NCBI GenBank assembly: GCA_914767715.1
Contig: OU612074.1
Span: 11,564,062 to 11,628,061, forward strand
From: Membranipora membranacea
Lineage: Eukaryota; Bryozoa; Gymnolaemata; Cheilostomatida; Membraniporidae
Direction: 5' to 3'
DNA length: 64,000 bases
Shown: positions 1-64,000 of the stretch, piece by piece
Layout of the letters: the number at the start of each line of letters is the position of its first letter
How positions within the stretch are numbered: position 1 is the stretch's first letter
Made by a program: the position numbers and the translations under genes
Notes under the pieces: generated by a model
What the model saw: the letters and a program-made list of their open reading frames with translations, nothing else
What the model was told of the DNA's origin: nothing
Databases searched by the model: none

Positions 1-555
1 ATGTTGTAAAAGTGAAGTCAAAATTTCATTGATTGCATGACCTGGCCTTTATTTTTGATAGTAACTCGTAGTACCACTGATTTTGAGTTCTAGTCTGTGT
101 CAATTAGATTGGTAAAGTACCAAGGAGTAATGCTTGAGTGTACCCAAGGTAATCCCTACCAATTATTGTCTAGTTGCTATGAGATTTCTGTAAACAAAAG
201 CCTATGTGTTGGGTGAGCCATTGTGTACAGATAACTGACCAGTCAGTTTGAGATAATTATAAATTAGAAACACTCTTAATCCTATAATTATCATATCATT
301 TTCGAACAAATTTTAAGTGAGTAGGAATTGCTTCCCTTGTTAAGACACCAGCTTTGAGTATATTATATTTCAAATAGAAATGATTGTCTTCTAAAAACAA
401 TAAATATAGACTAACCTGCCAGTTAGCATACTCAAAGGCAGTGGTATATTTTTCTGATTTAACTCAATAAAATGTGTGAAGTAACCAGTTGGACACAATT
501 TGAAAATAATTCTTGGTGAGGTTGCACCATAGAATGTTGAATGCCTACACATACA
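1..555. other. 3' flank of the Mab-21 gene, no gene seen
   Basis: AT-rich sequence downstream of the minus-strand Mab-21 stop codon at 1250-1252. I see no exon, RNA gene or recognisable repeat here. A poly(A) site for the Mab-21 gene probably lies in 556-1249 or here, but I could not fix it. Confidence 0.4.
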
Positions 556-1389
556 CCAATCTCTTTGCCAAATACATTTCACACATCACTAACCTGAAGT
601 AGGTAATAAATTCATAAAACTCAAATAATATCAACGTAGCCAAAATAGGGACTCGGTTGTAATGTTGGAGTAGAAGTTTTGTAAACAAAAAACACAAAGG
701 TCAACAGATTTGACAGACACAGCTTATGAGCTTTCTGAGCTCGATAATGCATAAATTTCTGGTTTTGGTAGGATGAGCAGAAGCTATTAGGGGTGTAAGA
801 TGGATGTGACAGGGCAGATATTCGACAACTAACAGCCGAAGAAATAGTTTGAGGTTATATTCACATGGGAAGAAAACTCATTTCTCCGAAGGTAAGGTAT
901 TTGAAATATTATAGCATTATAGCGGATGTACAGGACAAGCAAGTGTCCCTGTGTTATTAACAACTTTCTTTTTCAGATCAAAACAATGTGAGTCATGTTA
1001 AAATTTGTATGAAGTTTACAGGAGTTATCATTACTGTTTTGGTAAGTTACTCTGTTACTCTGTTGCTGTGAAGGAGATGATACACTGATACATATTATAT
1101 GGATAAAGGGGACCAATCTGACCCAGAAGAAGTGTATTACTATTTATGTATGGTTGCTGGAATGTATTAGACTAGCATTTCCTCATACTTTATCCAAATG
1201 TTATCCGACCTCCACAAAATTTTATTGAACAATCTACAGGTTTCTTTTTTTATCTGTCAGTTATTCTATTTATATGTTTCACAAACTCTTTGAGCACTAT
1301 ATTGTTATCTAGAACATCATATTTCGCATATTTCAGCTTCATTTTGATGGAACAAAGACACATATTCAAGTTCCTAAAATTAGTTACTC
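556..1389 (-). repeat. Segmental duplication, copy 1 (last Mab-21 exon plus 3' flank)
   Basis: This stretch recurs in the same orientation at 19556-20384 with a few per cent substitutions and small indels. It holds the terminal coding exon of the Mab-21 gene (1250-1373) and about 700 bp downstream of it. Identity stops abruptly at both ends, so it is a discrete copied block, not a dispersed repeat family that I recognise. Confidence 0.85.
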
Positions 1390-4300
1390 CCCTATTTTTC
1401 TCTGTGTAGTAAAGTAATATAACACATTTATGCTGTAAAATGTGAAGCATTTCTAGGTGAAAACTATTTTTAATCTTTGAAACTGTCACCCCGCACTTTG
1501 AGGTACTGAAGGGTGCGTACTGTGCAAACCCAATAAGCTACACCTACTTATCCTTTTCAAATAGATTTAAAAAAACATGTATTTCAGTCAGAAGACAGTT
1601 CGCGATAGTAAATAACTTCATAATCATATTCAGCATTCGCACTTCTCTAAAGTAGTTTATTTCGCTTGTACAATACATACCCATAGTAACCTCATGGAGG
1701 GACAGTTTCTACCACGATACATGTTAACAGCACTGAACAGCTATGCCAATAATTGTTTCACTGTAAAGATATTGCGTAATAAATGCGTAACTGGTTGATA
1801 CACTTCATACCTGATGAAGTAGTTGGGAAGCATTCTGTTCTGCAAGAATTCTATGTACGTATTTATCATCTTCTTAAAAACGCGTCCCAAGTCTTGGTTA
1901 CCTTTGATTTTGTAGAAGTCCAAATCAGTTTCCTATAATCAATTTAAAGGCAGAGTGTTAAGGTTTATGAGGGTAGATGAAGACTTCAGTCCATCATTTG
2001 CCTTGATGACACAAAGGGTCTTTCCTCAAATCTATGAGCTTGGAAACTTGTAAGCATCAGGTCCGTTCATGTGTTCAAACTTTTGAACATAAGGCAAAAG
2101 AGTCAGAGTAGCCATCGTTAGCTTTAGGAGAAAGCACCAATACAACACAGCAGTTTGGTGAGTATTTGAGTGATAGGCTATAAAACAGTTTTATTGATTT
2201 TCATGGTGCTTGAAGGCTGATTAATAATCAAGTTATCATATCAAGTATTCTAAAGCATACAGCAATTGCCGCAAGAGGTTTTGCGCTCAGTTTACAGGCC
2301 GGTCGGAGCAAACCTGGGAGCCAAACAAAACCCAGTAGTCAATGGATTGCAGTGGGATCCAAACCCACATCCTTCATCAGCTGCATGCCTAAGGAACGGT
2401 GCTCTTACCAACTGAGCCACCTCCTACTCTTTAGGCAGCGACTGTTTATTAAATTTGATGCTTTGTACACTGATACTCGGTGTACAGAGCATCCAGTGTG
2501 GTGGACCATCAATATCATTTACAAATGATCAACGCCTCATGGCAAAATTTAACAAACCTGCTCAGCCATCCACAGGAATACTGTCTTCAGGTGATATGTT
2601 CGCAGTACAGGAGTCTGCTCTGCAGCCAACCGCCTCAATACATGGCAGATACTCTGGAAATAATTTGAGATGGTGAGCTGTTAGGAAAAATTATCAGTTA
2701 ACTGCCCTGAACTGTGATGCTTTAAACATTAACTTTGTAAGTATTCAAGTAACATAACTATGTTTTAACACAGATAGTTATACTGCTTTGAAAGAAACAA
2801 CTTCCATACCTGTTGGAAGGTGCAACAGGATGCCATTCCAGTATATCTACTAACTGAACTTTTAATCTGGAACTTCAATAGGATATAAGCCAGTTTCAGA
2901 GCTTTCTTGTCACCATGATAGTGGAATAAGTCAGCCTCAGCACCAGCGAATGTGTACCTCCAATCAAAGTCATGATGATGGGGAACGGTGTCTGAACCTG
3001 AAACTTGACATAATATTCCCTAAGAGTACTTGAAAAGACATTGGTTTTACTACTGCTGAAGGTAACAAATTGTAAGAATAAATATTGATTTAATCTTACG
3101 CTATCAATTAATGAGATTACCGTGGCCTATAACTGCCAGAGCATGAAGTGAAAACACACATTGACCCGCTACAAATTGAGACATTTACCGGCCCCAAATC
3201 TATATCTGCAAAATACCCCGCCACAAATTGGTTTTTGCAAAATACGCCGCCGCAAATTCAGAGATTTACCCGCCACAAATCGTCTTTTGCAAAATACCCC
3301 GCCACAGATTGGTTTTTGCAAAATACCCCGCCGCAAATTCAGACATGTACCCGCCACAAATCGTTTTCTGCAAAATACCCCGCCGCAAGTTCAGAGATTG
3401 ACCCGCTGCAAATCTGTTTTTGCAAAATACCCTGCTGCAAATTCAGATATTGACCTGCTGCAAATCAGTTCTAGCAAAATACCCTGCTGCAAATCGAGAC
3501 ATTTACCCGCCGCAAGTCCGTTTTTATAAAATGACCCACCGCAAATTGAATCATTTACCCGCCGCAATTCCATTTCTGCAAAATATCCCGTCACAAATCG
3601 TTTTCTGCAAAACACCCCGCCGCAAATTCAGAGATTGACCCGCTGCAAATCGGTTTTTGCAAAATACCCCGCCGCAAATTGAGACATTTACCCGCCGCAA
3701 ATCAGTTTTTACAAAATGACCCGCCACAAATTGAGACATTTACCCGCCGCAAATCCATTTCTGCAAAATATCCCGTCACAAATCGTTTTCTGCAAAACTA
3801 CCCGCCGCAAATTCAGAGATTGACCCACTGCAAATCGGTTTTTGCAAAATACCCCGCCGCAAATTGAGACATTTACCCGCCGCAAATCAGTTTTTACAAA
3901 ATGACCCGCCACAAATTGAGACATTTACCTGCCGCAAATCCATTTCTGCAAAATACCCCGCCACAAATCAGTTTTTGTAAAATACCCCGCCGAAAATTCA
4001 GAGATTTACCCGCCAAAAATAGTTTTCTGCAAAACACCCAGCCGCATATTCAGAGATTTACCCGCCACAAATCGTATTCTGCAAAATACCCGCCGCAAAT
4101 TCAGAAATTGACCCGCTGCAAATCGGTTTTTGCAAAATAACCTGCTGCAAATTCAGAGATTGACCTGCTGCAAATCAGTTCTAGCAAAATACCCTGCTGC
4201 AAATTCAGACATTCACCTGCCGCAAATCAGTTCTAGCAAAATACCCTGCTGCAAATTCGGACATTCACCTGCTGCAAATCAGTTCTAGCAAAATACCTTG

Positions 4301-7300
4301 CTGCAAATCGAGACATTTACCCGCCGCAAATCCGTTTTTATAAAATTACCCACCGCAAATTGAGACATTTACCCGCCGCAATTCCATTTCTGCAAAATAT
4401 CCCGTCACAAATCGTTTTCTGCAAAACACCCCGCCGCAAATTCAGAGATTGACCCGCTGCAAGTCGGTTTTTGCAAAATACCCTGCTGCAAATTCAGAGA
4501 TTGACCTGCTTCAAATCAGTTCTAGCAAAATACCCTGCTGCAAATTCAGACATTCACCTGCCGCAAATCAGTTCTAGCAAAATACCCTGCTGCAAATTCG
4601 GACATTCACCTGCTGCAAATCAGTTCTAGCAAAATACCTTGCTGCAAATCGAGACATTTACCCGCCGCAAATCCGTTTTTATAAAATGACCCGCCGCAAA
4701 TTGAGACATTTACCAGCCGCAAATCCAATTCTGCAAAATACCCCGCCACAAATCGTTTTTTGCAAAATAACCCCCCTCCCCCCGCAAATACAGAGATTTA
4801 CCCGCCACAAATTGTTTACTTCAAAAAACCCCGCCGCAAATTCGGACATTGACCTGCTACAAGTTGAGAAATTTACCCGCCACAAATGGTTTTCTGCAAA
4901 ATACCCCGCCCCAAATTCGGAGATTTACTCGCCACAAATCGTTATCTGCAAAATACCCCGCCACAAATCGGTTTTTGCAAAATACCCCGCCGCAAATTCA
5001 GAGATTTACCCGCCACAAATCGTTTTCTGCAAAATAGCCCGCCGCAAATTCGGACATTGACCTGCTACAAGTTGCGACATTTACCCGCCACAAATCTTTT
5101 TCTGCAAAATACCCCGCCACAAATTTAGAGATTTACTCGCTACAAATCCAGACATTGACCTGCTACAAATTCAGACATTTACCCGCTACAAATTCTCTTT
5201 TGTTATGACTAGCTGCAATTTCAATTTTGTCTTTAACTATTTTACAATAAATATAATCATGATCCCCTAAATAGTAGCTTGAAGTAATTATTTGCAACAA
5301 AATAGTCTGCGGATACAACCAAGTGATGTCTATAATGCTCGTGTGTTTCCTGCTCATCGGCCTATGCAACTTAGGTCATCCATCAATTGATATTATGCAA
5401 TCTCAGCTTGAAAAAAAACAGAAACTGGAATTTATTACTGTGTTCAATGTGCCACAAAAGTTTGAATAATTTCGCTTATTGATGAACATTGATGACAAAG
5501 ACTTGCCAACAGTGCTAGTTTGAGGGCTCAAACGCTTTTAAAATGGGTTAGTGGTTTGATAGCTTCGCACCACTAACCCAATTTAAAACCGTTTGAGCCC
5601 TCAAACTACAAGAGCGCAAGTGGACTTGGGGCCTAAACATCAAGTCCCCATGCAGACTTTACAGCATACCTCGCAACCTTTGGGCACAATAACTAGGTAA
5701 ATCCTTGACAGATTCTGCTTTATTAACCATGATGATATTATTTGTAAGTACATATAGTAAAAACCATATCTGTTCACATATGATAAGGATACCAAAAGTA
5801 CAAAAAACTTTAAGACACAGAACACAAATATAAATATGACGTATATGTTTGTTTAAGTACACATAAGTAAAGTTCCACAAAATATGTGATCACTCTGACA
5901 AGAAATATATAATGTGCAACTCAACTGTTAAATTTTAGTTCATAAAATGCCGATGATTTTATGAATTTATTTTTGACATCAAATTTTTTTTGTATTTGGG
6001 CCACAAAAATATTGAACCCTATGTTTGACTAAAATGTAACACCACACACCAGTGGTACTGTATTTGTAGGGTAGGCCCCCTACGCTCCACTCCACTTCAC
6101 CCACTCCCATTTTTACACATCACTGAACATGCCTCCATGGCAGAGCCCGAACCCCATGCAAAACAAAAAACTGTCTAAAGCTACGTTTGCTGCTGTGACC
6201 GGTAGTGAAAGTGTGAGAGAACATGTGCTCGCACTAGGATAACTTAGTGTGGCGTGGTTGTCAAACACGATTGTAGGTTTCGAGGGCCACCCGCAGGCAG
6301 GTTGACGAGTTGATCCTGTTGCGAATGAAATTAGGTTGTGAGGCTTTAGTTTATTCAGGGTCGCCTTGAGGTCAGGGTGGTCATTCAGTTTCTCGGTTTT
6401 CTTGCCATCTACTGTCACCTCTGCACTCATGCTTTCAATGAGTTCATTGTCTCAAATAGTTAGATACATCAGGAAGGGCAATCACATCTACATGTAAATT
6501 ATTTGGTGAGAGGGACTGCACTTTACTCAATTTTGACATCAGCACCAAAATACATATACCAAATTACATATTTTGAACATCATAGATATTCAAATTGATA
6601 ATCTAAAATATATTGTTTTGATTCATTTTTATATCTACACTCGTATCCATTTTGTGGGAACTACCCCTCCCCCCCCCCCACTTCTTGCTCACTGCAAAAC
6701 TACTGAAATTGGCATTTTCACAGATTTTTAACCACATTAATCTACGCCATATTTATTTTAATTCGAGGGCTACAGGATGAGAAAGGTCGAAGCTCGGTCA
6801 AGGTTTCTACTGTACAAATGAGGCAGGTCAGATACACTGAGCAAAACACTGCCCTAGATAGGACTCTCTAAGCTACGCATATGCCCTAGCCCTACCAATA
6901 GCAATATCCATTCAGGAAAAAGACAGGTGCGTGTACGAACTGTGCTTTCATCATTGGTAGATTAGCTTGACCTTATTTATGTTTAATAGCAAAAGAAGTT
7001 CTATTCCAAGTTTCAGTCACCCATTAATGCTGGAATTTTGTGTGCAATGTAGATTGATAGAAATAGTGGAAACGGAATCATCTTATCACAAATTGTATTA
7101 TTTTCAAACCTGAATCCCAATTTTAAACAAACACCCTTCACCATCGACAATTTCTTTGAAATTCTAATAGGCTTTATAATTAATGGGAAACTGGCTGATA
7201 ATCACCAATCAGTTATAACAACTGAACAGACCAACCCACATTTTTTTTGTTTTCTTAAAACACACAAAAGTTTTAAATTGACATCCTCCCAGGCTCCTGA

Positions 7301-10300
7301 TCAATTTTCCCTCGAAATCACACTGATGTTCTTAGCTGGCCTCTGTACCTCATAGAGAAGAACAGGCATAACAATGCCATGCTCCCTGAGCATATCTAAA
7401 AACTAGGAAAAGAAAAAAAATTATTATATTGGCTCATGCTGATAACGGTCGCAATACACATTCTTTTGCTCAGCCTTGAAATTGCCGTTCGTTCGTCTTG
7501 GATGCAGTAAAATGTATTGGTATCAATATGTTCAGTCAATAGAATAAGCAGTATATTACTTGCTTTGAAACTAAGGCCACAACTTTGGACATCCTAAATG
7601 TATCTATAACCATAATAAGGTATGTAAAGCTAAAGTTAATAAGGCATGCAAACAACGTTCCCACAATGCAATTATTTTTGACTGAAATTGCGAGGATTAC
7701 TGAGCAAAACTGTTATATGAGACATGTATCATTGACCGATTGTTCCAGGGAATTCCCTCTTTGACATGCCCCATTTGGTCTTATTCTTGTGCTGCTCACA
7801 GGCCAATCAGGAGTATAGCGTATTGTATACATTTGCTCAAACCCCATTTCCAAGAAAACCACTGATTAAAAACATACTTATCAATTAAGGGTGGTTATCG
7901 GACCGAAAGACTAGGATTAGATAGCTATGGGCTATGGGATGGAAGGAAAAACCTACCAACCTTGACCTACATATGACAAGTTCCTAACATGGTAGTCTGA
8001 GCCCCCAGACTTTTGCCCAACGCATGACGCCCCCCCCCCCTCCCCGGCGAGTGTTTGGGGTTTGTGACACGCCCCAATCAGCAACATAATTTTTGAAAGC
8101 TATCGGTTTAAGATTTTGGGCTAGCTTAAGAAAGCTTTGGAATATTGTATATACTCTTCATTGGTAGGCTTTTACTACTTGCGGGATATGGTGGGGTGCA
8201 TTGCCAAAACCATAAACTTACAGTAAAGCTTTTCTGTAAGTTTATGGCCAAAACCTCTCAACCAAAAGTGTTTCGCTATATCATCATGACGTAACGGAGG
8301 CTGTTTAATTATATATAAAGGGAATTTTAAAATCGCAATAAAAACACCAAACTGTTTGAAACAAATAAATTTTCTAAATTAATTATTAAGGTGTCCCCAC
8401 AAGTAATTTCAAGCCAAGCTACATCCTCTAAATATGACCAGCCTCGATTGGTTGCATCATACATCAACTTGTATGGTGGTCTCCAAACTAGTAGTATTTG
8501 GAAAATTTCTCTAGTCTACTCATAGATTGGAATTTCTACAGAAAGAATTTTTAATACGCAACAGAAGCTCATCAGATGACCATGGGAAGTACTAGAGGCG
8601 TGATAAAATTATTTTCTAATGGGGAATTGAACACAGGGGGTTGGAGGTGTATTATTTTACATCAAAATTTTAGGTCAAGAATGCCATGGAGGGAAAAGAT
8701 CTGATATTTTCTTGCACACTTCAACCGGAGGGAGTTTGATATAGATCAATTGTTTGATTTGGAGTGGCCTAATGTATAGAATGTAAAATGTTATCTCTGT
8801 CTGTCTGTCAAAAAATAAAGAAATGATAGAGATACTATAGTTATACTGATTTATGAGTTATCTTTTCATTTATTCTTGGCCACAACTCGTTGAACTACCG
8901 TGTGTAAAGAGAGAACATTGATTGTGAACTAAATGTGATTGATTTTATTTATTGATATTATTGACCTACGTGTATATGTAGATAGGACTGTCTAGTTACT
9001 TATCATTACGTATACAATTTATTATCAGTCTTGCTTACCCCTCCATGATTGAGGCCACACATCAGCTAGTCTATATATGGTTTCCGTTGCATTACTAAGT
9101 TATAGCAATACAAGTTGACAAACTCATCTCTGTTTTGTGCACTTATAATGGTTGGCAGTCCATCCATGTCAAGCCTATTCGACAGCAATTCGCTGTCTAT
9201 GATAGTACGAATCTCTTCCTGGCTTTTGGCATTCAGCAGCTAGCAAAAATACAGATAGCATAATATAATAGTTTGCATAGTAATACTAATAATAATAGTA
9301 ACAATAACTAGACATAACGTACAATTTTTGCGAGCAACCAATAATGGAGTCAAACAACTGATGCATTAAAATTAGAGCTGTGCAATAAACCGAATATATC
9401 GTATCGGTTTGAAAATATACAAAAATTATAGGTAGTAAAATTGAATACCGAAATACCGAATTATCGATATCGACTATATTATCGGTTTAAAATACTATCT
9501 TTGGTCTGTAAATGATGCTTTCTGATGTTATTTTGATGGCAGGAGTTCAAAATTTCCCATTAAATATCCACAAGTTCACAAAAACTCTGCAAAACGAATA
9601 AATCGAATATATCGGTTTCAAAATGAAAATATCGTATCGGTCTTGAATTTGGAACCCCTTCCCAGCCCTAGAAAAAATGGGAGTTGTTTTCTCGAAGAAA
9701 TTACTGCACAATTCCAAAAAGCGGTACGGAAAATACGCTTGTAACTACAACAAAGTATGTGTGTGATTGGCCGGTTAGGCTAATGGCTGATGACTCCGGT
9801 CGAAAATATAGAAAAACTTTTTGAATTTTGATGCCTGATGACCAAACAAAGACAACAGACATTGCATGAGTAATACTGTCGAAATCCAACAAAAACAAGT
9901 GTCATACAATGTACATGTACCAATGTCTGACTTAAAATACCAAAGAGATAACTTACTTTGGAGTGGAAAAAAACTTGCATTGCTTGCACTACACCACTGC
10001 ACTCACAGGCATGTTTCCAGGGATTTCTACTTTTTGTTTGACTCAACGTAAAATACCCCTTCTTCTAGACCATTTTACAGCTTTGCCAGCTTAACCACTT
10101 AAGATATACCTGCTCTGTTTAGGCATGGGTTAGTTATTAACTCAACGAAATATCCTGCAGTTGACGCATAAAGTAACTTAAAAACAAGTTTTTTTATGCA
10201 GTGAAAAACAGCTACAATGTATTTTTGAGCAATATTGTGCGTCACTTGCGGAAAACTAGTGTACTCATAATTTTCAGATCAGCCCATGTCTAAACAGAGC

Positions 10301-13300
10301 GGGTATATAGGTGGTTAAGGTGACAGAAGTGTAAAATGGTCTAGAAGAAGGGGGTCTTTAACATTGCGTCCAACCAAAGAAGAAATCCCTGAAAAAATGC
10401 CTGTAAGCTAAGCACAGTGGCTTACTGCAATCAATTTTCGCCAAACCCACCTCAAATTGGGCAATAAGGTTGTTTGACAGAATATGCTTCCCAAGAATTC
10501 ACATCCATTTTTGTAAACTAATGAACAACCTTATGACATGGCTTAATTAGCCCCCCCCCCCCCTCTGATCCCTATTATTATTATCATTAAAAATGTGTTA
10601 AGATGAGATGGGGTAATCGGTTATCGGTTGCTCAATGATACTTTTCATACGTGACCATCTCACATGTGATTAGCATTGACACATGAGAAGTAGTCAGTGA
10701 CAGCTTTGTCAAAAGTCAGTTAACACCAGACCTGTGATTAAGGATTTAACAAGTCAAGTCACAAGACAGGATATTTATTCTAATTCAAGTTAAAGTTTGA
10801 ATTTAACAAAACTGCCAGCCTAAGAGGAGGTAATGGATTGATATTCAAAAACGAGGCATTTCTTTGCCCTATGACAATAAACATACTCTAAAATGGTGCT
10901 TAATTACACTTATTGCTCATTTTTGGCCCATTTTTTTATGTAAATCTGGGCAAGTCAAGTATTTGGAAGTGAAGTACCCAAATCACTGTGACTTGGTCAC
11001 AGCTGTAGTTAGCACTAACATTAAATAATTAATATAAAACATGATTTTTATACATAAAAACACTAACCTCGGTCAAAGCAGCAGCCACTGTGGGCGTCAT
11101 GTCATGGACTACAACCGGCGGCATTACACCAGTGCCCGCCTCTATGTAGCGACAGGTTAGGGAGTAAAGCAGCTTTGGTGAGGGTCCCCCTTGGGTTGTC
11201 ATCGTTGACAACATCTCACCTGCTAACCTGTAATCACCACCCTGGAGTGCTCTTGTATTGCACCTAATAGCAGATGTGCCATCTTCAGCTACAACAAATA
11301 AGCATTTATGAGGTTATGTAACCGGTAACTGGTACTTTGACTTAGAAGTGTACACAGTGATATTCACCACTCGATTCGAAGGCTGAGCATTAACAGTGTA
11401 CGTGTATATATATATATACACACATTTGTGCAATAAAGTGTCATATATCCCACTATTGTACCCATAAAAACCCTGGACAATGAGTCTTTCATATATACAT
11501 ATATAGAATGATAATAGGGCTTTTATGTGACCGTTATGTGTACTACCCCATACCTTTGGGTTCCAGATGATTGTGGGGTCTTTGAAGGGCCCATAACAAA
11601 ATGTTTCATGCGCTCTAAACTTACAACTCTTGTATACATCAGTATTACACATGGCCATATAAACATGTATATATGAATAAAATGTTGTACACCTGATGAA
11701 ATGAATCCATTAATACAGCTTAACTTTGTTTCTCAAAATATAAATACAAGACACGCTGGTAATTCTCAACTCCCATTTCTGCATCACAAGTTTTATTCTG
11801 TTATCCTGCAACCAATACTAAGTTGGAATATGAACAAATGAGGCCGGTCATCGCAGGGGTCAACCAGGGACACACCCCAACACCAGAAGCAAAAATAATT
11901 CCACTTCTATGATACCTCTGTGAGATATATTGAAGTGGTATCGACAGGATTCCTTATTGTGAGCTTTCCTACACAACTGAATCATAACTCAGCCACTGTA
12001 ATTAATAGACCGGCTGTGACTGCAGGTGGTACGGATCATGGTTGATCAATATCGGGTAGGATACTGTATCTACCAGTAGTTGCAACTTCGGGTCGAATCG
12101 GTTATTCAAGTGCCACCCATGCATTGGCACTGCAGTAGGAGGACAGTAGCACTGACAATAATTTATGTCATCTGCTTGAGCGGCGGTCCTGATAAATTTA
12201 ACTGTTATGTCATACATGTGCGCATTAATCTGAATCAAGCCCAACAAGGAGCACCCGGATTGTACATGCATACCCACTAGCAAGACATTTTCCTATGCCA
12301 GAGTTGTCTCTTATTTTATTAAGTTAAGACAACTGCTGAGACCCCATTGTTGAACATGTTGATAGCTGCAGCGCCCTGACAACCGCTTACCAAAGTTTAA
12401 ACACATAAACTAATCTTACTGCGATAAATCTTGTCTCTCACTACGCAGATTGGGTTCAATGTGCATATTACTCTCTCCATTCCGGACATGCTGGATTATT
12501 GGTGTCTTGTATGATTGGCGATCCTACATTACACGAAGGGCCATCAAGGATTAGCGTCACAGCTAGCAAGGTATTCATAAACGCCAGTAAACCTTTTTTG
12601 GATTTTCCCACCAATATTGAACCACAACCAGAAGATTGTTCCACCCCTAGCTGTAACCACAAAAGCGCAGCTGCTGCATCACAAGAGGGGAGTAAATGAA
12701 TGCAAAATATGGAGAGAAATCTCGAGAGCAAAATTATTGGGAGGCAAATCAACCTCCCTGTATTTAGCTTGCTTTTATCCAGAATGACTAAATATAACAC
12801 ACCTGCACTGAATAGCCCACTATCTCTTACTATGGAGGGCAGAAGGAGCTCAAAAAACTCTCTGCGCGGCCCTCCCTGGTCTGCAGAGGGCTCTGCACAA
12901 TCTAGCTCGCCAGAGAATTTGCAAAGTATGACACCCGAGCGACCAGCTACAGTGGGCAGCTTCCAGGAGTTAAAGGCCGACCTCCACACATTCTTCCTCT
13001 GTACCACTATGCGGCGTAGTTGGCCTGTTACCGTTTCTGAATGAGCTTTTAGTATTCCTTCTATCTCTTCTCGCTTAAGGTCCCTGAAATATGACACAAC
13101 GCTATAAAGAATTTGTAAAAAGGGTTTGGTGAGGGATTACCTTACCAATCCTTTTGAATACAGGAATGCAAAACTGATTTGTTACATGTCCCAAATAAGC
13201 CATGTGAGTGATGTATAAAGTAGTAGGAGTTGTACTTCAATTGTAATTAAGGACACTCCAAATTAATACCTCCACCCCTCCACCTTTGCATCTTCCAACT

Positions 13301-16300
13301 GTCATCTGAATCAAGGCATATCAGATGACAGTTGGAAGATGCAAAGGTGGAGGGGTGGAGGTTTTGTTTTTTAAATTTCTTCTCAATTCTTGAGTAGGAG
13401 GCACCATTCTATGGGTTTTTTGGGGGAGGGCAAAAGGATTCTAACTGTTTAAAATTAATATAACATATTTTTCATATTATGGGTAGGAGCATAGTGGAGA
13501 ATGAAATATTTCATTTTATCAACCAAAATTTTCACCAGTTCAATTAATTAATTTGGTGTGACCTAAATTGTGTCTTTTTTTGCATATGGAAACAGAACAT
13601 AATAATAGTAAATACTTGATGCGGACCAGTTCATTGATGTGGCTGTTGGCCAGTGTTTTATGAAATGGGAGAGTGCATACACTGGAAGCAAGAGCACGAT
13701 CAGTAACCCTGCACAAGATGGCCAGTCATGTACTTAAAACACTATTCTGAATTTGTACCCCCACAATAACAGTAGGCCTATACCAGTCAATGTCCCTGGT
13801 TATGATTATACATGTAACTTGGCTGGCTACTCACCTAGCAGGTCGCTTGTTTTGTTTTATACCCTTTTCCAGCATCTTTTGGAATTCTCGCTCCTCATCG
13901 CTGTTATCGCTAACATCATTGAATTTCACAACCAACCTAAGCCACCTACCACTAGGAACTGCATCCTCCCTGCTTTATCTTATCTCCAGGTGCCAATGAT
14001 GTGTGTCAATATTGCAAGTGCTCCAACCTTGGGGATAGGATGGCTGGTGAGACCCACCAACTCCTTGTTCTCATATTGTTCAGACATGCTTATTGATTGA
14101 TTGAATGACTACATACATATTGTTTTCCAATTTCATTTGTATGTTGGTATTATGTGCATCCCATAAGTTCTTGGACTATTGCCAGAAGATCACAACTTCA
14201 AATTTTAGTACAGCAATATGGCACAACTCAGAGACACTATCTTGCCTGTTGCCTATTTACATATTGGTAATACATTGGTTAAAACAAATAGTCTTTCCTC
14301 CATTTGCCGCAGGTTAATCATCAAATTTGCCACAGGTAAATCAGCAAATTTGCCACAGGTAAATCAGCAAATTTGCAACAGCTCATTTTGCAAAAACTGA
14401 ATTGTAGCAGGTCAATGCCTGAATTTGCAGCAGGTCAGTGCCCGAATTTGTAGCAGGTCATTTTGTAAAAAATCTTATTTGCAGCAGGTCAATGTGTGAA
14501 TTTGCAGTAGGTGTATGTCTGAATTTGCAGCGGGTTATTTTGCAAAACTTGATTTGTGGCAGGTAAATCTCTGAATTTGCGGCGGGGTATTTTGCAAAAA
14601 CCGATTTATGGCGGGGTATTTTGCAGAAATGGATTTGCGGCGGATAAATGTCTCAATTTGCGGCGGGTCTTTTTGTAAAGACGGATTTGCGGCGGGTAAA
14701 TGTCTCAATTTGCGGCGGGTCATTTTGTAGAAACGGATTTGCGGCGGGTTAATGTCTCGATTTGCAGCAAGGTATTTTGCTAGAACTGATTTGCGGCAGG
14801 TGACTGTCTGAATTTGCAGCAGGGTATTTTGCTAGAACTGATCTGCAGCAGGTAAATCTCTGAATTTGCAGCAGGTTATTTTGCAAAAACCGATTTGCAG
14901 CAGGTCAATTTCTGAATTTGCGGCGGGTATTTTGCAGAGTACGATTTGTGGCGGGTAAATCTCTGAATTTGCGGCGGGGTGTTTTCCAGAAAACTATTTT
15001 TGGCGGGTAAATCTCTGAATTTTCGGCGGGGTATTTTGCAGTAAACAATTCGTGGCGGGTAAATCTCTGAATTTGCGGCGGGGTATTTTGCAAAAACTGA
15101 TTTGTGGCGGGGTATTTTGCAGAAATGGATTTGCGGCGGGTAAATGTCTCAATATGTGGCGGGTCATTTTGTAAAAACTGATTTGCGGCGGGTAAATGTC
15201 TCAATTTGTAGCGGGTCAAGGCGCGTTTTCAATTCATGCTCTGGCAGTTATAGGCCACGGTAAGAGATGAACCGATGCTGAAACCTCAAACATCAAAGTT
15301 AAGCTGACAAACGACAAATATAATTGCCATAGAATGTTACCGCATTGTTTATGAACTAGGTGGCATCCTTTTGCTGCTATCATCCTGACTGTTGCGTTGT
15401 CCAGATTAGGCCTGTCTCTTGACATCCACTCAGCAGCTTCCTTTGGCCAGAAGGGATATCGGAGAGCAAATGCATAGTCCGCCTTGAACAAAAGGTCATG
15501 TGTACCAAAATGGAAACACACTACCCTATGATATTTGTGTAAAGTAGGTGTTTGTGGCTTAAGCTGATTCGCTATTATGCAGAACTTATAATACATTTAA
15601 TAGGAAAAGGAATAGGAATAGGAAAAAACTGAGAAGCATGTCTCTTTGTTAAACATCTGACAAAGTCTGGAACATTTGGTGCATCTCTTTGAACCCAAGA
15701 AGCTTATCAGTCTTAGGCCGAGGAAATCAGCAATGTAAATTTTATCAGGTTATGAAATCAAGAATATCAACTCACATCAAAGAATTGGTATCCACTTGGT
15801 CCATATTGTCTGCTTTGGAAAGTCAAGGCTGGATATTGAGCTAACAGGTTCATGGTTTGAGATCCGTCAGGGACTTCAAGGAACTTCGCCAACCCTTCTA
15901 TGAGCTTGTATCCTGAGAGTAGGTACTTGTCTACTGTGTAAGGAACTTTGAAAAAGCTTCCTTTGACAACTGGGTCAACCAGTTGGTCTAACTAAAATAA
16001 ATGTTTTTACATCAGTAATATGATATTGGACTTTTTTGTGGTATACAAAGATAATCATAATATATCAAGATAATAAAAGAATCAGATATCATTTAATGAT
16101 ATTACGAAGCTGTCCACTTGCCACAAAGTCAAATAACTCAAGAAATTATACTGTTATCTTATTAGTATATATAACCAGGTTAGAAATAAAATACAAATTT
16201 CTGTTACATGAAATCAACGGATTGATAAGCTCAGATCAAACCTTACCTCAGCTTTTGTGACCTCAATCCATGTAAACCCAAGAGCTTCAGGAACAGACTT

Positions 16301-18296
16301 TAAATTGTGCTGCTCTAATTTCACAGTGTTGATAAATATATTAACATCAATATCTTGGTTGAGGACAGCTCGATCATCCATTGGGAACTTGTTTGTACTC
16401 TCTGAGGCATAAAACCCAAACCTTTCTCCTGCACTGCCAACTAGTTTGCAATCACATGATCCAAAATCATTCTGAAAGTAACAATATAATTTCGTTTAGT
16501 GCTAATAATCTCTTATGATATAACATGACTTTAAGCGACATAAATATGCTCACCGTAGAGTTAAATATGATATGATTAGGGCAGTTCTTTAAAATAAACG
16601 TACCTCATATAATTTTAGTTGATCAACAGTTATAGGCGATATGCAGTACCTCATATCACATTTACAAACATTTAAAAACAAAATGGCTAAAATCCAGTCC
16701 ATATTTTTAAATATGTATGGGAAACAGTTTAGAAAAGTCAGGCAATACTGAAATTGCCCCCAGTAGGTATTTTTAAAAGTTTACACAACAATGATCACTT
16801 TACACTTTTGATCACTTGAAAAAATTAAACCTATATGTCTGCTACAGAGACAGACAGACAAGTTGAGTAGAGGCGTTGGAGGACATTGAAAGAAACCTGA
16901 GGAGGGAATGACATTATTGTGGCTTTGGGAATGACGATGGGCCATAGACTTAAATGTCTGTCTTTACCCATTTTCATAATATTTCCAACTATCTTGCACA
17001 GGTAATTATTTCCCATAGTCTTTCCCTTCCATGCCCAGATAATTTGGGTTGCTTAACTTTTGCCCATTGTCCTTCCATGTATCTTGCCCAAATAAATCAG
17101 GCCGGCCCATATTATCCTTAAAAAATATTTCATAAAAGCCAAAATAAATCAGGCCGGCCCATATTATCCTTAAAAAATATTTCATAAAAGCCAGTCCTAA
17201 AAGTCAGTCCAAAAAGCCTGTCCTAAAAGTCAGTTAAATAATATTCCCTGTGAGTAGTAGAGGGCCGCCATACTTGGTTTGGCGAGGGAGGAGCTTGTTT
17301 ACATTTTATGGTATTGTAGCCACCAGGTAACCCCCTTTAGATCCTGTACAGCATTTCGCGTATTGCATGAGAACGTGTATATTCTTTAGTAAATGCCTGT
17401 ATTAATAAGATAATTTGACTTACCTCTTGAAACATTTGCTTAGAATCATTGACGGATATCTCACAGACATCCAGGAAGGGTTGGAGATTCTGGAGCTTGG
17501 ATGCGAGTCGGATGCTGCATGACCAATCAGATGCAAATTTCCAGACGATCATCCCATAAAACAACAATGCGATTGGGCCGGTTGTAACGAGAGAGAGAAC
17601 TCCTCCGTACTGTATCAAGTAGTCAAACAAAATGAAGAATTTCCTCAGATCGATGATTTGATGTTGAAAAACAATACCATTACCAGATGCTTTAAGATAC
17701 TCAAACTCAAATAGACAATGTGTTTGAGATGTGAATGCACAATTGTTCTGTTGGAGAAAGTATGTAAGAGCAAAGTACATTAATTCCATCTGTAACAAAA
17801 CTGGAGATTTTTCAGACTGATAAAAAATCATTGAATGCTTAAAGTAGTGACTATTTTTAAATTAAGTAGAAACATGCCGAATAACAAACCTTTCTGACAG
17901 AGGACATTGACGAGGAAACGGGTGCAAAATGGGTATTAAGTATAATGTTCAGTGCGCAGTGAACCAAAAGTTCAATGACGTCTCAGAAATAACTAATTCA
18001 TAAAACTAATATTATATTTTATATATTTATGTTTAGCCATCTGTTTTCATTCAGTTATCTACTAAAAATTTCAGTGGGTAGAATTGTGGATCGATTATGT
18101 TTAGTTTAAGATGTTTTTTATTGCTTACCGTTTCTATACCATCAGTGAAGAGCCAGCTAAACATCACAGAGAAGAAAATCAATGTGAGAAGAAACACGGT
18201 CTTTAGCAGGTCACTACCAAAAAAGTTGTAGCATGTAGGAAGTTTTGATGCCACTTTTTTGAACTTTTGAGATACAGCAACAAAGCCTTCCAGTGC
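1250..18296 (-). CDS. Membrane-anchored Mab-21 domain protein (cGAS-like nucleotidyltransferase fold), 5' end missing
   Basis: Exons in transcript order: 18129-18296, 17424-17789, 16247-16471, 15776-15991, 15341-15482, 2810-2997, 2558-2653, 1811-1932, 1250-1373. All junctions are GT/AG, all phases match, and they sum to 549 codons including TAA. Residues count from the first exon seen; the true N terminus lies upstream. Exons 1 and 2 each hold a hydrophobic stretch (about residues 31-48 and 120-140), likely membrane segments. Exon 3 has the nucleotidyltransferase signature GSAGE followed by DIDVNIF, the acidic pair used for metal binding in this superfamily. Exon 5 has ALRYPFWP and the Mab-21 hallmark GCHLVHKQ. 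Exons 6-8 carry WRYTFAGAE, YHLKTVFLW and LPNYFIR, the C-terminal helical half. Relatives include ITPRIP-like proteins and cGAS-like receptors; which one applies is not decided. The fifth intron contains the 12.1-kb insertion. An extra start at 18356 is possible but an upstream exon is more likely. Confidence 0.85.
2350..2426 (-). repeat. tRNA-derived SINE head in a Mab-21 intron
   Basis: Read on the minus strand this resembles a tRNA with an A-box (TGGCTCAGTTGG) and a B-box (GTTTGGATCCC) at tRNA-like spacing, but the cloverleaf looks degraded. A SINE body probably continues to about 2285. It lies in the intron between exons 2558-2653 and 1811-1932. Confidence 0.5.
3113..3116. other. Left target-site duplication GAGA
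   Basis: GAGA directly precedes the left inverted tip at 3117 and matches GAGA directly after the right tip at 15264-15267. Four bases alone can match by chance. The support comes from their exact position at the edges of both tips. Confidence 0.6.
3117..5205 (+). repeat. Left inverted arm: tandem-repeat array
   Basis: After a short unique tip (3117-3160) come about 80 degenerate monomers of two alternating types, roughly 23 and 29 bp. Both begin CCCGCCGCAAAT or CCCGCCACAAAT; the longer type ends in TTTTGCAAAATA. Larger blocks repeat inside the array: 4101-4345 recurs at about 4443-4685, a period near 342 bp. Long open frames on both strands here come from the periodic sequence and are not genes. 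Confidence 0.9.
5518..5606. repeat. 89-bp hairpin (near-perfect inverted repeat)
   Basis: Arms of about 37 bp start GTTTGAGGGCTCAAACG and contain GGGTTAGTGG and its complement, around a loop of about 15 bases. Only a few mismatches are visible. It could be a tiny MITE or a foldback remnant inside the large element. Confidence 0.8.
5607..6112. other. 3' flank of the HECT gene
   Basis: No coding signal seen. The probable poly(A) signal of the minus-strand HECT gene lies at 5966-5971. Confidence 0.5.
5966..5971 (-). promoter_or_regulatory. Candidate poly(A) signal of the HECT gene
   Basis: AATAAA on the minus strand about 140 nt after the HECT stop codon. The sequence is AT-rich, so chance occurrence is possible. 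Confidence 0.4.
6113..13969 (-). CDS. HECT E3 ubiquitin ligase, G2E3-like, inside the 12.1-kb element
   Basis: Exons in transcript order: 13835-13969, 12803-13083, 11068-11288, 9066-9239 (or ending at 9096), 7349-7395, 6113-6450. The first three junctions match in phase (2, 1, 0). Exon 2 holds the HECT N-lobe: VVQRKNVWRSAF, GVILCKFSGE and DQGGPRREFFELLLP. Exon 3 has YRLAGEMLS and QGGPSPKLLYS. The last exon is the C-lobe, LISFATGS then ASTCSLTLSLP; the Cys codon at 6221-6223 aligns with the catalytic thioester cysteine. HECT enzymes take ubiquitin onto this cysteine and pass it to substrate. The GGPRREFF wording is typical of G2E3-like animal proteins. Oddities: exon 4 meets TAG at 9066-9068 just where the N-lobe should continue, and the joins around exon 5 do not phase cleanly, so an exon is missing or the gene is damaged. 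No start codon or upstream exon was found. Confidence 0.78.
6451..7348. other. HECT intron
   Basis: No coding signal seen. It includes a C-rich run near 6665-6680. Confidence 0.4.
7396..9065. other. HECT intron, exon possibly missed
   Basis: Contains a 14-bp-arm hairpin (8210-8247) and a poly-C run near 8029-8041. The HECT piece expected between exons 4 and 5 was not found here, although it should lie in this interval if the gene is intact. Confidence 0.4.
8210..8247. repeat. Short hairpin
   Basis: Perfect 14-bp arms (CCATAAACTTACAG and its complement) separated by about 10 bases, inside a HECT intron. Confidence 0.75.
9380..9640. repeat. AT-rich repeat with iterated TATCG words
   Basis: CGAATATATCG and ATCGTATCGG occur at both ends in the same orientation, with further ATCGATATCG-like words between them. 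It looks like a dispersed non-coding repeat in a HECT intron. The family is unknown. Confidence 0.4.
9994..10420. repeat. Foldback element with about 135-bp imperfect inverted arms
   Basis: Left arm 9994-10129 and right arm 10283-10420 are imperfect reverse complements. Shared words include CTTCTTCTAGACCATTTTAC and GCTCTGTTTAG. The centre is AT-rich. The size and structure fit a MITE nested in the HECT intron between 9240 and 11067. Confidence 0.8.
11289..12802. other. HECT intron
   Basis: Lies between HECT exons 2 and 3. It contains a short TA microsatellite (about 11405-11419). The open frames at 12002-12283 and on either strand of 12468-12802 show no family signal. Confidence 0.45.
13269..13361. 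repeat. Perfect 41-bp-arm hairpin
   Basis: 13269-13309 and 13321-13361 are exact reverse complements, separated by an 11-base loop. Arms begin CCTCCACCCCTCCACC. It lies in the HECT intron between exons 1 and 2. A transcript of either strand would fold into a fully paired 93-nt stem-loop. It could be a hairpin RNA source or a recent inverted duplication. Confidence 0.9.
14300..15263 (-). repeat. Right inverted arm: tandem-repeat array
   Basis: The same two monomer types as the left array, in inverse orientation (reads GATTTGCGGCGGGTAAAT on the plus strand), ending in the unique tip and TTACCGTGG complement at 15263. About half the length of the left arm. The inner part (14300-14550) is more degenerate. 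Confidence 0.9.
15264..15267. other. Right target-site duplication GAGA
   Basis: Partner of 3113-3116, directly after the right tip of the 12.1-kb element and 73 bp from the donor of Mab-21 exon 15341-15482. Confidence 0.6.
16472..17423. other. Mab-21 intron
   Basis: No exon seen. It contains a 52-bp tandem duplication at 17090-17193. Confidence 0.5.
17090..17193. repeat. Exact 52-bp tandem duplication
   Basis: Two copies of a unit containing CAGGCCGGCCCATATTATCC, period 52, no visible differences. A recent local duplication inside a Mab-21 intron. Confidence 0.9.
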
Positions 18297-19555
18297 CTGA
18301 GTAAACAAAGAAGCAATGCTTTTTTGTAAGACTAGAATGGTGACTTGTATGTTCACCTCTGTTTACCTTTTACCGCCATGCCGTGAACGGGTCGCAGGTT
18401 TTTGCCTGGCTCCCAGTTTCACCAAACTTTTCTATCCTATTTGATCACTTGAAAGGCGAGTGGTATAAAACATAGGCATATGTGTAGGAGTGTGCATAAC
18501 CAGTACTGGTCTAAACATTACCGAGAAGGTTTGAGTGATAAATGGTGGCCCTAACCTTCAAAATTACAGTACTAATTCTGATATTTTTCTCTGATCGGTG
18601 ACTGCCCTGAGGGATTTGGGCAAGACAAAACTGTTACTACGGACTGACTTATGATGACTCTGCTTGTCTTTTCTCAAAATAAAGCTGAAATCATCAGGGT
18701 AGGAGTCAAGTACTTTAACAGCTTAAATGTTTACTTAATGCTTATATGTCATTAGATGAGTATATGGAAACAATAAACTGCCAAATGAGTGTTACGTGCA
18801 CACAAAGGTGAGTTAGCCATGGCTGTTTCTAGGGTGGGGAGGGGGGGACACCCTGGGTCAATCCGTCTTGACCTCTTCAAGGTCACGACACAGACCTGTC
18901 TGACATACTGATAAATTTGGATTTACGCTATTGACTATGACTAACACAAATATCTTTGTTAGTTAGATCAAGGAGTAGTCCTTGATTTGATTTGATTAAA
19001 GCAAAGATGACAACAACGAGCGGATACAATCGTCTACAATACTAATATTTCCCCTGGCAACCACACTTCAGCTGTCAGACATTGATATTCACGAAAATTT
19101 ATGTCCATCAAAGGAAAACTAGTCTTCCCTTCAACAGCTTAACCATCTAGAAATCTAGAAATCATTTTTTGCTTATTGCATCTGCATCAGTTTGCAAAAC
19201 ACATTTCACAAGTCAGTAACCACACCCCCCCCCCCCAGAAAGCAGAAGGTAATAAATCATCCTTGTGATTTTAGGTGGGCATTTACTAAATAAAATATAT
19301 TGCAACATAACAAATATAGGGAGTCAGTAGTTAAGAACAAGTTTTAGAAATACTGAATACAAATGGTTTAGGGACTCAGTTTATCAGGCAAAATAATGAC
19401 AAACACTGCTCATAAGGTTTCTGCTTTCGATGATTTGCTAATTCATGGCCTCTGAGGATCACTGCGAGGTGAGACGGAGCTCAATATGAGGGGAATATTA
19501 CATTACCTACACAAACACAACCAATAAGAAAACAGAACTGTATTTCCTCATCGCA
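18297..19555. other. Region upstream of the Mab-21 exons, first exon not found
   Basis: The 5' exon or exons of the minus-strand Mab-21 gene should lie here or beyond. The acceptor at 18297-18298 with a T-rich tract argues that exon 18129-18296 is internal. I could not identify an ATG exon. A poly-C run lies near 19226-19238. Confidence 0.4.
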
Positions 19556-20384
19556 CTAATCTCTTTGCCAAATACATTTCACACATCACTAACCTGAAGT
19601 AGGTAATAAATTCATAAAAATAATATCAACGTAGCCAAAATAGGGACTCGGTTGTAATGTTGGAGTAGAAGTTTTGTAAACAAAAAACACAAAGGTCAAC
19701 AGATTTGACAGAAGAATGACAGACACAGCTTATGAGCTTTCTGAGCTCGATAATGCGTAAATTTGTGGTTTTGGCAGGATGAGCAGAAGCTAAAAGGGCC
19801 GTAAGATGGATGTGACAGGGCAGATATTCGACAACTAACAGCCGAAGAAATAGTTTGAGGTTATATTCACATGGGAAGAAAACTCTTTTCTCCGAAGGTT
19901 GGGTATTTGATATATTATAGCACTATAGCGGTTGTACAGGACAAGCAAGTGTTCCTGTGTTATTAACTTTCGCTTTCAGTTCAAAACAATGTGAGTCATG
20001 TTAAAATTTTTATGAACTTTACAGGAGTTGTCATTACTGTTTTGGTAAGTTACTCTGTTGCTGTGAAGGAGATGATACACTGATACATATTACATGGATG
20101 AAGGGGACCAATCTCACCCAGAAGAAGTGTATTACTATTTATGTATGGTTGCTGGACTGCATTAGACTAGCATTTCCTCATACTTTATCCAAATATTATC
20201 CGACCTCCACATAATCTTATTGAACAATCTACAGGTTTCTTTTTTTATCTGTCAGTTATTCTATTTATTTGTTTCACAAACTCTTTGAGCACTATATTGT
20301 TATCTAGAACATCATATTTGGCATATTTCAGCTTCATTTTGATAGAACAAAGACACATATTCAAGTTCCTATAATTAGTTATGT
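19556..20384 (-). repeat. Segmental duplication, copy 2
   Basis: Second copy of 556-1389 in direct orientation, upstream of the Mab-21 gene. It includes a duplicate of the last Mab-21 exon at 20245-20368 but none of the preceding exons, so it is a fragment of a tandem or dispersed duplication. Confidence 0.85.
20245..20368 (-). pseudogene. Orphan copy of the terminal Mab-21 exon
   Basis: The same 124-nt length, acceptor position, open frame and TAA stop as 1250-1373. Three coding differences are visible: two synonymous (GCG/GCC, TCC/TCT) and one His-to-Gln. Without partner exons it is probably not expressed as Mab-21. The acceptor is intact, so it could serve as an alternative last exon for a gene further right. 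Confidence 0.6.
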
Positions 20385-20713
20385 GATGTCATTTTCACTC
20401 ATAATCTAACATTATCTACATATTATTTAAACACAGGGGAAAGTTCTATTAGTGTTCTTGTCTTGTATTATGGTAATATATTACTAACGCCAGATGGTAA
20501 TCAGAAAGCCTACTGTATATATATTGTTTTATTTTCATTTGAAAGTCATCTGCATGCTGGGTACAGCAAATCAGAATGCAAGCCTTCAGAGTTGCAGCAA
20601 CTTTCCTAATCATTACTTCTACTGCTCACTGTTGATGATTAGCGAACAGTTTTTAGTTTCAAAGAAAGCCATGAATCACTCTTATTAAAAACTCTTCTTC
20701 AATTTACTTGTAG

Positions 20714-20881
20714 GCACTCACAGGCTTTGTTACTGTATCCAGAAAGTTCAATGAAATGTCATCAAAACTACTGTGTTTTCACAACTTAGTTGGAAGCAAT
20801 CTGCTGAAGACAATACTTCTTCTCACACAGATTTCGAAGGCGGTCACAATTAGCTTGTTCCTTGCTTTCGGATCAGCATTG
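20714..20881 (+). CDS. Inverted paralogue of Mab-21 exon A
   Basis: A 168-nt phase 0/0 exon with AG and GT borders whose product aligns without gaps to the minus-strand exon 18129-18296, also 168 nt. Shared residues include GFV.VS.KF, the SKL, and GS.LLKT..LLT. It may be an exon of the plus-strand gene that follows, or a relic of an inverted duplication. The next exon I can place (22056) starts in phase 1, so at least one exon lies between if they belong together. Confidence 0.6.
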
Positions 20882-22055
20882 GTAAGAAATAAAATATATA
20901 ATTGAATGGGTTGAAGATTCCAACCACTTGTGGAATATCTGAAGTGCAACAAACATTATAACTCAAAGAGAATCATTAGTCATACTCACGTTCATTTATA
21001 GTCTTATAGTCCGTGTGAGAAACCTAGATGTTATTCGGTTTATCTGTTTCTGGTATCTTCAGTTTGGGTCTACTGCTGTTTATACTAATGTTGCACAGAA
21101 GCATCTCAGGTCAGCCGGTAATTGAAAATGGGACCTTTTGATTGAAAGACCGCGTCATAACTATTTCACCACCGCCGCTCCCTCAATCATTTTCAAACTA
21201 TAGAAATAAAGAAACATGAACCAATTTCCGTAAAATGAACATTTCGGAAAAACTTTTTTTTTCTGGTTGAGACTTTTTGTATGAATTGTCTTGTTCAAGG
21301 GAGTTATCTTCTTTTACGGTATAGGAGAATACTTCAATAACATGTAGTCAGTTCCTTGACATTGTTAGATTACTTGGTATAAGCTCAGGGGCATATATTC
21401 TAAAAAAATTCACTCACTGACTCTTTAGAGATGAGCATAATGATCGGGCCCTCCCACCACAGAAATTTTTGCATATCGGTAGCAAAATAGTGCAAGCAGA
21501 GAGGTATTTCAATAGCTCACTAAGCTGTTGAGTACTTTCAGAAAACAACTCAATAGCAGTAGAAGATTACGGTAAAAATGCTCCAGTTATAAAGCATCCA
21601 TTTGAAAAAAATCTGTCATAGTTGGAATTCGAACCCACAACATTCTTAATAAGCAGTGACCACTAGGCAGACGCTCTCTACACACTGAGCTATTCAGCCA
21701 TTCACGGAAATCCATGGTCCGTGATTGCTAATCTACGCCACTGTATAAGCTGATTTGCTTTGCATAAAGCCCTGAAAGCTAAAGTTATAGGCCTGTTCAT
21801 AATTATTGACTGGATACTTGTCAGTGTCTTCACTGGCAACAAAGAAACTAGGAAGTAGGATCTAGAAAAGGATTAAGATAATAAGAGGTAATATCTAATG
21901 TCATCTAGATTATGCAAACATTAATGATAGTTGGGCATAATGAATGATTGATTCCTTATAATACCATAAATGCTTTTGACCTATTATGATATTGTCTGAT
22001 GAAAAAAGTTGAGAATGAGATTATCTCTCTAAACATCTTGTATCTAATTTTTCAG
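20882..22055. other. Intron or intergenic region
   Basis: One weak exon candidate (21062-21107) does not phase with the next exon, so it is not called. It contains a tRNA-like repeat at 21623-21700. Confidence 0.4.
21623..21700 (-). repeat. tRNA-derived SINE head
   Basis: On the minus strand, AATAGCTCAGTGTGTAGAG resembles a tRNA D-arm/A-box and GTGGGTTCGAATTCCAAC a T-arm/B-box. The spacing is about that of a tRNA with a long variable region. More likely a SINE head than a functional tRNA, because the acceptor stem does not pair. Confidence 0.5.
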
Positions 22056-23933
22056 TCAAACGGGAGTTAAGAGACAAAACCTCATCTGATGTATCTGATC
22101 TTCCTAATGATACAACTCCAGTTGTTTACCTGAGTTACACTAACAACAATACTTATCGTCAAACAATCAACAGTAATCAAGATGAAGTGTCGGTAACTGC
22201 TGATCGTACCAGAGGAATTGCTGGCGGCATTGCCAGCATTATTCTCATTGGTTCAGCGATTCTGGCAGCCATCTTTTGGAAAAAGAGGTTAGTGTTTTTC
22301 TCCGTTTTATTGAATACATCAGTTAAAGATAACCAGTCATACATTGCCCGAGCTGATATGACTTATGGGATAACCACACTAACGGAGATTGTAACCTCAG
22401 CGGATCCTCGATGAGACGTCATACAAACCGCTCCGCTCGCTGAGGTTGCAACCGCTGATCAAACCTCTAAGGAACAGCTGAGGCTGCTGTCAGCATATAT
22501 GTTAACAATAGTGACGTTGAGCAGACCTTTAAGGTTTCAAGGGCTAAGTGTGTTTTGACCATTAGAGTTCCTGGAGACACGGCAACTGGCAAAGGATGCA
22601 AAAACCAATCACTGCGCAAACTAGAAAACAAACTGTAATATAAAGGAAATCAGGAGTTCGCAATTTTACATCACCAGTAGATACAACTTATGATCACTTG
22701 CTAATAGCCTACCACACTGTTGGATAATGCATGGATCTTTTTTATTGACGGGTGTTGTTTAGTTGCCTTGAACCATGCTGATTACAGGAATCATGTTCAC
22801 ATTGGGGGCACAAGGGCAGTTTTTGTCGGCTGCTCCCTATGAGACTGTGTAAAAAGATGTCTCTACTCTAACCCTTCAAATACACTGAACTTAACTTCGT
22901 TAAATTGAATATCTACTTTTTTTGAAGGCAGCAAAAGATCATAGCACTCCAACAGACACAAAGACAGCAGCAGAAAGAGATAACAAACAGACCTTTACCA
23001 GTTGCTCAAGGTGAGAAGTGAATCCGTCCAAGCTTATTTGTTATAGCCATTTTGGTGGCCCTGATTGGCTGATTTGAGGGGGAGATCTGATGCCTGGGCA
23101 GATGGTGCCAAATGGCTATATAGTGAATGTGAAAGTAATCCAGTTTCACTTCAACTTTATATTGATATTCTACTCTCAGTGACCTTGCATCAGCTCTACT
23201 TCAAATCCAACAGCCAATCATATCAGAGCCAAAGCATTGGCTAATGAGATAGCAGAAAACATTAGAGCTGTATACAAACATCATCAGTATTAATAGTGGA
23301 AAATATGAGGTGGGAGAATGCCGAACAGGTCGGGGTCCGGGGCCCTGTGATAATTACAAAAGAAAAAGCATCAATTTTATCCGTATTCTGGATATATATA
23401 TATAAAGGGAAGATGCATCCCCCTAGACAAAGAAGGGAGGGGAACACCATCCCCTTGCATCCCCCCTAAATTCTAACACTTAACATCATATTGTGCCACT
23501 CACAATGTTCTTGTATTGTATTTGAGATTTAACACCATCCATGAAATCTGACATTTTTTATGCTTTTGCAGAATGTTTGGAGCTGAGAAATGGATATGAT
23601 TTGGTAGGCGAAGAAGAATACGATGTCATCAATGAAGATGCAGGCTATGCAGTATGCACAGCATACTCTGAAACAAATCACATTATCTATGTGAACCAAC
23701 CTTTAGCTGACAGCACTGAAACGAGTGAGACTAGAGGTTATGCTGAATACATATCTACTCAGGGCATGTACTTCCTAAGTGATAACAGTTGCCATGACGA
23801 CGATTCAGTAGATATATCAACCTCTATACTTTGGAAAGAGGAGAGCGTTGATGGGAACACTCAAGATTCAGTAAACGATATAGATAATGTAGAAACTCAA
23901 TATGTAATCGACCCTGAGACAGTTTACTTTTAG
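22056..23933 (+). CDS. Single-pass membrane protein with tyrosine-motif cytoplasmic tail (partial, 5' exons unresolved)
   Basis: Exons 22056-22287, 22928-23010 and 23572-23933 join in matching phases (2, then 1) and end at TAG 23931-23933, giving about 224 residues. Exon 1 encodes a Thr/Asn-rich stretch with N-glycosylation sequons (NDT, NNT). A hydrophobic helix follows (starting GIAGGIASIILIGSAILAAI) and a WKKR stop-transfer, so the rest is probably cytoplasmic. Exon 2 is Gln-rich. Exon 3 is acidic with tyrosine motifs: YDLV, YDVI and YAVC in close succession, YVNQ (a YxNx, Grb2-SH2-like site), YAEYI and YVID. The YDLV/YDVI pair resembles an immune tyrosine motif, but its four-residue spacer is shorter than the 6-8 of a standard ITAM. 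I do not recognise the family. No signal peptide was found, so upstream exons are missing. Confidence 0.68.
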
Positions 23934-24058
23934 ACATTATGGCTTGATAAACAGAGTCTGCAGTCATAAAAATAAGCAACAAACCAACTATAATTCAATC
24001 ATTTTATGTATTTTATAAATTAAAGAAAGTTATCTACACTCACCTAATGGACAGACAA

Positions 24059-24064
24059 AATAAA
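24059..24064 (+). promoter_or_regulatory. Candidate poly(A) signal
   Basis: AATAAA about 125 nt after the stop codon of the tyrosine-tail protein. Confidence 0.5.
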
Positions 24065-25422
24065 GATTATGACTGGCTGTAAGGCGTCTCTGATGTTTGA
24101 AATTTGTTTATTGCCCAAATTCTAATATCCATCCTAAGATAGATTGATAGCATCGAATGTGCGGCACATAAATTGAAGAGTGAAGAAAAACCAGGTTGAG
24201 TATTGAAAGCTCAGTGCCAAGCCTTCAATTTGCTCTGAAATACAAATAGCAATTCAAAGTCCCAAATGAGCTGATTCTGACATAGAATATTCAATTGCAG
24301 CATTTTTAGGTCACTGTAGTCAGCATTGTAGGGGAGGCAGAGCGTCCTTGCCTCCCTAGAACTACAGGCCTGCTGTTTGCGTAAATGATGACACATGACA
24401 GCTACCAGCATCTTGCATGTCTTTTGTCAGGTTTTGTAATCAATCAACATAAGCAACTTTTTTTTAACCGCACCAGATACTTACAAAATTGATTGCAAAA
24501 TTAAGTGCAATAAAAACGAGCATGATCAGTTAGGCAGTTGGTACTGCTGTCATGGGTTCAACAGGTTAATGAGCTTGCAAGGTGTTTTCTTCAGCAAAGT
24601 GTGGATGGTTTGTAGGGTAAGAACACTTGTAATTAGTAGAGGTTTTTTTTCAATACATACAAGCAAGAATGGCCTAAATACCATTGGATGCCCATATATG
24701 ATAGATAGCAAATTTAATATCTGAGCACATTGACCATGTCCCTGACGCTGCTTGGAAGAGATGAGTGGATCAACAACGCGAAATATGTCAACAATAAAAT
24801 GCTACATTAATTCACCCAAAATGTTTTGCTCTTTGTTGAAACATAAAAGTGGTAGTACCTTGGAACGTAGATCCCTTTCATGGAATAGAGAAAATTCTCT
24901 GTCTCTGATTTTGGTATGTTCCCAGAATAACTTCACTACATGTTTTATATAGGAACTCCGTTTAGGACCACAAATATAATGGAAAACCATATTTATTATA
25001 CCTACCTGGAACATCAAACATGAAAATTGAGAGAATAGCTGCGATAGCCAAGGAAACCAAGCTTACATTTCATTTTCTTATCAAAATAGAGGTGGTTTTT
25101 TCAGAGGTTGATCTATTTATTGTTAACTGATTAATGAGGAACTTAGGAGTAGGACATAAAAATGGGCTGAATTAAAGCAATAATATGTTGATAAAATAAT
25201 TTGTTTAATATCTCTATGGTGAGTTTACTATAGCTTACATATACAAAATAACATTGATGTATCAGCCAATGTTTTGCGATATGATTAAATACCAGAAGGA
25301 TTCCAATGTTATGTTTATCACATGCATCCTTTGCACGATGCTCAAAGCTAGGTTTACTTTTCAGATGTACATGACATAAGCGCCACTTCATAATTAACAG
25401 ATCGGATCCAGCTGCTTCTGTT
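24065..25422. other. Intergenic, nothing recognised
   Basis: AT-rich sequence between two converging genes. Short open frames on both strands show no family signal. Confidence 0.5.
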
Positions 25423-25428
25423 TTTATT
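25423..25428 (-). promoter_or_regulatory. Candidate poly(A) signal of the TRIM-like gene
   Basis: AATAAA on the minus strand, about 225 nt after the stop codon at 25653-25655. Confidence 0.4.
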
Positions 25429-25652
25429 TATGGATATCTATTGGATCACCAAATCAAACAGCACAACTTTCTTCAAATCTAAATCAGCCACCGCAAGCTC
25501 AGAGCCTCGAACAGCTATATCTCCGCATATCTCTGGCAGTGCCTTATGTTCAATCTTGTATAGACCATTGCCTGCAGTAGAAAATGTCAATTCTGTTATG
25601 CTTAGTATAAGTTTGGACTTTTAGGTACTTTAATGCATCAATATATCAATGT

Positions 25653-28600
25653 TTAACTTTGAGTCTCAACCAAAGGGAAGGAAGGCAACTGCTCTATTCT
25701 CTGGGTCCAATTTTTCTTCCTGGCTTCAAAAAGAACAACAACAACATTCTTTAATTGCAAAGGTAAAGGAGTGCCTAAAAGATCAATCATCCTACCTGCA
25801 TCATCGAGTATAGCGATCGTTCTTTTATTGTCTTTGCATACAAATAGTACTCCATTCTCATAGCACACTCCGCTGCATTTTCCTTCAGAATCTGTCCATG
25901 TCCACATCACCTCCAACTCAGCATCCTCTCTCAGTGGCACCCTGTAGCAGATCACCGCCCCAACAAAGTCACAAACAACCAAAGACTCGTCAGGAACAAA
26001 CACTAGTTGACTTGGCTCCTTAATGCCAGGAAGCAGCTTTGACCAAATCTTGTTTTCACTCCTCGAGAATGAATGAACAGTTGCAGTTTCTCTAACCAGT
26101 ACAGCAATGTAGCATGTAGACACACTGATTTAACAGTCTGAGAGAGTCTCCAGTTTAAAGTCAAACAGTAACTCTTTCTGTCGAGCGCCTGTATCCTTCA
26201 ATTTGTAGACAGCTGCTTTTGCATTGTTGCAGGTTAAGATGAAGATTTCATCACTGTGCTCTGTAGCGCTCACTGACTTCAGCTTGGTTATTGCTTTCTG
26301 AGATGAATCATCCATTGATGATTTCACTGTGATGCCTTTACAGCAACCCATCATCAAGTCTCCATTGGAACTTTGAAAGTGTACTGTGTGGCAATATGTA
26401 TGTTGAGGAAGCTCCCTTCGAAACTGAAGTTCTATCTTCATCTTTGCAAGGTTTCGAAAGTCGAAGTAGAGGAAGTACGGTCCTGAAGGGGTTGCTACAA
26501 CATAAATTTGTGTTTGTAGATATTTCAGAAACTATGGTCGCATCATCGCCACTGGGCAAATTATCTCTACTCTCAGGGCGTCTCAGAACCCCGAAGATCT
26601 GAACAGCTTGGACACATGACTCTTTCATACAATAAAACAATATTTTAAATTTCTGCTATTTTATAATGACTTTTATAGTAACTACCGTATTTTTAAGAAT
26701 TTTTCACGACCTTTTATCAAACACTGAATATTCTAGCACAGCACCAAGACTTTTATCGAGAAATTATTTTTTCTTGAATGAATAAATTAATCCATCCATC
26801 CATTACTCAATGTATATTTCAGAAGTTATTTACCTTTCTGGTACAATCCATGTCCGCATTTTATTCCTGACGGCTTGTCGATTGGTAACATGCACAATTC
26901 TACGTTCTGCTTGTGTTTTTGGCTTTGTCTCATTTTTGCAAACACTCCTGCATGTTTGTTGAGGCGGCTTATGTTTCCTCTTACATTTTCCATTTCCTCC
27001 CTCCTACATTCACTCTCAGTAATGTATGTAAGAACTTTCTGCTTGACTGATTTTTGCCTCTGAGCAATCTGATGTTTTATCGTATCAGCTTCCGCTTTTA
27101 TCCTAGCAACCTACAGTTGAATGGCTCATAATATAAGAAGTGCAAATATAGGTAAGTTAATTGTGTACGGGGGGGGGGGGGGGGTTTGGGTAACTTGAAA
27201 CACTGGAATTTTGCTTCTACTCGAATCCATAGGAATTTTCAACCAGTTCAATTTCCCACACTGACCTGCTGCTCTTTTCTCACTTCAACTTGCTCACTGA
27301 GCTCATCGTATCTCTCAACAACATCTTCAAGACTATTCCAAATGATCTTCTCCTCTTTGCAAACATCAGTCAGCTTTTCAGAAAGGATTTGATCATGCCC
27401 TTATAGTTGGAGTTGAGCTCCGCCTCCCACCATATCATTCCTTTCAGCACATGACTCTTCCTTTCTACTGCAATAATAATTTTTGGAATGTGGAAGTATA
27501 TGGAGTCAGTTCATCAATGGCCAGTTTTAAATGGTCGATATCAGGATATTTTTTTATTCTTTGTTCCTACAACTCACCATACTGACAGTTAAAAGACTCC
27601 TCCAGAACATTTCAGAAAAAAACATATTAATGGCACGGCACACAAAGAACTTCTTTACGATGCGGTGTCTAAAAAGCCGAAAAAATTGTCACAAATCAAA
27701 TTTTAGTCACCTCGAAACTAAAAGCTTGTTGACTGATTCCCAATTTGGATTTCGACCAAAGAAAAACACCACCCAAGCTACCAGTGCTCTACTAGAAACA
27801 AAATATAAAAAGTTAGACCACAGCCAAGTTGCGCAGACTATTTTCTTAGATTTTAGTAAAGCGTTCGATACGATAAACCACAAAATTCTTATTGAAAACT
27901 TAAATTTAATCACTTTACACCATCTGCTGTTAAACTAATTTAATCTTATCTTGATAATAGAAATCAATTTGTAAAAGAAGGAGAAGACAACTCCGAAATG
28001 CGAAACATTTCTATCGGTGTTCCACAGGGTTCAGTTATTGGACCTTTTCTGTTTTTAATATATATAAACGATTTGCTTTCAGTCTCAGACAGATTTTAGT
28101 ATGTTCTTTTTGCTGACGATACAAATCTGATATCAGAAAATGCGGATCTTATTGAAAGAGAACTTTTAAAGATCCAGGACTGGTGCATAGCAAATAAGCT
28201 TTTATTAAATTTTGAAAAAACCCATCAAATTATTTTTAAAACCATCAGAAACGACTTGAAGACGGCGCTTCTACCTTGAATAACGTGATTACATGCACAA
28301 ATTGCAAATTTCTAGAGATCCATCTGGATCAACATTTGACATTTCGGACCCAAATCGATAAAGTTTCAGCCAAATTGAATTTCCTTGTTATGATGCTTCG
28401 ACATCTGTCAAAATCTTTAGACCAAAAATTGATGATCAATGTCTATTATACTTTCATTTACCCCCACATTATATATGGACTTGAATTCTGGGGTCATGCT
28501 TCCGATGCCGCTTTTTTGCAAGTCCTAGTGTGCCAAAAAAGGCACTGAGAGTTATTTTTAAAAAAGCACCAAATTCTTGGATCACATATAAATTTAAAGA

Positions 28601-30558
28601 ATCCTATATTATGCTTATAAATAGGCTTTAATTAATTATTTTCATGTATAATCTGCTAAAGAATGATGAAAATTTATTGAAAACTCTGAAAATTGACCAT
28701 GATTTTAATACTAGAAACAAATCCAAATTTTTAAAACTACCTCAAATTAAAACTGAAAAGGGGAGGAGATATTCTACTCTGGTGTTGAGCTGGTATCTGG
28801 CTATGCTCTGGGTATGCTTGACCTTCCTCTGCAGGCCTTCAAGGGAGCCCTGTCGGATCGCCTCTGGGATGAAGTATCGACTCCAGCTCCGCGAGGGGCC
28901 TGGATCTGCGGTGGCCTGCGTCGGCCGCATTGAGGATGGACTTCTGGAACAGGATTGCCCAAACTCTAGTCTTGGACTATCTGGCACTCCTTTTGTTTTT
29001 TATTGTTTTTCATTTTCAGTCCTACCTACTAAATTTTAATTACTTGGACAATAAAACGAGAACAAAAAAAATATCTCTGGGCGTACCTTGGCAAGTCGTC
29101 TCCGAATAGTCACACTCACTGCAGACCAGCTTGAGGCAGACTGTACACCCTTTTTGGGGAGGTTGATTATGCTCTTCACATAGCTGTTGTTTGAAATCTT
29201 CGGGTGCATCATTATAGATATCTATGCCAATCAACCTGTGAGCTGTACCAAAGTAGTCCGTATGGTGCTTTAAGATAAAAAAATGCATCCAAATTTAAAA
29301 AAAAAGATGGAGGTCGTAGTTTAGCATGACTCTATTATCACTGCTACCCAGCAGGATGAAAGCATTCTCAGAATGCAATACGTAGCATCCCTGGACAAAA
29401 AATATTGGAATTGCAGAGATGCCAAAATATCTTTGAGGTACATAAATGATATTTTATGCCAGGCTAGTTGTCTCATGTTCAAGATATTTTTGAAACCTTA
29501 GGGATAGCGATCAAGGTTGTTGTATAGCCTCTTGTGATTCAGCAGCAAAACTTATAGGCCTAGATCTATGAATGAACAACAATGAGCGGATTTATCCAAC
29601 TAAGCTACATGATGTACCAAGTGGTGGGTCATCTGCCGCCAAATTCTGCTGCATTAAGCTTCAATTGACAACGGGTTTGACTATCGACTCGCTGCTTTTT
29701 CAAAGCACGCAGCGTAGGTGCAAACTGTTAACACAGATGTTTGTCTTTACAGCTTAGGCGATTATTTCACCTAATCGGGTACCAAATTAGATATCAGTGG
29801 AAACCAATTGAACACCTTTTTCGGTATCTCACAACCTTGAACCCTGTCTTGAGGGAAAGCAATGCAGCCATTGTTATGCTGAATAGATTTTTTATGTCAC
29901 AAACAAAGACTAAGATTCTGTATTTTCTATATTGCACCAATCTCTGATCACACTTTTCATACCTTGTTGTGAAATTGACAGAGCTTTTTATTGCAGTCGA
30001 TGCAAAATGAAACTGATATCTTCTCAACACAGCCATCACAATCACATTTATGTGTAAGAAGCTTCATGGCCATTGCATATCCATAGACAGGTAACTTGTC
30101 AACTAATCCATGTGCACATGTTGCTCTAAAACATCATATCATTAGAAAGCCAACATTAGCTCGCCCTGATTCATAGTCATGGAAGAGGCATCCAAATATT
30201 CCATTGAAATTCCAGAACAATACTGGTTTGGGATTATCTGGATGAAAATTAGCGACCAAAATGTTCACTGTCATCGCAAGTCACTGTCCATTATTATCTT
30301 ATGGGCTGTAGGTACACATAACATCATACTTATTTCCACTGATTGACTAATTTTCATAGCCAAAATGACATATAGGGCTTACCGGCAGTCTTTATGGGCA
30401 CACTCAACACCTTCAACCTTTTCCTTGAAATCTTTCATACAAGGCAAGCAGTACACATGGCCACAGGGCATCTGTCGAGGACTAATCATCTCACAGAACT
30501 CCTTGAAGCAGAATCCACAATTTTCCATCTCAGATGTGAACTCTGCTTTGTCACCCAT
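25653..30558 (-). pseudogene. TRIM-like E3 ligase (RING, B-box, coiled coil, propeller-like), with two lesions
   Basis: Exons in transcript order: 30383-30558, 29963-30125, 29087-29267, 27266-27399, 26834-27110, 25653-26621. Every junction is GT/AG and in phase. Exon 1 starts with ATG and is a C3HC4 RING (CGFC, MPCGHVYCLPC, then EC and DC), the module that recruits a ubiquitin E2. Exon 2 has a B-box (CDCDGC, CIDCNKKLC, FHNKHH). Exon 3 has a second Cys/His module (CEEH, GCTVCLKLVCSEC). Exons 4-5 are charged and helical, a coiled coil. Exon 6 resembles an NHL/WD-type beta-propeller. Two faults lie in exon 6: one extra base near 26504-26509 shifts the frame, and an in-frame TAA occurs at 26130-26132. 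Correcting the single base makes the full length divisible by three. Recent pseudogenisation, a null allele or assembly error are all possible. Confidence 0.75.
27590..28760 (+). mobile_element. 5'-truncated LINE (reverse transcriptase fragments)
   Basis: Plus-strand fragments of a non-LTR reverse transcriptase, interrupted by stops and frame changes: DSQFGFRPKKNTTQATSALL and FLDFSKAFDTINHKIL, then [20 protein letters not shown], then the catalytic FADDTNL, and a C-terminal region ending near NTRNKSKFLKLPQIKT. It lacks the 5' end and endonuclease. It lies antisense in the third intron of the TRIM-like gene. The motifs fit the Jockey/CR1 side of the LINEs, though the clade is uncertain. The GC-rich stretch 28780-28990 may be a different insertion. 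Confidence 0.85.
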
Positions 30559-32894
30559 CTAAAAGAACAGTGTATAATTTTGTTATGCTGTTGAGCAGCA
30601 TCAGCTCAATTGAACAGCAATTGAGGTGATGGTCTGACAAAAAAATGTTTGGTTGGTTAGTGCAGCTTATGTGATCAACTAATGATCCTTGCAAATTTCG
30701 AACGCTCGAATCAGCTGCCGATTCAAGGGACACTGAATGCCCAGCCAGTGAGATATAAGATGATCTATGTGGTGAATTAGAGTAGTGAAACAAGGTACCA
30801 AGTGGAGGTGCCTTGACAATTGTAATTTAACGCCAATGTTACCATAAGAAACCAAACCTCCTTGCGCTGGCTTGACTTGAGTATGAGAAAAGTAAGGCGG
30901 CTGTGGTAAATGTGAAAGCAAAACACAAAACAGTACCAGGGTGGAGTCGGGTTTAAGCTTGCCTGGTTTGAGCTTACTCAGGCCTAGTCAGTCATTTCAT
31001 TTGCACTACCAAATACTAGTTATGTCTTTCTACTAGCTGGTCAAAACATCGCCTAGACCCAGGTTTGAACCAGCAATGTTGTGTTCAGCAGTGCAGGACC
31101 TTAACCACTACGCCACTGAATCCAATATTTTACATCGGCCCAGCAATAAATAGGTTCAGTAGCTCTGTTTCAAGCGTACTCGAACCCGACCTGGCCCGGT
31201 CCTGAAAGATAGCCAAAACCCGGAAACCCGACCCGGTTCTGGTTTTGTGAACTCGTTCCAGCCTTAAATACAGTATCAATAATGATATAATGCCACAACT
31301 CTTATTGGAGACATCGGGCACTGAGGAGAATAGGTAGGCTATCTGGTATAGTGGTATGTGCACTTCTGTATGCGTTATCTTATATATCACAACAGGCCAG
31401 CTAGCCAGCCAGAGCCAGCCACTCCTCACAAACCTTGTAAGTATCAATATCTAAAGCTACAACAGTTTGATACCTCTGAGGGACAACTACCTATGGATTC
31501 AGGGAGATATATTCCTGTTTTCAGTGTCACTCACACCCTGTAGGCTGAGTGTGTTTTGTCTCCATATCAATGGATTCGTAAGTATCTCAAATCTCCCAAT
31601 TCATGCTATTTTACAGCAGTCAGGTAAGATAATATTTGGTCAGAATTGTAATATTCCCAGACTTACTTACAATATCCACAATGATTAGTCAGGTGCAGAA
31701 GTTTCCTCTTCTACACTGCTCCAAGTCAAGCTCATGCTCTGGGTGATCAGTGATATGAGAAGTTTCGTTTCACTCATGAATAATCACAAGACTGATTTTC
31801 AGTCAATGATAAGATTGGCCTACAAATAAAGTAGTCATGTGACAAGGCTAGATAGGACTATCATGAGACCGTTCTTTACGTAAAAGGGGAAGTCCCCTCC
31901 ATAGTTGTAGGCAGTGACAATGATAAATACAACTATAGACTTATAAAACCATAGTTTACAGTGCCAAAACTTACAGATTGAATGCATTCAGGCACATACA
32001 CACTCATTTTCTTTTTTATTGTTGTTTTCAAGCACAGTCTTATTTGTTTCTTGCATTGATTGGTGTTTAGTAAATAATACTAAATAATTATTCACCTCAT
32101 TGACTTAAATATTTTTTTTTTGCAATCACTGCATGTTTGGATTAGTCCGCTCTTTGCATTGAGAATCTGATGTCGCACTTTTGATTTTTAATTTCCTATT
32201 AACGTCCTTCCTATGACTGTCCTAACTTCTCCGATAAGGCTTGTGTGCAGTGTTCTGAGTGAGTGGGAACTGGTGGTAACTGAGTTCCCACAAAGAAATA
32301 TAAAGGGGGAACCTTTAGAATACAGTTCCCACTGGATTTTGTGCAAAAACTGTGTGAAAATGTCTCTTTTGACCAGATATTAATCGTACTGTTACAGATC
32401 CTTATTTCTGCATAATTTGATCAAGAAATTGCAAAAAATTCTCAAAACGATTTTCAACCCAGGGAGTAGAGTACCCACAAAGAAAATGTTCCACTTAGAC
32501 CACTGCTTGTGCGGTAATTCTACAGCTACATGTTACACAGGTACTGCAGCGCAGCAGGATATGCTCAAACACGAAGGCTATGGCTATAAGAGTAATTGGT
32601 GGACCTCGAGGAAAATTGTAGATTGCCTTTGGCCATAACTGGCCCACATGTATCTCCATACTATTTACTCCGGCAGTAAAACATGAGACACTGCCGTAGT
32701 TTAGAAAAAAATGGTAAGGGAGGTAAAAGTCCAAGGTGAGTCAGAAGCATCACCAGTAAGCTCTTTCCCGAGAAATCTATAGGCATATAAGAAGCAAATG
32801 GAAATACCAGGAAGCTGATCCAACTGTAGATTATCCAGTTATAGTGTTTTTAGGCTACTGTATTTAGCTTTCTAGGAGAGGCAGTGCTTGTGAG
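30559..32894. other. Intergenic region between the diverging TRIM-like and DENND5 genes
   Basis: Upstream of the TRIM-like RING exon, so it should hold that gene's promoter, though I cannot place it. Contains a tRNA-derived repeat (31057-31123). No coding exon seen. Confidence 0.45.
31057..31123 (-). repeat. tRNA-derived SINE head
   Basis: On the minus strand, CAGTGGCGTAGTGGTTAAGG (A-box) and TGCTGGTTCAAACCTGGG (B-box) lie at tRNA-like spacing. The stems look imperfect, so it is called SINE-derived and not a working tRNA. Confidence 0.55.
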
Positions 32895-33341
32895 ATGTTG
32901 CAGAGATGTTGCAAAAATGTACAAAGAATTGACCATTATCACAAGCATGACACTGAATGCGCAGAAGAAAACACGCTCCCTAGGACCACTAACTTTGCAG
33001 GCCATCTTAATATGACAGATCTTACAGATCTTGCTGAGCAGGCTGAACAGAACAGGACAGCTGAACAGAATTTCTCTGCGTGGGCTCATGGGAAGCTATG
33101 TGACAATGCCGTCAAGCATACATACTTCTACAGCAAAGCTACTCTGAATAATGTGCGATGGTCACATGTGAAAATTAATGAACGAAAATTTCAGTTAACA
33201 TTTACCAAGAAATGTGGTGAGTCCCCACTTCGGGACTGTTTGATGAATTCTCCGCTGTTTATGATAAAAAATATGTGGATAATTATGTCCGTTGTGGATT
33301 GTTCAATGTTGCTATATTATCAACCTACGAGAGTTCACTGA
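32895..33341 (+). other. Unrecognised 148-codon open frame
   Basis: Opens with ATG and contains a short internal echo (LAEQAEQ, then TAEQN). A consensus-like donor (GTGAGT) lies inside at about 33216. It sits 340 bp upstream of the DENND5 start codon, so it could be a 5' exon or a chance frame. No family recognised. Confidence 0.2.
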
Positions 33342-33684
33342 GTCACTGTTTGTCTCAATATGAGTTTCCTGCATGATTGTAGATTGCCAATACAAGTATA
33401 TAATAAACAAAGCATGTAATATTATGTTGCAGAAGTCATGTCTTCTGACGAGCGTGAAAAAATAAAATTCAAGTTGTCTGCACTTGGAACTAGCCTCAAA
33501 AGAAGTATTTTCAAAACCGGATATTGGCTTTTTTGAGACTATACACAAACTAGTCATGAAGAAAACTTGCTACTTCACATTGAACAACAGTAGCAGGATT
33601 ACAAATAGCAACTTCATATCTGAGGAAGTAATCAGTATCAGTTGAAGTAAAAATTATGATATGATGTGAATTTACAAATTAGAC

Positions 33685-36600
33685 ATGCCTAAGAACTCTA
33701 AGGGAAGGATATTTGAGTACTTTGCTGTCTCAGGATTGGATTATAGAAGAGGTTTAGAACCATTCACCACTGGACTAGAATCATGTTCGCTTGAAGATGA
33801 AGATTCAGGTTAGTCTCGTCTGTTCACTTGAATATATCAGACAGTATGAGTATCAATCACCCCATGGAGCAAGTCTAATGATGAATATGAGTGCTTCATT
33901 TTGCTATGAAATGGTTCACTGTAAATCATTTGGCCACATGCATAGTAGTAAAGTAGTACCTCCAAAGGAGTAACTGTTACGTAAGAATACTCCTTAGTCA
34001 TTGCTGTTACTCCGAGTCCTTGGTACCAGTTAATAAAGTAATTGACCAATGTTGCTTGCTTTCACTGCTAGATAGATACCCATCAAGGGTAGCTAGTACA
34101 GTAGGTCCACCATAGTAACATGGAGTCTACTACTGCCTATATTTATTACCAGTTGTCTTGATGAAAATCTTATTATCCACTAATATTGTGAGTTACTGGT
34201 CCACCTGTAGAAAGCTATCACTGTCTTTTGACTGTTGTAATTGAGTGACATCAAGTGTAGTGACTACTACTTTGGAGTTGTTTACTCCCTAACTTATACA
34301 TTACTACTTTGGAGTTGTCTACTCCCTATTGTGGCTTATTACAGCAGCCCAACTTGATACCAATTATTATTGTCAACCATCTTGAAGATGTTTAGATTTC
34401 TTGGTTAGAGATCATCATTTATTATCAGAAGAATAAACAGACTATTCATTGCCATCACAATTAGCAGTTCTTACAATGGCGACAAGGATGGGATTATGAG
34501 TTCAAAAAAATATCACAAATAGTGAATCTGACAAGATAAGCTGCTAAACTTTCTGTGTGAAGAAATAGCTGTGAGCTCTCTGGAATAGACAGAATAAGAT
34601 AAGTATTGTTTACTATTTATTGCTGTATCAATCCAAACTGGCAAATGGATACCAGAGGCCCAAGTCATTTCACACCAGATGGGGATGCTAGCACAGTATC
34701 AGTCAATTGGGATGCTTGGCTTGAGGAATTTGAGGCTTTTGCTGATTCAAAAGGGCTGTTCAATTTGGCAGGGGAAGATAATGCAAATATGAGAGCCCAG
34801 AGGAAAGCTTTATTACTATATCATGCAGGCCCAAGAGTAAGGGAAATTCACAGCACACTTGATCAAACACAGAGAGATCAATATACTGAAATGGTAGCTG
34901 TTCTACAAGGCCATTTCCATATAGCTCCTAACATCACCTATCAGCGACACATGTTTAGGCAATGTATACAGAAGGAAACCGAAACTATATCCCAATACTG
35001 TGCTAGACTCAGAAAATTGGCCACCCATTGTGATTATGGCGATGCCCAAGCTGTGAATAACCAAATCCGTGATCAAATAGTAGAAGGTTGCACAGCCGAT
35101 AAGTTGAGGGAAAAGCTATTGGAAGAGGGAAATGCACTTACATTGCAAATACTATTGACACGGTCAGCAACACATGAAGCTGTGGTCCAAAGGTCCCGGG
35201 AGATGAATAATGCCTCGGCAATAAACCGTGTGGCCTCTGGATCCACTGCCAGAAAACCTAGTTTCACACAAGAGACTGAGGGTGCTAATGTATGTCCCCG
35301 TTGTAATCTCACACACAAACCTCGTGAGTGCCCGGCATATGGAAAACAGTGCCGTAAGTGTGATGGAATGAATCACTATGCTCGGTGCTGTCAAAACAAG
35401 GCCAAACAGAATGGCCAAGGTGCGAATGCAGGATATTACAGATCTAGAAGGGCCAACAATGTAAATGTGGGGGATCACCAGCAAGCCAGCCCTGAAACAG
35501 TGAACAATAATTCTGAGAGCCCAGAATTTGTATTCAATTCTTACCATGTACCTTTAGTGTGTAATAGTAACTCTCTAGACAGAGTTAATGTCTATGTCGG
35601 TGGTGTATCAGCGAGGTTTATAATAGACTCAGGGTCAGAGTGCAATGTGATGTCACGGGATACCTATGAACGTTTGAGAGCAAGTAAGTTTATTATCAAA
35701 CGGTTCATCAGTGGAGGACCAAAGATTCTCCCGTACACAGCCAAAGAGCCTATTCAGCCAGTAGGTAGGGTATGGTGTGATTTACAGCTGCATAACAACA
35801 CTGCTGTTTTAGAAGATGTCGCATTTACTGTTATTCCTAATAAAGGTGAATCTTTGTTAGGAAATGAAACAGGTAAACAACTAGGTGTAATCAGGATTAT
35901 AAATAGAGTAGGCTTAGATGATTATGAAGCTAGATATCCAAGGCTGTTCTCAGAGGTATTGGGTAAGTCTAAGAATGAGATAAAGCTGACAATTAGAGAT
36001 GATATAGCGCCTGTTGCTCAGCCATTCCGAAGAGTGCCACTGTTGTTGAGAGATAAACTAGCCGCTCACTTAGATGAGCTTATCGCACATGATATAATAG
36101 AGAAAGTCGAAGGTCATTCAGGGTCATCATGGGTAAGTCCAGCAGTGATCATTCCAAAGAAGGAATCCGGTAAGATTAGGTTATGCATTGATATGAGGAG
36201 AGCCAATGAGGCTATAGTTAGGCACCAACACCCAGTCCCCACCGTAGACGAGATGCTATATGACATGAATGGGGCTCAGTACTTTTCGAAGCTGGACATG
36301 CGCATGGGGTTCCACCAATTTGTTCTTCACCCTGAGTCCAGGGATATCACAACTTTCAGTACTCATTTAGGCCTATATAGATATAAGAGACTCATGTTTG
36401 GGATAAATGCGGCTCCAGAAATATACCAGAAGGAGGTCGCCAAAATTATCCAAGGCCTGCCGGGTGTAGCAAATCTTGCCGATGATATCATTGTCCATGC
36501 CAAAACAAGGGAAGAGCACGATCGTAGGCTGGGTGAGGTGTTCAGTCGTCTAGAGCAGGCTAACATGACTCTGAATAAAAAGAAGTGTGAGATTGGGGTT

Positions 36601-39600
36601 CAGCAGTTAGAGTTTCTCGGACATCTCCTTAGTTACAAGGGTATTGATCCCCATGGTTGCAAAGTCAAGGCAGTCAAAGATGCTGCTGTTCCTAAGACAG
36701 TTGGTGAGTTGAAGAGTTTCCTCGGTTTGACTAGTTATATGTCTAAGTTTATTCCACATTACTCTCACACAACTGATGTGTTGAGGAGGTTGTCAACGGG
36801 TAAAAATTCCCGAGAGGCTATATGTTTGTCAGATAAGGAGATTGTGGCTTTCAATCAGCTAAAGGCTGATTTATGTAATCATGATACTTTGACTCACTTC
36901 GATACTAGTTGTGAGACTCTGCTGTACACAGATGCCAGTCCTGTGGGGCTAGGCGCAATACTGGTACAGATTCAAAATGGCGAGCCCAAAGTGGTTAGCT
37001 ATGGAAGTAGAGCATTGTCTGATGTCGAGAAAAGATACATGCAGACAGAAAAAGAAGCTCTAGGTATTGTCTGGGCATGTGAGAGGTTTCATCATTATCT
37101 CTTTGGTTGTCGGTTCAAAGTGGTTTCTGATTGTGAGCCTCTTGAGTCCATTTATGGAAACAAAACCAAGAGGACATCCCTTCGTATAGAGAGGTGGCAG
37201 CTTCGTTTACAGTCATATGATTTTGAGATAGTTCGCGTAAAAAGCTCAGATAATATTGCTGACCCCCTGTCAAGGCTTCTATGTTCGAAAAAGGCGACTG
37301 AACACCTGGTAGAAAGGGAAAATGTTGAGCTCTATGTACGTAGTGTTGTGGAGGACAATGTGCCATCGGCAATCACACCCCGCTATATTGAGGAAGTCTC
37401 TTATATGGATGAGGAGATTAAGGCCTTAAAACAAGCTATAAGAGCGAATTCATTCGACAATGTTGATATACCAGCTGTATATAGGGCCATTAAAAATGAG
37501 TTATGTGTCATAGGGGAGTTAGTTTTGAGGGGAGGTAGGATAGTAGTACCTCAAGAGCTCAGACAGAAGATGCTTGAGATAGCTCACGAGGGTCATAGTG
37601 GGATGGGAGGCACCAAGAGATATCTACGAACAAGAGTCTGGTGGCCCGGAATCGACTCTGATGTAGACAAGTATGTTAAACACTGTCACGATTGTCAGTT
37701 GACCAGTAAGCCACTAGATAGGCAGCCAGTAAGGTTGACAGAACTTCCCAATGGACCATGGGAAGATCTTGCCTTAGATTTTTTGGGTCCCCTGTCTAAC
37801 GGTAAGTCAGTTCTAGTCTTAACAGACTATTATAGTAGGTGGAACGAAGTAAAGTTCATGACAGTCACAAAAGCTAGTGATGTTATTTCTTGGCTGAAAT
37901 CAGTATTTTTTACGCATGGGTATCCACTCAGCATGAAGAGTGACAACGGGCCACAGTTTATCTCTCATGAGTATGGTGAGTTTTGCTCCGGGTATGGTAT
38001 CGAACAGTGTCTGACAACCCCTAGGTGGCCTGAGGCCAATGGTCAAGTGGAGAGACAAAACAGATCCATAATGAAGCGTATTCAGATTGCACACAACAAT
38101 AGGGTAGACTATGAGAGTGCCCTCATGACATGGCTGTTTACATATCGTAATACACCACATTCCATTACTGGCAAAAGCCCAGCAGAGATGTTATTTGGGC
38201 GTGTGCTTAGGACTAACTTGCCAAGTCTGCCTAATAGTTTTGATGACGTTGAAGCTAGAGATAGAGATAGTGAGATGAAACATAAGATGATAGCCACCCG
38301 TAACGAGAAGTTGGAAACTGGTAGTGGCAATAACCACCAGCTAGAGATAGGCAGTTTTGTTTTGGTTAAGAGAGATAGTCCATCTAAATGTCAGACACTG
38401 TTCCACCCAGATCCATTTGTGGTAATGGACATAAAAGGCTCTCAGATCACTGTAAAATCCAGGGCAGGCCGGCTGTATAAGCGTAACATAAGCCATGTTA
38501 GACCGTATTACTGCTCTGAGAAACCTGTTGTAGATGCGGACGTGGATTCTGAAACGCAGGGAGCCTTAGTAGCCACCCGCCCATCACAGATGATACCGAT
38601 AATACCAAGGTCAGAGAACGATACTGAGACGGTAACAGATAGACCAGTTCAAGTGACGCCGCCTACAGTACCACCGGCACTTGTCGAGATCGAAGATATA
38701 CCTCAGGCAGCCAATATGCCCAGCTCATCACAACCAAATGTGCCTACTCCTCGTAAATCTGTACGAGCTAAGAATCGGCCAGCTAAATATGATGGTTTCG
38801 TGACCGAGTACCACACCTAGTGACTGGATGTTTCAAATGAAGCATGAGAAACTGTGGAGTCAGTCACCATGAGAAATCATGTTACACAGATATCTCCAGT
38901 ATACAACAAGTATAATTACATACAGAGACACAAAACATTCTTAGTTGCCGCCACCATGAACCTGGTGCTCAACGTCAAAGTAATTGACATAAAAGCGGAT
39001 GTAGTGACTACTACTTTGGAGTTGTTTACTCCCTAACTTATACATTACTACTTTGGAGTTGTCTACTCCCTATTGTGGCTTATTACAGCAGCCCAACTTG
39101 ATACCAATTATTATTGTCAACCATCTTGAAGATGTTTAGATTTCTTGGTTAGAGATCATCATTTATTATCAGAAGAATAAACAGACTATTCATTGCCATC
39201 ACAATTAGCAGTTCTTACATCAAGCAAAGCTGCTCTCATGTTGAGAATGTAGTATCAGGCCTTGTTTGTTTTTCAGATGTACTATTGTCCTCAAACCATA
39301 TAGGTTTATTGCTTTAACCATCTTCATTGACTTTAGATCAACAATGTGCACCTTTCTAGTTTCAGGACCTGATATAAATTATCACAAATGACATTAAAAC
39401 TTTTTCATATCATTTTTCTATACACTTGACTTAATGCAATGATAAAAAGCTGGCTTGTACCGTTACATTTGTTATCTCGTGTTTGGAGTTGATGTCAATA
39501 GATGTAGCCATCTGTTAGTGCATCAGTAGTGTCACCATCGACTCAGGCCAAAAGTTCATGATCCTCACTTTCATAATGCAATATTTTTAAAGACAGTGGG

Positions 39601-42600
39601 CTTTATAAAAGTAGCGAAGCTAGATTATGGCATCATGATATTTATCATAATAACTAGCCTATTATGCACCAATACTCCATACTGTCAGTTTATATTCAGG
39701 ACTCAAACCTTGACTCCTACTTATAATTTGTAGGAGAATTGGAGAAGCTGGTCTCACCCCTCCAGCAGACTTATCAAGCATCGATATTAAAGACTTACCC
39801 TGATGGTGGAAAACTTATAGATAATCAAGCTCTGACCACCGTAAGTAGGCCTACTGGTGGATAATGTCTTGATCAAGCTCGATCCAATTTTCCTGCATTT
39901 AGTGATTGTGCCGCCGGCTCACCAGTTAGAATGGGAATGATCGAACTGTGGGCAAGTTGGATCAAGCTTGTTCTAGATAATCTCCATAACGTTTTCTATG
40001 CTGAATAAGCCTAAGCCTACCATGAAGAACCATATGTCACAGTCCGCTTTCATCATTCTTTTGATAAATCACATTAAATTTTGTACTATTATTGTCATGC
40101 TTTGAATAATGCATAGATCTAAGTCAGGTAGTTGTGGGTGACTGCAGACCACTTTTAATATTACGCCTACACGTAGCCCAGGCTTATGGTTATTGAATGA
40201 AACTTCTCCGCTAGGCTCATAGTTATTGAAAGAAACTTCTCCGCATAAGAAGATGGTAGTTTTCAAAAACATGCTACTGAAATGCAGTATAGACTTACTT
40301 CTTGGTTGTCACAAACTGGAAAAGTGTTCCGTGGAGTTATTTTCTGTATATCGTTTCCTTTTGTACGTGTACAAGCCGAATCCCTCCAGTTCTCTCTGCT
40401 AACATGTTTAATAAGTTCCACTTTCTATTCTCTATTTTGTGCTGTAGCTCTGTTTCCCACATGGTGTGTCGCTATACGAGTGCCTACCACAGGAGAGTGT
40501 ACAATTCCATCCGTTCCTGATCACCAGAGAGAATGGCAGCAATGTGCACGCTGCCGCGCTGACATTCTATGAGAAGGTTTGTAAACCTCAATATGACAGT
40601 TTCCCGAATGTAGGCCTAATATTCATAGGAGGAAAAGTTTGACTTTTGCAGTTCAAATAGTGATATCTATGGCTAGTTAGCATATTCTCAATCTCACTGA
40701 CTTGTTCCCAACCTAAGCTAGCTGAAGTTTGTGCTAGCTAACTTTGATTCAACCCCTAAGTGGGCAAAATGATCTCTTGCTAACAAGTACCCTTAAAAAG
40801 TTGGTGAAAATGGGAAGTGAAATGCAGGAATTTTGCGTATGATAATTTTGACTGGTGTCCTATATATTTAAAGGTCTATCAGCTTATCTTTGCAAAACCT
40901 ACATTAAAATACCAAAGTAGTGGGCTTGTCACATTAATTAATCCTTATCAAAGCAGTTTTGTGACATAGACCACTGTACATGCAGCTTATCGATGCAGAA
41001 CCATAGCCTATTTTTTTATAAACTCAAAGTTCATAACAAGTAAATGTTTGTCGTGTCATGACCTGCAAATTGAAACGCTGTTGCTAAACAGACACCAAGC
41101 TGTTGCATAGGCCTAGAAAATACAGTCACCATGTGGTTACTTAATAGAAGGTAGTCTTTGTTTTCCTTTTTTAAGTTGAAATACTGTTGTCATAATATCA
41201 GCCTGAGTTACATTGAACCCTCTGGGCTACTTGACAGAACGTTGACCTCCTTCAAGTTGAAATGAAAAACTGCAGATCCAAGCCCTTTTTACCTGTCTCA
41301 CATTACAGAAATGATCACTGTTGGTTGTGTTGTACAATGAGAACACTTATCTCTTTAAGGGATTAATCTAAGGTGAATCTTTTCTCTTAGGATACTGCGC
41401 AAGGCACCTTACAACTAATTTTTCCGCCAGTAGGCCCGACGAGTCACAAGCTGATCGAGTCCAATATTAAAACCAGAGTGTCCCCCCCCCCCCCCCGTTA
41501 AGTTGAATCAATTTCCCTAATGTCATCAATGAAAATGAAAGTAGCATTTCTTCTATGATCTACTACTAGTGTCGTTAGTGGCCACTGATAGTATTCATGG
41601 CATTGATCGAGAAATGAGAAGTCACTTATTGAGTAAACATGGTATTTTAATAATTTGATTACCCCCTGCTCTGCAGCCCTGGGGCGGTGGTATTTTAACC
41701 TCAAACTAGTAACAATGTCCCATAATATTATGAGGACAGTGTAGAAGTAAAGCCATAATATTATGGTGTAGACTGCAGTTTTGCTTGGACTTTGGTCATG
41801 CATAATTGAGTGAGGCCAAATGTTACCACTTGAAAATTCTGTTAGATAAACTCAGATTAAAAGTTTGATAAAATATTTAGGGCTTGAAACCATAATTTTA
41901 GGATTACTGACTGGGATCAATAACATGTTACTGGCATGGCATGAGCTAATAAGTGTTGCCACCAGCGTGCAATTTGATCTACTATGTAATATGACTCAGT
42001 CCATCTCAAAAAGTCAAATGAGAACCAGATGGTAGTCCCAGTAGATCAGTAACACACTGTTGAAGAAATGATTAAATAATAAATCAAAATCAAAATTAAG
42101 TTTTTTACCATTTAAATTGTATACTAAATTTCAAGTCCAAAATTAGACATTACAAGTATCGGCTGATCAGGAATCCACTGATGATAGTTAGCTCATTTTC
42201 TTTCAATATTTTAATATTAAACATGTTATCAATTTTCATGCTAAAATTATTTTCCTTCTTCTTCATTGATAGGTGGTTGATAAGTCGATATTGAAGCAGA
42301 TAAACTCTTTATGTCACGAGTTTCATAAAGATTTACAGAATACACACGTGGGGAGATTGTCTGCGTATAAACCTCTGGAGTGTATCTACGCTACAAAATG
42401 TCTTTGTCTAGTCATGTCAAGGCCCTTCCACAGGTGGGTAGACGTCCCCATACTGACTTAAAGATTACACTTATCACCACAAAGTTCTCAGTTTTCTGAT
42501 ATGTATAGAGTCAGTTTAACCTAAGTACCTCAAGTGAGCCACTCACTCTCAATTCAAGCATCTCAATTTAGGTTAGTCAAATCAGTTTTTTACTGGACTT

Positions 42601-43175
42601 TGTCTTGGAGAGCTTTTGTTGGTTTGAAGTTAGAGCCAGTTAGTCGTAGCGCGGCAACTTTGCTTACACCTAATGCTAACATCTTCATTAAGGGTGGTCA
42701 GATCGAATATTGAGGAACATCCATTGAGTGTTAAATTTCAAGACCTTCACACCAAAGTTCTCCATTTTATTATTCCCAAATAACATTGACTGAAAATAAA
42801 CCAAAAATAATGATTTAAATTCTGTGAGTATTCGAACTCATATAAAGAAATCTTACCCTATGAATGTTCTCTATCAATTTGGGTCAGGCCTAATCCATAG
42901 GCCTATGCACTGGAAGCAACTCTACAGGCTAAACTATATTGTGGGATTCCCAAGCGCCCTATATGGGATACCCAATGGGTTTCCTATGAATGTGTCAGCA
43001 TGGGTGTGTGTGATGATTGTTGTGAGATAACCTGTCACATAGAACATCCTCAATCAGATATGGTGCCTATCTAAGGTTAAGTATTAAGGACTTTGCCTGC
43101 TACAAAAACTCATGCTCAATGACTAATCAAGATGGAAGGAAAGATAGAATAGTACCAGTAGGCCAATCGATATGA

Positions 43176-43206
<31 letters not shown>

Positions 43207-46200
43207 CAGTGAGTAGGCCTATCAACATATCAAATATGAAGCCACCCTGAAGCTTTACAGCCTCCATGTTTTTCTTTAGCTGATATTCATATATATTTAC
43301 TGATTGTTATATTGTTTTTGTCGTAAATTTAGTTCAATCAAACAAATAATTTGGCATAATAGTATATAAAGCAAAAGTAAAAGAAAAGCAAGGGCTCAGC
43401 CAGATCAATGAACTCCCTGGAGCTCATAGGCCAGATAGTCCGAAGAATAGAGTGCTGACTGTCCTGATGGTCAGCCAATCATCTCAGTGTTTTGTTTATA
43501 TTTGTATGTTTATGATTCATACAGTCTTGTGTCTAAATTCCCCTATTTACTCACTCCTTTATTATCGGTGTCCTTAGAGAGAGTGTATAAGGTTAGAATT
43601 TACATAATGATGATTTCCTTGTGTGATTTTCTTCCTTGTTTTCCGACCAAATTTTGTTTAGATAGTTACTAGGTGGCTGTGTCATTTTAAATAACAAATT
43701 GTATTTTGAGGAAGTTTAAAGCATGCACAGAATTATGAAATCATCATATATGATAACAGTCAGGGGCCTACATGATTTGTTATGAATTGCTACCTATTGC
43801 CTATTTACTCAGAAACTGAGAAATCTGCGAAGCCATTCTGTTCCTTTAATAGATACATCTTCTTTGGGTTAGAGTGAAATAAGGAAGTTGGAAACAAATT
43901 TATTACCATAGTATTACCTTGTCATTGAAATGTTAGGACTTGGAGTTTTCTCAGCTCATGAGAAAATTATTAACAGCCATTGCTTTCTTAGTGCTCTTTG
44001 TCATGGGTACATTTTCGCCGAATCGGTGAGATGAGGAAGTTAAAAATTAATTTATCATTTTAGTATGTTACATTAATACACTGTAATAATAAAGGTATTC
44101 CCGTTGCTAGAAATATAGTACTTACGCTAGGCTCAAAATCTACAACAATTCTAAATTCAGAATGTTCGTATTTTGTTGGACCACGGGACATAGCCAAAAT
44201 TAACGTTTTGTTTCATTTTTTCCTTTCTCTCTTATTTTCAGAGCCTCCGAAGCTGTACTGAGGCACATACACTCAGTGGGTATGAGGCTGACTGTGACAT
44301 CACTTCCTGTAGATAGTTATGTATATAATCTCCTATATGAAGTGCCTCTACCCTCACCTAGGCGCAGCACCAGACTATTCGCTGGAAAACAAAACATCAT
44401 CTGTTATCGTCCAGGTTAGTCACAACCATTAACATATAAACTAATTAATGTCATATATATAATTTGTTATATTACACATTGGTCTTTGTATATCCATAGA
44501 TACTTACATATATATATATATATACATGAACATATGCATATATGTATTTATATATGTATGTAATATATATATTTTTGTGGCCACGATAGAAAGCAATATC
44601 AAATACTATGAAAATATCAAAGCTTTATGAATATAACCTTATGTGACCGGACCCGAGAGGTGGATTAAATATTTGATGAAGTAAAGTTGGTTTCCATCAA
44701 AGGTATTCGCAGTATTTGTCAGGCACAGCCTTGAAAAAATTTAATCTATGGCTAGGCGTCAGTGTTTTATTTAGGCTAGCCTCCATTTTCTCACCTTCTT
44801 TACTTCATAAAGGATCCCTTAGCTATCGAAAATTGGTTATAGCTACTCTGGATACTCCGGGTAATTGAAATCATCCTCAACTTTACAAAATGATTGAATG
44901 CATCTTTTGGTCCAGTCAAATCAGTGTGTGATCACAGAATTAGACTGTCTCCTTACTATATCTAAGAGAAGTTAGGCTTTCGAATTTTTAATCTTTGTGA
45001 TATTGGAATGCTTGAATTGGTCACATCACAGTGCCTGTACTCTCTAGGGGGTAAGACTCTAAGCAGGCAATGTGCAAAGAGTTCACCATCAATAGGCCTA
45101 AAGTGCCGGTAGTGTCTAGAAGTCAACATGTTGGGGAATTTTGGGTATAAGTTGTTTAGGAGTGCCTCAAACTAAGAGGTAGGCTTGACCTTTTTATGGC
45201 CTCTCCTAATAAGTTATTATGTCTCCCTTTTCTAAGTAGCTTTCATATTAAAAGCATGTTTTGGAGGAGGTTAAGAGGAATCCCAACCAAATTGCCCAAT
45301 TTCCACCCCGCAAATATAGACGCATATAGGCTATTATTAGGCTATATAAATACAGTATTTGATGACAGGCCCAAAATAGATTGATATTTAGAGTAATACT
45401 GACACAAGCAATGCACAAAGCTTTCATGAAAAAAAAGACGTGTCACAAATAAAATCCACAAGACCTTGCTAAAAATACCTTTTGGAAGTGAATTATTGTC
45501 TCAAAAATAGTTGTAACCAACATTTTTATTCCCTCATTAAAACTTGTGTATCAAGTTAGTAAGCGTCCAAAAAGGGCGTATAACTCTGAATTTGGCATTA
45601 GACACCAGCTTTGAGTTTTGTATATCAAATCTTATATCTTTATTACATTTATGTTTTTCTTAGAATAATCATGAGCAAAAATGTACCATTTTTTAGGAGC
45701 AAATGCTACGCAGTTTATAGGTATGCAGAGGTATCTTGCTGCTTGATTTCTACAAAAAGAATCTACCAGTGCCCTTAGTTCTTTATTCAGGACTGCAGTA
45801 AGTTTTCATTTTCATGTGTTACCATGTTTTGTTATTATTTGTTGTAGGTGATGATGAGTTTCCTATGCTCGACTATCCTTTACACACACTGTTCACCTTA
45901 TTGGGTATAGAGAACACTATTACTGTATTTAAATGTGCCATGCTCGAGCAGAGAATACTCATAACAGCATCAAACTATCACAGGTGAGCGGATCACTCTG
46001 CACATGTGCGAACTGTTGAGGCATAAGTTCGTCTCTGCTGCGTAATTAATTCACCTAGACTAAGTACCCGAATTGGCAAAATAATGGAAACCCATAATTT
46101 AGAGATATTTTGGCCTAAATAGAACGCTGGCTTTGATATCTCATTACCTTGAACTCTGGGAGTTGCCTTTCTTGAGGAAAGGCAGCGCCGCCATCACTCT

Positions 46201-49200
46201 GATAAACTATGTCACAAGGCTATTCTGCAAGAAGAATGGAGCGTACAACATATGTGTTGGCTAGAGATGGCCGATGTGTTATCTCTGTTGGCTGATTGGC
46301 TGTTGTTAGAGACCCAATGTCAGGTCACTGAAAATTCCTATTGAGATCAAGTGTAAAGTGTAGTGTAAAGTGTAAAGTGGAACTGAATTACTTCCATATT
46401 CACTATTATATCAAGAAAGTACCATCTGACCTGGTGTCGGCTATCTCCCAACCAATGGAGTGAGGAGTCTTATATGGCATCCACTTCCATGGTACTGCCG
46501 TTTTCAGCACTGTTAACAGGAATATTCTTGAAGTACTTGTTTTGGAGGATGTGATCCAAAAGATCTTATTCTTTTTTCCACTATTAGGCAAAACAGCGCA
46601 ACAACTAATAAACATCTCTCTGCAACGCCTAAAAATGATTTTCAGGGACGCTAGCTCTCTGTGTTTGAAAATCCTGCGTAAATATGTATCCCACAATGCA
46701 ATAAACCGAATTCCAAGTGGGTCAGGTCGATGACATCATGTGCGATATTGACCTGATTTTTGTTGCATACACTCTATTTATCTTTAGTTGTTTTTCTACT
46801 GTATGAACTGATTTATTGATCATTGTTTTATTATTCTCTACTCATAGACTGATGTTGGTTTGTGAGTGCGTCGCCTCTCTCTTGTTCCCGTTTCGTTGGG
46901 CTCACGTATATGTACCCATACTACCAGCTGCTATGCATCACTTCCTCGACGCTCCTGTGCCGTATATTATGGGTCTGTATCAAACAGAGGCTGATAAAGA
47001 TCCCCAAGAAGAGATCGCAAGCTGTGAGGTTTGTATCTGGACAGGCTAGATAAAGTTTGATCCATTTTACCCACATTGGAGTTGCCCCCTTTACTGACAC
47101 GCCGAAGGGGGGCACCTCCAATGTGGGCAAAATAAATCATACTTGATCTAGGACAGGCTGTGTTTTTCACTTGCGTTTTTTCACTTGTGTTTTTCACTGT
47201 GTTTTTTCACTTGTGTTTTTCACTGTGTTTTTTCACTTCACTTCTCAAGTCTCTAATTATAACAAACTTTGCCTGACTTAAATTGCTGTTTGCGAAGAAA
47301 CAGAAGATTGGGCTGCCCCTAAAGAGGGACGCAAGGTGCCCTAAATCCTCATACTGAGAATGTGATACATCCTAGAAAACTAGAATGCATCCTAGAGGTG
47401 AGGCCATGGTGGACCTCCTAATCATGGGTGTGCAGCGAGCTGCCAAAACTGAGCTGGCACTAATCGGCCATTGGCAGTGACACTTTGATCTTAGCCAAAA
47501 GGCCGAGAAGCCGAGAAGCCTGACTTAAATTCTGTTAGAATGATGATAACATATTATTGCAGCTTTTCCTTGATATTCTCATAGTTGTTAAAAATAAATT
47601 TTTAAACTTGTGTGACACAACGATTGCGCTGCATACAATTGAAGTTTGTTCCTGCTGATATCTGATTGTTTGACAGCACATTGTCCAATCAATTTTGTTT
47701 TATATATGATGCAATCCTATCTTTTAACAAATTCATTTCTTATTCTCAGCTTTGCTTGGTGGACATAGAGCAGGGTACAGTGGAGCCCCCAGAGGAGTTA
47801 CCTCCCCTGCCTCACTTCAATGAGATAGTTGAGGAGATCACTGTACTGTGTAGGAGATACAATGTAGATTTACAGGGAGAGAGACAGGAAAGGAAGGATG
47901 CGGATAAACAGGACAGCGATAGCGGTAAGTGAAATAAACCGAATTTGTCGGAACTCATTCTTGCATATATAAGAGATGTCTCAAGTAAAATACAGCTTGT
48001 GCCGCAAAGAAAACCAATGTTATTGATACCAGATCAAGATGAATCTAATTTTTATGCGTTCCAGTTGCTCCCTTCAACTGGTCACAATGCGTTGGACCAG
48101 TGGAGGGGAGCAACTTTGAATGTAGGACGATTGGCCAAACCTGGTCTAGTTCCAATCAAACTGCATTCCATTGACTTCTTGACTGTGCTATTGCCATAGG
48201 TGCGGACCTTTAAACATGCAAACTGAAATCAATTGTGCCCTGAATTGTAACTATCCAAGCCACCTATTACATAGATGTAACTGGAATCAAAATGTTTGTT
48301 TTGTGTTTCATTGGATATTCAGAAAAAATGTGCAAAATATTCTTTAATAATAATTATTAAAGAACATTTTGCATATTTTTTCATTGTTCATTTTTTAATA
48401 ATTGTTGATAACAGGAATGGACAGTGAGTCCGGCTCATCACCTAAAAGCCGAGTGACTGAGCTTAAATCTATGGAGAATGATATGGGTGCTAAACTTGGT
48501 AGCAGTAGTAGGCTGGCTGAGCTTGAAGGTAAGCGTAATTATTGTCTCATCTTTTTTTTAAATCATTAGCATAAATATCATTTGTTTTTAACTGTTTTTT
48601 ATGAACCCAAAAAAAACTTTAAATAAACAAAGCAATAATTAGTCAAATAAAAGTTAGTAAAACCTTGAGAGTTTAGACTACGTTTTGAAAGACTGCGTCT
48701 TGAGTTCGCTTATTACATACAAGTTTAAAACTCTCATAATTCTAGGATATCAGACGTTGCCTGACCGGTTGAACATAAATGTTTAGCTTCACCTAGTTAT
48801 GCGATGGTTTTCCATGACTGATTGCTAACATGCTCCATAAAAAATTGGTTGGAACAATCTGGCCATGAAAGCAGTACCTAAATCTGCTCGGTGAAAGCTT
48901 CGAGCAACCAAATGTCTTCATTATTAACTTGCATTTAAATCTAACTTGCTGCTTAGCTGATGAAAGTACCTCTACCAGTGTTTTTTCAAAGCTGGAATGG
49001 TTTTGGCAGAACAAAATCATGAAGATTAGCAGATATGCATCATAATGGTAACGTACTTGAGGTCAACAAGTGATTTTTAATTTGCTTTAATTATAAACTT
49101 TTAGAAAACCTCAATAAATAAATAAATAGTTAGCAGCCTGAGTTGTCCCCTCTTTAAACAAAAACTTCAAAGAGGGAATAACTCCTTAAGAAACAAACAT

Positions 49201-52200
49201 TCGTGAAATAACACTTATGTTGTATAAATGCTTTTTGATTTGTAGCTATAATGAAGGGAGTTGGTGTAGATCCATCTATAGCTCACAATGTGAAGGAAGT
49301 TATAGATGAGAAAAGTAAGAAAGAGGAAGAGGATATAAAGGAGCAACAGAGTAAAAATAAGGCCAGACAGGTGAGTGGATTAGATATTCAAGAATTGGGG
49401 CTCCCTGCACACAAAGCTGTCTTCTATTTCTTCAGAAAAGTAGAGCAATCTTAAATTTTAAAACTGTCATTTCCAAAACAAATATTTTAAAACAATCGAT
49501 TGACATAAACATTGGATATAAACAGGAAAATCTGAACAAATGAGCCAGCATTGGGCAAAGGTTCATTAGGAATTGAAGGTGATAATCTCTTCAATTTGGA
49601 ATGGAAAAACCTTCTCTTCATTCTTTCATTCAAAGTGACCAAAGCTTTTCCTCAACTTTAAAACACCCAATCTTCAATCTTCAGTGAAATACATGGGGAG
49701 CCCCAAAATTGATATTGAGAAAACACTTTTCGCATTGATATGTTTTTTCCTGTGACACAATGCATCTGCTCCCTGTTGGCTAATAATCAGCTGAAAGAAC
49801 TGACTTGTGCCAATTCCTTCAAACCATGTCATCTAAAATGTGATATGCTCAGATGTTCTGACTACTGTGTGATTGCCATTGGGGGAAAAAGCGTAAATGG
49901 TAGGGGAAAAAATTACCTTTAATATCGAATGGATTATATAATGTGTTTGCTGGAATTTGAAGCTTGACTTTTTTCTTGTATCAATAACCTGTAGTTGCGT
50001 TTTTTTCTCCATGTCAGCATCTGGAATGATGGTCATCCTTTTCCTGTTGGAGCAATATCAAATATCGTGGCTATGTATGAACATAAAGCCTACAAGAAAC
50101 AGCGTTTCGCAGCCAAGATAATTTGTGAAAATACAAAGGTAATCTCAAGGATTCCTGCCCTCCTTCCCTTCAATCATGATCTAATACCTCTTATGTTCTT
50201 TTATACAGGCTATGAATCTGTTGAAGTTCTCCGAGTGCGTCCGAGAGGTTTTATTTAATGTTCAGCTCCACATGTTTTCTCACTACGAGAAGTTTGTAAT
50301 CTACCCGAGTCAGTGTGATATGAGCTCCTGGCTCTGTAACAGAGAGATGATGTCCAACTTTGATAAGGAGGCTTTTCTAGGAGACCAGAGCGCCGAATAC
50401 CAGCCTTTCCTCTGCACTTTCCTAGGTAAGTTTCTTTCATCTCTGATGATGCGCCTATGTTTAAATAAGTTGTCAAACCCTACATAATAATATGGGTAAG
50501 GGCTTATGATTGAAATGTTACAATATCAGTATATTTTAAATTGTGGTAACGAGCGAAATCACGTATTCTAACTCCTTGATATGATATGGCTGTACACCTT
50601 TTCAAGGATAGCTATAAAATAACAGTTTTTATCATTATAAATACCACGGTTAAAACTGTTTTAACTTGGTCATTACCATAACAAGAGCACACAACTACCA
50701 TCCCTTGTGCTACTTGCCATTCTTCTATGTAACTGTTGCTTGCATTCTGACTGACAAACTACTTGATTCACACTGACATCTTACTTCTAGTTGACAAACG
50801 TGTTGACAAAACTACAAATTTATGACCTGCGGAGACATTGACTCTATCATGATTTGATCGTGGTTCGAGTAGCATCTTGATAAGGACAGGAGAAGAAACC
50901 TTAAGAAGCTGGAAATTCATCTCAGTATCCCATCATTGCCCACTGGTAATGATAACAACGAAAATATACAAATCTGATAATCTAAATAGTAACACCCAAA
51001 GCTCTACCTTGCTTCACTCTACACTAAATGCAGCATTAATTGAGGTCATTGACTTGTTTTTACAAATTTCTACTGGGATGAGAAATTGAAATTAGCAGAA
51101 ATATTAGTTCTATGAATTACAATTACTACTTGCTATCTCCCCTCAAGGAACTATCTCTAAGGTTGGAGATCTCTGTTGGTTTAGTTCGTTGAACCCTGCG
51201 GGTTGCTCTCTGATATTGACCTGATGCTGGTTTCTATTTGTGTAATTGAACACTCCTGGCCATTGGCTACAAAATCTGGTTCACGCTACACTCCCTCAAC
51301 ACTCGCTCTGGCTGCCTCCCTATCATAGATTTGGTTAATGACTTTTAATAGTGGAGGGATCTAACTTGTGAATTACATTTGTGTTAAATTCTGGTGTTTT
51401 CAGTGAGGATCTCGAATCAATAACCAGTTTCTAGTTTCTTTTTGAAAAGAAAGGTCTGCTGAGTTTGAGGGACGTTGGACTATTTCGATTCAGATAGCTG
51501 AGTCTTGTTAATACTTGTAGGCCTAGGGGCCCAAATTCTTGCGCTGTTTATAATGGACATTTAGCTGTGTAGCTTGATTTTTTCATTCATAAGTCTGCGA
51601 TGTTACCAAATGAACGTTTGCACATTTTCAAAACAAAATTCACTCACTCACTACGGAAATTAATTTGCCATTCATGTTTGCCGGCTCTGTTTCGGGATAG
51701 TTTGGCGTGTCTGTCTCAGTTTTGTACCTAAAATTTGTTGCAAGCCTGTAAATCTGCTTGTAATAAGCATAACCTTTCAATAAACCCAACTGTTAACAAT
51801 AAGACCCTGTGTTATTGTTAAGTCTAGGTGCAGCATTTTTAGGCCCTGTCTAGTCTAAGTTAAGAGAATGAATAATATTTTGAGAGCGCTTAGGAGTTCT
51901 TCAAGTGCAATGATGTAGATAGTTCAAAAACATTGTTGTAGAGTTGAACATTACATTGTAGGTCATCATTCTATGGCATTTTTACATTAGGTCAGCGCTT
52001 CATAACAGCATTGGTCCAGACGTATAGTTCTTTGATGTAAGCATTTTAATAACAATATTATGATTTTTTGGGGTTATGGTCTGGATTTAATTTAGCATAG
52101 TAGGCATTGTTATAGGTGTAACGTGCTGTGATGAGCTAACAATATAACAGCATTTCCTTCCTAGGTGGAGTAAAGTACTGTATGATCCCTCCAAAACGTG

Positions 52201-55200
52201 ATTGTCATCAGATATAGTTTCAGATTTGGTATGGTTATTTGTGTATTGCTGCTTCCCAATCCTTTTTTATTCTCGTGCTTGGAACTTTCAGTTTTACTCT
52301 GAACAAGTTGGGTTCTTTCTCAATTGGAAACATTCAGATTCCAAACCAGTTTCAAGCTGTAATTTTGGCAAATTGATGGGAAAATACTCTTCTAGTTTTA
52401 CAGGTGAAAATAATGATCTATATAATCACAGAGTAAGGATATATATCCTTACTCTGTGATATAATGTCACTTTAGGTCATGATCTTCTGCACTCTTTTTA
52501 TATGGCATCACTCATACACCCAAAATTCTTTGGAGCAGAGGCTAGGATTACTATTAAAACTGATATGATGATTGGACTTGACTTGAAGATACTAAGGCTC
52601 AGCTGTTATGCTGCCATGCTAAAGTGCTTATTTGCTGTAATCGGCTTGTTAACATTATAAACCTTTGGAAAGCATCATTAGTTGGCAGCAATTTTGACTC
52701 ATAGCTGCCACGTTTGCTGCCATCCCTTCTAGTCTAATCTATTCTTTGCGTTGCGTGATAGTGGCAAGCTGTTCACTATCTAATTTACTCAATAGTTCAT
52801 GCTGTCTTCATCTAGACTCTGAAGAATATTGATAAAATTCATAACTGGCAGCCGCAGCGGAGTGAGGCGGATCATCGCAGAGACAAACTATAATTGAACA
52901 ACAGGCTGTCTGTTGATTTTAAGCTGCCTGTCGAATGACTTATCATCATTATTGAGTTCCTTGAGGAGTTTAGCTATGCGCTCGCTGCTGGCTGTTACGA
53001 TATAGAACAGGGCGCTAATTATATTTTTACTACAAATTTGATACTGCTGTAGTATTAACCGAAACTCTGTTGGCTAGCTGAGTTCTCAATGAAACGCTGC
53101 CAATAGTGGATATCAATTATCGTAAAGCTGGAGTATAGTTTCACATACAGAGAATAGCTTCACATACTGAGCGCAGTACATATCTGTTCGGAGATCTTTG
53201 GTCAGTTCAAGGAAGATTCTAATCATCCAAGTATTGTTATCATCCTGGATGGGATTATTTACTGCGAAGTGTTGTTGGTATTGTCAATACTGATCCAGTT
53301 ATGAGATAAGATTATTCAACAGTTGTTTTGTTCCCTGGACACGGAATTAAGGAACCAAATAATAACTGGATTATTATTATGACCAATGGTGTCACAACGG
53401 ATTTCGAAACATTCTGGGAATCCTGACCATATGAACCCTGCCATCTATAAAGGATAAGAGCTGATGCATTTCTTGCCATCTAAATAAAAAGGATAAGAGC
53501 TGGTGGTTCGGTTTAAAGGTTTATTTGTGCTTTTGGGATTAATTGATGATGACATATCTCTTGTGTGCGGAATAAAACGGTCAAAATGGTTTCTGTGATT
53601 GCGAGTTCGTCGCATTGTAATTCGTTCCCTTCACTAGAAGACAACATATCGTCAACTGCGAACACAAACTCGAACAATAGTAACTTCGACAAAAACTTGG
53701 ATTTATCGAGCAAGTTTGCGACACAAACATCCGAGTGCTTTTCAGAAAATTCGAGCGATTCAAATATTCTCAATGATGAAGTTTTTGGTGACTTGATGCC
53801 TGCGGACAATGAGGGAGGCAGCTGTAGTGACTTGGAGAGTTTGAGTAGTGAAGAGTTTCCAAGCAAACCTTCAGTTTGTGACTCGAGGACAATATCTCGT
53901 GAAGACTCGGTCGCGGACTCGGGACTACAGTCCGAGTCAGACAGCTCAAGTTCATATGACTCTAGGACATTAAGTCGAGAACACTCAACTATCTCTGCTG
54001 CACATTCCTGTAATGACTCGAGTACTCTAAGTCCCGACTCGACTGACTCGAGTGCTAATAATAAGTCACCGCGTTGGGTGCGACTTAGATGCTCATTATA
54101 TTCCCAACATGTTGATGTTGTAGAAACTCAGATGTTCGCTACGTTTATCGACAATAAGATAGTATCTCAGTGGCAAGATCCGGACCAAAGCGTCAAGGTA
54201 TTTGACCTTCGGAATAATGTGAAGGTCAATGAGCAAGGCGAAGAGGAGCAACAGAAAGCTGTATATGACAGATTTAAAGGCATGGACCAGATTGGTAAGT
54301 AGCCCTAACTCAGATGATTTTTTTTCTTTATTTGTATACTTGTTTAGGCAGACAGAAGGTTTTCCCTGACATTTAAAGCATAGCTTGTGTATCGGTATAA
54401 GCGCCTAAGAGACAACAGCGCATAAATTACAATATGAGAATTCAACATAGGTCTTGCAGAGCTGTAAATTATTTTCCACAATTTTCACTTTTGATGACTG
54501 CATAATGAGACCCACTGAACATATTCAAACAAATTTTGCGCAATTTCGTTGCATTCTGCTATGAGATTTTGATAACCAAATTATTATCCTATCAACAATT
54601 TTCATAATTTTAAGTCATCTGACATTCACTGAACAAATCAGAAGCAACAAAACTCAGTGATTAATCTTTGCCCTCCTTCTATGATGAAAATTTTATCAGT
54701 TTGCAACATCACATTGTTTAAAATACATCAAGTCAAGGGTCGAACTTGCTGACTTTACTTTGACCAAAGTCGACTTTACGCACCTGAGAATAGTTTGCAC
54801 TGTTTCGTTTTTTCAATGTTTTGACCTGACCAAACAGACGACGTCAAATCATGTTAGATATGAGGATCATAGAGAGGTGCAAATTAACTAATTATTGGGC
54901 ATCACTCTCTTGTTGAATCATTAATGTGGCATTTCCATGTGTCTATTCAATTTTGATTTTTGACTGGCAGCCTTGTTGCTGCCTATATAGTTTTGATAAC
55001 ACCCATTACATTTAGAGGAAAGAACATCAAAGGTGCATTTGTATTCCTGACAAACATACAATGTTTGTCAAACCCAGCCATGCCTCCCTCAGGCCTTATT
55101 TATGAGACTATAAAGCTATGCTGTTGTAATTGCTGTCTATCTAATACATAGGGCTGTGTTAAACACCGCCATGCTAATTTTGTCATTTTCGGTGATTTCT

Positions 55201-58200
55201 AGTTAAGCTTCAGAATTTGGCAGTGGGACATTTTGATATTTACATTTTTCTTGCTGGACCTTCAAAATTATCTACAAGATGTGGTTTAGTGACATTGTAT
55301 AGTTTATGGCATCAAAAATTTGTGCTAGGCAGCTTACACAAATCTAAATTAAAACTGCTGCCTACTGGGTTTGGTCTGGATGAAAGGACACTAGCCTTTG
55401 TGTGTTGCAGGGAAATTAAGACCGGATAGATGATTCTGAAAGCCAGACCTCTTGCCCAGTGTTAAAAGGCTTACTCATCGACAAAGCATTGTCTAATAGT
55501 CCTACTACACAAAACATCACACAGCTTTTTTTATTATAGACTGGGCTGTCACTTTTGTTAGTGTCTTACATAAAGGCAGCCTGTCACACGATGAGACAGA
55601 TATAATCAGAGTGTCAATTACATAGAATGACACTGGGAGAGCAGTGCTTGGTCGATATGATCAGCACGTATTTCCTGGCAGCTGTCTTTCCTGTATTTAC
55701 GCTCTGAGCTATAATTATTTAGATAGAAAACAGTATTTAGATTTTGCAATGCACTATTTAACCTATGATGTTGGATATTTTAAGTAAAAAATTCCCATCA
55801 GAATTTCCTTGCTCGGTCAGTGTATGATGGCATTTGGTAGGTTGAGACTTTTCCGGATTATTTGGTGAAAGCAGAGTATTAAAGAAGAAGTTTTGAATAA
55901 ATATGTAAATGTCTCAAGATGATTGTACAAAAATTAACAAGAAATGTGAGAAAAGCAGCCAGTCATCTTGTGGAAGGCTTTCTAATTTACAAAATCAGAA
56001 TTTTTGATGTCCAAGAAACTTTGACTCAAAATTACCCTCGCCTAAGTCGGAACATGTTTTTGCATTTTCTCAGGTCTTTTGTGAGTCTGAACCAAGGAGT
56101 TCCTCCTTGCCTGAACTTAAGGAGAGAAGGTCACTCTCTGCGAAATTTGTCCTTGATTGATGCCTGAGCTTTTCCTATTTTAATTTGAAAGCATTAAGTT
56201 TACGATGAACCTGTCAGATGAATATTGATATAGCTAACAGCTACAGGTTTCATATCCTCACAGGAAATTAAAGCCATTTGCACTCCACCCCCCCCCCCCC
56301 CCACGCCAACACCAAAAATATAGAATACCACACGTTGCTGTTAGTGGGCTTCATGTACAATCTGATGCCTAATAATAGAACACAGATATCTATGAAGTTT
56401 TGGTCAAAGCTTGATTATCTGAGAATGTACAGGGTTTCCTAAATGATTTCCTTATGTAAATAAAAACAATCTGTTCAAAAGCCATTGAGTCAACAAGACA
56501 AGTCAATTATGTATGACAAGCTGTATACTAATTAATCAATATTTAGTGTGATATTCAATAATTTTTCACATTTATGGTGTATTTACTATGATTCATATAA
56601 AGAGCCTCATGTGAGGCATTGCGGCATTCCAGTGTTTGTTTTACCCCCAAAATAGTGCTGGTTTGATGGAATTGGTGAGGAGTTTCGCCGAAATTAACAT
56701 AAAATACTTAGAACGACAAACAAGAAACAAAGCATTTGGACTGTACATCCTCAAAGTCATGGCCTGATTAATCAGATAAATTTGCTGAGAACTGATTTTA
56801 GGAAATTCATGATCATATGTCATCCATTCCAACTGCCAAGAGGAAGAAAACAATTCAGAAAATTGGTTAGAACAAAACTTTATATTGGACCTTGAAGCCC
56901 GATGTTCCTATAATGGACCTTTTGTGTATGGTGATATGGCAATATGCCACAGGAGTTATGGGTTCGAGTCTCACTGGCGGAGCTTTCAAGGTTCATTTTG
57001 CCAGCCCTTGCACTCGGGTGCACATACTTCCTAATTGACCAATGTTTTTGACAGTTCATCAACAATTTCAATTTTAAATCAGGGTTTTATGATGGACATT
57101 TTAGTAAGTGCAGGTTTTACGGTTTTTAGTTGAACGATCTGTTTTTGGAAAAACTACTCTTCAAATTAGATCAACTCTTGCATTTGATATCTTGTATATA
57201 GGAACAAATTTTTTATTATTTCAGGCATATTTTGCTCTTTATGTGCATCACAACCTTATTGGTATGACATGATATACTGGATGGATCAATAAAGTATTTA
57301 TTATTATAAATTATTATTATCATCGTTGTGACATGTTGCAGATGCTATATTGGAAAAGCGGAGAGCATCTGCAGACTATGTAGCCCTAGCTCCACACATA
57401 CTTGACGGGTACGAAGGGCCCTCCGAACAGTTTGAGGATGTCTTCCCTGATCTCAATCCAAAGCTTTTCACTGTCTCCACCACCCAAAAGTAAGTTGAGC
57501 TTGCTAAATTATTTATTATTAAATATTCAGCGTCATAGTTTTTCTTAGATGTTTGGAGTGTGGCGGAGCGTTCCAATCTTATGTTATAGGGGCTACATCG
57601 GTTCCAGGAAAGCCAAAATCAGGATGCAGAATATATTCATATTGACATAGATCTGATGGCTGTATAGGAACAGGGCATTTAACTCATCAATTTGGTTGAG
57701 ATGGTGATACGAAAATGCCAAATCCAAACTACAGTGTATAATTTAGATCTGTAGGAGTTGCCTCCTCACAGACAAATAGTCAGATAACTCCCCCGTATTT
57801 GATAAGCAAATAAATAGGACATTTCCTGACTCTTCGATTATTGGCCGATGAGAGCACAACGATGTTATAGTCACAACGTTAAGCTTCAAAAAGGAGGGTT
57901 GGACACTAGGGTGTTTCCCACCCTCCCTGGCTATAAAAGTGTGCCTATAATCATTCAAACTATACAAAGTTCCCAGGCTGCTTCTTTTCACGGTTAAATT
58001 TCTTGGAATTACCTATTTTTAGTTGACTTTTGATGCTAGCTAAGGGCAATACATTGGTCCAATTTTCGTTCTTTTGGAAGGAAATAGCATATAAAAAGGA
58101 GTCAGGAGTGGTCTGACGGTTAAGGGTATGGACTTTTGATCTTATGATCCAGGTTCAATTCCCGGTGCCGGCTTTCATTTCTGATTTGGCACTGGCATGC

Positions 58201-61200
58201 TATTTATCCTAGCCAGGTCTGTTCGGATCAGGACCATAAATACAGGAGGTCTACTGTGTGCTTGCATGCAGTATAAAGATCCCCCTCTGCCTCTTCGAAA
58301 AAAGAGTAGCCGGCAACGGCGGGCAAGGGTATAGGATGCTACCCCACACAAGCCACCCAAGCTTAAGGGGGCCCGTTAAATACCCAGCCCTTAAAAGAAA
58401 AAGCGTTCGGGATGGCGATGGTGGCCGTATGCGGTCGTTAAGGGGGTGGGCGGGAAGCTAGGAAACTCCATTTTTTGCAATTTATCACTTTTTTAACTTT
58501 AGCACCTGTTTACAGCACTTTTGTCACATCTCACATAGTTCTAACCCTGTTTTTTCAGATTCCTCATACCTTAAACATACATCTATGATGTCACATCAAT
58601 TAAATAACATAAATGTGCAGACTTATTAGTGGTTGTCTTCTCCTATGTCTGGAAATTCTCAGACACCGCACTTTTCGGAGACTGCTAGCTGGTTTAAAAT
58701 GAGTAAGACTCGTTATATTTTATTAGGAGTTATCGTTTCGGTAAGATTTTATTGTCATGGGAAGACGTCTATTTAATTAGCATGGGAAAGTATAGGGAAA
58801 AAAGAAGCCAATCTCATATCGCAACATATAACATAGCTTAAGGACCATTTCTAGCGAGCCTCAATTGACATAAATCATTTTCGAGTCTCCAAAAAGTGCC
58901 GTGTCTGAGAATTTCCAGACATAGGAGAAGACAACCATTAATATAATAAGACCTAGTGCATATGAAAAATAAAATAAAAATAAAACAAAGCTAGCCTAAA
59001 TCAGAAACTAGCCTTAATCAAGACTTTTTGCAATAGAAGTCTCTTCATTGCTACTTATACCGCCTGTATACTCATTCAGTTACATACCTATATTATCCAG
59101 TGAGATAGAAGCGACAGAGGACAGTACAGTACCTCTGCGACCTCGTAGTCCGAGCAGTGACATAGTAGTAAACCCCGCCCCCAGACAGCCCTCCATATCT
59201 ATAGAGAGGCGGGTCTCTACTGTTAATGAGGCTTATATTCAGTTTGTACAGACTCTTCTCAAGGAGTGCAAGCTCAAGGTAAGAAGTATTGACTTAAAGA
59301 CATGGGATAAAAGACTTGACCTGATATACATAGACATGTTATATACATAGACACACAGACTAAGAGGCATAGACTAAGAGACATAGACCTATATACATCG
59401 ACTCGTAGGCTAAGAGGCATAGATTTAGATAATAGACTAAGATCCACAGACGCACTGACTAAAGGACATAGACGATGAGACGCAGCCATACAGATTTTGA
59501 TATATAGATTAAGAGATATGGACCCATAAATTATGAAACATAGACACATGGTCTAAGAGATAGAGACCATAATGCATAGACAAACAGACTCAAGGACATT
59601 AACCACGGGATATTGACACATCGACTAACTGACATAGACCTTTATACAGGCATATATAGACAAGTTTGCTTCGATCTATGATGTACAATACAATTCCAAA
59701 TGTAGATTTTATTTCACTGTTCCTGAGGCAACCGGTCGCCTGATGGTGAAAAGCAAGCGAGGTAAACCTCTAAAAGATGGATTTATCTCGCTCAAAAACA
59801 AGAGATCTATTGGAGTTCTAAGCTGTCTTTCCATACAGATAGTCAGAATATACATCTAACTATCACTGTTTGTTTCCCTTTCGTTTGTAGACTAAGAGAA
59901 TTTTGGTAGTTAAAATGGGTGAGGATGCAATATCACTGGGGCACTCTGACCACACCCTAACTGGACTGGAGGAGAATACTATGATCGCCAGTCTATGTGA
60001 TCTATTAGAGAGGATCTGGAGCCATGGTCTTATCCATAAACAGGTGATTTATTTTATCTCCTTGGCAAAAGAGCTAAATAGGCCATTTTAATGTTTTTTG
60101 TTTGTTTAATTTAAAACCCTCTCTCCAGAGATGTTTACATTAAATAAACAAATGTAAAAGAAAAAATCAGAAATAAATATAAACCGATACTGACTGATTA
60201 TATTATGTAACTTTGGCTACACAATATTGCTTGGCCTCGCTTATTAGTTCTATGGATATTCTAATTTTTGTCCCGCAGAGCTGGGAACGTTGTCATATGG
60301 AAAATATATATTGTCCCTAGATGTACCTAGATAATCCAGCGAATGATAGCCACTTAATAAAGTTATAAAGTTTCCTTCCTTCCAACACATGTCCAGCCTC
60401 CAAACCAGTGAAAAGAAATACTGGATAGCTGTCTTATTAGTTATATTTTGGCTATGTTGTGCGATTTGTTGATTATTCCAGTTGTCTACTCTTGCTTATT
60501 GGAATGACAACTCTACCATCGTTCATGTCGTGTCAACAGTAATATTGCAATCACAACTATTTCGATAGTTGAAGCGCTCAAAATGTGCCAGGATGATTGG
60601 TAGTAGCATTGCATTATCCGAAATTAATGTGAGATTCTACTGCCAACTATCCCGGCACAGTTTGAGCTCTTAAACTAATATGTATATATCAAGAGTGTTC
60701 CTTCTGGCTGTCCAACATGACATTACATTTCTCTACGCTCTCACTTGACTAATATCTAATGTTTTCATTTGACAGAGTAAATCTCCATTGTGGCATCACT
60801 TAGAACAGTTTGGTAAGCTCACAGAGATGGCTAGTAGGAATCAGATGGTCGATACCTTCAACCCGAGTAGTCCTCAAAATGGTGGTGCTTTTACAGGTGA
60901 GCCTATAAATAAAATAATCAGTAATGGTAAATAAATAGTTATCACTGATCCATAATTCACAGCATGCCACTATACTTCGTATATTTAGAAGCAACATGAT
61001 ATTTTTGTTATAGGACTGAACCCCATCGACTGAACCTTTGGCTCACTCAATTTAATTGTGAGCTGTATTTCCCCTTTGTTTTGAAACATTAATCTAATGT
61101 TAGGACCACATTGAACTTTAGTTAGATATGAAGCAATGTATCCAAATGTAAGTTCAAAGCAAGGACTAACAGGGTGTCTCCTCATTCTTAGTTACCATTG

Positions 61201-63818
61201 ATACAAACGAGAACAATGTACAATAATTTCATTGGACCTTCACAGACCAAAGCAATACAGGCACAGATAATGGTACGAATCATGTTGTGAGAAAACTTCA
61301 TTTTTTGTCTGCTTGCTTGAAGCAGGATTCATAAACAATAGTCATGTGTTGTCAACTTATTTGTCGCGCCGTTGATGTTGTACTTTTTCTAATGCTGTGA
61401 CAGATCAGTACCCTCTGGTCCAAGTTTGATCCATTTTATCCAGCGTTGGAATTGCCCCTCCTCTCCCAGGGCAATTCCAAAGCTGGCAGAATGACTCAAA
61501 CTTGATCTAGGTAGAACTGGTCCAAGTTTGCTGTGCTTTCATATTGTGAAGATTGTCATATTCCGTTTCTAGAACTTGCCGACAGTATTACTAACTGTAT
61601 GTTGTGTGAACAATTTTTGGTTGATGAATTCAGTTTTAGGGTTAGAAATAGCACTGGCACCTAGTATGAAGTAGGTCAAAATCATAGACATCATAATATT
61701 ATGATTAATATTATGATAATTATTAAGTCTATGGTCAAAATATAAGTTTTTTCAGCTAAGCATAGCATGCACAATGAACATGCCTTTATTATCATTTGTT
61801 TAGTATCAGTCCTTGCGCCATTGATCTTTCCGTGTAGTAATATTAAAGCTCAACACATGAGGTGGTTATCAACATACATTTTTAAGCTCCATGTATAGAT
61901 ATATTCACAACAGGGGACCAAGTCTGATACAACTCTTGAATGCTATACAGCGAACACCACTCTCATGTACAATGTATATGATTTTAAAGTTTATTGCGCT
62001 GAATATCACTCTTACTGGGCGATACCTGACCATATGGTTGTCTCACAATAGTTCAGTGCGTCAGTCTTCACAACACATCCTAAATGGGGTCAACTTTTCA
62101 ACCATACCGCTTCATCATTCTTTTAAGATCACAATTTTTTATATATTGATGTACAGAAACCAATTTAGAGTAGGAACAAAACTGCTATATGTATTGGTCA
62201 CCATTATTATTTAGCCTAAGCCTAGCCTGACTTGACAAACTTTGTTTAGTGGGTGGGGAGGGGGACCCACAACAAAGCTTCTCATGACAGCTAGCCTTAG
62301 CAATTCATCACTAAATTTCCACACACATTATGTAGTAACTTTATTATTCCGAGCTTCAGATTGTTGTGATGTTTTATATTTTAGCTGTACTCATACACGC
62401 TGGCATGAAGCTGTTGTATGACCTTAGTGAGTTATATGTTTATGTATTTGCTGGCTGGCTGGCAGCAATGATGTCTAATCTTTCCCTTCCTAACGTCTGC
62501 GTGTCTGTGTGCACTGTCCTGGCTCAAAGCCATAGCTGCGCCTCCCCATATTTGGTATCATATTAAAGGTCTCCGTCTAACTAACGAGCACCATGGCAAC
62601 CTTTTGAATTGCCTATGGACACAGTTTAAACCATTCGCTTTACTAAAAGTGAAAATTGATCTCAGTTTTTCTCAACTACTAAGGTTGTCACAACTCATAA
62701 AAATAAAGAGGGGACAACCTTAGTGGTTGAGAAAAGTTGAGAACAAATTTCATGTCAGTAAATCTATTGGCTTCAACTGTGTACATAGGCTATTCGAAAT
62801 GTTGCCATGGTTCTCTGAGACCTACAATATGATACCAAATGGGGAAGCGCAACTATAGCTTTAAAATTAGTGGGAAATGTTGAGGTTTTGATAAACTCTA
62901 ACTAGATCGGAGATTTAACCAATGTCTTAATAGTGGGAGTCTGGCGCTGATAGTTTGAGTTCCCTAACATCATCAAAGCGCCGGTAACATTATTACTCAA
63001 AATTTACCACGGGCGTGTGTCTGTTTGTAATATGTTGCACTTCTAATCTTGATCATTTTTGATGAAATTTCCCAATGCATGATTAACAAGAAAATGCAGA
63101 TTAACATAAGAATGTATCTGACATCTGCAACGCTGTTCTAACAAAAAGAACTAATTTGGGTTCGAAAGTCTTTCTATCGAAGAAACAACAGGAAGGCAAT
63201 AGGCAACATTAAAATTGATCCCTAACCGTTCTACTTCCTCAGCTTTTGGGTTAGAATCTGTATATTTTGCTCCTGTTATATTGTAAAGCTAGTGTGGGCT
63301 AATAGAACAAGATGGTCAGCTCATCCTTGACATCTGACAGTAGCATAGCGTAACAAGGCTTTCATGTTTCAAAAACACATTTGTGATTCTTTGGACTTGT
63401 CCCACCTTTTCAATGGAAAAGACAACTTCACACGTGTTTCTGTTTCCTTAGATCATAGCAGCGCTACAACAGTGCTTACACTTTTAAAATCTTCACTCAC
63501 ATTTCACACAGCCTAATTCACCACTGCAGTTAGAAGTAGTCCTTGTCTACTGTTAAATCAGATCAATATCGTATATGAGTTGCTTGTCACTAGTGGTTGA
63601 TTGTGTAATTATTGTCACATACCATATGTCTGGTTAACTTTGTTTTGCAAAACATGTCATGTACCAAATAATAGCTAAACCCCTGGTTGGTGATTTATTT
63701 AGTTTATACCACAGGTTTCTAACATTGATAACTATGATTTCAGCTATAACTCCAAGACCTTCAATTGACAGCGACAGTGATGCTGATTCTGTTGACTATG
63801 AACCACGCAATCACACAG
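33685..63818 (+). CDS. DENND5: DENND5A/B (Rab6IP1) orthologue, 3' end beyond the window
   Basis: Exons: 33685-33808, 39734-39840, 40448-40576, 42273-42433, 44242-44414, 45848-45983, 46848-47028, 47750-47924, 48415-48528, 49246-49370, 50209-50425, 54124-54294, 57342-57489, 59101-59278, 59891-60043, 60776-60896 and, less surely, 63744-63818. All phases match, giving about 829 codons. The start ATG has an in-frame TGA 18 bp upstream. Exon 1 carries [16 protein letters not shown], the conserved DENND5 opening. uDENN spans about residues 8-120 ([18 protein letters not shown]), the central DENN about 185-340 ([41 protein letters not shown]) and dDENN to about 570 ([21 protein letters not shown]). 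The first RUN domain starts near 715 ([14 protein letters not shown]). The rest of RUN1, the PLAT domain and RUN2 must lie to the right. DENND5 proteins bind Rab6/Rab11 and act as Rab exchange factors in membrane traffic. The last exon's donor (GTCTAT) is weak. Confidence 0.93.
34256..34475 (+). repeat. 5' LTR
   Basis: Begins TGTAGTGACTAC and ends CAGTTCTTACA. Contains two near-identical ACTTTGGAGTTGT...CTACTCCC segments and AATAAA at about 34432, a plausible LTR poly(A) signal. Confidence 0.95.
34477..34494 (+). promoter_or_regulatory. Primer-binding site
   Basis: TGGCGACAAGGATGGGAT starts one base after the 5' LTR. The leading TGG pairs with the CCA end of a tRNA; which tRNA was not determined. 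Confidence 0.6.
34645..38820 (+). CDS. Gypsy gag-pol polyprotein
   Basis: A single frame also open from an earlier ATG at 34606. The ATG at 34645 (MDTRGPSHF) looks the more natural start, giving 1,391 residues. Order: gag; two CCHC-like knuckles ([13 protein letters not shown] and [14 protein letters not shown]); protease with DSGSE; reverse transcriptase with [19 protein letters not shown] and LADDIIVH (ADD catalytic pair); RNase H with [14 protein letters not shown]; integrase with an H2C2 finger and D,D,E residues seen in [15 protein letters not shown] and [11 protein letters not shown]; and a C-terminal Pro-rich tail. No env-like frame follows. All key residues are present and no stop or frameshift is seen, so it could be active. 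Confidence 0.95.
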   Translation: MDTRGPSHFTPDGDASTVSVNWDAWLEEFEAFADSKGLFNLAGEDNANMRAQRKALLLYHAGPRVREIHSTLDQTQRDQYTEMVAVLQGHFHIAPNITYQRHMFRQCIQKETETISQYCARLRKLATHCDYGDAQAVNNQIRDQIVEGCTADKLREKLLEEGNALTLQILLTRSATHEAVVQRSREMNNASAINRVASGSTARKPSFTQETEGANVCPRCNLTHKPRECPAYGKQCRKCDGMNHYARCCQNKAKQNGQGANAGYYRSRRANNVNVGDHQQASPETVNNNSESPEFVFNSYHVPLVCNSNSLDRVNVYVGGVSARFIIDSGSECNVMSRDTYERLRASKFIIKRFISGGPKILPYTAKEPIQPVGRVWCDLQLHNNTAVLEDVAFTVIPNKGESLLGNETGKQLGVIRIINRVGLDDYEARYPRLFSEVLGKSKNEIKLTIRDDIAPVAQPFRRVPLLLRDKLAAHLDELIAHDIIEKVEGHSGSSWVSPAVIIPKKESGKIRLCIDMRRANEAIVRHQHPVPTVDEMLYDMNGAQYFSKLDMRMGFHQFVLHPESRDITTFSTHLGLYRYKRLMFGINAAPEIYQKEVAKIIQGLPGVANLADDIIVHAKTREEHDRRLGEVFSRLEQANMTLNKKKCEIGVQQLEFLGHLLSYKGIDPHGCKVKAVKDAAVPKTVGELKSFLGLTSYMSKFIPHYSHTTDVLRRLSTGKNSREAICLSDKEIVAFNQLKADLCNHDTLTHFDTSCETLLYTDASPVGLGAILVQIQNGEPKVVSYGSRALSDVEKRYMQTEKEALGIVWACERFHHYLFGCRFKVVSDCEPLESIYGNKTKRTSLRIERWQLRLQSYDFEIVRVKSSDNIADPLSRLLCSKKATEHLVERENVELYVRSVVEDNVPSAITPRYIEEVSYMDEEIKALKQAIRANSFDNVDIPAVYRAIKNELCVIGELVLRGGRIVVPQELRQKMLEIAHEGHSGMGGTKRYLRTRVWWPGIDSDVDKYVKHCHDCQLTSKPLDRQPVRLTELPNGPWEDLALDFLGPLSNGKSVLVLTDYYSRWNEVKFMTVTKASDVISWLKSVFFTHGYPLSMKSDNGPQFISHEYGEFCSGYGIEQCLTTPRWPEANGQVERQNRSIMKRIQIAHNNRVDYESALMTWLFTYRNTPHSITGKSPAEMLFGRVLRTNLPSLPNSFDDVEARDRDSEMKHKMIATRNEKLETGSGNNHQLEIGSFVLVKRDSPSKCQTLFHPDPFVVMDIKGSQITVKSRAGRLYKRNISHVRPYYCSEKPVVDADVDSETQGALVATRPSQMIPIIPRSENDTETVTDRPVQVTPPTVPPALVEIEDIPQAANMPSSSQPNVPTPRKSVRAKNRPAKYDGFVTEYHT
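38991..38999 (+). promoter_or_regulatory. Polypurine tract
   Basis: AAAAGCGGA directly abuts the 3' LTR. It is broken by one C, short but in the expected place for plus-strand priming. Confidence 0.5.
39000..39219 (+). repeat. 3' LTR
   Basis: Identical to the 5' LTR as far as I can read, followed directly by the TCAAG duplication. Confidence 0.95.
40577..42272. other. DENND5 intron 3
   Basis: No extra exon recognised. A poly-C run lies at about 41480-41495. The minus-strand open frame at 41498-41803 has no family signal. Confidence 0.5.
42434..44241. other. DENND5 intron 4
   Basis: Contains an (AT)n microsatellite at about 43178-43206. Nothing else recognised. Confidence 0.5.
43178..43206. 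repeat. (AT)n microsatellite
   Basis: Uninterrupted AT dinucleotides, about 14 units. Similar but shorter TA runs occur near 44510-44525. Confidence 0.9.
44415..45847. other. DENND5 intron 5
   Basis: TA-rich microsatellite sequence near 44500-44570. No exon or recognised repeat otherwise. Confidence 0.5.
45984..46847. other. DENND5 intron 6 with an unidentified repeat
   Basis: 46406-46735 contains a 96-codon minus-strand frame and ends with TGGGTCAGGTCGATGACATC, loosely complementary to its beginning. It looks like a dispersed repeat, not a gene. A short TGTAAAGTG iteration lies at 46345-46380. Confidence 0.35.
47048..47150. repeat. 103-bp MITE with a 9-bp target duplication, copy 1
   Basis: Nearly its whole length folds back: AAAGTTTGATCCATTTTACC at the left pairs with the right end through TTGGAG..GCC and its complement. 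GGACAGGCT flanks it at 47039-47047 and 47151-47159. It lies just 19 bp after the DENND5 donor at 47029. A 9-bp duplication is typical of Mutator-like elements. Confidence 0.8.
47160..47245. repeat. Tandem TTTTTCACTTGTG repeats
   Basis: About six degenerate iterations of TTTTTCACTGTG / TTTTTCACTTGTG, partly as a 29-bp double unit. Confidence 0.8.
47486..47511 (-). pseudogene. U2 snRNA-like 5' fragment
   Basis: On the minus strand, GCTTCTCGGCCTTTTGGCTAAGATCA matches the conserved 5' end of U2 snRNA (roughly nucleotides 3-28), preceded by an extra GGCTTCTC. The downstream branch-site region and Sm site are not recognisable. It is therefore a truncated pseudogene or the head of a snRNA-derived SINE whose body would extend to about 47350. 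Confidence 0.8.
48063..48115. repeat. Imperfect hairpin
   Basis: AGTTGCTCCC...ACTGGTC pairs with GGACCAGT...GGGGAGCAACT, arms of about 21 bp. It is a MITE-like structure in DENND5 intron 8. Confidence 0.7.
48322..48382. repeat. AT-rich hairpin
   Basis: GAAAAAATGTGCAAAATATT and its near-complement flank a central TAATAATTATTA palindrome. It ends about 30 bp before a DENND5 acceptor (48414), so it could fold near that splice site. Confidence 0.8.
49995..50138 (+). CDS. Possible in-frame cassette exon of DENND5
   Basis: 144 nt (48 codons), phase 0/0, bounded by CTGTAG and AAG|GTAATC. It would insert between exons 49246-49370 and 50209-50425 without changing the frame. The product (containing [13 protein letters not shown]) has no counterpart in the DENND5 proteins I know, and the following intron would be only 70 bp. 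It may be chance. Confidence 0.25.
50426..53585. other. DENND5 intron 11
   Basis: Contains a 36-bp perfect palindrome (52425-52460). No exon recognised before the open frame that starts near 53565. This region could hold a second promoter. Confidence 0.45.
52425..52460. repeat. 36-bp perfect palindrome
   Basis: ATCACAGAGTAAGGAT, four central bases, then the exact complement. It has no loop, so on DNA it could extrude a cruciform. Confidence 0.9.
53586..54294 (+). CDS. Candidate alternative first exon of DENND5 (Ser-rich N terminus)
   Basis: The frame of constitutive exon 54124-54294 stays open 5' of its acceptor for over 550 nt. An ATG at 53586 gives 179 codons that run straight into ETQMFATF. 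The added part is Ser/Asp/Glu-rich and contains a repeated DSRTISRED / DSRTLSREH motif. A frame this long is unlikely by chance in AT-rich DNA, and the bias is protein-like. The simplest reading is an internal promoter making a short isoform without the first DENN modules but keeping the RUN-containing part. The usual acceptor (GTTGTAG) inside it is intact, so both forms could be made. Confidence 0.5.
54295..57341. other. DENND5 intron 12
   Basis: No exon recognised. A poly-C run lies at about 56288-56303. A B-box-like GGTTCGAGTCTC near 56970 hints at a degraded tRNA-derived repeat. The short open frames show no family signal. Confidence 0.45.
58107..58460 (+). repeat. tRNA-derived SINE
   Basis: Begins with a tRNA-like head: AGTGGTCTGACGGTTAAGG (A-box) and GGTTCAATTCCCGGTGCCGG (B-box) at tRNA spacing. 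A GC-richer body with CCTCTTCGAAAAAAGAG follows. The head is the most tRNA-like in the window. The 3' end is uncertain. Confidence 0.65.
58626..58941. repeat. 316-bp inverted-repeat element
   Basis: Arms of about 56 bp start TTAGTGGTTGTCTTCTCC and TTAATGGTTGTCTTCTCC (complement of the right end) and share TGTCTGGAAATTCTCAGACA. The interior is unrelated and AT-rich. It is a MITE-like non-autonomous element. Confidence 0.8.
59285..59650. repeat. Degenerate minisatellite
   Basis: About twenty imperfect iterations of an AGACTAAGAGACATAGAC-like unit (16-20 bp) directly after the DENND5 donor at 59279. Confidence 0.75.
61429..61510. repeat. MITE, copy 2 of the 47-kb family
   Basis: AAGTTTGATCCATTTTATCC at the left and CTTGATCTAGG at the right match copy 1. 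The stem contains GGAATTGCCC and GGGCAATTCC, so the stem is conserved as a structure while its sequence has diverged from copy 1. Confidence 0.75.
62648..62757. repeat. Hairpin element
   Basis: CTCAACTACTAAGGTTGTC pairs with GACAACCTTAGTGGTTGAG. The arms extend to about 45 bp with mismatches around a loop of about 23 bases. Confidence 0.8.
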
Positions 63819-64000
63819 GTCTATGCCGCTCTGCTGCTATTTAAATGTGCTCTTCTTGTTTTTTCCTGTACCAATTTTAGTCCTGTGTCTCTCATCCCAG
63901 TGATACTTTGAATCATTGGCACATGACTCTAATCTACATTGTCCCAAATCAGTCAAGTTAGACAGTTTGGGTTCAATTCACAATTTAATAATTACATTGT
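63819..64000. other. DENND5 intron, right edge of the window
   Basis: No exon seen. The gene must continue beyond 64000, because most of RUN1, PLAT and RUN2 have not yet appeared. Confidence 0.5.

Follow-up and report, generated by a model that had tools for sequence, protein, structure and literature searches.

The IS3EU/GingerRoot transposons are described as having TA..TA termini and as usually leaving 6-bp target duplications (PMC10045372). Fungal IS3EU families that carry a TET/JBP dioxygenase and an alpha-kinase likewise leave 6-bp duplications and place the alpha-kinase gene in the opposite orientation to the transposase; in the relevant passages of that paper, the end motif TAYGG..CCRTA is stated for the TET+ families only (PMC12730594). 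In foldback elements, of which Drosophila Tetris is an example, the terminal inverted repeats contain tandem repeats (PMC4079207). Dada transposons generate 6- to 7-bp duplications, lack terminal inverted repeats, and insert into small RNA genes (PMC3706591). In Cottus fish, unclassified repeats with a match to G2E3 have been listed, and the description of them includes neither structure nor transposase (PMC5638112). The open-access papers searched included none with both HECT and IS3EU, and a search for IS3EU with ubiquitin returned only work that its titles and abstracts mark as unrelated. No HECT-bearing transposon of the type described here was among the matches listed in a broader open-access search.

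The window (the whole 64,000-nucleotide stretch of Membranipora membranacea DNA analyzed here) contains an inverted-repeat element that is real and mobile. The family defined by its tips resembles IS3EU/GingerRoot in its TA..TA ends and in the 6-bp duplications of most copies, and relatives of its HECT gene adjoin a PF24764 integrase-core gene, but the family differs in the lack of a transposase, the long inverted tandem arms, and two 7-bp duplications. The likeness to the fungal IS3EU families lies in the 6-bp duplications and in an accessory enzyme gene opposite the transposase; here, however, a HECT ubiquitin ligase gene of animal type replaces the alpha-kinase and TET/JBP genes, and the ends read TACCG..CGGTA instead of the fungal motif. 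The foldback term fits the arms of the window element and of its short copies, but it describes arm shape, and the element also has defined tips, target duplications, and a HECT-bearing interior. The Cottus repeats share similarity to the G2E3 ligase in a repetitive candidate element and offer an independent hint. The family unites ends resembling those of IS3EU, arms of foldback form, and a HECT ligase that is likely a partner gene. With moderate confidence, we read the window element as a transposase-less copy of likely IS3EU/GingerRoot type within a predicted Mab-21 intron, whose decaying G2E3-like HECT gene is probably a regular partner gene of the transposon lineage.

Structure and dispersal of the element

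The first-pass annotation proposed a large mobile element at 3113..15267, with inverted tips, long inverted arms of tandem repeats, an intron-bearing HECT gene, and a 4-bp GAGA duplication. Tips and arms were present on re-examination (Table 1), and dispersed copies with target duplications support its mobility. Comparison of the tips across copies showed that the first base is variable, so the inverted repeat begins TACCGTGG and the element has the limits given in Table 1; with the variable base left out, the inverted repeat reads TACCGTGGCCTATAACTGCCAGAGCATGAA. The flanking duplication is 6 bp with one mismatch, GAGA being part of TGAGAT/AGAGAT, and 6-bp duplications across the paired copies exclude a four-base target duplication.

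Table 1 Features of the element, its HECT gene, and the flanking Mab-21 exons (window coordinates)
Feature	Position	Strand	Remark
Whole element	3118..15262	.	12,145 bp; tips compared with other copies
Left target duplication	3112..3117	+	TGAGAT; 5/6 match to right side
Right target duplication	15263..15268	+	AGAGAT
Left inverted tip	3118..3147	+	30 bp
Right inverted tip	15233..15262	-	30 bp
Left arm	3162..5195	+	Tandem units of ~23/29/52 bp
Right arm	14302..15218	-	Left-arm units, inverted
Core	14207..14330	.	Retained in ten short copies
HECT upstream exon	13835..13971	-	Borders approximate
HECT exon	12803..13085	-	GGPRREFF motif
HECT exon	11068..11281	-	
HECT exon	9039..9241	-	In-frame TAG (~9066-9068) common to C5 copy
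HECT exon	7334..7402	-	Truncated; ~120 bp more in C5 and L038 copies
Last HECT exon	6113..6450	-	PF00632; C lobe, PSASTC motif, stop included
Mab-21 exon upstream of insertion	15341..15482	-	
Mab-21 exon downstream of insertion	2810..2997	-	

The search for inverted tip pairs that the annotation had suggested gave 14 paired copies, the window copy included, most with target duplications. Tip matches with at most 3 mismatches numbered 35 in the 339-Mb, 18-contig genome, which by our own count comprise 27 tips from the 14 pairs, 2 inside copies, and 6 unpaired. The paired copies range from 665 to 12,145 bp and have the tips TACCGTGG..CCACGGTA, with the second base altered at one end of L044. Ten of the 14 have a perfect 6-bp duplication and two (L042 and L043) a perfect 7-bp duplication; the remaining two are the window copy, with 5/6 matching bases, and L050, in which no duplication was found. 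Ten short copies are made up of the arm repeats together with a homologue of the core marked in Table 1 (2 bases uncovered in one), and other interior pieces are retained in L037, L038, L039, and the window.

In a search that scored 40 of 479 candidates, at least five loci proved to contain the interior of the element: the window; C5:27.90 Mb, hereafter the C5 copy; L038 on C6; L037 on C2; and L058 at C5:27.23 Mb. The annotation had proposed testing whether other copies share the HECT gene and 4-bp duplications; the interior recurs, and the duplications are 6 or 7 bp. No tips were found within 3.7 kb of L058, and a search for LTRs around the gag-like frames of L037 gave no direct repeats of at least 60 bp. 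The interior search also turned up two short C2 fragments and dozens of hits to a dispersed repeat of ~100 bp.

Transposase was sought in three ways. None was recognized in window positions 5201-14200 (Pfam, six frames), on the far side of the C5 copy (Pfam, 9.9 kb), or in the tip-family loci searched by tblastn with the frames of L059 and L060, two HECT loci outside the tip family. An IS3/IS481-like DDE transposase was thus found neither in the interior of the window element nor in the tip-family loci searched, and PF24764 adjoins HECT relatives with other or unknown ends.

Insertion in a predicted Mab-21 intron

The element's placement in a predicted Mab-21 intron (2998-15340, ~190 bp without the insert) is supported by the flanking exons. 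As the annotation had claimed, these join in frame: the reading frame stays open across the junction, the borders are GT..AG, and the joined exons score 24.9 bits as a single uninterrupted PF03281 match; taken separately, the first exon scores 19.7 bits and the second has no match. A homologue search with the translations of four joined Mab-21 exons was negative at E 0.001, which would fit a "gene" that is dead or consists of two unconnected halves, the block then being no intron insertion; given the in-frame join, the GT..AG borders, and the higher-scoring continuous PF03281 match, we consider that rather improbable. The insert has the orientation of Mab-21 and, being intronic, would be removed by splicing. 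The window copy is a 12-kb element apparently tolerated within an intron, and relatives are reduced to bare arms.

A decaying G2E3-like HECT gene

The gene inside the element is encoded on the minus strand between ~13971 and 6113, and at least six of its exons were recognized, in agreement with the earlier report of HECT coding sequence and introns. The last exon matched PF00632 (E 1.3e-6, 28.7 bits against a cut-off of 23.9), and its PSASTC motif aligns, with a weak score, with the catalytic motif of AREL1. Among the matches to the joined exons are fish and sponge proteins annotated as G2/M phase-specific E3-like, and another data set contains a fragment with 97% identity. A profile search that scored the best 7996 candidates gave 62 relatives with E values no higher than 1e-8, and many of those listed, from fish, molluscs, cnidarians, a hemichordate, and a sponge, likewise bear the G2/M phase-specific E3-like name. 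Judged by its domain and relatives, the gene is a G2E3-like HECT ligase.

The window gene is broken: it has an in-frame TAG, which the C5 copy shares, and it lacks ~120 bp, including the rest of one exon, still present in C5 and L038. The frame of the last HECT exon is interrupted in L038, and every one of the five interior copies has lost or broken HECT exons. Identity of the window copy in exons and in other sequence, respectively, is 97.0% and 95.8% to the C5 copy, 96.1% and 95.9% to L038, and 94.9% and 96.2% to L037, with approximate exon borders (the upstream exon is ~23 bases off). Codon differences between the window and C5 copies comprise 16 non-synonymous and 6 synonymous changes, one of which removes the final stop from the C5 copy. 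No selection on the HECT exons is visible in the exon versus other identity or in the codon differences to C5, and the HECT copies of the tip family look like decaying passengers.

HECT loci adjoining PF24764 and the origin of the ligase gene

One HECT query found ten loci outside the tip family in this genome. At the nearest, L059 (C2:37.448 Mb, 49/40% identity), a 337-amino-acid open frame matching PF24764 (E 2.8e-33) lies downstream of and convergent with the HECT gene, and in the L060 family HECT is on one strand and a 333-amino-acid PF24764 frame on the opposite strand (E 6.6e-58). We take PF24764 to be the IS3EU-type integrase core. It lies 713 to 960 bp from 8 of the 10 HECT loci, with 0.003 such pairs expected by chance, and the strands of both matches are convergent in 8/8 pairs. 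Seven of the eight paired loci belong to one repeat family, so only two lineages are represented, with transposases 30% identical. The genome search for PF24764 gave 25 matches (22 loci after merging) and 0 in 14 control genomes. At 14 of the 22 loci no HECT match was found nearby with a single HECT query, one that also failed to detect the HECT gene next to the C5 copy. HECT occurs without a PF24764 neighbor at three loci: C7:15.15 Mb, C5:26.30 Mb, and beside the C5 copy.

Three splice sites are common to the window and L059 HECT genes, which suggests that the gene was inherited as DNA and not through a processed copy. The L059 HECT gene has an in-frame stop, and no intact HECT gene was established among the loci examined. 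Neither L059 nor L060/L061 carries the window tips, which are absent from the stretches read at L059, C7, and C3, and the only inverted ends at L059 are two 24-nucleotide pairs, neither enclosing the genes.

Window tips unmatched at the HECT/PF24764 loci, together with the occurrence of both 6- and 7-bp duplications and a tip family in which no transposase was seen, would also fit another superfamily with 6-7-bp duplications, or a new one, with HECT/PF24764 neighbors unrelated to mobility. We regard this as quite improbable. The described case, Dada, shares duplications of this length but lacks inverted repeats and targets RNA genes, whereas the tips of the window family are 30-bp inverted repeats, and no tRNA or Rfam match appeared in 13 of its 14 pairs; these two findings exclude membership in Dada. 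From its sequence features, the window family is likely of IS3EU/GingerRoot type.

The first-pass annotation left open whether the element carries or captured the ligase gene. It carries one, decayed here. Chance capture, in which a non-autonomous foldback-type element acquired a G2E3-like HECT gene, introns included, from its host in Pack-type fashion and without any partnership, would accord with the number of animal G2E3-like genes, the drift of the HECT exons without visible constraint, the lack of a transposase found with window tips, and the HECT gene beside the C5 copy that has no PF24764 neighbor. We consider it unlikely, for in the search for a close parental host gene the nearest non-family HECT locus is 49/40% identical and itself stands beside PF24764, as do seven further loci. 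Because PF24764 adjoins 8 of the 10 other HECT loci in the genome, a partner gene is favored over capture, and the HECT ligase is probably a regular partner gene of this transposon lineage.

Under the partner-gene reading, the window family would descend from an element with both HECT and transposase genes and would have lost the transposase. A related IS3EU-type transposase may move the copies in trans, cutting at the TA..TA tips and leaving 6-bp duplications. The tandem arm units are candidate transposase binding sites, perhaps recognized together with the tips, and internal deletion would shrink elements to the arm-only short copies. An intact ligase may aid the transposon by removing host silencing proteins or by controlling transposase levels, a proposal modeled on the accessory enzymes of fungal IS3EU as the relevant passages present them (PMC12730594). 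By the same analogy we tentatively suggest, with less confidence than the reading of the window copy itself, an animal IS3EU-type lineage in which a G2E3-like HECT gene of its own is a standing second gene, convergent with the transposase, that retunes or disarms host control. Should a ubiquitin ligase prove to be a regular gene of transposons, protein degradation may be one route by which they affect the host, and part of the G2E3-like expansions now annotated as host genes in fish and molluscs would have to be re-read as transposon genes. HECT adjoining PF24764 between matching ends provides a concrete test in any genome.

The L060 family is dispersed, with identity over several kilobases of 98.8% for L061 and ~94% for L062. 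The L060/L061 repeat has a sharp left end (TATGGGGAGCCC), for which no inverted partner was found, and the PF24764 frame of L062 contains stops.

Tips and neighbourhoods of the family copies

The tandem arm units of one copy elsewhere in the genome (L047) contain repeats of the inner tip sequence CGTGGCCTATAACTGCC. Two tip-bearing stretches on contig C8 (L054 and L055) share 98.9% identity across 9.9 kb, and the pair is a local duplication in which an element end was copied along. About 0.9 kb past a truncated family copy (L049) lie large leucine-rich frames that resemble Toll-like receptors.

Locations of features in the window and at related loci
Feature	Location	Strand	Size
Tip-bearing stretch L054	C8:25.34 Mb
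Tip-bearing stretch L055	C8:25.39 Mb
Leucine-rich frames	L049:1590-4052
HECT gene near C5 copy	C5:27911046-27911360 (within L057)
Repeat in HECT intron	window about 11405-11506		~100 bp
HECT/PF24764 repeat (contains L060, L061)	C7 and C3		about 14-16 kb
gag-like frames	L037:1221-3586	-
Ty3-like frame (putative)	window 34603-38820	+	1405 aa

HECT genes and associated repeats

A further HECT gene is found immediately beyond the left tip of the interior-bearing C5 copy, with no frame resembling the integrase-core domain PF24764 within about 3.5 kb. HECT and PF24764 genes are both borne by a dispersed repeat on C7 and C3, whose left end is sharp (sequence TATGGGGAGCCC) and for which no inverted right end was found. 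A HECT intron of the window element itself holds a short repeat with dozens of genome-wide matches.

Retroelement-like frames

Within another family copy (L037), two frames match the gag zinc-knuckle and show weak aspartyl-protease matches; no LTRs of at least 60 bp were found around them, and they likely represent a nested retroelement piece. The long open frame in the window presumably encodes a putative Ty3-type retrotransposon polyprotein.
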